Source: Methanosarcina acetivorans C2A
Lineage (GTDB): Archaea > Halobacteriota > Methanosarcinia > Methanosarcinales > Methanosarcinaceae
Length of the DNA: 64,000 nucleotides
Assembly: GCF_000007345.1 (NCBI RefSeq)
Contig: NC_003552.1
Span: 4,898,001 to 4,962,000, forward strand
Direction of reading: 5' to 3'
Of this stretch, positions 1-64,000 are shown in pieces; the first letter of the stretch is position 1; every line of letters starts with the position of its first letter. The notes beneath the pieces are model-generated. The model was not told where the DNA came from and ran no database searches. It saw only the letters and a list, made by a program, of their open reading frames with translations. A program made the translations under genes and the position numbers.

Positions 1-703
1 TCTCTTTCATGACCCGTGCAGGAAGTACCGCAAGAGGGTCTTTTGCCTGCTGCTTGCGAATATCCGAAGCAATCTTTGAAACCCCTTCGTTGAGTTTATC
101 GAGCGCTTCAATCTCCTCGGTCCGTCTTAACCTGTGAGAGACTCTCCCGATATTTCCGACATAGAGGTCTGCCCCGGGGACATCTTCGGTTTTCAATTCA
201 GTAGGCCCTCCGGTAACCGCGATTGGGATCTCAATGCCTTCAAAGAGTTTCGGCTTCTTTTTTGTAATACAGTCACTGAAAGACCCGAAGGAGAAAACCG
301 CAATATCGTGTTCGTTAATGAGCTTTCTTTCGTAGTCCATTGAGAGGGAAACCCTGCGCCCCATTCCCCTGGCGAGCCCTATCATATTGGTATTGGCTCC
401 GGGGTGGCGGAGGTATTCTGCCACATCACAGGCCGAATGCGGGAGGTGGTGGGAAGCAAGGGTAGGGGAAACAACTGCAATCTCCACCCCTGTAAGAGGG
501 GCTTCTATCAGGACTCCGAGCAATTCGCCAGCGAGTTTTTTTACAATATCAAGGTCTTTTTCAGGGATAAGCATTATAAGATTGACTTCCGTCCCGGTAA
601 CTACTTTCTGAATTATGTAGCCTCCAAGGTCTTCCATCAATTCGATCAAAAGCCCGTGCTTATGGACCCCGCCGGTATAAAGATAGGGTAGGAGTACAAC
701 CAT
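1..703 (-). CDS. Methanogenesis marker protein 7 (partial, 3' end outside window)
   Basis: The gene runs off the left edge; 234 codons are visible, from an ATG at 701-703. The translation begins MVVLLPYLYTGGVHKHG and contains SPTLASHHLPHSACDVAEYL and a mid-region VTGGPTELKTEDVPGADLY. This is the profile of methanogenesis marker protein 7, a family restricted to methyl-coenzyme M reductase (MCR) organisms. Family knowledge: marker 7 is a subunit of the ATP-dependent MCR activation complex together with McrC, markers 3 and 17 and the A2 ATPase. It is the last visible gene of a run of five and starts one base after the marker 17 stop codon, so translational coupling is likely. No other family was considered likely. 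Confidence 0.9.
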   Translation of the reverse strand, partial: MVVLLPYLYTGGVHKHGLLIELMEDLGGYIIQKVVTGTEVNLIMLIPEKDLDIVKKLAGELLGVLIEAPLTGVEIAVVSPTLASHHLPHSACDVAEYLRHPGANTNMIGLARGMGRRVSLSMDYERKLINEHDIAVFSFGSFSDCITKKKPKLFEGIEIPIAVTGGPTELKTEDVPGADLYVGNIGRVSHRLRRTEEIEALDKLNEGVSKIASDIRKQQAKDPLAVLPARVMKE

Positions 704-704
704 C

Positions 705-1304
705 TTACTTTTTCCCTCCTTCCATCAGTTCTTCGAGCATTGCTCCTGCTTCTTCGATCCATTCATGCTTCAATGCTTCCTCAGATGCCACAAAAACAAA
801 CCGATTACCTTTATAGAGATGATAGCGGACCCTGAAACCTTCCGGAGTAGCACGAATCGCAAACTCCACAAGGTTTTCGTGAAGCCTGTGCCTGGGATCT
901 GCAACCATCATTTCCTTAAGAAAAGCCGCCTCCTCTGCCGGTTTATCCGTGCTTACGGATACTGTCCAGCGGTCCGGCTGGCTGATATTCGCTTTTCCGT
1001 AACGCTCCCAGAGTTTCACGAGCAGTTCCGGAATGTACTGCTCTTTTTTGATAGAAATCATTACTTCCCCGGCAACAGGTTTTGCTTCCACATCAGCAAT
1101 GTCGATTGTCGTAACCCTGGTGCCAACATCTCTGAGAATGATTGCCATCTGGAAAAGTGAATCCTCAGGTCTCAGCACTACCTTGATTCGTCCGATTGCG
1201 GGGGCAAGCTTGAGACTTGCAAGGTTATCCTCGATAATCTTCCTGTAAAACTCCTGCTCCGACTCAATTGCTGACTCGACAACAAAGGTCTCAAGCGAAT
1301 CCAT
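705..1304 (-). CDS. Methanogenesis marker protein 17
   Basis: 199 codons from the ATG at 1302-1304. I chose this over an upstream in-frame start at 1337 because a GAGGAGTGAGG ribosome site lies just before it and the longer reading would overlap marker 15. The protein starts MDSLETFVVESAIESEQEFY and has no membrane segment. The sequence fits methanogenesis marker protein 17. Known for the family: it is a subunit of the MCR activation complex. It sits between marker 15 (stop 7 bases upstream) and marker 7 (start immediately downstream), so the three should be co-translated. There is no cysteine in the protein, so it does not itself bind an iron-sulfur cluster through Cys ligands. Confidence 0.9.
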   Translation of the reverse strand: MDSLETFVVESAIESEQEFYRKIIEDNLASLKLAPAIGRIKVVLRPEDSLFQMAIILRDVGTRVTTIDIADVEAKPVAGEVMISIKKEQYIPELLVKLWERYGKANISQPDRWTVSVSTDKPAEEAAFLKEMMVADPRHRLHENLVEFAIRATPEGFRVRYHLYKGNRFVFVASEEALKHEWIEEAGAMLEELMEGGKK

Positions 1305-1311
1305 TTTTACC

Positions 1312-2559
1312 TCACTCCTCCACGTAGCCGGATGCAAGAAGTGCTGCCCCTACTGCCCCTATCAGGTGGGAGTTTGCCGGCACGAGGACGTCAATCTTGA
1401 GAAGGTCTCCAAGAGCTTTTGGGACTCCTTCGATAAGGGAGGACCCGCCTACAAGGATCAGTGGCTCTTTTACATCCACTTCCTGCAACTGCTGCTCGTA
1501 GATCTGTTCTACTACACTGTAGCAGGCTGCAGCTGCGACATCTTCAGGGGTAGCCCCCCGGGCAAGGGAGTTTACAAGGGACTGGATACCGAAGACTATG
1601 CAATAGCTGTTCATGCTTACATTTTCCTGCATACCCTTGACTGCAAGAGCCCCAAGTTCCGTAATATCCACGCCGAGCCGCTTTGAGATCATTTCAAAGA
1701 AACGCCCCGAAGCTCCGGCACAAATTCCTCCCATTGTGAACATGCCTGGAATTCCGTCTTCTACCGAGATTGCCTTGTTGTCCATACCTCCGATATCAAT
1801 GACCGTTGCAGAGCCTTTTTGCTTGTCTGCGAGGTAGACAGCTCCTTTTGAGTTGACGGTAATTTCTTCCTGAACAAGCTGGGCGTTGAAATGGTTCCCG
1901 ATAAGGAAACGCCCGTATCCAGTGGTCCCCAGAGCCTGGATTTCTTCTCTGGAAACCCCGGCTTCTTCAAGGGCCTGGGAGTAGGCTTTTTCAGCACTAT
2001 CAAGGACTTTTGTTGTGGGTACCCAGCCTTTTCCTATGATCTTATTGTCTTTCATGATCACCGCTTTTGTGGTGGTTGACCCCGAATCGATCCCGGCCGT
2101 CAGTCCTGCCTGGACCTCCCTGGCAAGGAGATGCCTGCGCCTGGCAACCGTGGTAAGGGCTTCAAGCCGGGTAAGCAGGGTGCCTGCACTTGTTCGTTCA
2201 GTAAATGAATAGCTGATTACAGGGACATCGGAGTGCTTGTGGATGTATCTTCGGACCTCGTTTCTAACAATAGCTCCTTCAGCACAGCGGAAGCAGGTAG
2301 TGATAAAGACCCCGTCTACTTTTGTCAGGCCTTCAACAACGGCCTTTGCCCTTGCCATCATGAGCCTGAGGTCTCCGCTTGCAACTTCAAGCCCGAAATC
2401 CCTGCCTATTGTATCTATGGACGCGACATCGATTTCGGGATAAATGAATTTTGCATTTACTCTGGCTGCAGCCGCTTCAAACTCGGGCTGAACCCCTGAA
2501 TACTCAGAGCCGCAGGATACAAGGGCAATCTTGACAATTCCGATTTCATCGGCACTCAT
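1312..2559 (-). CDS. Methanogenesis marker protein 15 (BadF/HgdC-type ATPase)
   Basis: 415 aa. Residues 1-150 form a methanogen-specific N-terminal domain with an [11 protein letters not shown] cysteine motif. From about residue 150 the protein is an ASKHA-fold ATPase with the phosphate loop [12 protein letters not shown] and the segments [10 protein letters not shown] and [13 protein letters not shown], as in activators of 2-hydroxyacyl-CoA dehydratases. In those activators a homodimer holds one [4Fe-4S] cluster through conserved cysteines and drives ATP-dependent electron transfer; [10 protein letters not shown] and NSYCIVFG supply candidate cysteines here. This matches methanogenesis marker 15. 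Its neighbours suggest a role in low-potential electron delivery during MCR activation or cofactor F430 handling; that role is inferred. It overlaps the marker 5 stop by four bases (ATGA), indicating translational coupling. Confidence 0.92.
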
Positions 2560-3068
2560 TTTTCACCCTCCTCTGCTATCGTTTCTTTTTCTTCCACCTT
2601 TTCATCTTCCCCGGTATTTTCTGTAGGCAGGGACTTCAGAAACGCTGCGATTTTGTTTACGAAATCCCGTGCATCCTCAGTCGATTCCGGATACCTGACT
2701 TCCAGAATAGGGACCTCTTTTGAGCGAACCAGATATTTCATCAGTTCGTTTGTACGGTTACAGCCCACGCAGCCGAAGTTTGTAGGTGGATTTTCAACTA
2801 TGATTGCAGCTTCGGTTTCCTCGATAAGGGGGCCTATGAGGGTCATCCTGCCTCTTACTCCGGGAGGCACTTCAACTGCAGCGTAACGAAGTCCTATTTT
2901 AGGGTCTTCGGGAGTGATATTAATAGGGGGCGAATCAAGGCTGATGTTTGTAACTTTTTCTCGCACCTGGTTCATCATGGTAAGGGGTTTGTGCCCGAAA
3001 CGCTCAACCAGGTCAGCCAGGATAAGACTGTTTACAGGATAAATGAAAACCTTTGCCAAAAAATTCAC
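2556..3068 (-). CDS. Methanogenesis marker protein 5
   Basis: 170 aa, beginning [20 protein letters not shown]. The central segment [16 protein letters not shown] has a CxxC pair that could bind metal or an iron-sulfur cluster, but this is an inference. The last 20 residues are a highly acidic, low-complexity tail ([18 protein letters not shown]), probably disordered. The whole matches methanogenesis marker protein 5, whose exact reaction is not known to me. Both ends overlap neighbours by four bases (marker 6 stop with its start; its stop with the marker 15 start), so it is the second gene of a tightly coupled operon. Confidence 0.9.
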
Positions 3069-3508
3069 CTCGAAAGTTCCGCTTCGATAATTTTCTCCAG
3101 ATCCGAGACTTTAAGCCTGCGTTTCTCCCCATGCTTTTCGTTTACGGGCTCCTTAGCGTCCAGTTCGTCAAGTGCAGCACCTATGGCAGGGAGCATCCCC
3201 ACTTCTTCCCTGAGGAAATGGAATCCCGGTCTCGGACCACCACCCCTGGTTGCTCGGCAGCGTCTCTCATCGCCTGCAGGGAATCCCCTATCTTTTATAA
3301 AAATATGATTTTTGTCCAGCTGCCGGATCTTTTCTACCACTGCAAGGACGTCCTTTTCCGGGCCTGTTACAATAAGCCCGAAGCAAGTTTCCTTTACGGT
3401 GACCGGATACTCTGACTCGTAAATTTTCATAGCTGCATCCGCAGGCAGCACTATATCCGAACTGATTACAATGTACTTTGTAACCTCATTTTGTTTTATT
3501 TCTGTCAT
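3065..3508 (-). CDS. Methanogenesis marker protein 6
   Basis: 147 aa from the ATG at 3506-3508, preceded by a GAGGAG ribosome site; an upstream in-frame start at 3574 has no such site and lies next to the promoter region. The protein starts MTEIKQNEVTKYIVISSDIV and contains KDRGFPAGDERRCRATRGGG, a glycine/arginine-rich stretch typical of methanogenesis marker 6. The biochemical role of the family is unknown to me; its occurrence is limited to organisms with MCR. It is the first gene of the operon marker 6-5-15-17-7 and its stop overlaps the marker 5 start. Confidence 0.9.
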   Translation of the reverse strand: MTEIKQNEVTKYIVISSDIVLPADAAMKIYESEYPVTVKETCFGLIVTGPEKDVLAVVEKIRQLDKNHIFIKDRGFPAGDERRCRATRGGGPRPGFHFLREEVGMLPAIGAALDELDAKEPVNEKHGEKRRLKVSDLEKIIEAELSR

Positions 3509-3624
3509 CTTCTGTCTCTCCTCAACTTCGGGAGACTTCACCTGCGATAAATCCGAACATGTGAATCCGCTCAAGTATCAGGTACATTATTTCGCTTATG
3601 TAATAGTTTCTCATACATTATTCA

Positions 3625-3650
3625 ACTAATTTATATCTCTTTTTATATAA
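3625..3650 (-). promoter_or_regulatory. Probable TATA region of the marker 6-5-15-17-7 operon
   Basis: In the AT-rich gap between the marker 3 stop and the marker 6 start, the minus strand carries two TATA-like boxes (GATATAAATTAG and TTATATAAAA). They lie about 120-140 bases upstream of the chosen marker 6 start, leaving a leader of about 100 nt. No other promoter is needed for the five downstream genes because their gaps are zero or negative. Confidence 0.4.
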
Positions 3651-3677
3651 TTCAGTATATTTCAAATATTCGGGTTA

Positions 3678-5255
3678 TCAGTTCTCCTGTTCATCAGTTT
3701 TCCTGCGCACGACTTCACTTACATATATCGCATCTCCTTCTTCGATGCCAATGAGCCTTTCGGGCTCAAGTATCCGCCCGATAATGTTCGTTGAGGAAAA
3801 CTTTTCTCCGGTAGGACCGAAGAGATCATCGTCTACAAGTCTTACTCCTATGGTTCCCATCCTCTTTGCGGCCTGATTTGTAATCCCGATTTCCCCTGCA
3901 AGTACCGTGTCAGCAGGCGTGTTTTCGGGGAGGACTTCTTTATATTTCACAGCTTCTTTTTCTGTCTTGAAGAGGTAAGTGTTATCGTATATCATATGGA
4001 CAGGCAGTTTTCCAACTGGTTTTGTCTTGAGTTCGAGAGAGTGACGGAAAAAGTCTACAGATTTTGGGGCTCTCTCCGGGTAAAGCTCGACCTCGATGAG
4101 TTTTTCCCTGGGGACCCCGTAAGCGGTTACTTTAGCCTCTCCGAGAATTTCAAGAGTTGTCGGAGGGTCCTGCTTTACGATTACTGCATTTTCTTCCGTG
4201 TACCCTTCCTTTACCAGTTCGATCCCTATGGCGGTAAGTACGGGTTCGACCTCTTCAAAACTGTGACCCAGCAAGACTATCTGGGGAGGAAGGCTTTCTA
4301 CTGACAGCTTCTGTCCCTTTTCTGCAAGTTTGATAAGTTCGATACCTGTTATTACCTGCCCAACGATAGAATGCACAAGGCTTGAAGGCCGTTCTTCTCT
4401 GGAGATATATGTCCTGCCTGTCCCGTATCCGACGGTTCTGACAGAAATGGCACCTTCTTTCCTCAGCTCAAAGTTTTCGTAAGGAACAGGTTCTTCTCTC
4501 AAGGTGTCATCCGAAATAAAAGAACTGGTTGTCACATCTACGGAAAGAGTTCCCTTGCGGGTCAAGGCATAAAAATGCTCAGCTCCTTTGGGAGAGTTTC
4601 TGGAAAGTTCGACCTCAAAATAAGTAAATACGCTGTCTTCATCTTCAAGAATAGTCGAAAGGTCGGTGGTGCAGGTTTTTTCTGCAAGTTGTTCCCACTC
4701 TATAATAGGCTCTATGCTCAGGATGGGGTCTTCTCTTGAAAGCCTGAAAATAAGATTTCTCCCGGTTACAACTGTTGCAAAAACACCATCTTCAGGAGCT
4801 CCATACTCAGCAACGTGCCTTTTTCTTGAAATGATCAGATGAGTATTATGGGGGTCAAATCCTCCTGCTCCGAACACGACATCAAATGCTTCAAAACTCC
4901 CTGTCTCATGAAAAGGCTTAATATCGGCTTCAAAAGGTCCAAAAGCCAGAGCTTCAGGACTTGCCCAGTGGATATATGTACCTTCATACTCTTTATAATG
5001 TTCAGCCCATAGTTTTCCGGAGGAAGATTCCGGATCTTTGAGTTCTATCCTAAGTTCCCCTCTGGGCGTCTTGATAGCGTATTCGGTGATTTCTTCCGTT
5101 CTCTTCTCAGCAGCTCTTTTAATAATTCCAACTGCTGTACCGGCTATGTAGGAGGCTCTGGAAACTTCAAGGGCGTCTCCAAGGGTAGAGCCTGCGGGCA
5201 GAGTATAACTTTGCCCATTCACCTCTACGCTGATCTCATTACTCGTAATCTGCAC
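3678..5255 (-). CDS. Methanogenesis marker protein 3
   Basis: 525 aa, starting MQITSNEISVEVNGQSYTLP, which resembles a ubiquitin-like/TGS-type beta-grasp start. The body is the UPF0288 family, methanogenesis marker protein 3. The C-terminal half contains a peptidyl-prolyl-isomerase-like fold with an ELYPERAPKSVDFFRHSLEL segment. Family knowledge: marker 3 is part of the ATP-dependent MCR activation complex with A2, McrC and markers 7 and 17. It lies directly downstream of atwA (40-base gap), which encodes A2, so complex partners are adjacent. There are few cysteines apart from TCTTDL. The GAGGTG ribosome site is followed by an ATG, so the start is well supported. Confidence 0.92.
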   Translation of the reverse strand: MQITSNEISVEVNGQSYTLPAGSTLGDALEVSRASYIAGTAVGIIKRAAEKRTEEITEYAIKTPRGELRIELKDPESSSGKLWAEHYKEYEGTYIHWASPEALAFGPFEADIKPFHETGSFEAFDVVFGAGGFDPHNTHLIISRKRHVAEYGAPEDGVFATVVTGRNLIFRLSREDPILSIEPIIEWEQLAEKTCTTDLSTILEDEDSVFTYFEVELSRNSPKGAEHFYALTRKGTLSVDVTTSSFISDDTLREEPVPYENFELRKEGAISVRTVGYGTGRTYISREERPSSLVHSIVGQVITGIELIKLAEKGQKLSVESLPPQIVLLGHSFEEVEPVLTAIGIELVKEGYTEENAVIVKQDPPTTLEILGEAKVTAYGVPREKLIEVELYPERAPKSVDFFRHSLELKTKPVGKLPVHMIYDNTYLFKTEKEAVKYKEVLPENTPADTVLAGEIGITNQAAKRMGTIGVRLVDDDLFGPTGEKFSSTNIIGRILEPERLIGIEEGDAIYVSEVVRRKTDEQEN

Positions 5256-5303
5256 CTCATTTTAGTATTTTCTATACTAAGAGGTGGGAGCATATTTATA
5301 TTT
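5256..5303 (-). promoter_or_regulatory. Promoter and palindromic operator before marker 3
   Basis: A perfect inverted repeat, TTAGTAT and ATACTAA with a 5-base spacer, spans 5262-5280, seven bases upstream of the marker 3 start codon. A minus-strand TATA-like box (AAATATAAAT) at about 5293-5302 overlaps the 3' end of atwA and would place transcription start inside the palindrome. This suggests marker 3 can be transcribed and repressed independently of atwA. It is a sequence-based inference. Confidence 0.45.
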
Positions 5304-6909
5304 CTTCTGCAGCTTTGATCCTTTCTTCTTCCGTGAGTTGAGCAAGTACGGTACCGGGTCTGCCTATCTCCACAATCTTTCCGTCACGCATGAGGGCAAC
5401 ACGGTCGCAGATCTCATTTACAAAATCCATGTCATGGGAAACGACAACAAAGGTTTCTCCGATCTCTTCTCTGGCTTTGAGGATGGAGTTTGTAACCGCC
5501 ACCTTGGTAATGGGGTCCATGGTCCCTGTAGGTTCGTCCATAATAACGATCCTTGGCTCTTTGATCAGAACCTGCGCAAGTGCTATTCTATGCCTCTCCC
5601 CTTCACTCATTTCATCGGTCATTTTGGGCAGAACACCTTTTGCCTTATTTTCTTCAAAACCTGCAGCCTTGAGAGTAATTATGGCTTTTCGAACCCCAAG
5701 TTCGAACGGGAGGTCCAGACTGATGGATTCCGTAAGGTTGTCTATTACAGAGCTATGGGTATAAAGCCCGTATTCCTGGTGCAGGAATCCCATGTATTTC
5801 GTTGCTCTGCCTTTATTATCAACCCCTAATTTTGTCATGTCCACCCATTCGTCTCCGACACGGACTTCAACTTCTCCTGAGGTAGGGGGCAAAATTCCCA
5901 TAAGGATTTTAGAGGTTGTGGTTTTGCCTGCTCCGCTTATCCCTACAAGCCCGAAAATCTCTCCTTCTTTCACGTCAAAAGAGATTTTGTCAACAGCTCT
6001 AACCACGCCCCGGTCTACTGAGATATAGCGCTTTGAGAGGTCCCTTACGCGGATAATGGGCTCTCCTACCAGAACGTTCTTTTCCTGCCTGACCATGGAT
6101 ACACTTTGCATGAAGATCGCAGAAACCTCAAGCGGGTCTCCTTCCTGAACGACTTCTCCATTTTCAAGTAGGATTGCCTTGTCTGCCAGTTTCTCGATCA
6201 CTTCCGGCCAATGGGAGGTCAGGACCATGCTCATGTTGTAGTTCTTAACAGCGTTTATAATGGCTTCGTGAACCAGTTTTGCAGTCATGGGGTCAAGTGT
6301 ACCCGTAGGCTCGTCAGCTAACAGAAGGAGGGGGTTTCTTACGAGCTGCCTTGCAAGCACAACCCTCTGTTTTTCTCCACCGGAAAGTTCCCTTGCCACG
6401 TGCATCATACGGTGGCTCAGGTTTACCTCCTCGAGGAGTTCAACAGCCTTTTTCATGGCGTCTTCTCCCTTATACCCGATTTCATTCAGGGAGTTTATGA
6501 CGTTTACCAGAACTCTTTCATCCCCATAAAGGGCAAAGGTCCTCTGGAGCATGATTGCAATGCGCTTGGCAATATCTTTTCTTATAGGGTCGTAAAGTGA
6601 AAGTTTTATGAAATCAGCTTCGAACTCCTCAAGCGTCTCCCCGCAGACCGGACATTTCTGGCCTATTTTGCTTGGACGCTCTATATATCCACATTTCTCA
6701 CAGCGGGCCAGATGATAGATTACTTCGCCTGAGATATTCTCAAAAGATTCGGTCCCGCGCAACACGTGCATCAGGATTGTTTTCCCTGATCCGCTTTTTC
6801 CCAGAATTCCAACGACTTCCCCTTCGTTGATCCTTAAATTTACATTTTTCAGGGCTTTGAGACCGTCAAAGTCTACAGTTAGGTTTTTAACTTCAATAAA
6901 TACTGGCAT
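5296..6909 (-). CDS. atwA: MCR activation component A2, twin ABC ATPase
   Basis: 537 aa soluble protein with two ABC ATPase domains and no membrane segment. The first Walker A is GKSGSGKT (residues 37-44), with signature LSGGEKQR; the second is GISGAGKTT, with signature MSEGERHR. A zinc-ribbon insertion with cysteines 70, 73, 86 and 89 sits in the first domain and is diagnostic of component A2 (AtwA). Known role: A2 supplies ATP-dependent drive for reductive activation of the nickel of MCR cofactor F430. It is followed at 40 bases by marker 3, another part of the same complex. The ATG start is preceded by a GGAGG site. The 240-base upstream gap is AT-rich and holds the promoter. Confidence 0.95.
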   Translation of the reverse strand: MPVFIEVKNLTVDFDGLKALKNVNLRINEGEVVGILGKSGSGKTILMHVLRGTESFENISGEVIYHLARCEKCGYIERPSKIGQKCPVCGETLEEFEADFIKLSLYDPIRKDIAKRIAIMLQRTFALYGDERVLVNVINSLNEIGYKGEDAMKKAVELLEEVNLSHRMMHVARELSGGEKQRVVLARQLVRNPLLLLADEPTGTLDPMTAKLVHEAIINAVKNYNMSMVLTSHWPEVIEKLADKAILLENGEVVQEGDPLEVSAIFMQSVSMVRQEKNVLVGEPIIRVRDLSKRYISVDRGVVRAVDKISFDVKEGEIFGLVGISGAGKTTTSKILMGILPPTSGEVEVRVGDEWVDMTKLGVDNKGRATKYMGFLHQEYGLYTHSSVIDNLTESISLDLPFELGVRKAIITLKAAGFEENKAKGVLPKMTDEMSEGERHRIALAQVLIKEPRIVIMDEPTGTMDPITKVAVTNSILKAREEIGETFVVVSHDMDFVNEICDRVALMRDGKIVEIGRPGTVLAQLTEEERIKAAEEI

Positions 6910-7151
6910 TTATTTTCCTCCGCAAATTATGAGCTGCAAATAAATTCTGGTGGCTTTCTCCCGCCTGCCTGTATTGGCTCAAGAGTGAAAAGTAATTACT
7001 TTAAAGTGAGTACCGCATTAACATAAACAATAAATTTCACACATTTGGGCAACAACTAGATAAGAGTAAACATTACATAAACATAACGCATTATTTTGTC
7101 ACTGTGAACATCCAGAACCAATATCCGTAGGGAAATTTATAGGATTTTGAC

Positions 7152-7955
7152 TTATTGCAATCCTTTTACCACATCCACAACTTTTATTATATCTTTGAGC
7201 ACCACATCCGCCGCTTCTCTGAGTTCTTCGGGTCTTTTATCCCCCTGCTGGACAGTCATTATCCCTACATCTGCTGCCCTGAGTGCCAGGATATCGTTAA
7301 TTCCATCCCCTACCATAACTACTTTCTCATACCTGCTTTTAAGTTCAAACACAACTTTCTCCTTCATAAAAGGATCTGCAAAAGCAAAGACTCTTTCCAG
7401 AGGGATGTTTACGAATTCTGCAAGTTGCACAAGAGAAGACATTCTGTCCCCTGATGCTATGTATATGTCCACCTCCATAGCATGAAGCAACTGAATGGTC
7501 TGCGATGTCTTACTGAAGACCTGCCCTCCCGTGCTGAGCACGTAGAGGATTTTTCTCGCTTTTGAATCCACTATCAGACCTGCCGCAAAATAAATGCTGT
7601 CAGGGCAGCGGGATGTAACTGCCTCGAGCACATCATGCACGTCTCCCATCAGGAGAGAAGAACCTCTTATAACCTCAAAGGCAATGTCCAGAGTAAACTT
7701 TCCTTTTGAACAGCTTATACCTATTGAAACTCCATGTTCCTTTATAAACTCAAATAAAAACATATCCCTTCTTGAGCGCAGGATTATTTCTTTCTCGGTA
7801 TTGAGAGCTACTAGGCCGCAACCGTTTTTTCTTGCGACAATGGCAGTGCTTTCTATGTTTTCAAGAATGTCCCCGGTACTTGGTTCTTTTGCAACTCTGT
7901 ACATGTGGAGAAGAGTGCCGGCACTGTCAAAGACCACTGCGATTCGTTTGGCCAT
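7152..7955 (-). CDS. HAD-superfamily protein, soluble P-type-ATPase-like
   Basis: 267 aa, cytosolic. The nucleophile motif near the N-terminus is VVFDSAGTLL (Asp10), close to the DKTGT of P-type ATPases but without the usual second acidic residue of DxDGT phosphatases. The magnesium motif GDGINDILALRAADVGI is near the C-terminus, with SGD and a lysine (MKEKVVFEL) between. No transmembrane segments are present, so this is the catalytic module only (COG4087-type soluble P-type ATPase). The substrate is unknown. It lies next to atwA on the same strand but 240 bases away, with its own AT-rich upstream region. A link to methanogenesis is suggested by position only. Confidence 0.75.
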   Translation of the reverse strand: MAKRIAVVFDSAGTLLHMYRVAKEPSTGDILENIESTAIVARKNGCGLVALNTEKEIILRSRRDMFLFEFIKEHGVSIGISCSKGKFTLDIAFEVIRGSSLLMGDVHDVLEAVTSRCPDSIYFAAGLIVDSKARKILYVLSTGGQVFSKTSQTIQLLHAMEVDIYIASGDRMSSLVQLAEFVNIPLERVFAFADPFMKEKVVFELKSRYEKVVMVGDGINDILALRAADVGIMTVQQGDKRPEELREAADVVLKDIIKVVDVVKGLQ

Positions 7956-8075
7956 GTCAATTGATTAATCTATAAAATAAAAAAATCTTTGTAAAAGCCC
8001 GGAAAAATAGACGGGATACCGAAATTTATAAAAATAAATGAAGTAGGGAAATTAGACTTCATTTTACAGTTCCTC

Positions 8076-8996
8076 TTAAAGGATTGAGGCTCCCGAGAAC
8101 AGGACTCCGATAAAAAACCCAATAATTGCTCCGGAATTCAGGAACGGAAGCCCTGCCTGGGGCTTGCCCCTCATTACCAGGATAGACAGGAAGATGTGCC
8201 CTACAAGAGTTCCCAGCATTGCCCCAAGTACAGGGTAGGATAATCCTCCGTTTTCGAGGAATACATTTGCGGAAACTACTAGCAAGGTGGGCATGACTGC
8301 ATCTCCGAGGCCCATGAAAAAGGCTTCACGTTTTTCCCCTTCTTTAAAGCCTTCCGTGATGAAGGAATAGTTCAAGTGCTTTGGGATTATGAAAAGAATT
8401 GGCAGTTTGAGGTCCATGACCCCTTCAGCCATGGCTATCATGTGTTTTGTCTTATACACAGAGATGGCATCATAAACCGCAAGCAAGATCAGAAGGACAA
8501 CTACAGGAATGATGGAAAGGGAAATTCCTATCAGGGCACTGACCCCGCCTGCTATGCAAACTCCCAGAAGATCGATTACATACCATTCGGGATATTTGTA
8601 AAGCAGTACCGTCAACCCTATCGAAAGCAGGAGCGAAGCTATGTTTTCAAGCCCTGCGAGGGCAGGGATCAGGGTAAACAGCGCGAAAAATACATAGTAC
8701 AGAGTACTGACTATGGCGAGGTATATGAGCAAGCTGATAATCCATTTCATGTTTTTCTTTATCGCTATCAGGACAAAAAGCGTAAAAACCAGAATCATCA
8801 CGATATAGTAAATCGAATTGGAAACCTGTGTCGGATCTTCAAAAGCCTGCATATCATTGATTTCCATTGGCATTGATAGGAGAAGGGCGAGAACCTGCAC
8901 TATCAGGATTAACCCTGCCATGGAGAGAATCGGCAAATAATCTTTAAGTGAATGTTCGCTTGAACTCAAGTACTGGACTCCCTTATTTCTTGACAC
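8076..8996 (-). CDS. Presenilin-type (A22 family) intramembrane aspartyl protease
   Basis: 306 aa with about nine hydrophobic segments. The two catalytic aspartates are in the expected motifs: AVYDAISVYKT (Tyr175-Asp176) and MGLGDAVMP (GxGD, Asp232). The third landmark, PAL in eukaryotic presenilins, is represented by the variant AGLPFLNSG near residue 285. Archaeal homologues of this family cleave single-pass membrane substrates inside the bilayer; natural substrates in methanogens are not known. The GTG start at 8994-8996 lies about 23 bases downstream of a TATA-like box, with no ribosome site in between, so the mRNA is probably leaderless. No obvious operon partner is present. Confidence 0.85.
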   Translation of the reverse strand: MSRNKGVQYLSSSEHSLKDYLPILSMAGLILIVQVLALLLSMPMEINDMQAFEDPTQVSNSIYYIVMILVFTLFVLIAIKKNMKWIISLLIYLAIVSTLYYVFFALFTLIPALAGLENIASLLLSIGLTVLLYKYPEWYVIDLLGVCIAGGVSALIGISLSIIPVVVLLILLAVYDAISVYKTKHMIAMAEGVMDLKLPILFIIPKHLNYSFITEGFKEGEKREAFFMGLGDAVMPTLLVVSANVFLENGGLSYPVLGAMLGTLVGHIFLSILVMRGKPQAGLPFLNSGAIIGFFIGVLFSGASIL

Positions 8997-9007
8997 TATG
9001 CCTTTTC

Positions 9008-9028
9008 TATTCCTTTATATATTTACTC
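9008..9028 (-). promoter_or_regulatory. TATA box of presenilin gene, probably leaderless
   Basis: The minus strand reads AGTAAATATATAAAGG here. Its centre is about 23 bases from the GTG start codon, the usual archaeal TATA-to-start distance, so transcription would begin at or next to the start codon. Confidence 0.5.
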
Positions 9029-9488
9029 TATCCTCTGTCTTCAATTTTTATACCCTTTAAGATATAATCCAATTTGCCAATTACCCGCCATACTCATATT
9101 TGTTCTGTGATCTTAGTCTGGACTTACAACTTTCATGATTTTCATTTTGAGAGAAGTCTTATGCACCTGTTAGTTTACCAGAGAGGAGTCACGGCAATTC
9201 TCTTCAGGATAATGAACGGAAATTTGACATATCAGGAGTAAAAATGAATTCGAGACAAATGATACATAAATAGTTTATGCAAAAAATTATATAGAATAAC
9301 TGTATAAAAAATAAGCAAAAATAAAAAGCTAGTAAATATGGAAATGCGGTAAAAATAGAAAAACAGTAAATACTTTAATGGAATTACCTCCATCTAATAA
9401 TTTCCAGCCCGTTATTGAGGAATTTGTGGCTTTACATGAAGTTTATGAATGCATCAGGAGAATTTCCATAAGTACGTAGAGGTATACA
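9029..9488. other. Intergenic region, no gene seen
   Basis: About 460 bases of AT-rich sequence between the divergent presenilin gene and a small membrane-protein gene. It has no conserved reading frame on either strand. The run from 9270 to 9370 is very A-rich and probably contains the promoter for the plus-strand gene. Confidence 0.5.
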
Positions 9489-9824
9489 ATGGAGACCAGA
9501 GATACAGTATTCCTTGTTGTGATGGTTCTGTCATCTTTCCTTCTATCCTTCCAGTGGCTTAGAAGGTTTACATACAGACCTACAAACCCTTTCATTGACC
9601 CTTTAATTATCTTATCTATTATGATTCTGGCCGGGACATTATCTCTTATGCTCATTTCAATTAACAACAAGCTTCAGGACTTTGAAGACACAATAGAAGC
9701 AAGGGACCGTTCTCTCAGGGTCAATATGGAAAGCTCGGAAACAAAAATCGAAGAAAGGATGAACGAGCTCTCAAGCAAAGTTGATAACGCAGTATATGAA
9801 TTCAACCGCAGAAAATACCACTGA
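9489..9824 (+). CDS. Small membrane-anchored coiled-coil protein, unknown function
   Basis: 111 aa. Two hydrophobic helices (residues about 6-22 and 36-58) are separated by a short basic loop, RRFTYRPTNPF. They are followed by a charged segment (about residues 60-105) with heptad-like spacing and many Glu/Lys/Arg, predicted as a coiled coil. I do not recognise a named family. The likely picture is a membrane anchor with a cytoplasmic coiled-coil tail. The ATG follows a weak purine-rich stretch. The gene stands alone, with long non-coding DNA on both sides. Confidence 0.6.
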   Translation: METRDTVFLVVMVLSSFLLSFQWLRRFTYRPTNPFIDPLIILSIMILAGTLSLMLISINNKLQDFEDTIEARDRSLRVNMESSETKIEERMNELSSKVDNAVYEFNRRKYH

Positions 9825-11105
9825 TTTCTGCTCACAATCTTATTTTTCCCTGCAGGCATAAATATGGCAAGATTTCTTCCAATATCTGGGTTTTACCCGG
9901 AATTCAGATAGTATCTGGAATCTACATATTTGTCTGGAATCTAAATTATCTAAAATCTGTATCGTCTAGAATCAATATGTATATAAATCTACATACTATT
10001 CAGGTCCAGATGCTACCCAGAATTTACTTTCCCATTTTTTCATACCAGTTGTACCCTGATTTTTTAGAAAGTGAAATATTAAGGGAAATATCTGCTGTTC
10101 TGAGAATGTTTGACGACTCTGTGTGATCAGAATTGGTACTTTTTTTCGTGTTTATCCTCCTGACCCTACCAGCCTTGTGAACACTTTCTATTTAAAAGGA
10201 AATCGGATATTAAACCTATTAGATTTAGTTCTGAGAATCCAATTTAATCTTTTTAAATAATTCTGAGAATCCAATTTAATCTTTTTAAATAATTCTGAGA
10301 ATCCAATTTAATCTTTTTAAATAATTCTGAGAATCCAATTTAATCTTTTTAAATAATTCTGAGAATCCAATTTAATCTTTTTAAATAATTCTGAGAATCC
10401 AATTTAATCTTTTTAAATAATTCTGAGAATCCAATTTAATCTTTTTAAATAATTCTGAGAATCCAATTTAATCTTTTTAAATAATTCTGAGAATCCAATT
10501 TAATCTTTTTAAATAATATTTCTCATTTAATCCACGAATTAACATTAAAATAGATATATATGCCTATTTATTTAGATTAACTTTTTTAATACGAGAGTTT
10601 CTCCGATATTATTTTCCCCTCAATTTTCGTCTTTCTATCAAATGTTTTTTATCTCTTATCCTGTTTTTTCTTTTCATGGCTTTATCTTTTCACAGTTTTA
10701 TCTTTGTCTTTGTATTCAGACCCTATTTTATTCTTCGGGAATCCTTCAAACATATTTCGTTCCATTTCTTCCTTTTTTTCATCAGGGCGCTTTTTAAACG
10801 GTTTTTATCGTTAATCAACGATCACCATAAAAACTCCCAAACGTTTTCATTTCAAAGTATCTTTTTAGGCGGACACTTTGTGTGATTCATACAAATTAAC
10901 TGTTCTGCGGCTTAAAACCTGAAACAAACAGACAGAATTAGAAAGAAAAGTTGATATACAAGTTTTGTAAAAGAGGTCCTGGTTTGCATTTTAGTTGGTT
11001 TAGAGTGGATAATACTTTCAGGCAAATACATAATAATTTATGTTATTAAACCTTAGATAAAATGATATCTCATCCGAACATTTCGGACGCAGGCAGCATG
11101 ATTTA
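9825..11105. other. Long non-coding region containing the 32-bp tandem array
   Basis: About 1.3 kb without a supportable gene. It opens with degenerate repeats built around TCTGGAATCTA/TCTAGAATC (about 9890-9990). It then contains the perfect tandem array at 10229-10516, followed by T-rich sequence to about 10880. A short hairpin, CCGAA-CAT-TTCGG, lies at 11074-11086. Confidence 0.6.
10229..10516. repeat. Nine perfect tandem copies of a 32-bp unit
   Basis: Copies start at 10229, 10261, 10293, 10325, 10357, 10389, 10421, 10453 and 10485. All nine read identically base for base (288 bp), with no spacers. Each unit begins TTCTGAGAATCC and ends CTTTTTAAATAA, so each contains an archaeal TATA-like TTTAAATA. 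The perfect identity implies recent expansion or active homogenisation. Confidence 0.97.
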
Positions 11106-11148
11106 GCAAAGTTTATATATCGGATATTCTGTAGTGGATGAGAATATC
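11106..11148 (+). promoter_or_regulatory. Promoter with inverted repeat upstream of the 100-aa gene
   Basis: A good TATA box (AAGTTTATATATC, about 11109-11121) is followed directly by a perfect inverted repeat, GATATTCT (11123-11130) and AGAATATC (11141-11148), with a 10-base spacer. The predicted transcription start falls within or just after the repeat. This is a plausible operator; the coding start at 11264 gives a leader of about 115 nt. Confidence 0.45.
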
Positions 11149-11263
11149 TGAAGCCTAAAAGTAGATAAATATATTAAAATTGATATAGTGCATCGTAAGT
11201 TATTATTACCCAGAGTTAGTATATTGATTACCTTGTGTAAACAGGTAAAGAAGGAAAGCTAAT

Positions 11264-11566
11264 ATGCACCTCAATCTTGAACCGATTGGCATCATCAAAA
11301 AGGTTGCAAATAAGTCGGAGATTTTGATTTATTCTGATTTTGAGCAGGTCATACGAAATATCGTGTCCAAAATAGGAGAAGGAGCCGAAATGGGCCAGAA
11401 GATTCTGGTTATTCACAAAAATAATAGCAAAAAACAAATAGATGGTCACCAGGTCCAGGTCACAAAGGCAACGCTTCTGGAAAGGAAAGGAAATCTGCTA
11501 ACCATATCCAAAATAGAGGCAAATGAAGATTCTGTAATTGATGTCCGACTTGATCTTACCGCCTGA
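11264..11566 (+). CDS. Conserved-looking 100-aa protein of unknown function
   Basis: The protein begins MHLNLEPIGIIKKVANKSEI and has no signal peptide or membrane segment. The composition is that of a small beta-rich cytosolic protein. The opening ExIGII followed by ILIYSDFEQVIRNI resembles the start of small methanogen proteins and, faintly, the N-terminus of TrmO-type proteins, but the match is too short to assign a function. A purine-rich GGAAAGC site precedes the ATG and a convincing TATA box lies upstream, so I consider it a real gene. Confidence 0.6.
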   Translation: MHLNLEPIGIIKKVANKSEILIYSDFEQVIRNIVSKIGEGAEMGQKILVIHKNNSKKQIDGHQVQVTKATLLERKGNLLTISKIEANEDSVIDVRLDLTA

Positions 11567-11665
11567 CATCCTCAGACTTCGACATATGCCGACAAAAAAT
11601 AGAGGTTCTCAGATGTTCTCCTTTTCTCCTGAATAGCTTGGACTGGGATTCACGGAGAGCTGAGT

Positions 11666-13591
11666 TTGGGAGGGGAATTCCAGAAAGCAAAAGTTGCTTC
11701 AATTATTTTTATGATAATTCTTTTTTTGCTACTTAGCGGAGGCTGTCTGAAAGAAGAAACAGATTTTGAAAATCCCGGTGGCGGGACTGAAATCAAAAGT
11801 AACTATTCTACAGTATACAAAAGCGATGTTCCGAAACGCCAGTTATCTACTGTGGTTGCGGTTTATATGGTCGGAAGCGACCTTGAGTCTTCAAACGGGT
11901 ATGCCAGCAAGGATATCTTTGAAATTATTGATGGAGCCTCCATGCTGAACGGAAATGAGACTGAAATTCTCATAGCTTACGGAGGAGCTGCTGCGGAGGG
12001 ATGGGAAGGTATGACGATCGCAGAGCTTGAAGACCTCAGAAAGGACAGCGAAGATGGGGTCATAGGCAATGAGGAAATCCACAGGAGGGCATATCCCCAT
12101 GCAAACATGGGAGATGACGCAGGGCTTGAAACCTTTCTTTCGTATATCCGGGAAAACTACGAGAGTGAAAGTACCCTGCTTATTTTCTGGGACCATGGAG
12201 ATGCTTACAGGGGACTTTGCTTTGACGAAAATAATGGGTATGACAGGCTGGAGCTGCCTGAACTGAGCGACGCCCTTGAAGCCTCAGGAATGTATTTCGA
12301 CCTTATCGGTTTTGATGCCTGCCTCATGTCCACCCTTGAGCTTGCAAGAACAGTTGAACCTTATGCCGATTACATGCTTGCCTCCGAGTCAATCGAACCC
12401 ACCCACGGCTGGGACTATGTTGCTTTCATCGGGTACGTCTCAGAGTCTCCCGAAGCCTCTGCAGAAGAAACAGGCAGGGATATTATTGACAGCTACCTGG
12501 AGAACCCCTCACATGTGCCCCCAAGAACCCTTTCTCTCCTTGATCTTTCCAAAACCGAAGAGGTATTGCGGAACGTAGATTGGCTTGCAGAGGATATGTG
12601 GACAAGCTTTTCGAACTCAAAAGGGTATTGCGGGCTTGGGGCATCTGTTACGAAAGCCCGGAAGTTTGGAGTCGAACCGAAGAAAGGCTCTGAAATCTCA
12701 ATGGACCTGAAGAGTTTTGCCCTGATAATCGGGGAGGAAATGCCGGAACTTGCAGGTAGATCTGATGCCCTCATAAAATCGCTTGAAGATTTTGTTATCT
12801 ACTCAAGGCAGGACGGCACAATGCCTGAAGCATACGGGGTTGCCGTATATTCGCCCCAGACTCAGGGTAGCTACTCCACGTATTACGGCAGGGTTTCCAT
12901 TTCAGAAGCATGGTCGGAATTCCTTGACGGTTATGCCATGAAAACCTGCGCGGACTTTACCGAACCCGGCATTTCAAAATCCGGAGATGCCTTTTCAGTA
13001 GAAGACGATTCAGGGCTGGCTTCGGTAGACCAGGTCTACTTTATAGCTTCTCCGGAAGGCCCGATTCCCATAGGAAGAATGCCCCTTACCTGTTCGGGAG
13101 GCACGAACTACAGCCTTCCTCCCTGGAAAGGGGAATGGATTTTTGTAGAGAACTCCAAAACGGGGAAAAGCTCTCTTATTTATGCAGCCTGCGAAGGAGA
13201 AAGCGAGAATGGAGGCAGAATATTTAATGTCGAACTGGGGCTTCAAAGAGGTGGGGAGTTCAGATCCTGTCTTACTCAGCTTTACCTTGACACTCTCAAC
13301 GGGACTGTCAGGGCTTACATGAATCCCTACGAAGTCCTTGACGACGGAAACATCCTGTTCTCAAAAGAAGTTCTTGAACCTGAACCCGGAGATATTATCA
13401 CTGCATACGCCCCTATCTACGGAGAAACCGGCATTAAGTACTGGACAACACTTGGCAGACTTAGAGTGGACGAAAATACGGCTTTTGTCTATGACTTTCT
13501 GCCTGAAGGGACCTATTATACCGCACTCTATGCAGAAGATTACCGCCTTAACTTCAATATGAGCGAACCTGCGGAGATCATCCTGGAATAA
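11666..13591 (+). CDS. Clostripain-family (C11) cysteine peptidase, lipoprotein
   Basis: 641 aa. The N-terminus has a hydrophobic segment ending in the lipobox LLLSGGC (Cys27), so the enzyme is probably lipid-anchored outside the cell. The peptidase C11 domain follows from about residue 58: VVAVYMVGSDLESS, catalytic His177 in FWDHGDAYRG and catalytic Cys219 in LIGFDACLMSTLE, both as in clostripain. C11 enzymes cleave after arginine or lysine. The C-terminal third is beta-rich and unassigned. The start is a TTG with a GGAGAG ribosome site six bases upstream; the next ATG (11711) would shorten the signal peptide and remove its positive charges. It may act in extracellular protein turnover. Confidence 0.88.
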   Translation: MGGEFQKAKVASIIFMIILFLLLSGGCLKEETDFENPGGGTEIKSNYSTVYKSDVPKRQLSTVVAVYMVGSDLESSNGYASKDIFEIIDGASMLNGNETEILIAYGGAAAEGWEGMTIAELEDLRKDSEDGVIGNEEIHRRAYPHANMGDDAGLETFLSYIRENYESESTLLIFWDHGDAYRGLCFDENNGYDRLELPELSDALEASGMYFDLIGFDACLMSTLELARTVEPYADYMLASESIEPTHGWDYVAFIGYVSESPEASAEETGRDIIDSYLENPSHVPPRTLSLLDLSKTEEVLRNVDWLAEDMWTSFSNSKGYCGLGASVTKARKFGVEPKKGSEISMDLKSFALIIGEEMPELAGRSDALIKSLEDFVIYSRQDGTMPEAYGVAVYSPQTQGSYSTYYGRVSISEAWSEFLDGYAMKTCADFTEPGISKSGDAFSVEDDSGLASVDQVYFIASPEGPIPIGRMPLTCSGGTNYSLPPWKGEWIFVENSKTGKSSLIYAACEGESENGGRIFNVELGLQRGGEFRSCLTQLYLDTLNGTVRAYMNPYEVLDDGNILFSKEVLEPEPGDIITAYAPIYGETGIKYWTTLGRLRVDENTAFVYDFLPEGTYYTALYAEDYRLNFNMSEPAEIILE

Positions 13592-13959
13592 ATTTCCTGA
13601 AAATCCTCCCATGAAGAATTTCCTGAAAATTTCTCTCCCGAAATAATTGCCTGAAAATTCCCTTTTTAATTCTCTTCCATCTAAAAAAGCCGTTAATCTG
13701 GCAACAGGCATAAAACTTCGGTACACATAAAGTCTATCATAGTCTATCATCCAGAAAATAAAGTATCGGAAGCGAGATGCCAGGAACAGGATACCAAGAG
13801 CAAGATGCTGGGAGCAAAATGTAAAGAGCAACAGGTATCCCCTGATTAAAACTATCTGAGGATCGTAAGTTCCCGCAGGCAGTAAAAGAGTTTAAACCAG
13901 AGAGTAAAAGTAATGAAGCCTGAGGCTAAAAAAGAATTTCATACACAGGAGGGAAAAAT
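13592..13959. other. Intergenic region with short direct repeats
   Basis: About 370 bases without a gene. Three loosely spaced copies of TTCCTGAAAAT/TGCCTGAAAATT occur between 13588 and 13670, and AGTCTATCAT is duplicated at about 13730-13750. The fen promoter is presumably near the 3' end; no clear TATA box was singled out. Confidence 0.5.
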
Positions 13960-14976
13960 ATGGGCACGGATATAGGAGATCTGCTTCAAAAAAGGAAAAT
14001 AGAGCTTTCTGACCTCTCAAACAGGGTGGTTGCAGTTGACGCATTTAACACCCTTCACCAGTTTTTGAGCATTATCCGCCAGAGGGACGGAAGTCCTCTG
14101 GTTAATTCAAGAGGGAAAGTGACCTCTCACCTTTCCGGGCTGCTCTACAGGACAGCAAGCCTGGTTGAAGCTGGTATCAAACCTGTTTTCATTTTTGATG
14201 GCAAGCCCCCTGACCTGAAATCCGAAACCCTGAGCCGGAGGAAAGAAGTAAGGGAGACTTCCCTGGAAAAATGGGAAAATGCAAAAGCAGAAGGGGACCT
14301 TGAAGCTGCTTATAAGTATGCTCAGGCTTCTTCCAGGGTCGACCAGGAAATAGTTGAAGATTCAAAATACCTCCTCGGAATAATGGGCATTCCCTGGATA
14401 CAGGCGCCCTGTGAAGGAGAAGCACAGGCTGCCCACATGGTTCTTAAGAAAGACGCAGACTATGTTGCTTCACAGGACTATGATTCCTTTCTTTTTGGAG
14501 CCCCGAAAGTTGTCCGGAATATGGCTGTCACCGGAAAGCGCAAGCTCCCTGGAAAGAATGTCTATGTGGATGTCGAACTTGAAGTGATCGAACTTGAGGA
14601 AACCCTCAGGGCTCTGGAGATAAATAGGGATCAGTTAATCGATATTGCAATCTGCGTGGGTACGGACTATAACAAAGGACTGGAAAAAGTGGGCCCCAAA
14701 ACCGCCCTCAAACTGATAAAAAAGCATGGAGATATCCATGCCGTGCTCCGGGAAAAAGATATGGAAATCGAAGGTCTGGACAGAATAAGGAAACTTTTTA
14801 CCCATCCTGAAGTTACCGAAGACTACGAAATCAAATGGACAAAACCGGATTCCGAAAAACTCATCAAATTCCTCTGCGAGGAGAACGACTTCTCCACAGA
14901 CAGGGTGGAAAAAGCTGCAGAACGCCTTAAAGCAGCTTCAGGAGCAAGGCAGAAAACCCTCGACCAGTGGTTTTGA
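13960..14976 (+). CDS. fen: Flap endonuclease 1
   Basis: 338 aa, full length for archaeal FEN1. It removes 5' flaps during Okazaki fragment maturation and long-patch repair. The N-terminal ([14 protein letters not shown]) and internal ([41 protein letters not shown]) regions carry the metal-binding acidic residues and the helix-three-turn-helix. The last residues, QKTLDQWF, form a PIP box for binding PCNA. The ATG has a strong GGAGG site. A CDF transporter starts 24 bases downstream on the same strand, but a functional link is unlikely. Confidence 0.96.
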
Positions 14977-15000
14977 AGAGTTTTAGGCGCAGAGGGAGAT

Positions 15001-16008
15001 ATGAGCCTGACAGGACACGAACCGGAGCATTCGGGAGAAGAGCACTCATATTCCCATGTTCACGGAGTGGTGGATCCCGAAATTCTTTCCACGGATAAAG
15101 GGCTATATGCGATAAAATGGTCCTTTGCAGGCCTGATGCTAACAGCGCTCCTTCAAATTCTTGTCGTCTGGGTTTCGGGCAGTGTAGCCCTCCTTGCCGA
15201 TACGATTCATAACTTCGGGGATGCGGCAACTGCAATCCCCCTGGGTTTTGCTTTCCTGCTCTCCAGAAAAAAACCCAACAAAAGTTTTACTTACGGCTAC
15301 GGCAGGGCAGAAGACCTCGCAGGGCTGCTAATCGTTTTTCTTATTTTTCTAAGCGCAGCAGTTGCAGCTTATGAATCGATTCACAGGCTTCTTTCCCCCC
15401 AACCTGTAGAGTATTTATGGGCTGTGGCTGCAGCTTCAATTATTGGATTTCTGGGAAATGAACTTGTGGCAAAATTCAGGATAAAAGTAGGAAAAGAAAT
15501 AGGAAGCGCTGCCCTAATTGCCGACGGATACCACGCGAGGGCAGACGGGTTTACCAGCCTTGCCGTGCTTTTCGGAGCTCTGGGCGTCTGGTTTGGGTAT
15601 CCACTCGCAGACCCTGTAATCGGGCTCTTGATCACAGTTGCAATCCTTCGTATAGTCTGGGAAGCTGGCAAATCCGTTTTTTCTCGCATGATGGACGGGG
15701 TTGATCCTCAAATTGTTGATGATATCCGACAGGTAGTAAGCCAGGTAAAAGAGGTCAAGGATATTACGGAGGTAAGGGTACGCTGGATAGGGCACAGGCT
15801 TTATGCTGAAATCAATATCGCAGTGGAATCAGGGCTCTCTGTTAAGGAAGGGCATGAAATTGCGGTAAACGTGAGACACAGGATGCTCCACGGCCTGAAT
15901 TACCTGTCAAACGCAGTCGTACACGTAGATCCCCTGGGAGCATCCGGAGAGAACTTTCATCGCCTTCCTGGGCACGATTCCGAGGTTTCTCCTCCTGACT
16001 CGCACTGA
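15001..16008 (+). CDS. Cation diffusion facilitator (Zn/Co/Fe-type efflux)
   Basis: 335 aa membrane transporter of the CDF family. A histidine-rich N-terminal segment (HEPEHSGEEHSYSHVHG) precedes about six membrane helices. The two metal sites are visible as LLADTIHNFGDA (helix II) and LIADGYHARADG (helix V); the HxxxD/DxxxD patterns suggest a divalent transition metal, but zinc, cobalt and iron cannot be told apart. The C-terminal cytoplasmic domain is about 90 aa with a ferredoxin-like fold (VRVRWIGHRLYAEINIAV). The ATG follows GGGAGAT. It sits 24 bases after fen and ends at a convergent hairpin. Confidence 0.9.
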   Translation: MSLTGHEPEHSGEEHSYSHVHGVVDPEILSTDKGLYAIKWSFAGLMLTALLQILVVWVSGSVALLADTIHNFGDAATAIPLGFAFLLSRKKPNKSFTYGYGRAEDLAGLLIVFLIFLSAAVAAYESIHRLLSPQPVEYLWAVAAASIIGFLGNELVAKFRIKVGKEIGSAALIADGYHARADGFTSLAVLFGALGVWFGYPLADPVIGLLITVAILRIVWEAGKSVFSRMMDGVDPQIVDDIRQVVSQVKEVKDITEVRVRWIGHRLYAEINIAVESGLSVKEGHEIAVNVRHRMLHGLNYLSNAVVHVDPLGASGENFHRLPGHDSEVSPPDSH

Positions 16009-16049
16009 ACCTGCGGGCTTCCGGACTCTAAACGATTTCAAAATAATTT

Positions 16050-16075
16050 AACCCGGATTATATCCCGGGTTTTAA
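16050..16075. terminator. Hairpin with T-run between convergent genes
   Basis: AACCCGGAT and ATCCCGGGTT form a stem with one bulge, followed by TTTT. It lies between the converging CDF transporter and RFAP synthase genes and could end either transcript. Confidence 0.5.
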
Positions 16076-16140
16076 GTATCGGACTTAAAGTATCAGGCTT
16101 TAAGTATCAGATTTTAAGTATCACGCTTTAAGTATCAGAC
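16071..16140. repeat. Five degenerate 14-15-bp tandem repeats
   Basis: The unit TTTAAGTATCAGRC occurs five times in a row with small changes. The last copy overlaps the stop codon of the RFAP synthase gene (16135-16137), so the array has grown right up to the gene end. Confidence 0.8.
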
Positions 16141-17091
16141 ATTAGAGATCTCTGCTCCACTGTTCTTTGCCCGGGTCATCATTGTGATTCCACCGACCGA
16201 TTCGTCAAGCATTTTCTGGACTTCGGCCTGTAGCTGCCTGCCTTCTTCCCTGTTATCCACAAAAGCATAAACTACAGGTCCAAATGAGCTTACTCCGGCG
16301 CCGTAACTCCTGCTCCGCATAAAAGAGGCAATGCTCTTGACGAAATCAGGCCAGATCAGACTCTCACTTTTGTTGAAACCCACAGTCTGGACATGGTTTA
16401 CCGCAGCTCCGAAACTTTCGATATCTTCTTCGATAACTGCAGGCATCATCTTCATGAGTACCATGTGTGCAACCTCCCTGACCTCCTCTATTGGCAGAGG
16501 GCAGAATTCCTGAAACACGTCGATCTCCTGCTGGTCGTGCATGCCCTTGTCATTGGGAACTGCAATAACAATATCCCAATCCGGAAAATCCTCTCTGAAA
16601 AGTACAGGTCCCGGAGGCACCCTGCTGGCGGCTGATGGCATGAAAGCCCCTTTGTCTTTGAACCTGTGCCCCCCATCAACTATGAATCCGCCCTTTTCAA
16701 AAGCTGTTACTCCTATACCCGAGGTTCCCCCTCTTTTTACGGCAAATGCAAGTTCTCGAACGTCTTTTTCAAGTCCGTACAGTTCATTCACAGCTGCTGC
16801 CACAGCCAGGGCAGCCTGAGTACCTGATCCAAAACCCACGTGAGCGGGAATCAGGGATTCTACATCAATTCTGACCCCTTTTCCTTCAGGAAGCAGGGCT
16901 TCTGCGGCTTTTATCATGCGGTCGGCAAATTCCTGCAGTCCTTCTATCCGGATTTCGTCGGCTTCTGCTGCAGTAACTTTTACATTAGGGGAGGAAAGGG
17001 TGAGCCCTGCCCCTCCATCAACTCTCCCTATCTCACCATTCATATCGATAAGGGTTATGTGAAGCCGGCTGGGAGTGGTAATTTTGATCAT
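16135..17091 (-). CDS. Beta-ribofuranosylaminobenzene 5'-phosphate synthase
   Basis: 318 aa, GHMP-kinase-fold enzyme of tetrahydromethanopterin (tetrahydrosarcinapterin) synthesis. It joins p-aminobenzoate-type substrate to PRPP, releasing CO2 and pyrophosphate. The start reads MIKITTPSRLHITLIDMNG; the glycine-rich GHMP loop is VGFGSGTQAALAVAAAVNEL and a second conserved block is KRGGTSGIGVTAFEKGGFI. I start at the ATG at 17089-17091, with AGGGGT upstream, rather than the in-frame TTG at 17112. The gene converges on the CDF transporter and is not in an obvious operon. Confidence 0.93.
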   Translation of the reverse strand: MIKITTPSRLHITLIDMNGEIGRVDGGAGLTLSSPNVKVTAAEADEIRIEGLQEFADRMIKAAEALLPEGKGVRIDVESLIPAHVGFGSGTQAALAVAAAVNELYGLEKDVRELAFAVKRGGTSGIGVTAFEKGGFIVDGGHRFKDKGAFMPSAASRVPPGPVLFREDFPDWDIVIAVPNDKGMHDQQEIDVFQEFCPLPIEEVREVAHMVLMKMMPAVIEEDIESFGAAVNHVQTVGFNKSESLIWPDFVKSIASFMRSRSYGAGVSSFGPVVYAFVDNREEGRQLQAEVQKMLDESVGGITMMTRAKNSGAEISNV

Positions 17092-17647
17092 GCGTGGACA
17101 ACCCCTAGACAAACACTATAAATTTTTATAATAACCTCAGAATCTTTACTTCCTATTGTAGCTGCTGATATTTAATCTTTTTAAAAAAATCCTGTCCGGA
17201 AAAGACTCATTTTTTAAAAAACGTATGCCTGGAACTCTGAAAAAATGGAGTTTATGCTAAATCAACAGGGTCAGGAGCCCAAATAAAAGAAAATCAGTAA
17301 TAAAAAATATGCGTGAAACCCTATTCAGTATTAATTAATATAATGAGTGGAGAGAGAGTAAAAAAGAACTCGAAATGGGACAGAGAACGACAGAAAACCC
17401 GGTAAAACCCGAAAGAGACCAGAAAGAAAATGGAACAAGAAGCAAGAAAGAGAACGAAATAAGAAAGTAGAATAAGACCGGAAAAAGAAGCGGAAAGAAA
17501 AAACTGGAAAGAAAAAACTGGAAAGGAAAAACTGGAAAGGAAAAACTGGAAAGGAAATAAAAAATGGAACGAAAAACATTAAGAAATCACTGATTTTTTC
17601 GCAAGCCTTCCTTTCCCGGTTATTAACTCCTGACTTTTCCTTTACCG
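17092..17647. other. Intergenic region with a purine-rich 14-bp tandem repeat
   Basis: About 555 bases with no gene. From about 17350 to 17580 the plus strand is almost pure A/G. At 17492-17547 a 14-bp unit (GGAAAGRAAAAACT) is repeated four times exactly or with one change. The complementary open frame is Phe/Ser-only low complexity and not coding. Confidence 0.7.
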
Positions 17648-19195
17648 TCACTCATTTAAAATCAATGATTTGCCTTTCATCTCTTCGGGTTTAGGGACTC
17701 CGAGAAGATCCAGAAGGGTAGGAGCGAGGTCAGACAGTTTTCCGTTCTCAAGGGCTTTTACTTCGCCTTTTCCTGCGTAAATGCACCTTACGGGATTTGA
17801 GGTATGGGCTGTATGCGGCTCTCCTGTGTGCTGGTTTTCCATCTGTTCGGCGTTTCCGTGGTCTGCAGTTATAAGGGCCACACCCCCTGCTTTTTTCAGA
17901 GCCTCAATAATCCTCCCCACACAGGTATCCACTGCTTCTACTGCCTGTACTGCGGCTTCAAAAATACCTGTGTGCCCTACCATATCCATATTTGCGAAAT
18001 TGAGTACAATTACATCATACTTTCCGGACTGAATTCTCCGGATTACCTCATCCGTAACTTCATATGCACTCATCTCGGGTTTGAGGTCATAGGTGGCAAC
18101 CTTTGGAGAGGGGATCAGGCAGCGGTCTTCCCCATCATAGCATTTTTCCTGCCCGCCGTTCAGGAAAAAGGTCACATGGGCGTATTTCTCAGTTTCGGCA
18201 ATGCGAAGCTGGACAAGCCCCTGTTTGCTGAGCACTTCCCCTAGCACATTTTCCAGCTCTTCAGGAGGGAAGGCAATGGGCAAATCCAGGGTTTCGTCAT
18301 ACTGCGCCATACAGACATAGTGGACCTTCGGGCGCTTTTCCCTGGGGAAACCATCAAAGTCATCATTTTCAAAAGCCCAGGTGAGCTGCCTTGCCCGATC
18401 AGGCCTGAAATTAAAGAAAATTATGGAATCATTGTCCTGTACGACTGCCTCGGGCTTTCCGTCAGAGCCGGTGACTACGGTGGGTTTTACAAACTCATCG
18501 GTTTCTCCTCTGGCATAGGCGTCAGAAACTGCAGTTTCGGCGTCAGAGGTTGTATATGGGGCAACTCCGAGAGTCAGGGCATCATAGGCTAGCTTTGACC
18601 TCTCCCAGCGCTTATCCCTGTCCATTGCGTAGTAGCGCCCCTGTACTGTCGCAATCCTGGCACTCCCGTTTTCTTTACAAAAAGCATCAAGCTCCCTGAT
18701 ATCTGCAAGAGCAGCTTTAGGGGGTACGTCCCTCCCATCCAGGAAAGCATGTATATATACCTTTTTTAGCCCTTTGTCCCGTGCAAGTTTGATAAGGGCA
18801 TAAAGGTGGGTCATATAACTGTGAACGCCTCCGTAAGAGACAAGCCCCATAAGGTGCAGGCTTGAATCATTGAGCTTCACGTTTGAGATTGCGTCCAGCA
18901 AAACAGGGTTTTCGAAAAAGTCCCCGTTCCTGACAGAGAGGTTTATTCTTGTAAGGTCCTGGTAAACGACTCTTCCTGCCCCTATATTCAGGTGGCCGAC
19001 TTCGGAGTTTCCCATCTGACCTTCCGGCAGGCCCACAGCTTCCCCTGAGCATTCCAAAAAGCACCAGGGGAATTCGTTCAGCAGGCTGTTGAGGTTTGGA
19101 GTTTCAGCTGCCAGGATAGCGTTTCCTTCTGAGGCTTCCCTGTAGCCCCAGCCGTCAAGGATCATGAGCATAAGAGGTCTTCTTGCCTGAGTCAT
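17648..19195 (-). CDS. gpmI: 2,3-bisphosphoglycerate-independent phosphoglycerate mutase
   Basis: 515 aa, full length for the bacterial-type cofactor-independent enzyme that interconverts 3- and 2-phosphoglycerate. N-terminal metal motif [10 protein letters not shown], active-site serine in [15 protein letters not shown], and C-terminal metal motifs [11 protein letters not shown] and HTAHTSNPV. It needs two divalent metal ions. I use the ATG giving MTQARRPLM; a GTG six codons upstream is possible. It is divergent from the acetate permease gene; the 270-base gap contains a perfect palindrome that could control both. Confidence 0.95.
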
Positions 19196-19315
19196 ATGAA
19201 GGGAATTCCACACCTGTTCATAAATAGCTTGTCATGAAACCCCAAAAATCCTGTATAAGATTCTCTGAAGGCTTCTTATGAAATTATATTATATATATTT
19301 ATAATGTATTGAAAA

Positions 19316-19338
19316 TATATTTACTGTCCGTAAATATA
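19316..19338. promoter_or_regulatory. Perfect palindrome between gpmI and the acetate permease gene
   Basis: Arms TATATTTAC (19316-19324) and GTAAATATA (19330-19338) with a 5-base spacer. It lies about 120 bases upstream of both divergent genes. The right arm merges into a TATA-like AAATATAAG for the plus-strand gene. An operator is plausible. Confidence 0.45.
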
Positions 19339-19466
19339 AGTATTAATAATTACATACTTCACCAAAAGGTAAAAAAGAGACAGCAAAAACGGCAGCGTAG
19401 TCTCTATGTATTTCTTATAGGAAGTTCAGGTAAAATCTCCGAATAACGGGAAGGAGGATTGGAATC

Positions 19467-20072
19467 GTGAGTGAAGACATTAAAGATGTTATGAACATTC
19501 GTGATGTAAAAATAAAGGATTTAAGCGCAAACCCTGCTCCACTGGGTTTGATGGGGTTCGGAATGACGACTGTACTGTTGAATATACACAATGCAGGATT
19601 CTATCCATTGGGAGCAGTGATTCTTTCTATGGGTATTTTCTATGGTGGACTAGGCCAGGTCATTGCCGGGATCGAGGAATGGAAAAAAGGTAATACTTTC
19701 GGAGCTACAGCTTTCACCTCTTACGGACTTTTCTGGCTCACTCTGGTGGTAATTGTCCTGCTTCCTAAATTTGGAGATAATTTTGCAGGACTGGCTCTAA
19801 CCCCAACAGATTTTGCTGCGTACCTGTTCCTGTGGGGACTTTTTACCCTTTACATGTTCATAGGAACACTGAAAGCAACAAGGGCTCTGCAGGTGGTATT
19901 CCTTTCCCTTACAATTCTCTTCTTCCTGCTTGCCGCTGGGAACTACATGGGAAATCCAGCAATAATCAAGATTGCAGGCTATGAAGGAATTTTCGTAGGG
20001 TTTTCAGCAATTTACGCTGCCATGGGTCAGGTACTGAACGAGGCGTATGGCAAAAAGATAGTTCCACTCTAA
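19467..20072 (+). CDS. aceP: GPR1/FUN34/YaaH-family acetate permease
   Basis: 201 aa with six hydrophobic helices. The family signature [18 protein letters not shown] is at residues 21-38 and the later [20 protein letters not shown] is the second conserved block. Members of this family carry acetate or succinate, and the Methanosarcina member is thought to supply acetate for aceticlastic growth. The start is a GTG preceded by GGAGG. A long leader (over 100 nt) separates it from the TATA-like box near 19335. It is followed by a clear hairpin terminator, so it is monocistronic. The symbol rests on family resemblance. Confidence 0.88.
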
Positions 20073-20104
20073 AAAGGCGCATGAAGGTTCAGGAATGTTT
20101 TTTT

Positions 20105-20127
20105 GGGCTATTAAGCCCATTTTTTTA
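20105..20127 (+). terminator. Hairpin plus T-run after the acetate permease gene
   Basis: GGGCT-ATTA-AGCCC forms a perfect 5-bp stem followed by a run of seven Ts, 33 bases after the stop codon. Confidence 0.75.
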
Positions 20128-20448
20128 TTAAACCTTTCATACTCACTTATTTTCCATTAGCTATTTCATCGGCTGTCTTTTGGCTATTTTAGTTAGGTTG
20201 ATTAGCTGCGTATCGTTGATTTTTGTCAGCTATTTTATCAGTAATTTTATCAGCCATTTTCATCAGCCGGTTTTATCACCTATTATTTAGATAATGTTCA
20301 AAGCTGTCGTTAGTCCGAATCGGTCTTTAACAGAGCAGATTCATTTCCATATTTTATGTGATTTTTAATAAAACACTTATTTTTTACTACAATTTTACTT
20401 TTCAATAATAACTGTCACCAGACAAGGTGAAGTAAGTGGGAAAGCAGG
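20128..20448. other. AT-rich intergenic region
   Basis: No gene. There are degenerate repeats of TCAGCTATTTTATCA type between 20150 and 20285, with no clear unit boundary, and an AT-rich stretch that may hold the old promoter of the downstream pseudogene. Confidence 0.5.
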
Positions 20449-21665
20449 ATGGATCTCAAAATCGACTGGAATGAACTCTGGAAAGAAAAAATGGAATTGC
20501 AGAGTAAAACACAGATGAACACCGATTGCACAAATATGTGGAAAAGGAAAGAGAGTGCAAAAAGGTTCTGGGAAATGTCTCTGGAAAATAAGGATCGGAT
20601 TGAAAAAACTCTGAAAGGGATGCCTCTTACCCCGGAGTCCAGAGTCCTTGATATTGGAGCGGATCCCGGAAACCCGGCAATTCCTCTCACTGATAGGGTT
20701 GCACATGTAACAGCAGTCGAACCTGCAGAGGGGATGAAGGGGGTTCTGAAACAAAATATAGAGACCTATGAGATCGGGAATATCGACTGCGTCTGTGAAC
20801 TACCGCTAAACTAAAGATTTAGAGGCTTCCTGAGTCATCCTCCCGGCCAATGTTGGCGAGTCATACAAGCTCTGCCCCTCGTTCCAAAGGTGAAACAGAA
20901 TGTGAACGTGAGATTATACTTGAGATGCTTTCCAGCTTCCGTTTTTCTCCGGCTTGACGTTCCCGATCCCTTCAGGTATGAGGATACCCCGTTATCCAAC
21001 TTCTCAGCTTGATTTTCGCATTTTGGTTGAGATAACAGTATCGATATTATAATATAGTTAAGAATACAAGCTTATTTGCAGAATCAATATCAGGAGAATG
21101 TTGAGAAGTTGGCGCTTATCCCCCTGGGCTTAAAAACTCAGGGTTTTGTGCTTCTTCATATAAAGACTGAGATCTTCATATAAAGACTGGGAAGCTGTTG
21201 ACATAGAGGCTGACCTCTGCCCTCCTTACGATGTCGTGTTTGCATCTTACTCTTGGGTATGAAAGATATCCGGACCTCAATCCGGAAAACAATTGACTTA
21301 TCTTCAGGATATGTTTACCTTTACTGGTTTACAGGAGATGCCCTGGACATACACTCTCAAAAACTCTGACCTATCCTCATGGATGTGAATACAGGCAGGG
21401 CCCAAAGGCAGACATCCTTTACAATGTGCTCTATAATATGAGGATCTATCCGGATGTGAAGGTCTTTCCTTTTGAGCACAAAAACAGCTTTGAAAACCTC
21501 GAAGCAGCCCTTGAACACTTTAAACCCCCAGTAAGCGGCATTTTCACCTGAGCAGGAAGAAATCTCAGGGCCTACCTCCAGGAAGTGCTTGAGGAAGAAA
21601 TGTGGCTCTTGTGCAAAAGGGCAGGAGTACGAGGGTCAAGATGTGGTGGAAAGTTTCTGCCTTTT
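20449..21665 (+). pseudogene. Decayed SAM-dependent methyltransferase, interrupted by an insertion
   Basis: The 5' part (to about 20795) translates as a class I methyltransferase N-terminus ending in SRVLDIGADPGN and HVTAVEPAEGM; the usual GxGxG loop is damaged (GADPG). Reading frame homology resumes at about 21185 with VDIEADLCPPYDVVFASYS, then, in shifting frames, GMKDIR, GYVYLYWFTGDA and YNVLYNM-like and FPFEHKNSFENLEAA segments, to about 21660. In-frame stops and several frameshifts are present in this second half. About 380 bases of unrelated sequence separate the halves. The gene is dead. Intact relatives are small SAM methyltransferases of unknown substrate in methanogens. Confidence 0.85.
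20798..21180. mobile_element. Probable IS200/IS605-derived non-autonomous element
   Basis: This segment interrupts the methyltransferase pseudogene. Its left part (GAACTACCGC...GGCTTCCTGAGTCA) and right part (CCTGGGCTTAAAAACTCAGG hairpin followed by GTGCTTCTTC) look like subterminal hairpins of archaeal IS200/IS605 elements. A related copy of the right part occurs at 24896-24960. An internal inverted pair, CCAACTTCTCA (20996-21006) and TGAGAAGTTGG (21102-21112), is perfect. No intact tnpA or tnpB is present. The family assignment is from recall of end structures and needs a database comparison. Confidence 0.5.
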
Positions 21666-21669
21666 GAAG

Positions 21670-22378
21670 GGAAATTTAACATCAGGTGACTTTTTCTCCA
21701 TATTTAGGAGTACAATATTTCAGACCCCCTTTCTTGCATGAAAAGTATGAACAAATATTACTGATAGAAATAGTTTGCGAAATCCGTATATAGCAGATTT
21801 GGACGTGCGCCCTCAGTGGGAGATTCCACATTTAAGCTCAAAGGAAAGTTTTTTTGCCTCAGTAAAAGTCGGAAGGGAAAAATTATCCATACCCTCTTTT
21901 GCCTGTGTTTTTGCCCTTTTTTCTTCCGAACTCTGACGCCTCTTCAAAGAGCGAAGAGACGAGTAGCAACCATAAAAGCTGCAAAATCTATGTCCATGCT
22001 ACTCAGAATAAGCTATTTCATAAGAATTACATATGTTATTTTTGTGAAAATTGTCAACCTTAGAATATGAATAGATATAGTCATGTTTTTTTTAAAAATG
22101 TAGAACTTGACATTTCAGAGACGCGTTGATACTCGAGTAAAGTTTTGATCTTGCAAAATCCGTGCTTTTGTGGGCTTTCAAGTTTTTAGAATAACGGAAT
22201 CCGTTGCTATTTAATGAGTTCAGGGGAGAATAAATCATCTGTATAAATATAATAGTTAGTTTATCAACTTATTAGTTAGTTCAATGGTATACAGTTTGTT
22301 TAGTATTGCATTAATTATACCGATCTGTTGAAATTATATTGAAATAATAATATTAGAAAGTCGTACAGAATTAGCTTC
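21670..22378. other. Intergenic region, no gene seen
   Basis: About 700 bases. Short open frames exist (for example 21816-22070) but have biased composition (Phe/Cys/Arg), no ribosome site and no recognisable domain. The last 150 bases are AT-rich and probably contain the promoter of the UbiA-family gene. Confidence 0.5.
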
Positions 22379-23302
22379 ATGGGCTTCAATGTATTTTCTG
22401 GAAATTTGAGACACATTTTCAAGTACCGCAGAACGATCAATTCGAGATATAGAGAAGAAAATGCCACTTTTGAACTTCTAAAAAGTTCTATTTTAGTTGC
22501 ATTCTCAGGCGCGTTAAGAATACACATAGCATTTCTATTATTACACATACAATCAAGCATACAAACCTGTATTGCAGGTAGTCTAATTATTTATACTGTG
22601 TACACCATAGACAGAGCTCTGGAGTCTGAAGAAGATACTGTAAACCGGACAGAACTAAAGGGCTCGAATAAAAAAATTGGACTCGCAGTTTCACTACTGG
22701 CTTTTATGATCGGAACTTATATCCTGGCAAAAGAAGGAATGCTTGCACTTGCATTCGTACCTCTCATAACTGGCTATCTGTACAGTAAAGGCATAAAAAT
22801 TGGCAAGTTCGCCTTGAAACTCAAAGGGGGACTTGGGATGAAGAACATTATTGTAGGGATTACCTGGGGAATTTTTATTACAGGGCTTGCAGGCAGTGGG
22901 TGTGGAAATCTGACCCCTATTGTTCTGGTATTCATTTTCTTCGGTGTAAAACTCTTTATTAACTCTGCCATATATGATTTCAGGGACGTTAAAGGAGACA
23001 CCCTTGCAGGCATCAAGACCCTGCCCGTAAGCCTCGGAATCCAGAAAACCCGCAATCTTCTTTCTGCCATGCACCTTCTCTCCCACCTGGCACTTGGAAT
23101 TGCCCTTATCCACGGAATTCTTGCTTTTGAACCTCTTGTAATTATCTACAGTTTCATTTGCGGGCTGATCTGCATTCAGAGCCTTACAGTTCCTGAGGAT
23201 GAGAAACCTTCTTCCCAAAAACTTGAAAGGACAGTGCTTGTGGACGGAGAATCCGCTTCAATTGTCGGGCTCAGGATGATTACAGGGGCTCTTATTGCAT
23301 AA
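22379..23302 (+). CDS. UbiA-family prenyltransferase
   Basis: 307 aa with about eight hydrophobic helices. Two Asp-rich motifs typical of the UbiA superfamily are visible: YTIDRALESEEDTVNR (about residues 76-90, a shortened first motif) and IYDFRDVKGDTLAGIKTLP (Asp200, 203 and 207). Such enzymes join a polyprenyl diphosphate to an acceptor in the membrane. In Methanosarcina candidate products include methanophenazine or lipid intermediates; the sequence does not decide. The first motif lacks the usual NDxxD order, so activity on a standard substrate is uncertain. The gene is monocistronic. Confidence 0.75.
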   Translation: MGFNVFSGNLRHIFKYRRTINSRYREENATFELLKSSILVAFSGALRIHIAFLLLHIQSSIQTCIAGSLIIYTVYTIDRALESEEDTVNRTELKGSNKKIGLAVSLLAFMIGTYILAKEGMLALAFVPLITGYLYSKGIKIGKFALKLKGGLGMKNIIVGITWGIFITGLAGSGCGNLTPIVLVFIFFGVKLFINSAIYDFRDVKGDTLAGIKTLPVSLGIQKTRNLLSAMHLLSHLALGIALIHGILAFEPLVIIYSFICGLICIQSLTVPEDEKPSSQKLERTVLVDGESASIVGLRMITGALIA

Positions 23303-23562
23303 AGACCTGAATATGAAAAGATTCCTATCAAAAAACTCGGACAAAAACCTAACCGAAAATACATCTGGAGCAAGACTTTTAAGTTAAAAGCATTTACCAA
23401 AAGAGTGAGTACGGAAGGTAGAGAGCCAGGTCAAACAGGTTTTGAACAGGCCAGACTGGAAGATCAAGCCTCTTCATCAGCTATCCTTCAATTTTATTTT
23501 ACAGCTTTTCCTCATTCAGACTCTCGAAAGTCTGTAACCGAAGGGAATTACAATCCTCAGGT

Positions 23563-24348
23563 TTACAGATTCTTTATCTCAACTGCATTCTCTTTGTAAT
23601 ATTTAAAAAGTTCTTCACCCCATTTAATTGACGAAGAGTCAAAACCCACAAGGTCATGCCTCGGATCAAAGGTTCCGTTTTTGAAAAACAGTGAAAGTGA
23701 CATAAACCTGTCTGTTACGACAAAAGCTACCTTTGCACTGTCGTAGACATGGAAACTTGTGTGTTTGTGCTTAAGAAATTCTTCAATCTCAGCATTGTGT
23801 TCACTTTTTATTTTGAAAAAGACATTGGGTGTAACAATTATAGAGATAGGGATATTCCTGCGAGCCAGCTCAAGAAACATTGAGGGATAACTAGGGAGGA
23901 AAATGGATGAAAAACCCATAAAACGACCGGAAGTCAGAACATTTTCCATGAACGCTTTATGCGAATCATAAATATGTTCGTGCTCGTCTTTTACAACTCT
24001 ACACTCTTTCAGCTCCTGAATTCGGTTCAGCAACGGTTCCGGAATTGCGACAAGGTCATGGTCTCTCCAGAAGTCTTCGTTTGCTTCTATAGCTGTCAGA
24101 GTATCAAGGAAAGGCCTGTAGTATATAGCTGAAACCTTTCCCAGGGAAGTCAACCGATACATTCCTTCCTGTCTTACAATTAAATTGGCGGTCTCCATTT
24201 CCTTCAGGCGAGGTAGAATCTCCGGGGATCTCACATCGAAGTATTCCTTGATATCCGAAAGGGTTTTTGGGCTCTCCTGAAGCAAAAATAAGATTTCTTT
24301 TCGTTTTTCAGAAAAGGTTAGGATGCTTAAAAGTCCAGTTGATTTCAC
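23563..24348 (-). CDS. Winged-helix transcriptional regulator with FilR1/DUF1724 domain
   Basis: 261 aa. Residues 1-80 form an ArsR-like winged helix (KRKEILFLLQESPKTLSDIKEYF, then PEILPRLKEMETANLIVRQEG). The C-terminal domain is DUF1724/FilR1, with the FMENVLTSGRFMGFSSIFLPSYP segment. Relatives in Methanosarcina include the Msr regulators of methyltransferase expression, so a role in substrate-specific methanogenesis control is possible but not shown here. Two identical palindromes lie 146-342 bases upstream and may be its binding sites. The neighbours (UbiA-family gene, purH) give no clue to the target. Confidence 0.85.
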   Translation of the reverse strand: MKSTGLLSILTFSEKRKEILFLLQESPKTLSDIKEYFDVRSPEILPRLKEMETANLIVRQEGMYRLTSLGKVSAIYYRPFLDTLTAIEANEDFWRDHDLVAIPEPLLNRIQELKECRVVKDEHEHIYDSHKAFMENVLTSGRFMGFSSIFLPSYPSMFLELARRNIPISIIVTPNVFFKIKSEHNAEIEEFLKHKHTSFHVYDSAKVAFVVTDRFMSLSLFFKNGTFDPRHDLVGFDSSSIKWGEELFKYYKENAVEIKNL

Positions 24349-24493
24349 ACATATCAGCCCATGATTTTTTATACTGTCTCCGGGGTCGTTGGAGAGTTAC
24401 TGTTGAAAGGTAAGTACTCCGGCTTTGATTTGAAGTGGCGAGATTTTGATTTTTTTAATTCTTTTCATCTTTTATATTGAATAGAGGTGGCAC

Positions 24494-24512
24494 TTATATC
24501 AGGATGATATAA
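24494..24512. promoter_or_regulatory. Palindrome copy 1 upstream of the FilR1 regulator
   Basis: TTATATC and GATATAA arms with a 5-base spacer (AGGAT). The same arms and spacing recur at 24672-24690. Likely operator. Confidence 0.5.
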
Positions 24513-24671
24513 TATTGCTAGAATGGTATACGAATTCAAGATATATTATCTTTTTCAAGAGTATACTTGATTCTTAATAATTTTTTCAGATATATAGATG
24601 GTTTATGTACCGGTACTTCGAAAATGTAAAATTTCCAGTTGAAAAAATGTGGATAACTTTATAAATAATTT

Positions 24672-24690
24672 TTATATCGCAATGATATAA
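24672..24690. promoter_or_regulatory. Palindrome copy 2 upstream of the FilR1 regulator
   Basis: TTATATC and GATATAA arms with spacer GCAAT, centred 178 bases from copy 1. The arms are identical in both copies while the spacers differ, which favours a protein-binding site over chance AT-richness. Confidence 0.5.
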
Positions 24691-24895
24691 AATTATTCCA
24701 TCAATATATGGTTAAAACATGAAGATTCAGCACATCAGCTGAAAATCAGGGATAAAAAATTAACATTTAAGGCCCGGCCTTTTGCTGAATTATTAATTAG
24801 AGTACACAGCTCCAGCAAGGGAGTAAATTCCAGGATGATTTTGCAAGAAATTAGGAAAAGTTGCTTGCAAACTAAACCCGGAAACACAGCATTGT

Positions 24896-24960
24896 TAATC
24901 AGGGATATCCACCTGAGCTTAAAGACTCAGGGGTTTTACGCTTCTTCGTATAAAAGCTTC
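24896..24960. repeat. Solo copy of an IS200/IS605-like end
   Basis: The sequence CCTGAGCTTAAAGACTCAGG plus GGTTTTACGCTTCTTCGTA forms an imperfect hairpin and matches 21112-21170 over about 55 bases with few changes. No transposase gene or opposite end was found next to it. Confidence 0.6.
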
Positions 24961-25110
24961 AACTCCGCAAACTTCATACAATCCAGACCCTGCTATCCTG
25001 AAAAATAATTCTGAAATGAGAATGGACCCTGCCCCAGGATGCAGGGTTACTCGAGATTTTGCATGAGCTCAGGTGTATGCCCTGAGTTTTTCGTTGTCAG
25101 AACTGATTTT

Positions 25111-26727
25111 TCAGTGGAGGAAATGCCGCATGCCTGTAAAAACCATGGCAATTCCAAGCCTGTTTGCAGTAGCAATAACTTCGTTGTCCCGGATAGATCC
25201 GCCCGGGGAGACAATATAACGAATGTTATTTTCTGCTGCATGGACTACGCTGTCATCGAAGGGGAAGAAAGCATCCGATGCCATTACACATTCGGACAGA
25301 ATCTTCTGGCAATATTCTTCGAAGGCTACAGCAGGCTGCTCACGTTCATAGATTACCTTCAGATTTTCAACTGCCTTTGTGGCTGCCAGTTTGCGGATCG
25401 AGTCGACCCTGTTAGGCTGTCCTGCCCCCATACCCAGCACCATGAAATATCCAGGCTCATATTCGTGGGCAAGGATCACGGCATTGGATTTTGTGGCTTT
25501 GCAGGCTTTAAGGCAGAACTCCGAAAGGGTGCGTTTGCCTTCGGGATAGGAAACTTCGGTAACAGATTCCCATTTGTCATAGATACCTATATCCCGGCTC
25601 TGCTTGAGCATGCCTCCGATTACGTATTTGTAAGTGTATTCCGTCCCGAAAACCTCTCTTAGTTCCGGAAGCTTCAGGAGCCTCAGATTTTCACTTTTAT
25701 TTTTCAGGTATTCAAGAGCATCGGGCTTGAAATCAGGAGCAAGAATGATTTCTATGAATTTCCCGTTCAGAAAAGTTGCAGCTTCGAGGTCAAAAGTTTC
25801 ATTTGTACAGATTATGCTCCCATAAGCCGAAATCGGGTCTCCGTCCCAGGCAGCCTGCAGGGCCTGAAGGAGAGTGTCTCCAGTGGCAAGTCCGCAAGGG
25901 TTATTGTGTTTTACAATTGCTACTGCAGGAGAGGCATTTCCCAGCTCTTTGACCGTCTGAAGGGCATTGTCAGCATCAACATAGTTGTTGTAGGAAAGTT
26001 CTTTTCCATGGAGCTGAACTGCTTTTGCCAAACTCGGGCCTTCGATACCGGGATCTTTGTAGAAACAGGCACTCTGGTGCCAGTTCTCTCCATAGCGGAG
26101 TTTGACCCCATCGGTAAACTTCAAGCGCAGCACCTCTTCTCCAAGCAGGGTCCTGCTCAGATAGGTATCGATGGCTGCATCATAGTCAGCGGTATGCCTG
26201 AAAGCTTTAACCGCGAGGTTAGCACGGGTTTTGTCAGAGATTATCCCACTTGAGCGCAGTTCCTTAAGGACATGCCCGTAGTCCGAAGGGTTGGATATTA
26301 CTGTTACCGAACGATAGTTCTTAGCTGCCGAACGGAGGAGGGTCGGGCCCCCGATGTCTATGTTTTCGATGGCTTCTTCAAGTTCCACACCCTCTTTGGA
26401 AATCGTTATTTCAAAGGGGTACAGGTTCACGGCAACCAGATCTATGAGGGAGATATCTTCTTTTTCAGCTTCCTCCATCTGTTCTTTGCTTTCCCGCAGA
26501 CATAGGAGCCCGCCATGAATTCTCGGGTGGAGAGTTTTGACTCTTCCCCCCATCATCTCCGGATAGCCTGTGACCTCCGAGACATCGGTAACCTCGATGC
26601 CGGCGTCGCGAAGGATTTTCGCAGTCCCGCCTGTTGAGATGATCTTCACGCCAAGTGCTTCAAGCCCGCGTGCAAATTCCGTAATTCCTGTCTTGTCCGA
26701 GACGCTGAGCAGTGCCCTTTTTACCAA
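25111..26727 (-). CDS. purH: Bifunctional AICAR formyltransferase / IMP cyclohydrolase
   Basis: 538 aa, normal length. It catalyses the last two steps of IMP synthesis: formylation of AICAR and ring closure. The N-terminal cyclohydrolase part shows SVSDKTGI and ISTGGTAK, and [14 protein letters not shown]. The transformylase part has [12 protein letters not shown] and the C-terminal [10 protein letters not shown] and [10 protein letters not shown] blocks. Many archaea use PurP and PurO instead, so a bacterial-type PurH marks the Methanosarcina lineage. The start is a TTG with GGTGA eight bases upstream. It has no operon partner here. Confidence 0.96.
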
Positions 26728-27112
26728 AAAATCACCAATATACTTGGTTTAAAAATTATTAGCTATAAAACTTATGGTTTACACATTATTTTATCAGCGA
26801 AAAATTTTGTTATTGAAGAAAATCAGAGTTAAATCCCTCAAATGCAACATTTCTGTTAACATTTGATCATGAACCTCATGGATTTCTAGTTCTTTAAGTT
26901 TTTGGTATTTTATAACTATTTTTTTCGCTTCCTCTGAGATAAGAACCTTCTTTCGGAATAAAAGTTTAGGTGAAATATTTATTTTCAGGGACAGAAAAGA
27001 ATGAGGAGTAAAGGAGTAGTATTCCTCAGAATTATTCTTTCGATCTGCTCCTGATTTTGAAATTCAATTTTAATTTTACTTTTGAACTCATTTTTGAGAA
27101 TCAGGAAAAAAG
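26728..27112. other. Divergent promoter region purH / flavoprotein
   Basis: About 385 AT-rich bases between two divergent genes. No open frame of interest and no clear palindrome were seen. Confidence 0.5.
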
Positions 27113-28477
27113 ATGGGGGAACCGATGGAAAAGGAGTACGATATTATAATTCTCGGGACAGGCACTGCAGGCAGAACCCTTGCAGGCAGGGCAAAGTCCT
27201 CTGGATTGAAGTTTGCTATTATTGATTCGAGGGAGTACGGAGGTACCTGCCCTCTTAGAGGGTGCGATCCCAAAAAAGTTCTTGCAGGCGCATCGGAAGC
27301 TACGGACTGGAACAACAGGCTTATAGGCAAAGGTGCAGGGACAGAGAAACCTTTGGAAATCAATTGGTCTTCACTTATCGAATTCAAGAGAACGTTTACC
27401 AGGGATTATCCCCGTGAAACCGAGAAAATGTTCGCAGATATGGGAATTGATATGTATCACGGGAGGGCTAATTTTGAGAATGAGAATACCATACTTGTCG
27501 GGAAAGATAAACTTAAAGGGAAATATATTTTCCTTGCAACAGGCTCAAAACCGCGAAAACTGAACATCCCGGGGGAAGAATACCTTATAACAAGTGAAGA
27601 ATTCATGGAAACCGAGAAGTTCCCTGAAAAGATAATTTTTGTAGGGGGCGGGTATGTCTCTTTCGAGTTTGCACATATTGCCTTGCGAGCAGGGGCGGAA
27701 GTTTTAATTTTGCACAGGAGCGAAAAGCCCCTGAGAGATTTTGATTCCGAGATGGCGGATCTGCTTGTCAGAGCTTCTGAGGCTGCAGGGATGAGGATTC
27801 TTACAGACAGGCCGGTGGTAGCTGTCGAAAGAGAAGGGGACAGATTTCTGGTCAGGGCCGAGTACAAAACCGAAACCGGATCCGAAACACAGACTTTCAA
27901 TGCAGACATGGTAGTAAACGGTGCAGGTCGAACGCCTGATATCGAAGACCTGCGGCTTGAAAATGCCGGGATCACAGCCGAAAAAAAAGGGATTATAGTT
28001 GATAAGCACATGCAAACTTCAAATCCTCGCGTTTATGCTGGAGGAGACTGCACTGCCGAAGGCATGCAGCTTACTCCGGTAGCAACCCTGCAGGGGGAAA
28101 TCGCAGCAGCCAATATCTTCGATGAGAATAGAGCTGAAATAGATTACACAGGCATTCCGAGTGCAGTATTTACCATTCCTGTCCTGGCCTCGGTCGGAAT
28201 CACCGAAGCAAAAGTTAATGATAAACACAGAGTAATTTTCCGTGACCGCAGTAAATGGAGCACCACCAGAAGAGCAGGATTGGAATTTGCAGCCTCAAAG
28301 ATAATCGTAGATGAAACAAACGATCACATCGTGGGAGCCCATATTCTGGGACCGAATGCCGAAGAGGCCATCAATATATTTGCTACGGCAATGCAGCTTG
28401 GGCTAAGGGCATCCAGCATAAAGAAAATGGCGTTCACCTATCCAACGACGTGTTCCGATATTCGTTATATGCTGTAA
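27113..28477 (+). CDS. FAD-dependent disulfide-reductase-like oxidoreductase
   Basis: 454 aa of the glutathione reductase/dihydrolipoamide dehydrogenase/mercuric reductase superfamily. FAD motif ILGTGTAGRTLAG near the start; redox cysteines 46 and 51 in GGTCPLRGCDPKK (CxxxxC); NAD(P) motif FVGGGYVSFEFAHIAL; second FAD motif NPRVYAGGDCT. The C-terminal dimer domain ends FTYPTTCSDIRYML, so the catalytic His-x-His-Pro-Thr of classical reductases is replaced by Tyr-Pro-Thr. The substrate is therefore likely not glutathione or lipoamide in the usual way. ATG at 27113 and ATG at 27125 are both possible starts. Confidence 0.85.
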   Translation: MGEPMEKEYDIIILGTGTAGRTLAGRAKSSGLKFAIIDSREYGGTCPLRGCDPKKVLAGASEATDWNNRLIGKGAGTEKPLEINWSSLIEFKRTFTRDYPRETEKMFADMGIDMYHGRANFENENTILVGKDKLKGKYIFLATGSKPRKLNIPGEEYLITSEEFMETEKFPEKIIFVGGGYVSFEFAHIALRAGAEVLILHRSEKPLRDFDSEMADLLVRASEAAGMRILTDRPVVAVEREGDRFLVRAEYKTETGSETQTFNADMVVNGAGRTPDIEDLRLENAGITAEKKGIIVDKHMQTSNPRVYAGGDCTAEGMQLTPVATLQGEIAAANIFDENRAEIDYTGIPSAVFTIPVLASVGITEAKVNDKHRVIFRDRSKWSTTRRAGLEFAASKIIVDETNDHIVGAHILGPNAEEAINIFATAMQLGLRASSIKKMAFTYPTTCSDIRYML

Positions 28478-28600
28478 ACTCCAGTTGTGTGGGAACAAGT
28501 TATCTGAGATTTATCTTTACTCGTTATTTGGACTTGTTAACCTGATTCATTGCCTTGACCATACCTTAACCCGAAAAAGGTAAAATAAAAAGAGATCCAG

Positions 28601-29371
28601 ATGCCTTTAAGAAATCTGTGTTTACGGCTGAAACCGGAAAACAAACACGGACCGGAGTTTTTTTCGATGCTCGAAAACAAACCGAAGAAATCAATCCCCA
28701 GTGAGCCCCTGCAGGAGTATGAAATCCCTGATAACAGGCATAATTTTGACAGTGTATGGGCACTTTTAAAGGCAGAGTACCCGGATGCAAAACCATCTCT
28801 TAACTACAGCAACCCTCTGGAACTTCTCATTGCGACCGTCCTTTCCGCCCAGTCAACGGATGTCCAGATCAACAGGGTAACTGAAAATTTGTTCAAAAAA
28901 TACCGAACTGCCGAGGATTATGCCGGCGCAGACATCAGGGAACTCGAAATCGACATTTATTCCACCGGCTTTTACAAAAATAAAGCAAAAAATATCAAAG
29001 CTGCGGCGCAAATGATTGTAGAACGCTTTGGAGGAGAAGTCCCGAAGACTATGAAGGAACTGGTAACCCTGCCCGGCGTTGGAAGGAAAACCGCGAATAT
29101 AGTACTCGCAAGGGCTTTTGGGGTAATAGAAGGTATTGCCGTAGACACCCATGTAAAAAGAGTTTCGAGAAGACTTGGATTTACCAGGCACTCCGACCCG
29201 GAAAAAATTGAACAGGACCTGATAACCCTTGCCCGAAAAGAAGACCTTGATTCAATTTCCATGACCCTGATATATCATGGCAGGAAAGTTTGCCGGGCAA
29301 GAAAACCCAGATGCTACGTTTGTGTTGTAAAAGAACTGTGCCCCTCCAGCATTATATTTATTGGAGAGTAA
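28601..29371 (+). CDS. nth: Endonuclease III, DNA glycosylase/AP lyase
   Basis: 256 aa. It excises oxidised pyrimidines and cleaves the abasic site. The helix-hairpin-helix LPGVGRKTANIV carries the catalytic lysine (Lys163) and VDTHVKR the catalytic aspartate (Asp182). A [4Fe-4S] cluster is held by Cys231, 238, 241 and 247 (Cx6Cx2Cx5C). The N-terminal 45 residues are an extra, poorly structured extension. A second start at residue 23 (28667) has a GGAG site and would give 234 aa; the true start is unclear. Confidence 0.95.
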   Translation: MPLRNLCLRLKPENKHGPEFFSMLENKPKKSIPSEPLQEYEIPDNRHNFDSVWALLKAEYPDAKPSLNYSNPLELLIATVLSAQSTDVQINRVTENLFKKYRTAEDYAGADIRELEIDIYSTGFYKNKAKNIKAAAQMIVERFGGEVPKTMKELVTLPGVGRKTANIVLARAFGVIEGIAVDTHVKRVSRRLGFTRHSDPEKIEQDLITLARKEDLDSISMTLIYHGRKVCRARKPRCYVCVVKELCPSSIIFIGE

Positions 29372-29541
29372 GCAGGAGAAGTTCTTAAGGGCCAAGAAAT
29401 ATCTTAGGTCAAAAATATCTTGGGTCAAAAATATCTTGATTGAAAAGAATCCGGAAAAATAACATTTAAATTCGGAACTCAGGAAAAGACCCAGGAAGAA
29501 ATTCAGAAAAAGATACATAAAAACTAAGGAAAAAACATGAG

Positions 29542-29572
29542 AAGCCGCGTCTCTCCGGAAGAAGAGCGGCTT
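29542..29572 (-). terminator. Hairpin terminator after the CbiM/PDGLE operon
   Basis: AAGCCGC (29542-29548) and GCGGCTT (29566-29572) form a perfect 7-bp stem. On the minus strand it is followed by a T-rich stretch (TGTTTTTTCC). It lies about 26 bases after the PDGLE gene. Confidence 0.65.
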
Positions 29573-29597
29573 TTCAAAAAGGAAAACGATTTTTTGC

Positions 29598-29903
29598 TCA
29601 GGCTTTTTTATTGAAGACCTTTCCGAACCCGAAGCTTATTGCCAGTACTGCAATTGTTCCCACTGCAATCGCCAGGACTTCCCCGCTTTTTCCCATACCT
29701 TCGATTGCATAATCAGGCATCGGAGAACTTACTGCAGGTTCCATTTCTTCAATTTCGGACATTTTAGATTCTTCAACTACCCCTCCAGCCGCACTTTCCA
29801 ACCCGTCAGGGTCGGAGGATGCAAGGAAAGGAGCAAGAACTGAAAGCAAAAGTGCAATTGCAATTCCGGCGTAAAGGAATTTCATATTGGAGTTTCCGCT
29901 CAT
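29598..29903 (-). CDS. PDGLE-domain protein, accessory part of ECF Ni/Co transporter
   Basis: 101 aa. An N-terminal membrane helix is followed by SSDPDGLES, the PDGLE motif of CbiN/NikN-type accessory proteins, then an acidic Met/Glu-rich extracytoplasmic stretch (about residues 45-65) and a second membrane helix. These small proteins are needed with CbiM for metal loading in ECF Ni/Co transporters. Its start overlaps the CbiM stop by four bases. The matching ATPase and T-component genes are not adjacent; they are probably at 33963-35785 or shared with the second system. Confidence 0.85.
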   Translation of the reverse strand: MSGNSNMKFLYAGIAIALLLSVLAPFLASSDPDGLESAAGGVVEESKMSEIEEMEPAVSSPMPDYAIEGMGKSGEVLAIAVGTIAVLAISFGFGKVFNKKA

Positions 29904-30565
29904 GCATGAGCCTCCTTCTTAGATTTTTCAGGTCTTACAGTGAAATTGTCTTCAAGGAGGTCAGGACGGGATTTTGCAATCGCTGTGATTACAACCGCAG
30001 TTATCAGCCCTTCACCGACAAAACCAATTATCAGATGATAGGTGCCCATTGCAATTAGACCCGGAACAAGGGGGAAAGTCCCTGCAATCCACATCTGAAC
30101 TGCGCAAACAATTGACGAGATAAAAAGCCCGAGCCACGCGCCTCCGAAGGCTGCAATGCTTGTGCCTGTACTCTTGCGAAGAGCAACATAGGTATAATAT
30201 CCGACAAACCCGGAAATGATACCCATGTTAAGGATATTTGCACCCATTGTGGTGATTCCGCCATCACCGAAGGCAAAACCCTGTACAAGCAGCACGAGTG
30301 TGAGTACAAGTACACCAGCCCAGGGGCTTCCGAAGACGATGGCAACAAGGGTTGCTCCTACCATGTGTCCACTTGTCCCCATCCCTATAGGAATATTCAT
30401 AGCCTGGATGGCAAAGATCCCTGCTGCAAGGGCGGCAAGAACGGGCACTTTCATTTCGTCAAGATCATTTTTTGCCCACTTCATTGACATTATTATAAAT
30501 GGAAGGGCAATTACCCAATAGACAATTGCTTGGCTTAAAGGCATAAAAGAATCAGGTATATGCAT
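29900..30565 (-). CDS. cbiM: ECF transporter S component CbiM (Ni/Co)
   Basis: 221 aa membrane protein. The N-terminus MHIPDSF is the hallmark: the first residues and His2 fold into the substrate-binding site. GMGTSGHMVGATLVAIVFG is the second metal-site block. Family members bind Ni2+ or Co2+, and the two cannot be told apart by sequence here. It is followed by the PDGLE protein in the same operon. The promoter overlaps an inverted repeat (see 30617-30660). A second CbiM gene lies 8 kb away. Confidence 0.93.
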   Translation of the reverse strand: MHIPDSFMPLSQAIVYWVIALPFIIMSMKWAKNDLDEMKVPVLAALAAGIFAIQAMNIPIGMGTSGHMVGATLVAIVFGSPWAGVLVLTLVLLVQGFAFGDGGITTMGANILNMGIISGFVGYYTYVALRKSTGTSIAAFGGAWLGLFISSIVCAVQMWIAGTFPLVPGLIAMGTYHLIIGFVGEGLITAVVITAIAKSRPDLLEDNFTVRPEKSKKEAHA

Positions 30566-30616
30566 TTTTATATTCCTCTTTTTAAACCTTATTTTTTATA
30601 TTCCCTGTTCTCACTG

Positions 30617-30660
30617 TGAACATTCCAGTTCCCATGTTTTTCAGAATGTTCATATATAAA
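30617..30660 (-). promoter_or_regulatory. Inverted repeat over the cbiM promoter
   Basis: TGAACATTC (30617-30625) and GAATGTTCA (30644-30652) are perfect 9-base arms with an 18-base gap. The right arm abuts a minus-strand TATA box (TTTATATATG). This arrangement would block TBP/TFB when occupied. A nickel- or cobalt-responsive repressor is the natural candidate, but none is encoded nearby. Confidence 0.55.
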
Positions 30661-31000
30661 GAACAAAATACCCAAAAAGTCAAAATTTGTTGAGTGTAAC
30701 CATGTGAATTAGTACCAATTAGAAACCTATTATGCCTGTTCCTAATATGTATTTTTGAGGCATTTTCGGAAGATTTTCTGTACTAATCTTAAATAATTCA
30801 GTATTACATATATACATTTTGGTATTATTTTTTTTGATAATTTTTATATGAAATCTCCTTACATGTCGGCATTTTTATATTTTAGTCAGATTAAGTATCC
30901 TCGGAGCTTCTATCAAATCGAATAGATATTCGTCCAGGAAAAGTTGGTGTTAATCCGCATAAGCCCCATTTTTACTACCTTTTTGAGTTCTGAAGGAATG

Positions 31001-31032
31001 CTTATATAATCATTTAAGTAATATATGTTCAT
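31001..31032 (+). promoter_or_regulatory. Probable promoter of the methyltransferase/NAS transcript
   Basis: TATA box GCTTATATAATC at about 31001-31012 with ATGTTCAT at 31025-31032, the same octamer as at the two cbiM promoters. The leader to the methyltransferase would be about 90 nt. Confidence 0.4.
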
Positions 31033-31119
31033 CAGATTTTAATCTTTGGTAATATTTATTATGAAAAAATTGTGTATTTGTATATTGCAATAGTTTCAGT
31101 ATTATACTGAGGAGTATTT

Positions 31120-31872
31120 ATCGACTGCAAGGAAGTTATTACCAACTACTGGAATTTCAGATCTTCTACTTACACAAACGGAGTAAATGGTTTTGATGAA
31201 GAAGAGCGAACGATCTGGAAACAAACATTTGAAAAATCCCTGGCTTCCGGCAAGCGTTTAAAAGTACTGGATGTGGGTACAGGCACAGGTTTTCTAGCCC
31301 TCCTTTTTGCCGAGATGGGACATGAGGTAACAGGCATAGACCTGTCCGAAGGCATGCTCGAAAAAGCAAAGCATAACGCCGATAACATGGGTATAGAAAT
31401 TGATCTCTTCCATGGGGATGCGGAAAATCTGCCTTTCGAGGATTGCTCTTTTGACCTGGTTGTAAACAAATACCTGCTCTGGGCTCTCGAAGAACCTTCC
31501 CGTGCAGTTTGTGAATGGAAGCGAGTCCTTAAACCGGGAGGCATGATTTTTTCCATAGATGGCAACTGGTTTGACTCTCGCCCAGATAGATATATCAAAA
31601 GAATGCTTTCCGAGCTGGTAGAAAGCTTTGAGAATAAGAAACAATACAACAGGATATTCAAGAATTCCTACGCTCCGATAAGGAATTTTCTTCCCCTCTA
31701 TGAGAAAATAAACCCGGAAAGTATCTCCCTTCTCTTTTCCGAAACCGGACTTGTAAATACTGCAATCAATTCCCTTCTGGAGGTGCAGAAGTTTCAAAGA
31801 AATAAGTACCCGTTTTCACAGAGGCTGCTTGAGAATAACTCCATATTTCTGATATCGGGGCAGAAAATTTAA
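31120..31872 (+). CDS. SAM-dependent methyltransferase without a standard start codon
   Basis: Reading frame of about 250 aa. Motif I is VLDVGTGTGFLALL, followed by VTGIDLSEGMLEKA and the acidic/aromatic block FDLVVNKYLLWALEEP. The homologous N-terminus clearly extends upstream of the first GTG (31273): IDCKEVITNYWNFRSSTYTNG. It begins at an ATC (31120-31122) placed five bases after GAGGAG, directly following an in-frame stop at 31108. So either ATC serves as a rare start or the ATG has been lost by mutation. Position next to metallophore-type genes suggests it may methylate a metallophore or a precursor; this is an inference. Confidence 0.7.
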   Translation: MDCKEVITNYWNFRSSTYTNGVNGFDEEERTIWKQTFEKSLASGKRLKVLDVGTGTGFLALLFAEMGHEVTGIDLSEGMLEKAKHNADNMGIEIDLFHGDAENLPFEDCSFDLVVNKYLLWALEEPSRAVCEWKRVLKPGGMIFSIDGNWFDSRPDRYIKRMLSELVESFENKKQYNRIFKNSYAPIRNFLPLYEKINPESISLLFSETGLVNTAINSLLEVQKFQRNKYPFSQRLLENNSIFLISGQKI

Positions 31873-32202
31873 GGATAAGATTTAAAGTTCAAGAATAAGC
31901 TTTTTTTGTCCCTTCCTATTTTTTAGTTGAATTTTTTCCATAAGATGCCCTGACATTTTTATTTCTTCGCTGTTAACACATTATATTTATTAATTTTCAT
32001 ACAATTTTGACGATATTTACGGCTTAATTTTACATTTCTAATCAGGTTTTTTTTACGTGGTGCAACAAAACTTTTTAACATACATACTTTTCGAAAATTG
32101 TAGAAAGCTTTTTATTAGAATCCAAAAAAATAAACGTTAAATTAAATTTGAATAAATAATTTTAGATGTATAATAAAGGGGAGATAAAGAGGCATAGATC
32201 TC
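31873..32202. other. Intergenic leader of the NAS pair
   Basis: About 330 AT-rich bases, no gene. It may hold a separate promoter for the two nicotianamine-synthase-like genes. No ATGTTCAT motif is present here. Confidence 0.5.
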
Positions 32203-33075
32203 ATGAACAGCTTACTGAACGTTGAAAGCAACTCTTATTCAGCCCTATTCCGGGAATATGAGCCGCAATTATACAACATAAGATCACACATACTGCATTT
32301 TTACGATAATATTAAAGACCGCGATTTAAGCACAATTGCGGAATCAAACCTGGAAGAGCTTTATGAGATATTCTCCGAGCTCGATGAACTGGGGCATCTG
32401 GATGTTGACAGCACGATGTGTGAGTTTGTGCTTCATGACCCGGCAATCAGGGCCTTACTTCCTGCAGTCCATTCCAGTTACAGCAGTTATTTTAGCCTTC
32501 ATGAGATCCAGCTTGCACGAAAAATTCTTAACTATGAAAACCCCTGGGAAGTGCTCGAATCCTTTCCCCTGTATCCGAGATATGAAAATCTGATCAATGT
32601 CCATTTTCAGAATTCTTCCCACGCTAAAGTTCTGGTTTTTATAGGCTGCGGACCTCTTCCTATTACCCTGCTACTATTCAGTAAATTGTACGGCATTCGC
32701 TGCATCGGCATAGACATAGACCCTGAAGCAGTAGCTCTGGCAAAAAGCTGTGTAAAACACTTTGGCCTTGAAAAAGATATCAGTATTATTGAAGGGAATG
32801 AGAATATGCTTTCGGAACTCGAATGGGACGCTGTGCTCGTAGCAGCTCTTGCTGAACCGAAGCCGCGCATTTTCCAGAATCTCCATACAATAATCAAAAA
32901 GAAAAAATCCGAGAATGGTAAGCCTATTTCCGTGTGTTACCGTAACTATACGGGCATGAGGCAGCTGTTCTACTGGCCTGTCCTTCCGGAGCATACCCGG
33001 GGTTTTCGGAAAATAAACGAAATACGCCCTTCCTGCGGAGTAAACAACACCCTGGTCTTCCTGGAGTGTGAATAA
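32203..33075 (+). CDS. Nicotianamine-synthase-like protein 1
   Basis: 290 aa, cytosolic. N-terminal helical domain (1-120), then a Rossmann methyltransferase-like domain with the family motif LVFIGCGPLPITLLL (residues about 144-158) and the preceding FPLYPRYENL. This GxGPLP motif separates nicotianamine synthases from ordinary methyltransferases. The family transfers aminocarboxypropyl groups from SAM to make nicotianamine or related opine-type metal chelators; an archaeal member is known to make a nicotianamine-like product. The glycine before PLP's Cys is GCG instead of GSG. The stop overlaps the start of the next copy, so the two are translated together and may form a heteromer or act in sequence. 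Confidence 0.85.
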   Translation: MNSLLNVESNSYSALFREYEPQLYNIRSHILHFYDNIKDRDLSTIAESNLEELYEIFSELDELGHLDVDSTMCEFVLHDPAIRALLPAVHSSYSSYFSLHEIQLARKILNYENPWEVLESFPLYPRYENLINVHFQNSSHAKVLVFIGCGPLPITLLLFSKLYGIRCIGIDIDPEAVALAKSCVKHFGLEKDISIIEGNENMLSELEWDAVLVAALAEPKPRIFQNLHTIIKKKKSENGKPISVCYRNYTGMRQLFYWPVLPEHTRGFRKINEIRPSCGVNNTLVFLECE

Positions 33076-33889
33076 CATTCAAAAAATAGAGGATGCTTTC
33101 TTAGTTGCCGAGCTCCGGCAGATTTCTGCTGTGGTAAAGGGCCCTGGAGAGGAGGAGATTCTGCAAAGTTCCTCGGGCAAACTGCATGCCCTATTTAAAA
33201 GGCTGGACGAACTCGCAGCCCTGGAAGTAGATGAAAAGTCTATTGATGCAATCCTTAAAAGCCCGACTTTTAATGCTCTGATTGATTCGATTTCCCGTTT
33301 CCGGTTTTTATACAATCTGAAACTTGAAAACGAAAAAGCAAAAAACCTTCTTGAGAGTTCGGATCCATGGGAAACCCTCCGGAATTTTACATATTATCCG
33401 AACTACCTGCAGCTTGCAAGGACCGAATATACAGGTTCCGGCCTAAAACCCGGAGACTGTGTTCTTTTTCTTGGCAGTGGCCCTCTTCCTCTGAGCCTGA
33501 TAGTGCTCTGCCACGAATACGACCTTTTCGGAATCGGGATTGAACAGGACGAAAAAAGGGCAAATCTTTCGAGAGAGGTGATTGCCTGTATCGGGCTTTC
33601 CGAAAGAATCAAAATAATAGAAGGAAATCACTTCAACCTGCCCCTTGGAACCAGATGCGATCTTTATATGGTCGCTGCCCAAGCTGAACCCAAAAAGGAG
33701 GTGTTCGAACACCTGGCAAAAATCCTTCCCGGAGGAACTAAGGTTTCCTACCGCCTCTACGAAAAAGGGCTCCGAAGAATTCTGGACGGAAATTCCCTTT
33801 TCGAGCTGCCTTCAGGTTTTGAAGAATATCTCAGGGTTCAGCCGGAACCTCCAATTAATAATACGGTTGTATTTCTGAAAAGAAGATGA
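33068..33889 (+). CDS. Nicotianamine-synthase-like protein 2
   Basis: 273 aa. Same architecture as its upstream neighbour, with the canonical motif VLFLGSGPLPLSLIVL (residues about 132-147), FTYYPNYLQL before it and IGIEQDEKRANLS after it. The two copies share perhaps a third of residues, so the duplication is old. It starts with GTG inside the last codons of copy 1. It ends 74 bases from the convergent cbiQ gene. A third, degenerate copy at 35822-36096 is closer to this one than to copy 1. The product, by family and context, is probably a nicotianamine-like chelator for Ni2+ or Co2+. Confidence 0.87.
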   Translation: MNNIQKIEDAFLVAELRQISAVVKGPGEEEILQSSSGKLHALFKRLDELAALEVDEKSIDAILKSPTFNALIDSISRFRFLYNLKLENEKAKNLLESSDPWETLRNFTYYPNYLQLARTEYTGSGLKPGDCVLFLGSGPLPLSLIVLCHEYDLFGIGIEQDEKRANLSREVIACIGLSERIKIIEGNHFNLPLGTRCDLYMVAAQAEPKKEVFEHLAKILPGGTKVSYRLYEKGLRRILDGNSLFELPSGFEEYLRVQPEPPINNTVVFLKRR

Positions 33890-33962
33890 AAAACTTCTTG
33901 AGATTTGCAGAAAAGAGGTTCAAAACTATGTAACTCAGTTCTCTTTTCAGTCAACCGATCAT

Positions 33963-34769
33963 TCAGGTAAAAAGATGGGCATATATTATGCAAGTCGCAC
34001 CCAGGAACAGAAAAAAAACATCCGGAGTCCTGATTTTTGTCCTGTAATAAGTTGTTTCGTACCCGCTCCCGTAGCCTCTGCAAAGCATACTGATATAGGT
34101 CCTTTCTCCCTGCTCGTAGGAGCGTATGAAAATTGCGCTAATGCTGTTTCCTATCTGCTCGATGATCCATTTACGTGGGACATCTTTGTTCCATATATTG
34201 AAGAGCCTGGTCTGCTGCGCAATCCGTATTCTTTTGAGGACAGCCCAAAACACAAAGAGATAACGCACCATCATACTCAGGAGCAGAGTAAATTCCCTTG
34301 GGATACCTATTCTTTCTGCTGCTACAACCATATCTCTCAGTCGCGTAGTGGAAGATAGCAAGACGATGGCTGTTATGCAGACCAGAAATTTTGCAAGCAG
34401 TGAGCTCCCGAAGGCGAGTCCCTCATAGGTTATACTTAGCCCAAAAGGCAGATCGAGAGGATAAGGAGTATAAGTTTCCATAAAGGAAGGTCTCAGGAAA
34501 GGCTGGATAAGAGCAATTCCCAGTCCGAAAGGCAAAATCGCAAGAATGCGAAGGAGAAAATATCTTAAATCCAGCCCAGAAGCAAGCACAAGGAGCAGTA
34601 AATAAGCCTCGATTACAAGAAGACGAACCATATTTTTTTCGTGAATCCTTGGCAGGCTTACTACATAAACGATTACAACAAGCGTAAAGAGCAATTTTAC
34701 CCTTGGATCAAGACGATGTATGGGGCTGTTCTTATATGATTCGCGTTCGATATCCGTAAGGGTTACCAT
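33963..34769 (-). CDS. cbiQ: ECF transporter T component CbiQ (copy 1)
   Basis: 268 aa with five to six membrane helices. SPIHRLDPRVKLLFTLVVIV is the characteristic N-terminal block, and the cytoplasmic coupling motifs MVVAAERIGIP and MLCRGYGSGYET (ARG-type helices) contact the ATPase. It couples ATP hydrolysis by CbiO to movement of the S component. It follows CbiO copy 1 by 35 bases. No S component is next to this O-Q pair, so it may serve CbiM at 29900 or share the CbiM at 37909. Confidence 0.92.
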   Translation of the reverse strand: MVTLTDIERESYKNSPIHRLDPRVKLLFTLVVIVYVVSLPRIHEKNMVRLLVIEAYLLLLVLASGLDLRYFLLRILAILPFGLGIALIQPFLRPSFMETYTPYPLDLPFGLSITYEGLAFGSSLLAKFLVCITAIVLLSSTTRLRDMVVAAERIGIPREFTLLLSMMVRYLFVFWAVLKRIRIAQQTRLFNIWNKDVPRKWIIEQIGNSISAIFIRSYEQGERTYISMLCRGYGSGYETTYYRTKIRTPDVFFLFLGATCIIYAHLFT

Positions 34770-34804
34770 TAAACGTTCTCCTGTTTAAAAAATCTTCCCG
34801 GCTT

Positions 34805-35785
34805 TCATCCCATCCTGAACGTTTGAAATCTGGAATCCATTACCCTCAGGATTTCATCCCTTGCCTTTTCGGCTGTTATCTTTATGTTAATATCGACCCC
34901 TTCCTGCTGGAGCATTTCAAATATCTCGGCAATTCTTGGAAGCCTGAGGTGAGCTTTTCTGAGGAGTTCGGGATCGCTAAAAATTTCCTCAGGGATTCCG
35001 TCAGCCTCAAGTTTTCCATGATGGAGGACAAAAACCCTTTCAGCAAAATAGGGGACAACATCCACATCATGGGTAGAAAGAAGCAGGGTAATACCAAGTT
35101 CCTTATTCATTTTCATGATCAATTCAAGAAAGCGAGCAGAACTTAAAGGGTCAAGCCCTGCTGTCGGTTCGTCAAGCACAATGACCTCCGGGCGCATGGC
35201 AAGGATACCTGCGATTGCAACAAGTTTCTTCTGTCCTCCGCTCAGATGGTGTGGGGCTCTCTCTTCAAAACCCTCAAGTCCCACCATCTTCAGGGCTTCC
35301 TTTACCCTCTTTTCTACTTCTTCACTGGATAGACCCATATTGATTGGTCCAAATGCTATATCTTCTTCAACGCTCGGAGCAAGCACCTGATCATCAGGAT
35401 CCTGAAAAACTATCCCTACAGTCTCCCTGCACATCCGGACATTCTTTTTAGTTATCTTTTCTCCTTTTACCAGGACTTCTCCGGAAAGAGGCTTCAGGAT
35501 TCCATTAAGGTGTTTAAAGAGAGTGGACTTTCCTGCTCCGTTAGCTCCAAGGACTGCAACTCTTTCCCCTTTGTATACTTTCAGGTTAATTTCTTCCAGG
35601 GTGTTTGCATCAAGATGTGGATACCTGTGGCAGAGATTTTTAACTTCAAGGATAGGGATGCCACTTCTTTCTACGGCATTGGCTGCCTTTTCCGAGCCTG
35701 GCTCTATACTTCCATGCCGGTCGCTATCCTCTGCCGGAACATCCTGGGCATTTCCGTAGCTTGATGAAAGAGTCGATATGGTCAT
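34805..35785 (-). CDS. cbiO: ECF transporter ATPase CbiO (copy 1)
   Basis: 326 aa ABC ATPase. Walker A GANGAGKST at about residues 79-87, Q-loop VFQDPDDQV, signature LSGGQKKLVAIAG and Walker B VIVLDEPTAGLDP. The first 45 residues (STLSSSYGNAQDVPAEDSDR and onward) are an unusual low-complexity extension before the true ABC start ILEVKNLCHRYP. The C-terminal 60 residues are the CbiO-specific extension. It lies between a degenerate nicotianamine-synthase fragment and cbiQ copy 1. Confidence 0.93.
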   Translation of the reverse strand: MTISTLSSSYGNAQDVPAEDSDRHGSIEPGSEKAANAVERSGIPILEVKNLCHRYPHLDANTLEEINLKVYKGERVAVLGANGAGKSTLFKHLNGILKPLSGEVLVKGEKITKKNVRMCRETVGIVFQDPDDQVLAPSVEEDIAFGPINMGLSSEEVEKRVKEALKMVGLEGFEERAPHHLSGGQKKLVAIAGILAMRPEVIVLDEPTAGLDPLSSARFLELIMKMNKELGITLLLSTHDVDVVPYFAERVFVLHHGKLEADGIPEEIFSDPELLRKAHLRLPRIAEIFEMLQQEGVDINIKITAEKARDEILRVMDSRFQTFRMG

Positions 35786-35821
35786 GTTTGATTACATCCT
35801 GTTAAGGGTAGCTGTTGACTG

Positions 35822-36096
35822 TTATAAAAATCGTGCTACCTTTATATATACGATGGTATTGTTGACAGCTGGTTCAGAGTGGACTCTGTTATATTCTTCA
35901 AACCTTCTGGAGAAATTGGGAGATAATTCCAAAAGAGAATTTCTGTCTAATAACTTTCTGAGCCCTTTTTCATAGGCGCGGTAGGAGTTTTTGGTCCCTG
36001 CAGGCAGTACCTTTGCCAAGTGATGAAATATCTTCGTTTTTGGTCCGGCTTAAGCGGCTATCATGACAATATCACATCCACTTTCAGAGGTAAAAC
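35822..36096 (-). pseudogene. Third nicotianamine-synthase copy, C-terminal remnant
   Basis: Reading the minus strand from the cbiO2 stop gives SESGCDIVMIAA, a TAA stop, then AGPKTKIFHHLAKVLPAGT, and YRAYEKGLRKLLDRNSLLEL to VNNTIVYIKV. This aligns with the end of NAS-like protein 2 (RCDLYMVAAQAEPKKEVFEHL, LAKILPGGTKVSYRLYEKG). One CAA to TAA change accounts for the stop. The N-terminal two thirds, including the GSGPLP motif, are missing. The piece lies on the same strand as the transporter genes, exactly between two cbiO genes. Confidence 0.85.
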
Positions 36097-36927
36097 TCAA
36101 TTTTTATGCTCGTGCGCATGCTCTTTATCATGGGCGTGTAGATGCTCATGCACAAGCTTGCCGTGCATGTGCATGTGTTCATGGATCAGATTTGTGGAAA
36201 GGAGAAGGTTCAGGTCGTTGAGCACCTTTTCTACATCCCCGTCCACCACAATTCTATGATCTTCGCCCATGACTATGGCTCTTTTGCTGATCTGCTCTAC
36301 AAGTTCCAGGTCATGAGTGGCAATAATTATTGTTTTTCCCATGCTTCCCAGTTCCTGTAACAGCTCCGTCAGCCATAACTGGGTTCTCGGATCCAATCCG
36401 GCAGTAGGCTCGTCCAGCAAAAGGACATCAGGATTTGTAGCTAGAACAGTGGCAATGCATAGTTTTTTCTTTTCCCCGCCGCTCAGAGTATGAGGCGATC
36501 GATCTTTAAGCTTTGTCAATTCCATCATCTCCAGGACTTCCAGTACTCTGGTTTTGACTTCTTCAGGGGTTATATTGAGCTGCAGGGGTCCAAAGGCTAC
36601 CTCCTCAAAAACTGTAGGTGAGAAGAGCTGCACATCTGAGTTCTGAAAGAGAAAGCCAACTTTTGTCCGGAAATAGGATCTGAATTCATTATCTTTAATT
36701 GTATCGAAAACCTCTTCGACTATCTTATTATCGAAAGCGTAGAATTCTCCAACTGTAGGATAAATGAGCCCGTCAAGGAGAGATAGCAGAGTCGATTTGC
36801 CGCTTCCGTTTGAGCCAATTATGGATATCTGCTCTCCGGGGTCCACTTTAAAGCTGATATCTTTTAAGACAGTTATCTCTCCTACATATGAATATGATAT
36901 ATTCTTTAAGTCAAAGATTGTTCCCAT
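36097..36927 (-). CDS. cbiO: ECF transporter ATPase CbiO (copy 2) with His-rich tail
   Basis: 276 aa. Walker A GSNGSGKST, Q-loop LFQNSDVQL, signature LSGGEKKKLCIA, Walker B VLLLDEPTAGLDP. The last 30 residues contain ten histidines (HEHMHMHGKLVHEHLHAHD...), which is unusual for CbiO and looks like a cytoplasmic metal-binding or metal-sensing tail. It starts six bases after cbiQ copy 2. The tail resembles in style the separate His-rich protein at 39454. Confidence 0.94.
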   Translation of the reverse strand: MGTIFDLKNISYSYVGEITVLKDISFKVDPGEQISIIGSNGSGKSTLLSLLDGLIYPTVGEFYAFDNKIVEEVFDTIKDNEFRSYFRTKVGFLFQNSDVQLFSPTVFEEVAFGPLQLNITPEEVKTRVLEVLEMMELTKLKDRSPHTLSGGEKKKLCIATVLATNPDVLLLDEPTAGLDPRTQLWLTELLQELGSMGKTIIIATHDLELVEQISKRAIVMGEDHRIVVDGDVEKVLNDLNLLLSTNLIHEHMHMHGKLVHEHLHAHDKEHAHEHKN

Positions 36928-36933
36928 ATCATA

Positions 36934-37869
36934 TCACCTGATGGTGTTCTGTGAGATCAACACCAGGACTGCGCTCAGGGATATTGCGATTGCACCTGCT
37001 ATATAATCTCGCTTATGCATCTTGAACTCCTGCATTGTCTTAAAATCCCCGTTGAAGCCCCTGGATATCATGGCCATATGAACTTTTTCGCTTATATCCA
37101 GAGATCTCATCAGTGTATATCCTATGCGTCCCCCAACCCATTTCTGCTCCTCAAACATGCTTCGAGACTTTATGGTCCTGGCTCTCTTTGCAATGTACAT
37201 ATCGCGGACCAGACTGGTTAGTAAGAAAATATACCTGTAGGTCATACCTAGCGTGAGAACATAGATCTTCGGAACGCCAACACTGCGTACTGACTTAAAG
37301 AGCATTTGCTGAGGTGTGGTAAGAAAGAGCAGAACTATGGCAGAAACACACGTTGCAACACGCATGATAAATATACTTGCTGCATAGACTCCCTGTCTGG
37401 TAATGTATATATTTTCCGGCAACAGAAACGGCCCCATGTGGACACCGGGTCCCAGATATATCAATTGAATAAGTGGATCACCCGGAAAGAAGATGTTGAA
37501 AATCATGGGAAAGACAATGATTGCTGAAAAGATGGGAATGAAGAGCCAGACCCGTTTGATGAAAAACTTGATTTCAATCTTGCTGAGGTATGCAGTTAGT
37601 AATGAAAAAACATAGATAAATATCAGCGCTCTCAGATCCGCTAATAAGGCCGTTGCGAATATCACGGCCATGATGGAAATCAGCTTGACCCTGGGATCCA
37701 GACTCTGAAGCAAACCTTTGCGCCTTGAATAGCTTTCCGTAACAAAAGAAGTCTCTATGAACTCAAAAATTTCTTTAATTGTCCTGCCTATGAAGCTCTT
37801 CTTGCCGTGATAAATAGCAGGGCACTTGCAAAATCCTACATTTACTTCTTTCATCCAGTTCGGGACCAT
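36934..37869 (-). CDS. cbiQ: ECF transporter T component CbiQ (copy 2)
   Basis: 311 aa. Core CbiQ with LLQSLDPRVKLISIMAVIFA and coupling segments MLFKSVRSVGVPKIY and MISRGFNGDFKT. The N-terminus is about 50 residues longer than usual and contains VGFCKCPAIYHGKKS, a CxC that may bind metal. Membrane helices: about five. It is 39 bases after cbiM copy 2 and 6 bases before cbiO copy 2, so one transcript M-Q-O is clear. The start could lie further downstream. Confidence 0.92.
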   Translation of the reverse strand: MVPNWMKEVNVGFCKCPAIYHGKKSFIGRTIKEIFEFIETSFVTESYSRRKGLLQSLDPRVKLISIMAVIFATALLADLRALIFIYVFSLLTAYLSKIEIKFFIKRVWLFIPIFSAIIVFPMIFNIFFPGDPLIQLIYLGPGVHMGPFLLPENIYITRQGVYAASIFIMRVATCVSAIVLLFLTTPQQMLFKSVRSVGVPKIYVLTLGMTYRYIFLLTSLVRDMYIAKRARTIKSRSMFEEQKWVGGRIGYTLMRSLDISEKVHMAMISRGFNGDFKTMQEFKMHKRDYIAGAIAISLSAVLVLISQNTIR

Positions 37870-37908
37870 GGAACCTCCGATAAAAACAAAAAATGAACCA
37901 TTCAGCTG

Positions 37909-38904
37909 TTAGTCCTTGACTATCCTCCTGCCAATGAAGTACAAGATGCCCATGCATAACAGTACCCCTACTATGGCTGCTATGACGTATCCGATAGCCG
38001 GATGGAGACTGGAAAGGCTGTAGTCTAAAAATGGCGCATTCCAGATACCTGAAAGTTTTTCCAGGCCCGGTGGCACAAAGCCAATCCTAGCTTTGAGCTC
38101 TTCTGGCGCCCATTCGCCATATGCAGTGCCTGCCACAAGCAGACCTAAAGGCGTCAGGATTATCAACAATATCAGGCCAACAGTCAAGTTTCTCAAAAGC
38201 TTGCCTTTCTTCGATATTTCTTGAGGCTTAGTTTTTTCTGCATAAAATATGGATGGATCTGCTCTCTGGATATAGGCGAATATCAATGCCGAAACCAATG
38301 CCTCAAGAATACTGAATAGAAATGCATGTTCCAAAAACATCGCTGGAACGGTCACACTCAGTGGATATGGCATATAAAGAGGTAAACCGCTTTCGTTTTT
38401 ATATAAAATAGGCTGTAATCCAAGAACAAGTCCGATCAGTGTAGCTGAGACAGTGATAGCTAACCAGGCCCCGATGGCTATGGCTATTACTCTTCGTGAG
38501 GATTTGATGTCTGTGGATCCGCTAATAAATTTGTAGGTATAGTAACCGATAAAAGGCATAAGAACTGCCATGAAGAAACAGTTTGCAGCATAAGCGGTGA
38601 GCCCCCCATCTCCGAACATCAGCGCTTGCAGCGCCAGGGCTATAGATATGGCTATAACTGCAGCCCACGGCCCTATAACGACGGCAATTACAGTTCCCCC
38701 TACCGCATGGCCACTGCTTCCACCAGGTACAGGTATATTGAACATCATAATTACAAAGGTGAATGCAGACGCTAGAGCAAGCAGTGGAACTCTTCTCGAT
38801 CCAAGATTCCTCATTTTCCTTCCCGCGTAAGCCCAAATCGGAATCATGATGATCCAGAACGAGATAAACGTACTTGGCCCTAAATAACCATCTGGAATAT
38901 GCAT
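37909..38904 (-). CDS. cbiM: CbiM-PDGLE fusion, S component of second Ni/Co transporter
   Basis: 331 aa from the ATG giving MHIPDGYLGP; upstream starts in the long frame are rejected because His must be residue 2 for metal binding. The first 220 residues are CbiM (GGSSGHAVGGTVIAVVIGPW, LMFGDGGLTAY). After about residue 240 an extra part with two membrane helices flanks an extracytoplasmic WAPEELKARIGFVPPGLEKL segment, the PDGLE-type accessory domain fused in one chain. In the first system the same two parts are separate genes. GGGGA precedes the ATG. Confidence 0.93.
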   Translation of the reverse strand: MHIPDGYLGPSTFISFWIIMIPIWAYAGRKMRNLGSRRVPLLALASAFTFVIMMFNIPVPGGSSGHAVGGTVIAVVIGPWAAVIAISIALALQALMFGDGGLTAYAANCFFMAVLMPFIGYYTYKFISGSTDIKSSRRVIAIAIGAWLAITVSATLIGLVLGLQPILYKNESGLPLYMPYPLSVTVPAMFLEHAFLFSILEALVSALIFAYIQRADPSIFYAEKTKPQEISKKGKLLRNLTVGLILLIILTPLGLLVAGTAYGEWAPEELKARIGFVPPGLEKLSGIWNAPFLDYSLSSLHPAIGYVIAAIVGVLLCMGILYFIGRRIVKD

Positions 38905-38954
38905 AAAATCCCCACAGGACGTTAACAATTTATTTTGTGTATAATCATATCTTT

Positions 38955-38975
38955 TCATATAAAAGTAATGTTCAT
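38955..38975 (-). promoter_or_regulatory. Probable promoter of the M-Q-O operon with shared octamer
   Basis: Minus-strand TATA-like TTTTATATG at about 38955-38964, with ATGTTCAT (38968-38975) directly upstream of it. Compare ATGTTCAT at 30646-30653 next to the other cbiM TATA box. Confidence 0.4.
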
Positions 38976-39453
38976 ACATATTTTTTAACAATAATTTTTT
39001 TATAATTGTTATTAATGGTTATATGGTCTACTAATGATCAAATAGACTGCAATCGTAACCTATAAAGTTACTTAAAACTCAGGATAATCGCCTACCTGAA
39101 CTTAAGAGAATATTGCCTATAATCTAACTATTGCCTATAATCTAACTATTGCCTATCAATCTAACAGTGGAGTTCAAATTGGTTTCAGACCCACGATTAA
39201 GATGATTTCTCTTTGGGATTAACTATTGAGATCCACCAAAGCAAAGATTAAGACAGATAAGGAAAGATCTCATTTTTCAGGAAATTCCTCAAATATAATA
39301 AGAATTATTTGTCAATTAGTGTTATTTTATCTAATTTATTGTTAGGAAAGTATTTAATACCTCACAACTATGTAACTATAGCCGAATGAAATCAAAGTTT
39401 TAATAGTTTAGTTGAAAAAGATAATCGTTTGGTTGAAAAGGATAGTGAAAGTT
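38976..39453. other. Divergent intergenic region before the His-rich gene
   Basis: About 480 AT-rich bases with no gene. It includes the 18-bp triple repeat at 39111-39165 and, near 39346-39358, a TATA-like AAGTATTTAATA about 100 bases upstream of the His-rich coding start. Confidence 0.5.
39111..39165. repeat. Three tandem copies of an 18-bp unit
   Basis: TATTGCCTATAATCTAAC occurs at 39111-39128 and 39129-39146 exactly, and with one extra base at 39147-39165. Confidence 0.9.
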
Positions 39454-39663
39454 ATGGAAGAAAAAGAAACGCATATACACATACACAAACCTGAGGAACA
39501 AACACCTGAGGAAGCACACGTACATATTCATTTACATGTGCATGAATACAAACATACACATGAACATGAACATGAAGGGGAGACTCACACACACGAGCAT
39601 CTGCATAGGATCGAACACGAGCATGAGCATGAGCACGGACATGAGCATGAACACAAAGAATAA
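39454..39663 (+). CDS. Small histidine-rich protein, probable Ni/Co buffer
   Basis: 69 aa, of which about 23 are histidine and about 17 glutamate; there is no cysteine. It starts MEEKETHIHIHKPEE and ends in HEH repeats. Histidines alternate with other residues (HxHxHxH), as in metal-storage peptides such as Hpn-type proteins. I chose the ATG at 39454; an upstream in-frame TTG would add 14 basic/hydrophobic residues. It is divergent from a Ni/Co transporter operon whose ATPase also has a His-rich tail. A role in binding cytosolic nickel or cobalt is inferred from composition and context. Confidence 0.75.
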   Translation: MEEKETHIHIHKPEEQTPEEAHVHIHLHVHEYKHTHEHEHEGETHTHEHLHRIEHEHEHEHGHEHEHKE

Positions 39664-40106
39664 GGATAGATAATATACCATTCTGTCTTCAGTCATGCAT
39701 AGCTGCTGGACTGGGCCAATAACTACTTTTTTAAGGATTTCATAGTATGGGGGCTGCCTGAAAAAGGCAACTAACCTTCTTATTTATTGGAGACTGAACT
39801 AAAGAAACTTTTTATGGGAAAAGAGATGAGCTCTGACTGAAAATAGGATCTTTTTTGCTTTCTTTCCTCGAGAAGAAACCTGATTTTATGGTTAAAAATA
39901 TGGATATATTAAAGAAAGCATTTAAGAGCAATAGAATAACATGAATAAGTATATTTGTGTTACTTCACATATATAAAAGAAGATTCAAATTCTGTTTGTT
40001 AATTGAATTTGAATATTGTGTCGGGTTTGTGCAGTTAAATTAGTGCGAACTTGAAGTGATTTAAAACATATTTAGAGAGTTACAAATTATAAAAATGGGA
40101 GGAGTT
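39664..40106. other. Intergenic region, no gene seen
   Basis: About 440 AT-rich bases between the His-rich gene and a small open frame. No repeat or hairpin stood out. Confidence 0.45.
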
Positions 40107-40337
40107 ATGCCTTTAAACCTGTCAAAATATACCGCCCTCAACTACGTAAATTTTCTTGTTGATGCATTTGCCGTTCTTAGCTTTACAGAAGCTGATCGCT
40201 GTTATTCATCTGTAGTAAATACTGACCTCTGCTATTCATCTGTAGCGAATACTCCGTCTTACGATCGTTTTATTCATCTTCTTCAAAAGCAATATTCAGA
40301 TATAGAATTTTTAAGGGGAGAAGTAAACAAATCATAG
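40107..40337 (+). CDS. Possible small gene, unknown function
   Basis: 76 aa from an ATG two bases after GGGAGGAG, an excellent ribosome site. The protein has an internal duplication, RCYSSVVNTDLCYSSVANT, reflecting a near-perfect repeat of about 27 bp in the DNA. No domain was recognised and no membrane segment is clear. The strong ribosome site is the main support; the odd composition argues for caution. It stands alone 145 bases before the histidine kinase gene. Confidence 0.35.
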   Translation: MPLNLSKYTALNYVNFLVDAFAVLSFTEADRCYSSVVNTDLCYSSVANTPSYDRFIHLLQKQYSDIEFLRGEVNKS

Positions 40338-40481
40338 TTCAAAAGTAGGACATAAATTTACATAGTTACAGTAAAAGTATATATCGACCAAGATATGACT
40401 TAAATTTATTGTAACACAAAAGATGTAAAAAAAGATTCTCCGGGTCTGTAACTACATGGGGACTAAGTTGGGGAGATGTGG

Positions 40482-42665
40482 ATGGGAACGAAAATCAGGA
40501 GTTCTGGTATCAATATTATTGGAGATATACCCTGGGGAACCCACTTGTGCCAGTTCTACCAAACCAAGGAAGATTTGATGGATATACTTGTTCCCTATTT
40601 TAAAGCAGGGCTGAAAGATCACGAATTCTGTATCTGGATTACCTCACAACCTTCAGATGTAGAAGAGGCGAAAGAAGCTTTGAGAAAGTCCATTCCTGAT
40701 ATTGATATTTATCTGGAAAAAGGGCAAATTGAAATTATTTCCTATATGCATTGGAATTCTAAAGGAAGCAAAGAAGGTATTTTTGATCCGGAAAGACTGA
40801 TAAATAGGTGGATCGAAAAACTTAACAATGCTCTGGCCGACGGCTATGACGGTTTAAGGTTGACAGAAAATATTTCCTGGTTAGAAAAAGAAAACCGGAG
40901 TGATTTCCTTAAGTTTGAGGAAAAAATTGATAGTGTCATAGGAAATCACCGGATAGCAGCTCTGTTCACTTATTCTCTTGACATGTTCGACACAATCGAG
41001 ATAATTGACATTGTCGCAAATCATCGATTCTCTTTGATCAAAAGAAAGGGAGCATGGCAACAGATAGAAAGTCACAAACACAAGAAAGTAGAAGAAAGTC
41101 ACAAACACAAGAAAGTAGAAAATACAGCTATTCGGTCTGTACAGGGCCCAGAAGTTAGATCAAAGGAAGCATACGATCACCTAGAAGAACTTGTTAAAGA
41201 AAGAACAATCCAGCTTAAAAAAGCTTACATCCAGTTGAAAGAAAGTGAAAAAGATCTCGCCGAAGCTCAAAAAATGGCTCATATCGGGAGCTGGAAATGG
41301 GATATTGTAACTGATGAACTGTATTGGTCTGATGAAGTTTATCACATCTTTGGATTTAATCCTCACGAGTTCAGAGAAACTTTCGATATATTTTTTGATC
41401 ACATACATCCTGACGATCGAGACTTTGTGAATACGGCAATTAAAAAAGCGTTGGATGGTGAACAATTTAATAATAATTTCAGAGTTATCTCGGCTGATGG
41501 GGAAGAGCGTATAGTCCATGCACAAGGAGAAGTTATTTTTAATGAGAAAAATGCTCCTATTCGAATGAGAGGAACACTCCAGGACATTACGGAGCGAATC
41601 AAAATCGAAGACTTGCTCATGTTAAGCGAGGAAAAATACCATTCTTTCATACGGAATTTTACAGGGATTGCTTTTCAGCAAGATAAGGATTTCAACCTTG
41701 AATTTGTAAAAGGGAGTGTAGAAGAGATTACCGGGTACAGCGAAGAAGAGTTAATGTCCAAAAAGCAGTGGAAAAAGCTTGTTGAGAAGGAAGACCTGCC
41801 TTTATTCCTTAAAAAAGAAAAAGAGGTCAAAAATGCTCCCTCTCCGTATTATGGAAAACTCAGCTACAGAATAAGATGCAAGGACGGAAAAATAAAATGG
41901 GTGCATGAAGTATATCAAAAAATTCCGGGCAAGGATGGAAAATTTGATAGTTACCAGAGCACAGTATCCGACGTTACTGAGAGAATAAAGGCAAAAGAAG
42001 CCCTGGTAAAAATTGAGGATGCCAGGAAAAAAGAAATTCATCACAGAATTAAAAATAACTTGCAGGTAATCTCTTCTCTTCTTGATCTTCAGGCCGAAAA
42101 GTTCAGTCATAGAGAAGCTGTTCCTACTCTGGAGATTCTCGAAGCTTTCAAGGAAAGTCAGAACCGAGTAATTTCAATGTCCCTAATTCATGAAGAACTC
42201 TATAAAGGAGAAGGAACTGATACACTGAACTTTTCTGTGTACCTCCGAAAGTTAGCTGAAAACCTTTTCCAGACTTACAGTCTTTGTAGCAAAAATATCC
42301 GACTGTATATGGACCTGGAAGAAAATACGTTCTTTAATATTGATGTTGCTGTCCCGTTAGGAATAATTGTTAACGAACTCGTTTCCAACTCCCTCAAGCA
42401 TGCATTCGCTGAAAATAAGGAAGGGGAAATTCAAATCAAGCTTTGCAGGGAAGAATCGGATTGTGAAATGAGCAAATCCCTTTTCAGTCTGATAATTTCA
42501 GATAATGGAAAAGGAATTCCTGAAAATGTAGAGTTGGGGAGTGTTGATTCACTCGGACTGCAGCTGGTAAGTATTCTTGTTAACCAGGTGGATGGAAAAA
42601 TTGAGCTTAAAAAGGCACAGGGAACGGAATTCAGAATTATATTTAGTATAACGGAAAGATCATAG
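40482..42665 (+). CDS. Sensor histidine kinase with MEDS and two PAS domains
   Basis: 727 aa, no membrane segment. Residues 10-180 are a MEDS (DcmR-type) sensory domain: GDIPWGTHLCQFYQTKEDL and LTENISWLEKENRSDFLKFE. Two PAS/PAC domains follow (about 255-370 and 375-500), each ending in VTERIK/ITERIK. The kinase core is HisKA_2 with phospho-acceptor His in EIHHRIKNNLQVISSLLDLQ (near residue 520) and an HATPase_c with NELVSNSLKHAF and ISDNGKGIPENVEL. A 27-bp exact tandem duplication (41067-41120) gives two SHKHKKVEE blocks in the linker after the MEDS domain. I start at the ATG at 40482, six bases after GGGGAG. No response regulator is adjacent. Confidence 0.92.
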   Translation: MGTKIRSSGINIIGDIPWGTHLCQFYQTKEDLMDILVPYFKAGLKDHEFCIWITSQPSDVEEAKEALRKSIPDIDIYLEKGQIEIISYMHWNSKGSKEGIFDPERLINRWIEKLNNALADGYDGLRLTENISWLEKENRSDFLKFEEKIDSVIGNHRIAALFTYSLDMFDTIEIIDIVANHRFSLIKRKGAWQQIESHKHKKVEESHKHKKVENTAIRSVQGPEVRSKEAYDHLEELVKERTIQLKKAYIQLKESEKDLAEAQKMAHIGSWKWDIVTDELYWSDEVYHIFGFNPHEFRETFDIFFDHIHPDDRDFVNTAIKKALDGEQFNNNFRVISADGEERIVHAQGEVIFNEKNAPIRMRGTLQDITERIKIEDLLMLSEEKYHSFIRNFTGIAFQQDKDFNLEFVKGSVEEITGYSEEELMSKKQWKKLVEKEDLPLFLKKEKEVKNAPSPYYGKLSYRIRCKDGKIKWVHEVYQKIPGKDGKFDSYQSTVSDVTERIKAKEALVKIEDARKKEIHHRIKNNLQVISSLLDLQAEKFSHREAVPTLEILEAFKESQNRVISMSLIHEELYKGEGTDTLNFSVYLRKLAENLFQTYSLCSKNIRLYMDLEENTFFNIDVAVPLGIIVNELVSNSLKHAFAENKEGEIQIKLCREESDCEMSKSLFSLIISDNGKGIPENVELGSVDSLGLQLVSILVNQVDGKIELKKAQGTEFRIIFSITERS

Positions 42666-43116
42666 GCCTGGACAAAAAGGTACCGATGTCATCAAAAAGC
42701 CTGGAAGAGTAAACCCGGAATTCATGCCCAAAGCCCGATAAAAAAGGTACCAGTTTTATCAAAAAAGAATTATTCTAAATGATTGAATATTGATCAAAAT
42801 CAAATGAAATCAGCATATTATTTAATTTTTACAGGCTAAAACATATTAAAGCCAGGATTTTACAGATTACATTAATTGATGAAATCAATTGATACAGTAA
42901 TTTATCACAAACACACATTGTGTAGACAAAATGTATTTAGAAAGAACACTGATTTAAACTTTACTTAGTGACTAAAAGGTAATGCTTCAATATTTCATTT
43001 TGTTGCTTAAGCTTGATGTTTTTGATATATTCTAAGTTTTACGTCATTGCCTGTACTTTTCCTGTTCCAGAGCTTAAGAGATAAATATACAAATCTTCCC
43101 CGCATCTTTTACTGTG
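42666..43116. other. Intergenic region with short direct repeats
   Basis: About 450 bases. AAAAGGTACC followed by TCATCAAAAA or TTATCAAAAA occurs twice (42675 and 42745). The rest is AT-rich without a gene. Confidence 0.5.
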
Positions 43117-44214
43117 ATGCAGCGGGTAATTATTCATGTAGACATGGACTATTTTTATGCAGCCATAGAGGAACGGGAAAAACCCGAACTCCTCGGGAAA
43201 GCCGTTGTGGTCTGCATGCTTTCCGGGCGAAGCGAACTCAGCGGATCGGTAAGCACATGCAATTACATTGCTCGAGAGTTTGGAATAAGGTCGGGAATGC
43301 CCTGTTCAAGGGCAAAGAAACTTAACCCTGAAGCCGTTTTCCTGCCGGTCAGGAAGGAGTTTTACACTTCGGTTTCGGACAGGATCATGGAAATCCTTCG
43401 CAGCTATGCAGATCCCGGAGAAAATGGAGATTCCTTTGAACAGATAAGTGTTGATGAAGCTTTCCTTGAAATTACCTACAGGGCAGGAGGAGACTTTAAC
43501 CTGGCTTTTGAGCTGGGGATGCAGATAAAGAAGGAAATAAAAGAAAAAGAAAACCTGACCTGCTCTATAGGAATAGGTCCTAACAAACTGATTGCCAAGA
43601 TGGCTTCTTCCGCAAAAAAACCTGATGGGATTACGGTAGTGAGCCCGGAAAACCAGGAAGCCTTTCTCTGGCCCCTGAAGGTATCCAAACTCTGGGGGAT
43701 AGGGGATGTAACTGCAAAAAAATTGCAGGAAATGGACATAGTTACGGTAAAGGACTTAGCGGAACATGATGTTATCGAACTTATTTCCACTTTTGGGAAA
43801 TCCCGGGGCACGTGGCTTAAGCAGGCTGCCTCAGGAATAGATGACTCTCCCCTTAAGGAAAGAGAAGGCTCGGAACAGATAGGGAGGATTGCAACTCTGC
43901 CTGAGGATACGCTGGACCAGGAGCTTATCCTTTCGCTGCTGGAGAAGCTTGCAGGAGACGTTATTGAAAAACTGGACTCAAGGGAGCTCTCCTTCAGGGT
44001 TGTAACCGTTACGGTCATAAACTCAAATTTCAGGACGTATACGAAGAGCCGTACCCTCAATCATCCGGTTTCTTCAAAGGAAACCTTGCTTGAAGCTGCC
44101 CGTGAAATCCTTAGCGAGTTCCTTTCGGAAAGCAAAACCGAATTCCGGCGTGTGGGAGTAAGGGTAGGGGGGCTTCAGAAAAAAAAAGGTCAGACAAGCC
44201 TTTTTGATTATTAA
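43117..44214 (+). CDS. dinB: DNA polymerase IV (Y family)
   Basis: 365 aa translesion polymerase. Catalytic residues in IIHVDMDYFYAAIE and QISVDEAFLEIT; STCNYIAREFGIRSGMP is the finger block; CSIGIGPNKLIAKMAS and WGIGDVTAKKLQEM are the palm/thumb HhH motifs. The C-terminus QTSLFDY is a PIP box for PCNA. I use the ATG at 43117; a GTG directly before it is also possible. No clear ribosome site is seen, so the mRNA may be leaderless or have a very short leader. Confidence 0.96.
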   Translation: MQRVIIHVDMDYFYAAIEEREKPELLGKAVVVCMLSGRSELSGSVSTCNYIAREFGIRSGMPCSRAKKLNPEAVFLPVRKEFYTSVSDRIMEILRSYADPGENGDSFEQISVDEAFLEITYRAGGDFNLAFELGMQIKKEIKEKENLTCSIGIGPNKLIAKMASSAKKPDGITVVSPENQEAFLWPLKVSKLWGIGDVTAKKLQEMDIVTVKDLAEHDVIELISTFGKSRGTWLKQAASGIDDSPLKEREGSEQIGRIATLPEDTLDQELILSLLEKLAGDVIEKLDSRELSFRVVTVTVINSNFRTYTKSRTLNHPVSSKETLLEAAREILSEFLSESKTEFRRVGVRVGGLQKKKGQTSLFDY

Positions 44215-44694
44215 TTCCGAATGCTGCTTTGTACATATTTTTGGGGATACCCCTGTATCACTGCCTGTATATATCTGGATTCTATGTTTTCTCTATCAAC
44301 CGTACAGTTCCAGAGAGTTACGTTTACTCCGTTGGGCCCATAGAGGCGTCTAGTAATCTACATTATTTATATTATTATTTAGTATATAAACAGCCTTTGC
44401 CTCAGTCAAAAAGATTTAACCCGTTTAGTTCTCATTATTGTTAACCCGGAAGAGAATTATTTCATAAAATTTATCATAGAAGAAATGTAATAATAATATA
44501 GGAATTATTCCGAAATTACTTCCAGAACCTGAATTTCTATCCCATTTTTTAAGCCAGCTATTTTTAATGTAGATCAGCTCTGCATGCGCATTTCTTCAAA
44601 ATGGCACTTGATTTGGAATGCGCTAAAATGGCGAAAATTTTAAAGTTGGGAAGAGAGGAAGGAGGCTGCATAAGGACGGTCAGGAGAGGGAAAT
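44215..44694. other. Intergenic region, no gene seen
   Basis: About 480 AT-rich bases. TATA-like sequence near 44380 (TTTAGTATATAAAC). No domain-bearing frame. Confidence 0.45.
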
Positions 44695-44949
44695 ATGATT
44701 AAAAAACCGTTTACAATCCAGTTTCCGGAAAATCCGGTCAGCGGATTCAGCTGGGACATCGCAACCAGTAACGGCTTACAGATAATGAGGGACAGGTTCG
44801 TCCCCGAAGATGAGGAACAGACAGGTAGTGGGGGATACCGTATATGGGATATTCGGGTAACTTCTCAGGGTAGTCAAAAGATAACAGGTACATACCGGAG
44901 GGGCAATCAGATAGCAAGTTGCTTTGAGATCAATATTGATGCCGAATAA
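44695..44949 (+). CDS. Chagasin-like (I42) cysteine-peptidase inhibitor
   Basis: 84 aa, shorter than typical chagasins (about 110) and without a signal peptide. The inhibitory loops are recognisable: NPVSGFSW (loop 1, residues 13-20; family NPTTGY), GSGGYRIW (loop 2, residues 44-51; family GxGG) and TYRRGN in place of the RPW loop. I42 proteins block papain-like cysteine peptidases. Lacking an export signal, it would act in the cytosol unless the start is wrong; GGAGAGGGAAAT precedes the ATG, which supports the start. The target is unknown. Confidence 0.75.
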   Translation: MIKKPFTIQFPENPVSGFSWDIATSNGLQIMRDRFVPEDEEQTGSGGYRIWDIRVTSQGSQKITGTYRRGNQIASCFEINIDAE

Positions 44950-45651
44950 TACTATATACAGGCCACGGAGCCTGAGGTCCAGGCAAGGTAACCTTCTCTG
45001 GTTTTAATCCCATCCGCCCTACCTTGCCGAGGGGCTACCTTACATTTCATCTGCTTTTTTCCCGAATTGCGCCTCGCCCGAGTTTCGCCGCCCGAATTGC
45101 ACCTCAGGATCGCAGGGAATCGGAGATTTCATGGGAGTTGCGATGTAATCGCAACAGTACGCGGTCCGTTTCAGCAGAGTTGCGGCTCTGCAGCCCGAGT
45201 TGCGATTCAGGAGCCCACTATCTGTTTCGCTCCGCTCAACCAGACTATTATGAGAAAAAGTGAGCTACGCTCAAGAGGGTTAATTTATAGGTTCCAGCAG
45301 TGGGCTTCGCTCGTTCAAGCAGACTAATTCATAGATTTTTGCTAGTTTTGTTCAAGTTATCACAAAAGAATGATAGCTTTCTCTTGTCCTCCAGTAGTGT
45401 ATTCCAGAATCATATCTCTGAACTGAGGTCAGGGAAGAAATTTCGAAATCCTGATTCTTTCAAAAACAGGGCAAGTTGGCAGGGTATCATTTATTCTCTG
45501 GCGAATGAGCCGCTACAGCTCGTGCAATGTAGAAAAGAAAAACTAAAACCAAAATGTACGGGCACAGGAAAGAAAAAAGAAGATGCAGGTCCGGATTTCC
45601 GGAATAGTGTCAAGCAATTAAGTGTGGACAACCTGACCATTTGAGGATTAT
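44950..45651. other. Non-coding region with GC-richer hairpin-forming block
   Basis: About 700 bases. From 45025 to 45250 the base composition is GC-richer than its surroundings and contains repeated CCGAATTGC/CCGAGTTGC/CCGAGTTTCGCC words and a perfect hairpin, GTTGCGAT-GTA-ATCGCAAC (45137-45155). Two loosely similar pieces, TTTCGCTCCGCTCAACCAGACTA and GCTTCGCTCGTTCAAGCAGACTA (shortened views), occur near 45228 and 45304. Open frames are Arg/Ser-rich without domains. A structured RNA or a decayed repeat are both possible. Confidence 0.45.
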
Positions 45652-47555
45652 TCACATGAATTTTACAAGCGGGCAGACTTCGATGCAGGCTCCGCAGTGG
45701 GTACAGCTCTCCCTGATCCAGGCTCTTTTTTCTTTCATTTGAATTGCGTTATGCTCGCAGTGTCCTACGCAGACCCCGCATCCCTGGCAGAGAATAGCCC
45801 TTCTTACTGAGAACTCGACCTTTCGCATGAGTTTTTTAAGGGTTTTTTCGTCAGCACTTCTTCCGTTTACGTTTCCGGAAGCAAAGACCTGAGCTCTCGA
45901 TTCCCCGTGAGCAACAGAAGCGGCCCCTTCGATGAAGGAGACTTTTCCGACAGGATTGAGCATCCCGCTTTCTTCCAGTGTTTCAAGATTTATTGCCTGC
46001 CCGAAGCTTCCGTCCGCAGAGATTCCACCTGCTTTACAGGGCCGGTAGCCTGTAGCAACTTCAAAATGGAGCTCTCCGGGAGTTTCCTGGGAAGGGAGCA
46101 AGGAAATTCCCTTTTTATCCGCAAGTGCCTGCAGAACTGTAGGATAGCGTTTGAAGCGCCATAGGCCGTACCTTACCCATTCGGGAGAAAGCCCCATCTT
46201 CTCTGCATAAACCAGGAGATGGGAGTTAAGTTTTTTTGCAAGCTCGGGGTGGCTCTCTTCAAGCTGGAAAAAGTCGGAAAGGGATGAAGAGGGACAGAGC
46301 CAGCAGCCCATCCTGTCATACCCTTTTTCATAAGCCGGATTGTAGGGAGCTTTTGTCCTGAAGAGGTAAAGCCAGACATGAAGAGCTGTCCATTCCTGAA
46401 TAGGAGAAGCCCCAACCTGATTTCCTACCCAGGGGTTTTTCCAGACCCTTTTACTGATGGAACGTGCGTGGGACTCGTACTGGCGCTGCCCTATAAAACT
46501 CAGACAGCCCCCTTCATAGTTTTCGTCAATCAACTGGGTAATAGGCCCGAGTTTGCAGATCTTACAGCACCAGCGCGTATCCATTGTAGGAGGACCGAAA
46601 ATTCCTATAGACTCCCAGAAGGAATCCCCCGCACTTGCCGTCCTGAGAGGCTTTCCGTAATATTCCGCAACCTTTCGGACGTTTTCAAGGGTTTCCGGAA
46701 ACTCAAGCCCGGTATCTGCAAACATCAATTCATAATTGTCCAGAGTTTCATCCACAAGCTGAAGCACTGCAAGGCTGTCCTTGCCTCCGGAATAGGAGAC
46801 ACTGACTTTAAGGTCCATACTTCCAGAAACATTTCTTATAAAGTCATGGGCATCCTCTATCATGGGGTTCAGGATTTTTTCATTGGCTTTTACGGCGTCG
46901 TTCCAGCTTTTTCCGGGAGCGAGGATTTTTGCAGCCTTCGGCTCCGCACTCCAGCGAGGCTTTACCGCGTTTCCGCGTTTTTCCTCAATCATCTCTTTTC
47001 CTGCCATCCGTGCGCGTCCGCAGCAGACCACTTCTCCGGCAGGGTTCAGGACAACGACTTCATCCTCTTTTTTGATTTCAGGGTCTGCATCAAGAACCCC
47101 GGGAGCGAGGATACTTGCTCCTTTTTTCAGGATAAAAGGCAGAATTTCCTCCTCAATAACCACCCATTTTTTCAGGTCTTTTCTGTCCCTGCCCTGGAAA
47201 AGCCGCCTTGCCGCTTCCAGGCGGGGGAGAAGGACCCATTCACAGCTCTCTATTTCAAACCTGATGGATGCAAGGACTTCTCCGTCCACTATGATTTCAT
47301 CCATCCGGTCTTCATAAGGGGCTTTGTTGAGCACCACAAGGTGCCTTCGGGGATAAGAGGAGCATTGAATTGTTTTTCAGAAACGGAATTTATGCGTCTT
47401 ATATCATAATCAAAAGCCGGGCGGATATCTCCGGGAGGAGTGACTTCAACTCGTTTTGTTCTTTTTCCGCACCCACATTTTTTCCCGAGCACAGGCACAT
47501 TGCAGGTTTCGCACCAGTGCAGGAGCATTTTGCCAAGGTATGCTGGTCTGGACAT
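45652..47555 (-). pseudogene. PAPS-reductase-like protein with zinc ribbon and ferredoxin domain, frameshifted
   Basis: Two frames together encode one about 634-aa protein. Frame 1 (47555 down to about 47335) gives the N-terminus MSRPAYLGKMLLHWCETC, a zinc-ribbon, ending NAPLIPEGT. Frame 2 continues from the next codons with VVLNKAPYEDRMDEIIVDG, then a PUA-like region, the adenylyl-binding SVSYSGGKDSLAVLQL loop, MDTRWCCKICKLGP and a C-terminal pair of [4Fe-4S] motifs (CQGCGVCVGHC and CTHCGACIEVC). A single missing base near 47338 explains the break. Methanogen homologues are one chain, so this is a recent mutation or a sequencing error. The family performs PP-loop chemistry such as sulfur or thiol transfer; the substrate is unknown. 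Confidence 0.85.
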
Positions 47556-47739
47556 GTCAAGCAGATTGAGAGAGGTTCACCTTTAAAAGGCTTTGGCTTT
47601 TTTGCAGATTTTCTCGACCTCCTCCGAATGATTTTCTGAGTACGTGTGCCTTATAGATGTTTATCTTTCAGAGATCTCAAAAATAATAGTAACATAATTA
47701 TATAAAAATGCAAAAAATATAAGGTATTGGGGGAAAGTC

Positions 47740-48027
47740 ATGGTAGTAATAAAAGAAATCGATTCGGTAACATTCGGGAAAATCCTTACAATCCTTTACG
47801 GAACAATGGGTTTCATTTTCGGAATCTTTACAACAATCGCTGCTTTTATGGGATTTTCGGTGCCAAGAAAATTCGGAATTTTTTCCTTGATTTTCGGGAA
47901 ATGGGCTGTACTCAGTCTGCCTATATTTTATGGAGTATCTGGATACTTCATAGGGCGTATTGCAGCTAGCCTGTACAATTCATTGGTTGGCTCAAAAAAA
48001 GGCTTCAGGGTAGAACTTTTGCACTGA
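47740..48027 (+). CDS. Small two-helix membrane protein (DUF3566-like), unknown function
   Basis: 95 aa. Two hydrophobic helices with glycine-rich turns, ILTILYGTMGFIFGIFTTIA and LPIFYGVSGYFIGRIAASLY, then LYN and a short amphipathic end, as in small DUF3566-like membrane proteins. A TATA box (TTATATAAAAATG at about 47696) and a GGGGG ribosome site precede the ATG. There are no informative neighbours; an insertion-element remnant follows. Confidence 0.6.
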   Translation: MVVIKEIDSVTFGKILTILYGTMGFIFGIFTTIAAFMGFSVPRKFGIFSLIFGKWAVLSLPIFYGVSGYFIGRIAASLYNSLVGSKKGFRVELLH

Positions 48028-48040
48028 GTGTTAGCAGTGT

Positions 48041-48299
48041 CCCGAATTTGCTGCTATCAGAGAATTAATTGAAGAATATGACTATACGGGGCCCGGATCA
48101 GAAGATGTGGAGAAGAAAACATAAAAAAGAGATACCGGATTACAGAGCAAGAAGGTGGGTTGCGGAAAGGATACATTCATGGCTGAATAGATTCAGAAGG
48201 CTACTGATTAGATGGGAAGAGAAAATCAAGGATTACTTTTCTATGCTTCATTTCGCATGCTCATGGATAACTTTCAGAGCAGCAGGACTTTTCGGATAG
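48041..48299 (+). mobile_element. IS5-type transposase, C-terminal remnant
   Basis: From about 48069 one frame reads YRARRWVAERIHSWLNRFRR, followed by LLIRWEEKIKDYFSMLHFAC and ending FRAAGLFG, the conserved end of IS5-family DDE transposases (the RRWVVERTHSWLNRFRRLL block). Upstream in another frame is RELIEEYDYT, also transposase-like, so a frameshift lies near 48085. The catalytic part is missing; the element is dead. It ends exactly where a truncated small membrane-protein gene begins. Confidence 0.85.
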
Positions 48300-48372
48300 G
48301 CTCTAATATATTCGGAATAAAAAAGACTGCAAAGCAAATGATAAGCAATACGTTGTATGATTTTTTCATCAT
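48300..48372 (-). pseudogene. Truncated paralogue of the 66-aa membrane protein at 53866
   Basis: The minus strand from 48372 reads MMKKSYNVLLIICFAVFFIP and NILEPI, matching MKRSSYEILFLACFAFFFIL and NLLNVI of the intact gene at 53866-54066. The leader (GTGAATTTATTATG) is also conserved. The second half is absent; the reading frame runs into the IS5 remnant. Confidence 0.75.
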
Positions 48373-48513
48373 AATAAATTCACATCCATAACCTCGCGGA
48401 CACGACCCAAAATTGTCAGGGTCGAATGTGCATACGATCACCTGCATGCCGATTACCTGCATTGCTCTTGTATCCGAATAGTCTTCAAACATCTTCTCAA
48501 AAATGTGAATAAA

Positions 48514-49110
48514 TTATTGATCATAGATATAGCCAATATGTACAGAAAAAACACTTTCATTATTTTCAAGCTCATTTTTTATTCTGATCGCATCTTCTTC
48601 CGGAATCCAATATCTGGTCCCGTCCGGCTTTTCAAAGCGAATATAGCACCAGACAGACTTTTTCAACCGAATATCATATTTCTCCAGTATCGCAAGAAAA
48701 GTTTCATCATTAATAGCCTGCTCAGATACCATAATTACGTAATAATCTCCTTTCCGGACAACATGTGAAGGAGAAGACACCATCCAGTCTTGATTCTCTT
48801 CCTTCATTTCTTCACTCAGTTCGCGCCTTACATCCCTTTCATCTTTGTCTAACATGATGTAGCAGTCGTCCGCCATATTCCTATTATTGTATTCGATACT
48901 ATAGTTCACAGTCATGTTGTAGTTTTCAAGAATAGTTTCAACTTCATAATCGGAAGTTCCGTTTTCAAACTGGACATATATGCCGCATACCTTAAGCTCA
49001 TTGTTGACCGTTGGTTCCTTATCAACTGGCGTCTTAATAAATAACCCCCAAAGAACTACAAGAATAAGAAATATAACAAAAATAGCGAGTTCTGTACTGA
49101 TTTTGCCCAT
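48514..49110 (-). CDS. UPF0228 family protein
   Basis: 198 aa. One N-terminal membrane helix ([19 protein letters not shown]) is followed by a soluble, probably extracytoplasmic domain with [20 protein letters not shown] and [20 protein letters not shown]. This is the UPF0228 family, which I know only from Methanosarcina, where several copies occur. The two repeated halves ([12 protein letters not shown] and [12 protein letters not shown]) suggest an internal duplication. Function unknown. The gene lies between the truncated small-protein gene and surface-protein genes. Confidence 0.85.
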
Positions 49111-49281
49111 ACCAACACCGCAAAAAGATGAAAGGTTTTAATCCCTCACAGTATGCTTAAAGCTTCAATCGTCAGTTTCTATGCTTTTCATTTACCTGGG
49201 TTGATAGGAATGAATCGTCAGCCGCCAGCAATGCCAGCAATAGATATTCAATCCAAGCCCTGTGTCACTTTTTCCCTTGTG

Positions 49282-50712
49282 TTACTTTTTCCCGAGTTTC
49301 CATCCACCATACAGACAGGCTAAGCTTCCCAACAATCCAAAGCCCGGAGCAGAGTTACTCTTTCTCGACTCGTTTTCACCTGAACCACTGCCATTATCAG
49401 ATTCAGAGTTATTATTGTTAGTGTTGTTTGAATTGTTGGGTACAGTAATGTTTTTTTCGTCAGACGGCGAGAAGTTAGTTTCTTCAACTCCTATATCTTC
49501 AGTTGCATTAAAAATAGCCACTGTACTTTTGTCAGTTTCATTGGAACTTACAATCTTAATTTGATCAGTAATTTCAGAACATTTAAGAGGTCCAATGACA
49601 ACTCCAAAAGGACAGTTCATAGTATATTTTCCTGTATTTACAGTTGCTGTAACTTTGTTTGTGGTTGTGTCAATTACGGAGACATTATCTGTGTAGTCAC
49701 TGGAGTGAATATCAGAGACCACTACATAGGCCTTTTTTCCATCTGGAGTGACTGCAACTCCTCTGGGAGCAGTTCCTATGGACACTGTAGCTGTAACACT
49801 GTTTGTTGCTGTATTAATTACAGAAACAGTGTTACCCGGTTCATCAAGGGAACCGGAGTTCGTCACATATATTTTAGTTCCATCAGGACTGACCGCAATA
49901 TCACTGGGCCCGTCTCCTACAGGCACAGTTCCTGTAACGTTGTTTGTATTGGTGTCAATTACAGAAACATTGTTGCTGCCCGAATTAATCACATACACCT
50001 TATTTCCATCAGGACTGATTGCAACATCAGTAGGATAGTCTCCTACAGGTACAGTGGCTGTAACTTTGTTTGTAGCCGCATCAAGCACAGAAGTAGTGTT
50101 ATTGCGGCTGTTAGTAGCATAGATTTTTTCCCCATCCGGTGTAAATGCAACGTTATAAGTACTCAACCCCATATTAACCGGATCCATTACAGTGTTTGTG
50201 GATGTGCCAATTACTGTGTTAATTACAGAGACATTGTTGCTATTATCCTCTACTCTACTGTAACGATTCGTTACATAAACCCTTGATCCCGTCGGATTGA
50301 CTGCAACTCCTCGAGGATAACCCCCCACATCCACTACGGCATCAACTGTATTTGTAGCTGTATCAATTACAGAGACGGTGGTGCTTAATCCTGATATGTC
50401 TGTCACATATACCTTTGTTCCTGCAGGGTTGATTGCGACTTCTCCGGCCCAGCCTTCTACAGGTATCACAGCTGTTAGACTGTCAGTTGCGGTGTCAATT
50501 ACAAAGACAGTACCGGTGTCGATTCCTATACTCGTCACATATGCAAATGGAGCTGCGCCTGCTAAGCCCACCAGTGTTAGAATCACAAACGCCGTTGTTC
50601 CAAAAGCTCTTATGAGAGTATGTCCTCTACGTGCTTTATTAGACATTACCATAGATGGAAGTGGAATCGAAAAAGTTGCAATTGGTATTGTTGAGATAGT
50701 TTTACTTTTCAT
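49282..50712 (-). CDS. Secreted YVTN-type beta-propeller surface protein
   Basis: 476 aa. After a signal-like helix (TTAFVILTLVGLAGAAPFA), about seven repeats of the YVTN type occur, each with a form of VSPDGTKIYVTNSGS and SVIDTATNTVTATV, making one beta-propeller. The last 30 residues are Asn/Ser-rich then SAPGFGLLGSLACLYGGWKL, a PGF-CTERM-like sorting and anchoring tail. The N-terminus has an extra 24 residues before RRGHTL, so the true start may be an internal ATG. Expected to be displayed at the S-layer; ligand unknown. Confidence 0.85.
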   Translation of the reverse strand: MKSKTISTIPIATFSIPLPSMVMSNKARRGHTLIRAFGTTAFVILTLVGLAGAAPFAYVTSIGIDTGTVFVIDTATDSLTAVIPVEGWAGEVAINPAGTKVYVTDISGLSTTVSVIDTATNTVDAVVDVGGYPRGVAVNPTGSRVYVTNRYSRVEDNSNNVSVINTVIGTSTNTVMDPVNMGLSTYNVAFTPDGEKIYATNSRNNTTSVLDAATNKVTATVPVGDYPTDVAISPDGNKVYVINSGSNNVSVIDTNTNNVTGTVPVGDGPSDIAVSPDGTKIYVTNSGSLDEPGNTVSVINTATNSVTATVSIGTAPRGVAVTPDGKKAYVVVSDIHSSDYTDNVSVIDTTTNKVTATVNTGKYTMNCPFGVVIGPLKCSEITDQIKIVSSNETDKSTVAIFNATEDIGVEETNFSPSDEKNITVPNNSNNTNNNNSESDNGSGSGENESRKSNSAPGFGLLGSLACLYGGWKLGKK

Positions 50713-50804
50713 CTTTTGTTTTCCAAGCAGTGTTTGTCCTTCATGCCAGTATTGTTATCAAAAAATCCGGAGTTATGATATTTTCTAAAATCTTCTATAA
50801 TTTA

Positions 50805-50829
50805 ATTCGATTTCCGGATAAAATCGAAT
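50805..50829. promoter_or_regulatory. Perfect 9-bp inverted repeat between two surface-protein genes
   Basis: ATTCGATTT (50805-50813) and AAATCGAAT (50821-50829) with a 7-base loop. It lies about 90 bases after the stop of the upstream gene and 95 bases before the start of the YVTN gene. It could be a terminator stem or an operator; no T-run follows on the minus strand. Confidence 0.4.
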
Positions 50830-50916
50830 CTGATAAGGTTTTAGGGTTATGAATGTATGAAAAAATTGAAACGAATCTTGAGGCAAAATAATATCAGGAT
50901 AAAGTTTTCTTACTTT

Positions 50917-53190
50917 TTATTTCTCCTTTATCCAGAATGCAACTGTCAGGCTTATCATCCCGTAAACGATTTCAAATCCGGGAGTTCTTTTGCTTTCTTT
51001 TGCAGGAATGCCTGTATCTGTTGTTAAGGTTGCCCCAGAACTACCGTTTCCTTCGCCGACTATTCCGTTTTCACCTGGACTTGTTGCATTCAGCACAAAG
51101 ATCGCGGCCTCTTTTGAGGCTGTTCTGCCTTCATTGTTTACTGTCAGGTTAACAGTATAGGTTCCTGCTGAGGAGTAAGTATGGACCGGATTTTGATCGG
51201 TTGAATTAAATCCATCTCCAAAGTCCCAGTTCCATAAAGTTGCGTTCTGAGAGCGATCATTAAACTGGACCGAGAGAGGAGCGTAACCGGAGGTGATATT
51301 ACTACTAAAGTCTGCAACAAAAAATGCTGAATGTTCAGGATTTGCTTTCAGAATAACAAGACCGTTAACACCATCAATTGCATAGATATAATTCCCTGAA
51401 ACTTCAATATCACTGGCATAAACGGCATAAATCCCTTTTAAAATCGGAGATGAAGGATTGCTGATATCAACGATTATAAGACCATTATCAACGGCTACAT
51501 AGGCGTAATTGCCTGAAATTGAAACACGGTCAGCATATCCTGCAGTATCATACCTTCCTATCATAACCGGAGAAGAAGGATTACTAATGTCGATAACCAC
51601 AAGCCCATTTTTGCTATCGGCTACATAGGCATAGTTTCCTGAAACTGCAACATCGCAAGCATGCCCTGCAGTATCATAACTTCCAGTTAAAATAGGAGAA
51701 GAAGGATTGCTGATATCAACAATCAAAAGACCGTCTCCTTCATCGGCTACATAGGCATAATTACCCGAAACCTCAACATTCCAGATACATGCAATATACG
51801 CATAATTTTCTATGACGGTTGGAGAAGTATCATAAATCCCCTTAAGAGTTGGAGAAGAAGGATTGCCGATGTCAACAATGAAAATACCGTTAGCATTGTC
51901 GGTTACATAGGCATAATTGCCGGAAACCGTAATATGTTGAGCCCATCCCCCAGTATTGAAAGTTTCTTTCAGAATTGGAGACGACGGATTGCTTATGTCA
52001 ACAATCACAAGATCATTCCTATCGGCTATATAAGCATAATCGCCTGAAACCACAACGTCTTGAGCAGATCCGGGAGTATTGCAACTTCCTTTGAGAATGG
52101 GAGAAGAAGGATTGCTGATATCAACAATCAAAAGACCGTTATCCCAATCGGCCACATAGGCATAATTGCCCGAAATAGAAATACTTTTACTCATTCCAAT
52201 AGTATTGTAAATTTCTTTGAGACCTGGATAAGAAGGATTGCTGATATCAACAATCACAAAATCATTTTTATCCGCTATACAGACATAATTACCTGAAGCT
52301 GAAATATCTCTGGCATATCCTGGAGTATCACAGCTTCCTTTGAGAGTTGGAGAAGAAGGATTGCTAATATCAATTATCGCAAGACCTTTATCATTATCAG
52401 CCACGTAGGCGTATTTGCCCAAAACTGAAACATCACAAGCAATTCCGGCAGTATTGTAGCTTCCTTTGAGAGTAGGAGAAGAAGGATTGCTGACATCAAC
52501 AATCAAAAGACCGGCATTGCCATCGGCCACATAGGCGTAATTCCCGGAAATTGAGACACCGTAAATACCTCCTTCAGTATCGTAGCTCCCTTTAAAAACA
52601 GGTGAAGAAGGATTGCTGATATCAACAATCATAAGACCATTATCCCAATCGGCTACGAAGGTGTAATTCCCGGAAACTGCAATATCGCCAGTAGAACCGG
52701 CATAACGCCCTTTGAGAATCGGATCGGAAGGATTACTGATATCAACAATCAAAAAGCCATCGTCATCAGTTACATAAGCGTAATTACCGGAAACTGCAAC
52801 ACAATAAGTATATCCGGAAATATTGTAGCTTCCTTTCAGGGTAGGAGAAGCAGGATTGCTGATATCAACAATCATAAGACCATTATCCTCATCGGCTACA
52901 TAGGCATAATCTCGGGAAACTTTTACGTCCCTTACTAAACCTTCTATCATGATCTTACTCACTAAAACAGGTGAAGAGGGATTAGTTATATCCAATATCA
53001 AAAGGTCCTGCCCCTGTCCAACATAGGCATAATTGCCAGCGACATCAACAGCATCCGTCGTCCCACCGAAATGTCCCACCGGTTTCATTTTGACTTCAGG
53101 ATCAGCGGCAACTCCAGAAACCGACCCTGTGATCGTTACCAAAAAAACAACAAAGATAAGTGGGCAAATTATTTGTCTGTTTATTTCCAT
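50917..53190 (-). CDS. Secreted LVIVD-repeat beta-propeller protein with PKD domain
   Basis: 757 aa. A signal peptide (ICPLIFVVFLVTITGSVSG) is followed by 13 LVIVD repeats of about 42 residues (core LLIVDISNPSSPTLKGSYDT and VSGNYAYVAD). Then comes one PKD domain (WNWDFGDGFNSTDQNPVHTY) and a C-terminal hydrophobic anchor preceded by TPGFE. LVIVD repeats form beta-propellers; 13 units suggest two propellers. PKD domains are common on Methanosarcina surface proteins. The repeated DNA makes this gene a recombination hot spot. It lies upstream of the YVTN gene on the same strand with a 200-base gap. Confidence 0.9.
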   Translation of the reverse strand: MEINRQIICPLIFVVFLVTITGSVSGVAADPEVKMKPVGHFGGTTDAVDVAGNYAYVGQGQDLLILDITNPSSPVLVSKIMIEGLVRDVKVSRDYAYVADEDNGLMIVDISNPASPTLKGSYNISGYTYCVAVSGNYAYVTDDDGFLIVDISNPSDPILKGRYAGSTGDIAVSGNYTFVADWDNGLMIVDISNPSSPVFKGSYDTEGGIYGVSISGNYAYVADGNAGLLIVDVSNPSSPTLKGSYNTAGIACDVSVLGKYAYVADNDKGLAIIDISNPSSPTLKGSCDTPGYARDISASGNYVCIADKNDFVIVDISNPSYPGLKEIYNTIGMSKSISISGNYAYVADWDNGLLIVDISNPSSPILKGSCNTPGSAQDVVVSGDYAYIADRNDLVIVDISNPSSPILKETFNTGGWAQHITVSGNYAYVTDNANGIFIVDIGNPSSPTLKGIYDTSPTVIENYAYIACIWNVEVSGNYAYVADEGDGLLIVDISNPSSPILTGSYDTAGHACDVAVSGNYAYVADSKNGLVVIDISNPSSPVMIGRYDTAGYADRVSISGNYAYVAVDNGLIIVDISNPSSPILKGIYAVYASDIEVSGNYIYAIDGVNGLVILKANPEHSAFFVADFSSNITSGYAPLSVQFNDRSQNATLWNWDFGDGFNSTDQNPVHTYSSAGTYTVNLTVNNEGRTASKEAAIFVLNATSPGENGIVGEGNGSSGATLTTDTGIPAKESKRTPGFEIVYGMISLTVAFWIKEK

Positions 53191-53865
53191 TATTTTACGT
53201 CCTATCCTTCAGGGCCTTACTCTCGTGTTTTCAAAGATGCCAGATTCTTAACCACAGATATTTTTATGCTTTCACTCAAAGGAATCTAAGTTTTAAACTA
53301 ATCTCAATAAGTGAGGAACGGGTTTGAATTAAACGGAAAGTAGTTAACTGACGACCCTATTGTTTTATTGAAACAAATCCCGGTTCTGCTTACTGTGCTA
53401 ATATTTCTATATCATGAAAATTGAAAAAATGAAAAGTTCAGGTTGCCTGGAATGTATCTTCAAACTCTAAAAATTCCTTTTACATAACTCCTTATAAGTT
53501 TTCTGACCATAGTCTCTAACAATCAGAAAGAACGTCGGACTTATTATTACAGTTCTCTGAAATGTCACTTGATATGAAGAATTGTTTAAGATCCTAGTCA
53601 GAGAACTTATATACTCGTACCGGAGCAAGTGCATTATAGGATTAAAAATTGTAAATGTGCTGTGTAAAGGAAGAGACAAACCGTTCAATAGCATTCAAAA
53701 AAATCTCAATAATTCGGCGCGGGAAAACATTCTCGGTTTTTACATTTTCATAAGTACCCTGAAGTTGATTCTGTAGAAGTTCTTAATTCTGGATTATGTA
53801 GAGCCTATATATAGTCTCATTACACACTCAACTAAAAGGCAGCAACTTAGTAAAATATTTTTTAA
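53191..53865. other. Long leader region containing regulatory element A
   Basis: About 675 bases without a supportable gene. Element A (53486-53619) is described separately. Small open frames here (53467-53776) overlap the element and have no domain. Confidence 0.5.
53486..53619 (-). promoter_or_regulatory. Inverted-arm element A
   Basis: The left arm (53486-53524) contains CTTATAAGTTTTCTGACCAT and the right arm (53579-53619), read on the minus strand, TATATAAGTTCTCTGACTAG. Each arm starts with a TATA-like box and points inward. The left arm is nearly identical in elements B and C. It lies about 300 bases upstream of the LVIVD gene. Confidence 0.6.
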
Positions 53866-54066
53866 TTAAGATTCTCTGCTGTCATGATTTACTATGTGTA
53901 TAATCAGAATTATAACCAAATAAGGAATTAGAGATTCCATAAATGCTGCAATAATTATTGCTATAAGAATTGACATATCAGGTTGACCAATCACATTCAG
54001 AAGATTCAAAATAAAAAAAAAGGCAAAACAAGCGAGAAACAATATTTCATAACTTGATCTTTTCAT
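53866..54066 (-). CDS. Small two-helix membrane protein, unknown function
   Basis: 66 aa from the ATG preceded by GGGTGTGAATTTATT. Two hydrophobic helices, EILFLACFAFFFILNLLNVI and LIAIIIAAFMESLIPYLVII, and a short charged end. A truncated paralogue with the same leader lies at 48300-48372, so the family is duplicated in this region. No function is recognised. The gene sits between two secreted-protein genes. Confidence 0.55.
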   Translation of the reverse strand: MKRSSYEILFLACFAFFFILNLLNVIGQPDMSILIAIIIAAFMESLIPYLVIILIIHIVNHDSRES

Positions 54067-54179
54067 AATAAATTCACACCCATACAAAGAAATTAATTCA
54101 TTTCAATAATTGAGCTGATCCCAAACAAGGTTTCTTCTTAAAATCAAAAGTATCAGAACCAATTTACATAATCAGAAGC

Positions 54180-54253
54180 TTGATTGAGAGTTGATAAGGG
54201 TTGATTGAGCGTTGATAAGAGTTTATTAAGCGTTGATAAGTTGATTGAGAGTT
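54180..54253. repeat. Degenerate tandem repeat after the secreted-protein gene
   Basis: Four units of the type TTGATTGAGAGTTGATAAGG, each with small changes. The array ends at the stop codon of the next gene. Confidence 0.8.
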
Positions 54254-55092
54254 CAGAATTCAAGATTCAGGGGACCAATTTTGAGTTTTTGGTTAAGATC
54301 GGTTATAGAGTAATGAGTCCCATAATTTCCATTTCGATCACACGATAAATAAACCTTGATGTAATAGTTTTGAACAGTTATGCTGTTGCCCCTGTATTCA
54401 AAACCGTAATGGAAATTTCCCTGACCGTAAACTTCTGCAGTATTGTTAGAAGTTAGATACTCACCATCTTCCCAGTTAGAAATCTGCCAGAGATTGAGAG
54501 GCATATTGTGCACGTACCATGAGTCTAGATGATAAGGCTGTACGGATTGGTGATCATACCCAAAATACCCTTCTGTGGTAACTGTAAACAATTTCCAACC
54601 AAGGAAATTATACTCACTTACGGAGTGAGTTAGAGTAGAAGTATAATCCGGATTCACCAGCGATTGGGAATCCATTTCACTTTTTTTACTATTTAGCTGG
54701 ATTGTATTTTTTTGGTTATTTAACTGGACGGTATTATTGTTTGTTTCTTCTACTATCAGATTATCAATAACAAAATAACCTTGATTTGTGAAAGTTATAT
54801 TTGATCCGTCTTTCAGTTGATATGTCCTGGAATTGTTTTCATCTGAAGCAGTATCGAGCTTTGGCATTGAAACTTTATGTCTGTTTGCTTTACAATAATC
54901 CGCAATCACATCGTCTGTGGATAGGTTTTCTGTATTTGAGTTCAGTGCATCAATTAACCCCTGCTCCCATTCTGAAGGCTTATCACCTGTTTTTAAATTT
55001 TCCTCTGCACTTACCGCCGGCATAAGCACCGCGTATGCAAGTAACATTGCCAGAAGCAATGTTCCCATGTCAGAATTATTCTGAAAGTCCAT
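54253..55092 (-). CDS. Secreted protein of unknown function
   Basis: 279 aa. Signal peptide MGTLLLAMLLAYAVLMPAVS (after eight extra residues), then an Asn/Ser/Thr-rich body. The C-terminal domain (about 160-279) contains EYNFLGWKLFTVTTEGYFGY, YLTSNNTAEVYGQGNFHYGF and a single cysteine (YLSCDRNGNYG). This beta-rich end reminds me loosely of small secreted bacteriocin-like domains, but I cannot assign a family. It lies after a three-gene ABC exporter on the same strand and shares an upstream element (B) with it (C), so joint control is likely. Confidence 0.7.
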   Translation of the reverse strand: MDFQNNSDMGTLLLAMLLAYAVLMPAVSAEENLKTGDKPSEWEQGLIDALNSNTENLSTDDVIADYCKANRHKVSMPKLDTASDENNSRTYQLKDGSNITFTNQGYFVIDNLIVEETNNNTVQLNNQKNTIQLNSKKSEMDSQSLVNPDYTSTLTHSVSEYNFLGWKLFTVTTEGYFGYDHQSVQPYHLDSWYVHNMPLNLWQISNWEDGEYLTSNNTAEVYGQGNFHYGFEYRGNSITVQNYYIKVYLSCDRNGNYGTHYSITDLNQKLKIGPLNLEF

Positions 55093-55118
55093 TTGAACTC
55101 TACAAGTCCCTCTTTGTC

Positions 55119-55250
55119 AACTCCTAATAAGTTTTCTGACCATAGTCTCTAACAATTGAGAGAATACTGGATATACAATCCACCTTTTCAGAAATATTAT
55201 TTAATAGGACAAATTGTTTGAGATACTGGAGGGAAAATATATATACTCAC
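55119..55250 (-). promoter_or_regulatory. Inverted-arm element B
   Basis: The left arm (55119-55157) differs from that of element A at two of 39 positions. The right arm (55211-55250), read on the minus strand, gives TGAGTATATATATTTTCC then CAAACAATT. It lies 27-160 bases upstream of the secreted-protein start. The rest of the 345-base gap up to 55438 holds no gene. Confidence 0.65.
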
Positions 55251-55438
55251 ACCTAACGCAAGGGTTCCCCTAAAATTAAAAACCGAAGGATACTATTAAA
55301 AGGAAACAAAAGGAAACGCAAAAATTTAGGATCTAAATCCGGGTTTTGGGAACAACTAATTGTATGATCCGACCTTCGCAGACATGGGTAAAGCCATGTT
55401 TCCTTTTGAAGCAAAAACACGGCTTTCCTACCTGAAAG

Positions 55439-56365
55439 TTAAAGATTCATTCCTGTGGCATTAAGAAAAGCATCTTCCAATGAGAGAGAATTTTCTATAA
55501 GTTTGAAAACACGGCCTCCGCTTTCAACAATTAACCTGTTGATTTCCGGTTTGACATCTATCCTGGAATTTACGAAAATGTCCAGAGTATTTTCGGCTTT
55601 CAATTCGGTTTTTACAACAAACTCCAGACTCTTGATCAAAGAAATCATCTCAGAAGAGAGATTGTATACTCCAATCGTAATAACTCCATTTGACTCAAGG
55701 TGGCGAATTTTCTCAATTGCACTTTCGGCAATAAGCTTGCCTTTGTCCAGAATCCCGACATAGGTACAGATCTCCTGTACTTCCAGAAGGTTATGGGATG
55801 AAAGAAATATCGTAATCCCTCTGTTATTGCACTCGCGAAGAATTTGCCGAATTTGCCGGATACCAACAGGATCAAGACCGTTTGTTGGTTCGTCAAGAAC
55901 CAGTACTTCCGGCTTATTCAAAAGAGCCTGGGCAATTCCCAGCCGTGTTTTCATACCATGGGAAAAATAAGCCACTTTTTTGAACATTTCATTGCCAAGC
56001 CCAACCTGATCCAGTAAATTCCGAGATTGTTCCAAGCTCTCTTTTTTACTCAGGCCTTTTAACCTGCCGTAATAGATCATGTGGCTTAAGGCTGTCCTCT
56101 CATCGTAAAAACCGGAATCCTGAGGAACCAGACCCAGGAGCTGTTTAATCTTTCCCGATTCGGAAGACATGTCCATGCCGTCAACAAAAATTTGCCCCTG
56201 TGTAGGCGTTGAAAGCCCTGACAATAATTTTATTGTGGTTGTTTTTCCGGCACCGTTCCGGCCCAAAAAACCGTAGATACTTCCTTTTTCTACATTCAGG
56301 GAGAGATCTTCCAGAACAAAACGGGAACCGTACTTTTTGTACAGTTTTTTGGTAGAGATAGCCAC
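55439..56365 (-). CDS. ABC transporter ATPase (drug/antimicrobial-peptide export type)
   Basis: 308 aa. Walker A GRNGAGKTTT, Q-loop VPQDSGFYDE, a modified signature YFSHGMKTRLGIAQALL and Walker B VLVLDEPTNGLDP, as in CcmA/NatA-type exporters. The C-terminal 90 residues are the regulatory domain common in this group. The start is GTG (56363-56365), with AAGGAGGG inside the end of the permease gene. It acts with the permease just upstream. Confidence 0.9.
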   Translation of the reverse strand: MAISTKKLYKKYGSRFVLEDLSLNVEKGSIYGFLGRNGAGKTTTIKLLSGLSTPTQGQIFVDGMDMSSESGKIKQLLGLVPQDSGFYDERTALSHMIYYGRLKGLSKKESLEQSRNLLDQVGLGNEMFKKVAYFSHGMKTRLGIAQALLNKPEVLVLDEPTNGLDPVGIRQIRQILRECNNRGITIFLSSHNLLEVQEICTYVGILDKGKLIAESAIEKIRHLESNGVITIGVYNLSSEMISLIKSLEFVVKTELKAENTLDIFVNSRIDVKPEINRLIVESGGRVFKLIENSLSLEDAFLNATGMNL

Positions 56366-56370
56366 AGTAA

Positions 56371-57123
56371 TTAGAAATCCCTCCTTTTAATGGCTACCAA
56401 ACTCATGGATAAAAAGGCCAGTATGTACAGGAACATTGACAGCAGGCTTTCAAAAACTTTAAGATATCCACCTTCAACCGGGAAGCCTCTCATAAACTCC
56501 ATATTTTTAGCCCCATAAAAAAAGGGGGTGATATATTTTAGATAACTTTCATTTCCCTGTAATATGAAAAATATCAAAATCCCAAGAAAGACTGCAGACA
56601 TTGTGAATGAAATTTTGTTGTTTGCAGACAGCGTTGAGATAAATATAAAAATACTTATGAAACATCCCAAATAAAGGCTTGAAGAAACCCAGAATAGGAT
56701 GATACTTTCGAACTGAAAGGCGTTTCCTGAGGAATACTGATATATCAAGCTTATAAGTGCAATTCCGGAGGAAACGGACGTAAATACCAGTAATAAAAAG
56801 AAAAACTTTCCTAAGACAAAAGATGACCTGTGGACCTTGGAGAGGATGTATCTTACCGACCCGGTTTCAGTTTCACTGCTTATGATATCAAAAGACGCTA
56901 TCATAGTCATGAAAGGTCCGATAAACAACACCACCTGATAAGAAATCAAAGTATACGGGATGTCGCCGGAATTTGAAAAGAAAAGGAAAAGGTAACTGGT
57001 ACTATAGTGCATTACCAGAAAACAAAGAAAGATAAAAACTCCGCCAAAAAGCCAAACATATCTACTTTTTGAACCCCTTAATGTTTCATCTTCTCCAATA
57101 ATCCGTATTTCAGAAAAATTCAT
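56371..57123 (-). CDS. ABC-2 type permease
   Basis: 250 aa with six hydrophobic helices. The loop after helix 2, SFDIISSETETGSVRYILSK, is typical for ABC-2 permeases, and the first helix is preceded by a short cytoplasmic stretch. It pairs with the ATPase gene five bases downstream. Its ATG overlaps the stop of the preceding small membrane-protein gene by four bases (ATGA), so all three are one operon. Confidence 0.87.
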   Translation of the reverse strand: MNFSEIRIIGEDETLRGSKSRYVWLFGGVFIFLCFLVMHYSTSYLFLFFSNSGDIPYTLISYQVVLFIGPFMTMIASFDIISSETETGSVRYILSKVHRSSFVLGKFFFLLLVFTSVSSGIALISLIYQYSSGNAFQFESIILFWVSSSLYLGCFISIFIFISTLSANNKISFTMSAVFLGILIFFILQGNESYLKYITPFFYGAKNMEFMRGFPVEGGYLKVFESLLSMFLYILAFLSMSLVAIKRRDF

Positions 57124-57497
57124 AATCTTTCGTCCTGTTGATTACTGCTGAGGTTGGAGGCAACAAATGCCCCAAAGAACCCTATTACTGAATAGAAAAA
57201 AGCCATAATGAGCGCAAAACCGATGAGAGCAGACAGAGCTACACCCCCATATTGTAACGCGAGCTTTCCATCGGAGGTAAACAAAAATACTAAAATCCAG
57301 CCAATCAGGTTATATGTAAATATTGAAAAAAAAGCATATTTTTCCGACCCTTTGCCTATGGTTTTACCAATTAATATGCCTACAACAACAGCACCTATAA
57401 TCCCTCCGTATGTTGGATCAAACCCTAAAAATTCAAAAAACCCGAATAACACAAGTCCGACCACTATTCCTATAAACAATAAATTTCCGGTTTTCAT
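57120..57497 (-). CDS. Four-helix membrane protein of the ABC exporter operon
   Basis: 125 aa, four hydrophobic helices with glycine-rich turns: GIVVGLVLFGFFEFLGF, GAVVVGILIGKTIGKG, FTYNLIGWILVFLF and GFALIMAFFYSVIGFFGAFV. No named family was recognised. Being the first gene of the operon and coupled to the permease, it may be a subunit or an immunity-type partner of the exporter. Element C lies about 100 bases upstream. Confidence 0.7.
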   Translation of the reverse strand: MKTGNLLFIGIVVGLVLFGFFEFLGFDPTYGGIIGAVVVGILIGKTIGKGSEKYAFFSIFTYNLIGWILVFLFTSDGKLALQYGGVALSALIGFALIMAFFYSVIGFFGAFVASNLSSNQQDERL

Positions 57498-57984
57498 GAT
57501 ATCACATTCAAAAAATGGTGAGAACCACAGAAATAAACAAAAGAAGAAAGGAAATAATTCCTCTTTTTTTACTCCATAAATTCCTGGTTGTTAACTCCTT
57601 ATAAGTTTTCTGACCAAAGAGTCTAACAATCCAAAGTATGTAGGATTTATGATTAATTATTTAAAAAGCCCTGTATAATAGGACTAATTGTTTGAGATTT
57701 TGGAATTGTTTGAGATTTTGGTCAGAAAGCGTATACACCCATGCCCAACGTAAGTTAGCCATCAGGATGAAAAATTTATAATATTCATATTAAAAAAGAT
57801 ACTAACCGTTCAACCAAATTTGAAAAAATCCTTACAATTCATTACAGAGCAACATATTTCTTTTGTATCGTTTTTTACCTATTTATTAATGCGCTTTAGT
57901 GTTACCTTCTATCACCCTAACATGGTACATTCTTCTGGTTTTTGCTCTTTTTCATTGTGTTGTAATTTTTTGTCAATATTCTGT
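57498..57984. other. Intergenic region around element C
   Basis: About 490 bases between the exporter operon start and the convergently placed end of the Cas4-like gene. Apart from element C no gene or repeat was found. Confidence 0.5.
57593..57740 (-). promoter_or_regulatory. Inverted-arm element C
   Basis: The left arm (57593-57632) matches elements A and B with three changes in 39. The right arm (57702-57740) reads GTATACGCTTTCTGACCA on the minus strand. An 18-base piece (AATTGTTTGAGATTTTGG) is duplicated next to the right arm at 57686-57721. It is about 100-240 bases upstream of the exporter operon. Confidence 0.65.
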
Positions 57985-58806
57985 TCAAAAAAACTTAGAC
58001 ATAAGAGAAGAATTCGAAACACAATGCTCTGAAAATGTACATTGCGTGCAGAATTTTTCTTCAGTTTTTTCAGGCATGAGTCCGGCTTTTATTTTTTCCA
58101 CCCGCCTGCAGATTTTCAACACCTCTCTCCTGTCCGAACTTCGGATGACCACTTTTCGGAGAAGCCCGAAACTTACATACTCAACAAAAGCGAAAGGGAC
58201 CTCTTTTCCGGATTCGGCTTCAAGGAGGAGGGCAAGAGATGCAGCATGCATTCTATCGGACGCCCAAACCCCCTGGACAGGGCAGTTTCCCGGTTTCAGG
58301 ATTGAAGGAACATTCGTGTCCTCAAAACAGACTATTTTGGAGGGGACACCTTTCAGGTTAAGTTTTTCCGAGGAAAGAAAAGGCTCGGTTTTTACAGGGG
58401 TAAGTGCCGCAAGCATGGTGTCTTTTCCATATTCTTCAAGCCCTCTTAGAAGGTTCGCCACAATTTCCGGAATTTTTGCTCTTGCCCGCGCGCTCCCTTC
58501 TTCCAGTGCGCCCCCTTCTATGCGGGTAAAATCCCCCGGAAACATTAACGGGAGATCTTCATATGCCTGATTGAGGGCAACTTCAAGTTCTTTACACAGG
58601 GTATCGGCGTTTAACGAACACTTGCTCACAATTTCAGGATAATTTAGAGAGAGCTCTTTCAGGAGCATTCTCTCGAGCCGTGAAGCGTTTATTTCCGGAA
58701 ATAGTTCAAATCCGCGGCTGACAAAGTACACCCGCCGCGGGCAGCTGATATATAGGAGAAGGTCGGAGACACTTATCTCCGGGCTCCGTGGAGTTGCAGG
58801 CATCAC
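57985..58806 (-). CDS. Cas4/Dna2-like protein with degenerate nuclease site
   Basis: 273 aa. The iron-sulfur cysteines of the Cas4 family are present: Cys22 (LLLYISCPRRVYF) and Cys253, 256 and 262 (FCTQCTFSEHC). The PD-(D/E)xK nuclease core is altered: where Cas4 has GxxD the protein has GVPSKIV; where it has ExK it has SILKPG; where it has QxxxY it has MHAAS. So Asp and Glu are gone and only the Lys is kept. It probably binds a [4Fe-4S] cluster and perhaps DNA but should not cut. No CRISPR array or other cas gene is nearby. The upstream gap is shared with the divergent mevalonate-pathway regulator. Confidence 0.75.
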   Translation of the reverse strand: MMPATPRSPEISVSDLLLYISCPRRVYFVSRGFELFPEINASRLERMLLKELSLNYPEIVSKCSLNADTLCKELEVALNQAYEDLPLMFPGDFTRIEGGALEEGSARARAKIPEIVANLLRGLEEYGKDTMLAALTPVKTEPFLSSEKLNLKGVPSKIVCFEDTNVPSILKPGNCPVQGVWASDRMHAASLALLLEAESGKEVPFAFVEYVSFGLLRKVVIRSSDRREVLKICRRVEKIKAGLMPEKTEEKFCTQCTFSEHCVSNSSLMSKFF

Positions 58807-58943
58807 GTTCCAATTTATCTTTCGGATCTTATAAATTTTTTGTAGAAGACATCCATTTTTAAACCGCTCCAGTACTGCGACAATTGCCGAACTCGCATTC
58901 GTTAGATATATATGGTAATGTTTCGTCTTAGTTTAAGGAAGTC

Positions 58944-59684
58944 ATGACATCAAACGATTCCTCAGAAAATCTGCGCAACCGTCTCGCGGAAAAAATGGCT
59001 GGTGATATCACACTCTCGGAAAAGCCCGGAGAGTCCCTGAAAAAGTGGAGGTTAAACTTCGAGATATCCCAGACCGATATTGCAAATTACCTTAAGGTAT
59101 CCCCCTCTGTGATCAGCGACTATGAAAGTGGAAGGCGAAAGTCTCCAGGGACACTGATAGTCCGGAAGATCGTTGAATCGCTGCTTGAAATTGATATGGA
59201 GCGGGGTGGGAAGAAGATCCACGCTTACGAATCCATACTTAACGCTGAAAACAGTTCTAAATCCATCTACTCAACCTATGAATATACTATCCCGATACAG
59301 CTTGCAAAACTGGTTAACCTTATCGAAGGCGATATTGTCTACAAAGGAGCTGAAAAGCCTCTGTATGGTTTTTCTGTCATCGACAGTCAGAGGGCGATCC
59401 TGGAACTTTCCTCCCATGAATTCCAGAAGCTCTACGGCTGGAGTACGGACAGAGCCATGATCTTTACGAAGGTCAGTACCGGAAAATCCCCCATGGTAGC
59501 TATCCGGGTCACCAACCTGAAACCCGGAGCTGTTGTGCTCCACGGACTCCGTAATGACGAGGTTGAACCTGTTGTAGTCAAGATGGCGGAGGTAGACCGA
59601 ATCCCCCTGGTCGCAACCACAATGGACCTCGACCAGATTGTGCAGTTACTGAAAAAATACAGTCAATATTATGCGAGGGAATGA
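58944..59684 (+). CDS. HTH transcriptional regulator of the HMG-CoA synthase cluster
   Basis: 246 aa. An XRE-type helix-turn-helix (ESLKKWRLNFEISQTDIANY, then LKVSPSVISDYESGRRKSPG) at about residues 29-75 is followed by an archaeal C-terminal domain (COG1709-type), with TIPIQLAKLVNLIEGDIVYK and ATTMDLDQIVQLLKKYSQYY. The gene is found directly before HMG-CoA synthase in many euryarchaeota, so control of isoprenoid lipid synthesis is likely, but the effector is unknown. AAGGAAGTC precedes the ATG. The gap to the next gene is 43 bases. Confidence 0.88.
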   Translation: MTSNDSSENLRNRLAEKMAGDITLSEKPGESLKKWRLNFEISQTDIANYLKVSPSVISDYESGRRKSPGTLIVRKIVESLLEIDMERGGKKIHAYESILNAENSSKSIYSTYEYTIPIQLAKLVNLIEGDIVYKGAEKPLYGFSVIDSQRAILELSSHEFQKLYGWSTDRAMIFTKVSTGKSPMVAIRVTNLKPGAVVLHGLRNDEVEPVVVKMAEVDRIPLVATTMDLDQIVQLLKKYSQYYARE

Positions 59685-59727
59685 ACCCTGAAACTGATGC
59701 CTTAAACACTCAAAAACAGGTGAACAC

Positions 59728-60777
59728 ATGACTATCGGAATTGTATCTTACGGTGCTTATGTCCCGAGATACCGGATAAAAATTGAAGAAATCGCCCGGC
59801 TCTGGGGTGATGACGCCGAGGCTCTCAAAAATGGCCTCATGGTGTACGAAAAGTCCGTGCCTGATGTCGACGAAGACGCAGCAACGATTGCAGTGGAAGC
59901 GGCAAGATATGCAATGGCAAGAAGCGGCGTAGATCCCTCCAGAATCGGGGCGGTGTACACGGGTTCAGAAAGTCATCCCTACGCTGTAAAACCTACAAGC
60001 ACCATCGTCGCCCAGGCTATCGGCGCAACCCCCGAAATGACTGCAGCAGACTTTGAGTTTGCCTGTAAAGCAGGAACAGCCGCAGTTCAGGCCTGTATGG
60101 GCCTCGTGGGCTCGGGAATGATCGACCTTGGCCTGGCCATCGGAGCAGACGTTTCCCAGGGAGCCCCAAGCGATGCCCTTGAATACACTGCAGCTGCAGG
60201 CGGAGTTGCCTGCCTGATCGGAAGAAAAGAATCCGAACTTGCCGCAATCATTGAAGATACATACTCTTTTACAACGGATACCCCTGACTTCTGGAGAAGG
60301 GAAGGAATGCCCTATCCCGAACATGGAGGCAGGTTTACGGGAGAGCCCGGATACTTCAAGCACGTGACAAACGGCGCAAAAGGGCTGCTTGAAAAACTCG
60401 GGACAAAACCTGAAGATTATGATTATGCAGTCTTCCACCAGCCAAACGGGAAATTCCCTAGCAAAGCTGCAAAGATACTCGGGTTTACAAAAGCCCAGAT
60501 TACTCCCGGACTTGTTGTCCCGAAAATAGGGAACACCTATTCTGGTTCCTGCCTGATGGGAATTGCTGCAACCCTTGACCAGGCAAAGCCCGGAGACCGT
60601 ATTTTTGCAACCGCCTTCGGGTCAGGAGCAGGGTCCGACGCGTTCAGCATAACAGTTACCGACAGGATTGAGGAAATCCGAAATAGGGCTCCGAAGGTTT
60701 CCGAACTTATCAAGGATCCCGTATACATCGACTACGCAAGGTATGCCAGGCATAAAGGCAAGATCCGTCTGGCCTGA
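59728..60777 (+). CDS. Hydroxymethylglutaryl-CoA synthase (archaeal type)
   Basis: 349 aa. It condenses acetoacetyl-CoA with acetyl-CoA to HMG-CoA for mevalonate and archaeal lipid synthesis. Catalytic Cys113 in [13 protein letters not shown]; the acid/base His lies in [16 protein letters not shown]-like block [18 protein letters not shown]. It is followed after 17 bases by thiolase and then the DUF35 protein. Family knowledge: thiolase, HMG-CoA synthase and DUF35 form one complex that channels acetoacetyl-CoA, overcoming the unfavourable thiolase equilibrium. Confidence 0.96.
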
Positions 60778-60794
60778 AAACGGGGTGAATAAGA

Positions 60795-61967
60795 ATGAGA
60801 GACGTAGCAATTATCGGAGTAAAAAATACTAAATTTGGGGAACTCTGGGATCGCTCCTTGAGAGACATAATTGTAGAAGCCGCTATCGGAGTACTTGATG
60901 ATGCAGATGTTAGCGGAAAAGAAATCGATGCTCTGTATCTAGGGAACATGAGTGGCGGCCGTTTTGTTGACCAGGAACATATAGGGGCCCTCATCGCGGA
61001 TTATTCCGGGCTTTCCAAGAACCTGCATATTCCGGCTACCCGGGTCGAGGCTGCCTGTGCATCAGGCGGGCTTGCGCTGCGCCAGGCCATCATGGCAGTA
61101 GCATCCGGCTACAGCAATATCGTAGTTGCAGCAGGGGCGGAAAAAATGACCGATGTAGGGACCGAAGAGGCATCCTCCGCTCTTGCAGCAGCAGCCGACC
61201 GTGAATGGGAAGGTATGGCAGGAGCAACTTTTCCCGGCCTGTATGCAATGATTGCAAAACTGCACATGCATAGATACGGAACCACCAGTGAACAGCTTGC
61301 AGAGGTTGCCGTAAAAAATCATAAAAACGGCTCTTTAAATCCCATTGCTCAGTACAAGAACGAAATCTCCGTAGATGATGTGCTGAAGTCAATAATGGTG
61401 GCTGATCCGTTGCATATCTTCGACTGCTCCCCAATAACAGACGGAGCATCGGCACTTGTTGTAGCTCCTGCGGACATCGCTCACAAGTATACCGATACTC
61501 CCATTTACATTAAGGCGACAGCACAGGCAAGTGACACAATTGCCCTTCATGACAGGAGGGACATCACCACTCTGGACTCAACCGTGATGGCTGCAAAGAG
61601 GGCATATTCAATGGCAAAATTGACCCCTGAAGACATTGACCTTGTCGAAGTACACGACTGCTTTACTATTGCCGAGATCTGTGCAATTGAAGACCTCGGC
61701 TTTGCGGAGAAAGGGAAAGGCGGAATTGTCACCGAAAATGGAGAAACCGCTATTGGCGGCAGGATTCCTGTCAACACCTCCGGCGGCCTGAAAGCCTGCG
61801 GACATCCTGTTGGAGCAACAGGCATAAAACAGGCTGTGGAAATCGTAACCCAGCTGCGCGGGGATGCAGGCAAACGCCAGGTAGCAGGGGCAGAGTACGG
61901 AATGACCCATAACGTAGGAGGGTCAGGAGCAACGGCAGTAATACATATCTTATCGAGGGAGAGGTGA
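60795..61967 (+). CDS. Acetyl-CoA C-acetyltransferase (thiolase)
   Basis: 390 aa. Nucleophile Cys88 in [13 protein letters not shown]; His in [11 protein letters not shown]; and the GHPVGATG block with [12 protein letters not shown] near the C-terminus. It is of the archaeal SCP2/thiolase type, which works with HMG-CoA synthase. It lies between HMG-CoA synthase and the DUF35 gene with gaps of 17 and 6 bases. GGGGTGAAT precedes the ATG. Confidence 0.95.
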
Positions 61968-61973
61968 TATCCG

Positions 61974-62372
61974 ATGTCTTCCGTTCCAAGATTCTGGAGA
62001 AATCTCGGCAGTAGGTACAACCTTGAAGGTACCCGTTGTGATGAATGTGGAAACTATTTCTACCCCCCCCGTAATTTTTGCGTGAACTGCAGGCGATCGG
62101 GTCAGATTGAACCCTATAAATTTAAAGGCACAGGCGAAATAGTAACCTATACGCTAATTCACACAGCTGCGGAAGGTTTTGAAGGCCAGGCTCCATATAC
62201 CCTTGCGATCATCAAGCTGGATGAAGGGCCCCGCCTGACCTCCCAGGTGGTTGGCGACCCTGAGAAAATCCAGATAGGAACGCGGGTCAGGTCCGTGTTC
62301 AGAAAGCTCGGAGAAGACGGCGAACGCGGTATGATCTACTACGGCACCAAGTTTGTTCCGGCAGAAGAATGA
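61974..62372 (+). CDS. DUF35 zinc-ribbon/OB-fold protein, thiolase/HMG-CoA synthase scaffold
   Basis: 132 aa. The zinc ribbon uses Cys22, 25, 36 and 39 (CDECGNYFYPPRNFCVNC). The OB-fold follows with GTGEIVTYTLIHTAAEGFEG and PYTLAIIKLDEGPRLTSQVV. In the known archaeal complex the DUF35 subunit bridges thiolase and HMG-CoA synthase and closes a shared CoA-binding channel. It starts six bases after thiolase with GAGGTGAT as ribosome site and is the last gene of the operon. Confidence 0.93.
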   Translation: MSSVPRFWRNLGSRYNLEGTRCDECGNYFYPPRNFCVNCRRSGQIEPYKFKGTGEIVTYTLIHTAAEGFEGQAPYTLAIIKLDEGPRLTSQVVGDPEKIQIGTRVRSVFRKLGEDGERGMIYYGTKFVPAEE

Positions 62373-62472
62373 TAGGGCCAGGACTTTTCCTTCCTGGAAA
62401 TTTAATAAATTTACGGTTTAGTTAATAAATAACGGATTGAATCCTGAACATAACCGGAGATGTCTGGAAACT

Positions 62473-63003
62473 ATGATTGAAGTGGAAGTCAAGGTAAGAG
62501 CGGATCACTCAAAGATCCGCCCTCTCCTTGAGAAAATCGGGGCAAATAAAATTGGAGTTGAAGAACAATCGGACACTTATTTTTCAGCTCCATATCGGGA
62601 CTTTGCAAACACCGATGAAGCCCTCAGGATCCGCTCTCTGGGCGGGCAGGCTGTTTTAACCTATAAAGGGCCTAAGCTTGATAAAGTCTCCAAAACCCGA
62701 GAAGAACTCGAAACTCCTGTAGATGAGGCTACAACGGCGAAAATATTTCGTGCCCTGGGGTTCTCGGAAGCCGGAGCAGTCCGCAAAAAACGAGAAATAT
62801 TCAGAGCAGGAGAAGTAATCGTCTGCCTTGATGCAGTCGAGGGACTGGGAGAATTCCTGGAAGTAGAACTTGATGTGGAAGATGAAAAAGATCTTGAAAG
62901 CTCCAGGGAGAAGTTGTTTGAATTTTTGTCCCAGTTTGGAGTTGATGAAAAGGACTCTATCAGGACTTCCTACCTTGAGATGGTGCTGGGAAAAAAGAAC
63001 TGA
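62473..63003 (+). CDS. CYTH-domain protein (class IV adenylate cyclase/ThTPase type)
   Basis: 176 aa from the ATG giving MIEVEVKVRADH; an upstream TTG would add twelve residues with no family match. ExExK at the N-terminus (EVEVKV) binds triphosphate; DTYFSAPYRDF and LRIRSLGGQAVLTYKGPK complete the triphosphate tunnel, and FLEVELDVEDEKDL binds metal. Family members act on ATP, thiamine triphosphate or inorganic triphosphate; which one applies is not decided. It lies 100 bases after the mevalonate operon, probably separately transcribed. Confidence 0.88.
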   Translation: MIEVEVKVRADHSKIRPLLEKIGANKIGVEEQSDTYFSAPYRDFANTDEALRIRSLGGQAVLTYKGPKLDKVSKTREELETPVDEATTAKIFRALGFSEAGAVRKKREIFRAGEVIVCLDAVEGLGEFLEVELDVEDEKDLESSREKLFEFLSQFGVDEKDSIRTSYLEMVLGKKN

Positions 63004-63233
63004 AAGCATTTTTACCCATTAATGCTGTTGTGTCAGCAGTAAATATCATCAGCAGTAAAAATGGAATGTCCAATATAGCCGATTACAGCGTTCAGAATCT
63101 TTTTCATTATCTTATAATTCTTGAGGACTGGAGAGACAATACTGCAAATACATATAGTCTTTTTATCCAAAATGTGATAAAGAGAAGTGGAACAACGATT
63201 ATATTTTTCCTGTGACTGAAAACCTATTCAGAA

Positions 63234-63995
63234 TTAAAGGGAATACATTTTTTTCATAATATTTTCAAATCTTGTATTACTGATTGGATGATGACTGATG
63301 ACCTTCCCATTATAAATAATACAAAATGTTCCGAAAGCACAGGGTGTTTGTTGAGCTTCCTCCGAATCCTTAAGGTCGATTAGGTTAGCCTTTATTTTCA
63401 ATTTGTTTCTGGCAGTTTCCAAAATAGCATCCACGTTTTTTACTGAATAAGGACACTGGGCGGAGCGTATGATGGTCAGGCCTTCCTCATATTTCTCCAC
63501 ATTCGCTGAGATGTTTTTAAACTTCGGATCCGGGGCTTTCGGGTTGAATTTTAAAACCATCAATTCAAAATCAGGTTTAGCCTCATCGACAGGAATAAAC
63601 TCCTTTTTTAAGAAAATATCTTTCCTGGCCATAAATGGGCCATTTCTTGTAACAACCGCAACGCCCTGCATGTTTGCTTCTTTTGCATCCTTAATGCACT
63701 CCTCGATCAAAGAAGACGCATATCCTTTCCCTTTAAACTCGTTTTTGAATCCGACAAAAATGCAATGGATAAACATATATCCTTCTGCATCTACCGGGCG
63801 GTGTGCATATTTTCCCGGGATATATTCAAGCATACCCTGGTAACCGCCTTCTCTTGAGATGATTACTTTTATCCTGAGCCCTTTCGGATAGTATTCTTTA
63901 AACCAGTCAATTTTCCTTCTTAACTCAAGGTGCTTTTTTAAATCTTTGTATCCGCAAACACCATACTCAGCAATGTTTTCCGGAGTAAGGTCCAT
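63234..63995 (-). CDS. GNAT acetyltransferase with C-terminal YoaP-like domain
   Basis: 253 aa. The GNAT part (about 1-150) has MFIHCIFVGFKNEFKGKGYA with the acetyl-CoA loop KGKGYASSL. The C-terminal part (about 170-253) is a thioredoxin-like YoaP domain starting LTIIRSAQCPYSVKNVDAIL, with a single cysteine in the CPYS position. YoaP-like domains are usually fused to GNAT domains; the substrate is unknown. The start codon is five bases from the window edge, so its promoter is not visible. Confidence 0.85.
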   Translation of the reverse strand: MDLTPENIAEYGVCGYKDLKKHLELRRKIDWFKEYYPKGLRIKVIISREGGYQGMLEYIPGKYAHRPVDAEGYMFIHCIFVGFKNEFKGKGYASSLIEECIKDAKEANMQGVAVVTRNGPFMARKDIFLKKEFIPVDEAKPDFELMVLKFNPKAPDPKFKNISANVEKYEEGLTIIRSAQCPYSVKNVDAILETARNKLKIKANLIDLKDSEEAQQTPCAFGTFCIIYNGKVISHHPISNTRFENIMKKMYSL

Positions 63996-64000
63996 TATTT

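Follow-up and report, generated by a model that had tools for sequence, protein, structure and literature searches.

The genome of Methanosarcina acetivorans C2A carries an island in which two genes of the nicotianamine synthase (NAS) family, nasA and nasB, are embedded in an operon-like set of ECF transporter genes; both are related to the plant enzyme that produces nicotianamine, a metal-binding molecule. From gene content and neighbourhood comparisons, we put at roughly 50% the probability that this island serves nickel uptake and also makes an intracellular aminocarboxypropyl nickel ligand, which would buffer the metal and pass it on. An earlier note on this DNA had proposed that a NAS-type chelator is tied to Ni/Co uptake; this proposal is supported by the repeated linkage of NAS genes to such transporters in several archaeal lineages and in Desulfobacterota.

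Gene content and layout of the island

The window, i.e., the whole 64,000-nucleotide stretch that was analysed (positions 4,898,001 to 4,962,000 of NC_003552.1), lies within a single 5,751,492-bp contig. Profile searches recovered every gene named in the earlier note, intact and at its place: the tandem NAS pair, a methyltransferase (MT), the ECF genes, the CbiO2 ATPase with its His-rich tail and a 69-aa protein that is one third histidine. The first ECF set is encoded on the minus strand in two halves. One half (30565-29598) is composed of cbiM1, for an S component beginning MHIPDS (29900..30565; PF01891, 4e-55), and cbiN1, for a NikN-like subunit with a PDGLE domain (29598..29903; PF13190, 4e-19; above the cut-off of the NCBIfam CbiN equivalog). 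The other half (35785-33963) comprises cbiO1, for the ATPase (34805..35785; TIGR01166, 243 bits, cut-off 211.8), and cbiQ1, for the T component (33963..34769; TIGR02454, 140 bits, cut-off 111.8). The cassette MT-nasA-nasB, on the plus strand, splits this set between cbiMN1 and cbiQO1 and is antisense to both halves. It consists of a class I SAM methyltransferase gene (31120..31872; PF08241, 1e-26), nasA (32203..33075; PF03059, 3e-19; 3fpe, 1e-39) and nasB, which has a GTG start (33068..33889; PF03059, 1e-29; 3fpe, 3e-34); the nasA and nasB reading frames overlap by 8 bp.

A second ECF set adjoins the first, also on the minus strand, and contains cbiM2, for a fused NikMN-type S component (37909..38904; PRK07331, 459 bits), cbiQ2, for the T component (36934..37869; TIGR02454, 225 bits, cut-off 111.8), and cbiO2 (36097..36927; PF00005, 1e-31), for an ATPase whose His-rich C-terminal tail has 11 histidines among its last 40 residues. 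The S, T and ATPase components are encoded together in both sets, with cbiN separate in set 1 and fused in set 2. The NAS and MT genes had been described as lying between two ECF loci; the second set is indeed next door, but the cassette sits within the first. The 69-aa His-rich protein (39454..39663, plus strand; 23 His) has no family match. A degenerate third NAS copy, which keeps only the 3' part of a nasB-like gene and is interrupted by an in-frame stop, is located at about 35822..36100 on the minus strand (60-residue alignment with nasB at 60% identity, E 2e-20). An assignment of this remnant to the cbiM2-linked type was considered, but it is approximately equidistant from several nasB sequences. 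A further full-length NAS gene of the same genome, at 3649156, lies away from any cbi gene.

Recurrence of the NAS-ECF linkage

Linkage was defined as the presence of CbiM or CbiQ within 8 kb, and the loci counted were those flanked on each side by 8 kb or more; genes in the relatives were called by a mechanical rule that takes the longest ORFs without overlap, and many of the contigs were short. Among Methanosarcina NAS pairs, 11 of the 12 full-flank loci, which are not phylogenetically independent, were linked, and the sole exception retains a partial cbiQ. The linkage was found again in ANME-1 and ANME-2, in Methanococcoides and in Desulfobacterota, with counts, likewise of phylogenetically non-independent loci, of 6/8 for ANME, Methanococcoides and Methanolobus together and 4/6 for Desulfobacterota. 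Single NAS paralogues, in contrast, were never found near CbiM or CbiQ (0/17). The idea that a NAS gene by itself implies nickel transport was discarded because the single paralogues are not near cbi genes. Of the 112 family genomes, 110 carry 1-4 copies of CbiM, and chance proximity to NAS genes is therefore expected to be rare. Since the arrangement recurs in relatives, the island is not a chance grouping. Tandem NasA-NasB pairs as such were detected in Methanosarcina, in two Methanothrix-family records, in one Tritonobacter record and in many Desulfobacterota.

In most Methanosarcina genomes the cassette is located inside set 1, and at four loci it lies beside set 2. At least seven Methanosarcinaceae genomes have no cassette at the cbiOQ-cbiMN site, where cbiOQ and cbiMN are contiguous and about 450-600 bp apart; the corresponding site holds the MT gene alone in genome G086 and a nasB remnant in genome G075. 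The cassette is therefore an accessory unit that occupies a constant position, and its absence from this site in at least seven genomes indicates that the ligand would be accessory and not essential for F430.

The ECF ATPases linked to NAS genes often carry His-rich tails, which fit local nickel handling, and no standalone His-rich protein was seen beside other NAS loci. Of the His-rich features of the island, the CbiO2 tail is the one that recurs. Two Desulfobacterota NAS loci encode a His-rich NicO-family protein. Separately, an alanine-racemase-fold PLP protein was observed in 12 of 23 Desulfobacterota NAS loci (PF01168/PF14031 in the two tested); as a lead, this protein could supply an unusual amino-acid starter.

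NasA and NasB as predicted aminocarboxypropyl transferases

The PF03059 profile places NasA (69.8 bits) and NasB (104 bits) in the NAS family, well above its cut-off of 27.1. The catalytic glutamate and tyrosine of MtNAS (E81 and Y107), which are needed for activity of MtNAS and AtNAS1 (PMC10248798; PMC10491745), correspond to E101/Y127 in NasA and E87/Y113 in NasB, and both residues are retained in the inspected homologues of either clade. AlphaFold models of the two proteins (pLDDT 86 and 88) match MtNAS with Z scores of 30.6 each and rmsd values of 2.3 and 2.5 Å over about 260 residues; CntL follows with a Z of ~22, and other SAM enzymes do not exceed 16.5. The CntL equivalog (NF033601, cut-off 350) was not reached, with scores of 42.3 and 29.7 bits. 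In the NAS tree, NasA groups with MtNAS in one clade (support 1.0; motif YR.Y-[TS]G), while NasB and the single NAS paralogues form the other (motif YR.YEKG). The dN/dS values against relatives (0.21-0.23 for nasA, 0.14-0.24 for nasB) are those of genes under purifying selection. Sequence and models together predict that NasA and NasB are aminocarboxypropyl transferases of the NAS type.

Two known systems offer points of comparison. MtNAS, the thermonicotianamine synthase of Methanothermobacter thermautotrophicus (PDB 3FPE), shares the fold of NasA and NasB at 30-32% structural identity; here, however, two paralogues from different clades are encoded by overlapping genes beside Ni-type ECF transporters. 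The staphylopine-type CntL-CntM-CntABCDF system likewise relies on a SAM aminocarboxypropyl transferase related to NAS, but the island has two NAS enzymes, no CntM match and no adjacent exporter, and its importer is an ECF ion transporter rather than an ABC importer of the chelate.

The methyltransferase and the 41-bp element

The MT reading frame starts with ATC at 31120, whereas a caller restricted to ATG, GTG or TTG would begin at 31273. This start is preceded at a short distance by a GGAG-type ribosome site; in this genome, the stretch from the preceding in-frame stop to the conserved MT N terminus contains no ATG, GTG or TTG. Eight relatives have ATA and four have ATG as the start after a conserved purine-rich site. 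The gene has a dN/dS of 0.09-0.17 against relatives and belongs to a large Methanosarcinaceae family with 15 matches in this genome at 1e-20. Many of its relatives are found in Opp/Nik-type ABC operons, as judged from the gene layout at eleven loci and from the identity of the SBP at the two where this was checked, and one further cluster adjoins a FecCD-type transporter. The paralogue at 5172034 is 63% identical, and the best model for its flanking SBP is NikA (326 bits), with a match also to CntA (153 bits). A constant partnership of MT with NAS was ruled out, as several genomes have MT relatives and no NAS match. These distributions suggest that MT accompanies metal-type transport more generally. 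Methylation of the NAS product, which the earlier note had considered, is doubtful, given that close MT relatives sit in NikA/Opp-like ABC operons of NAS-free genomes.

A highly conserved 41-bp element (30801..30841) lies in the gap between cbiM1 and MT. It is also found upstream of cbiM1 where NAS and MT are absent (88% over 42 bp). A genome-wide regulon was rejected, as a search with the first 27 bases returned a single site at up to 3 mismatches. No Rfam family, riboswitches included, was detected within the window, and the predicted structure of the MT leader was no better than that of shuffled sequences (z 0.71).

Nickel as the more likely metal

CbiM2 is clearly closer to the S component of PDB 4m58 (195 bits), which we take to be the nickel-specific TtNikM2, than to the cobalt CbiM of 5x3x (54 bits), and CbiM1 shows a weak preference in the same direction (88 vs 64 bits). 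The third CbiM of the genome is of the cobalt type (221 bits to the cobalt CbiM vs 64 to NikM2) and is encoded elsewhere, with no adjacent NAS gene. In ANME, Methanococcoides and Desulfobacterota, the NAS-linked operon is typically composed of CbiM, a NikL-like protein, CbiQ and CbiO, preceded in the archaea by a DUF4198 protein; among the representatives tested, the NikL model is matched at 168.6 bits by a Desulfobacterota copy (cut-off 100), and the ANME-1 copy falls below the cut-off. All components of the NikMNQO/NikKMLQO nickel transporters, exemplified by TtNikM2, are present, with the difference that here they carry a ligand-synthesis cassette, which in Methanosarcina lies inside the operon and antisense to it.

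CfbA, the sirohydrochlorin nickelochelatase of the F430 pathway, is encoded beside NAS in six ANME loci, above its curated cut-off, and in four genomes this cfbA is an extra copy. The proximity belongs to the ANME archaea and not to the window; in M. acetivorans, cfbA is at 4475326, outside the island. According to one study, CfbA works faster in vitro with Co2+ than with Ni2+ (PMC11301274), and selective delivery of nickel would therefore be useful. Taken together, the sequence comparisons make nickel more likely than cobalt as the NAS-linked metal: where the earlier note had left both open, the NikM2-like cbiM2, the NikL/DUF4198 operons and cfbA favour the former.

Proposed mechanism and alternatives

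We propose that the ECF transporters, with their NikM/CbiM-type S component, CbiQ and CbiO, would import free Ni2+, and that NasA and NasB would use SAM and an amino-acid starter to build a ligand resembling nicotianamine or thermonicotianamine. This product would remain mainly in the cytoplasm, where it would bind entering Ni2+, prevent misloading and offer the metal to sinks such as CfbA in F430 synthesis and nickel enzymes, while the His-rich tails may retain nickel at the transporter. Of the two roles suggested earlier, capture or buffering, the latter fits better, because ECF importers of the linked type carry free ions and no recurring exporter or opine-dehydrogenase gene was found in the conserved NAS neighbourhood, the PF10100 search for the latter being one whose control genomes gave no match either.

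The main rival, which we consider unlikely, is that the NAS product, perhaps methylated, is a secreted nickelophore that scavenges Ni/Co outside the cell and re-enters through NikA/CntA-like ABC transporters encoded elsewhere. In staphylopine-type systems the metallophore is exported and reimported by an ABC transporter, and the NikA-like (SBP_bac_5) operons of close MT relatives, together with the NikA/CntA-matching SBP beside the 5172034 paralogue, would suit such a route; however, these MT-ABC operons also occur in NAS-free genomes, no exporter recurs, and the PF10100 opine dehydrogenase had no match in 11 NAS-bearing genomes, in a search whose control genomes gave no match either. A ligand with the same role for cobalt, feeding corrinoid synthesis, has a still smaller probability. 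The database names of the ECF families say cobalt, cobyric acid synthase adjoins the MT/NAS loci in ANME-1, CbiM1 is just weakly nearer NikM2, and the corrinoid proteome of Methanosarcina is very large (PMC2667541); against this stand the NAS-free location of the genome's cobalt-type CbiMNQO and the nickel signature of the NikL/DUF4198 operons and cfbA.

Detoxification or storage, in which the ligand and the His-rich proteins would sequester surplus Ni/Co after uptake, seems improbable. The His-rich tails, the 69-aa protein and the NicO-family protein of the two Desulfobacterota loci would be in line with it, but the NAS genes are linked to importers and not to efflux pumps, and high-affinity metal import normally serves scarcity. 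Finally, the NAS-like proteins might transfer the aminocarboxypropyl group to a target that has nothing to do with metals, their genes simply being carried along in the operon, as the position of single NAS paralogues away from metal transporters might suggest; this is highly improbable, because the NAS genes are associated with two ECF types in Methanosarcina and with Ni-type ones in several other lineages.

Significance

The individual families are all known. In the mainly non-subscription literature searched, we found no description of paired NAS enzymes linked to Ni-type ECF operons and cfbA, although reviews of non-plant nicotianamine may note part of it; nor did we find work joining nicotianamine synthase, methanogens and nickel, or CntL, sulfate-reducing bacteria and metallophores. 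Beyond the reading of the island as a site of nickel uptake and ligand synthesis, we tentatively consider a broader one, in which the two NAS enzymes together produce a novel small-molecule nickel carrier between the ECF importer and CfbA or nickel enzymes, i.e., a metabolite-based nickel chaperone common to methanogens, anaerobic methanotrophs and sulfate reducers.

F430 gives methanogens and anaerobic methanotrophs a large nickel demand. Since CfbA works faster with cobalt in vitro (PMC11301274), a NAS pair beside nickel importers, in ANME beside a CfbA copy as well, would offer a concrete answer to how nickel is chosen over cobalt. It would also point to a function in the cell for thermonicotianamine-like molecules of archaea, and with the recurrence of the pair in Desulfobacterota the system would span two domains.

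The methyltransferase gene and its surroundings

The SAM methyltransferase gene (MT; 31120-31872, plus strand) of the NAS/MT cassette starts at an ATC codon (31120-31122), preceded by a conserved, purine-rich ribosome site. Among its relatives the start is ATA in eight and ATG in four (homologue records L086-L095, L055 and L052); this rare start codon is conserved and is missed by standard callers. MT relatives are also enclosed by ABC transporter operons of the Opp/Nik or FecCD type (L194, L196, L198-L204, L207-L209), some of them in genomes that lack NAS, the nicotianamine-synthase-like genes.

Upstream of the ECF S component gene cbiM1 (29900-30565, minus strand) lies a 41-bp block (30801-30841) that is near-identical across several Methanosarcina species and is still present, with an 88% match, at sites lacking the NAS/MT cassette; it is likely a control element of cbiM1.

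NAS neighbourhoods and NasA N termini in relatives

In ANME-1 and ANME-2, NAS is adjoined by the sirohydrochlorin nickelochelatase gene cfbA (loci L127, L129-L133), often as a second genomic copy. Separately, a 4229-aa open frame in genome G000 (G000:C1:4282903-4294311) contains several repeats with weak similarity to CfbA/CbiX.

The NAS pair is followed by an Ala_racemase_N/D-ser_dehydrat PLP protein in 12 of the 23 Desulfobacterota loci (L161, L167, L170, L185 and L186 among them). In two Desulfobacterota records (L155:9244-10194; L159:10744-11694), the NAS pair and then MT are followed by a nickel transport protein of the NicO family that has a loop extremely rich in His. Bacterial NasA, unlike that of Methanosarcina, bears an N-terminal His/Cys motif (MH..., HxH, GCCxxC; L155, L162, L167 and L175, among others), possibly a metal or cluster site.
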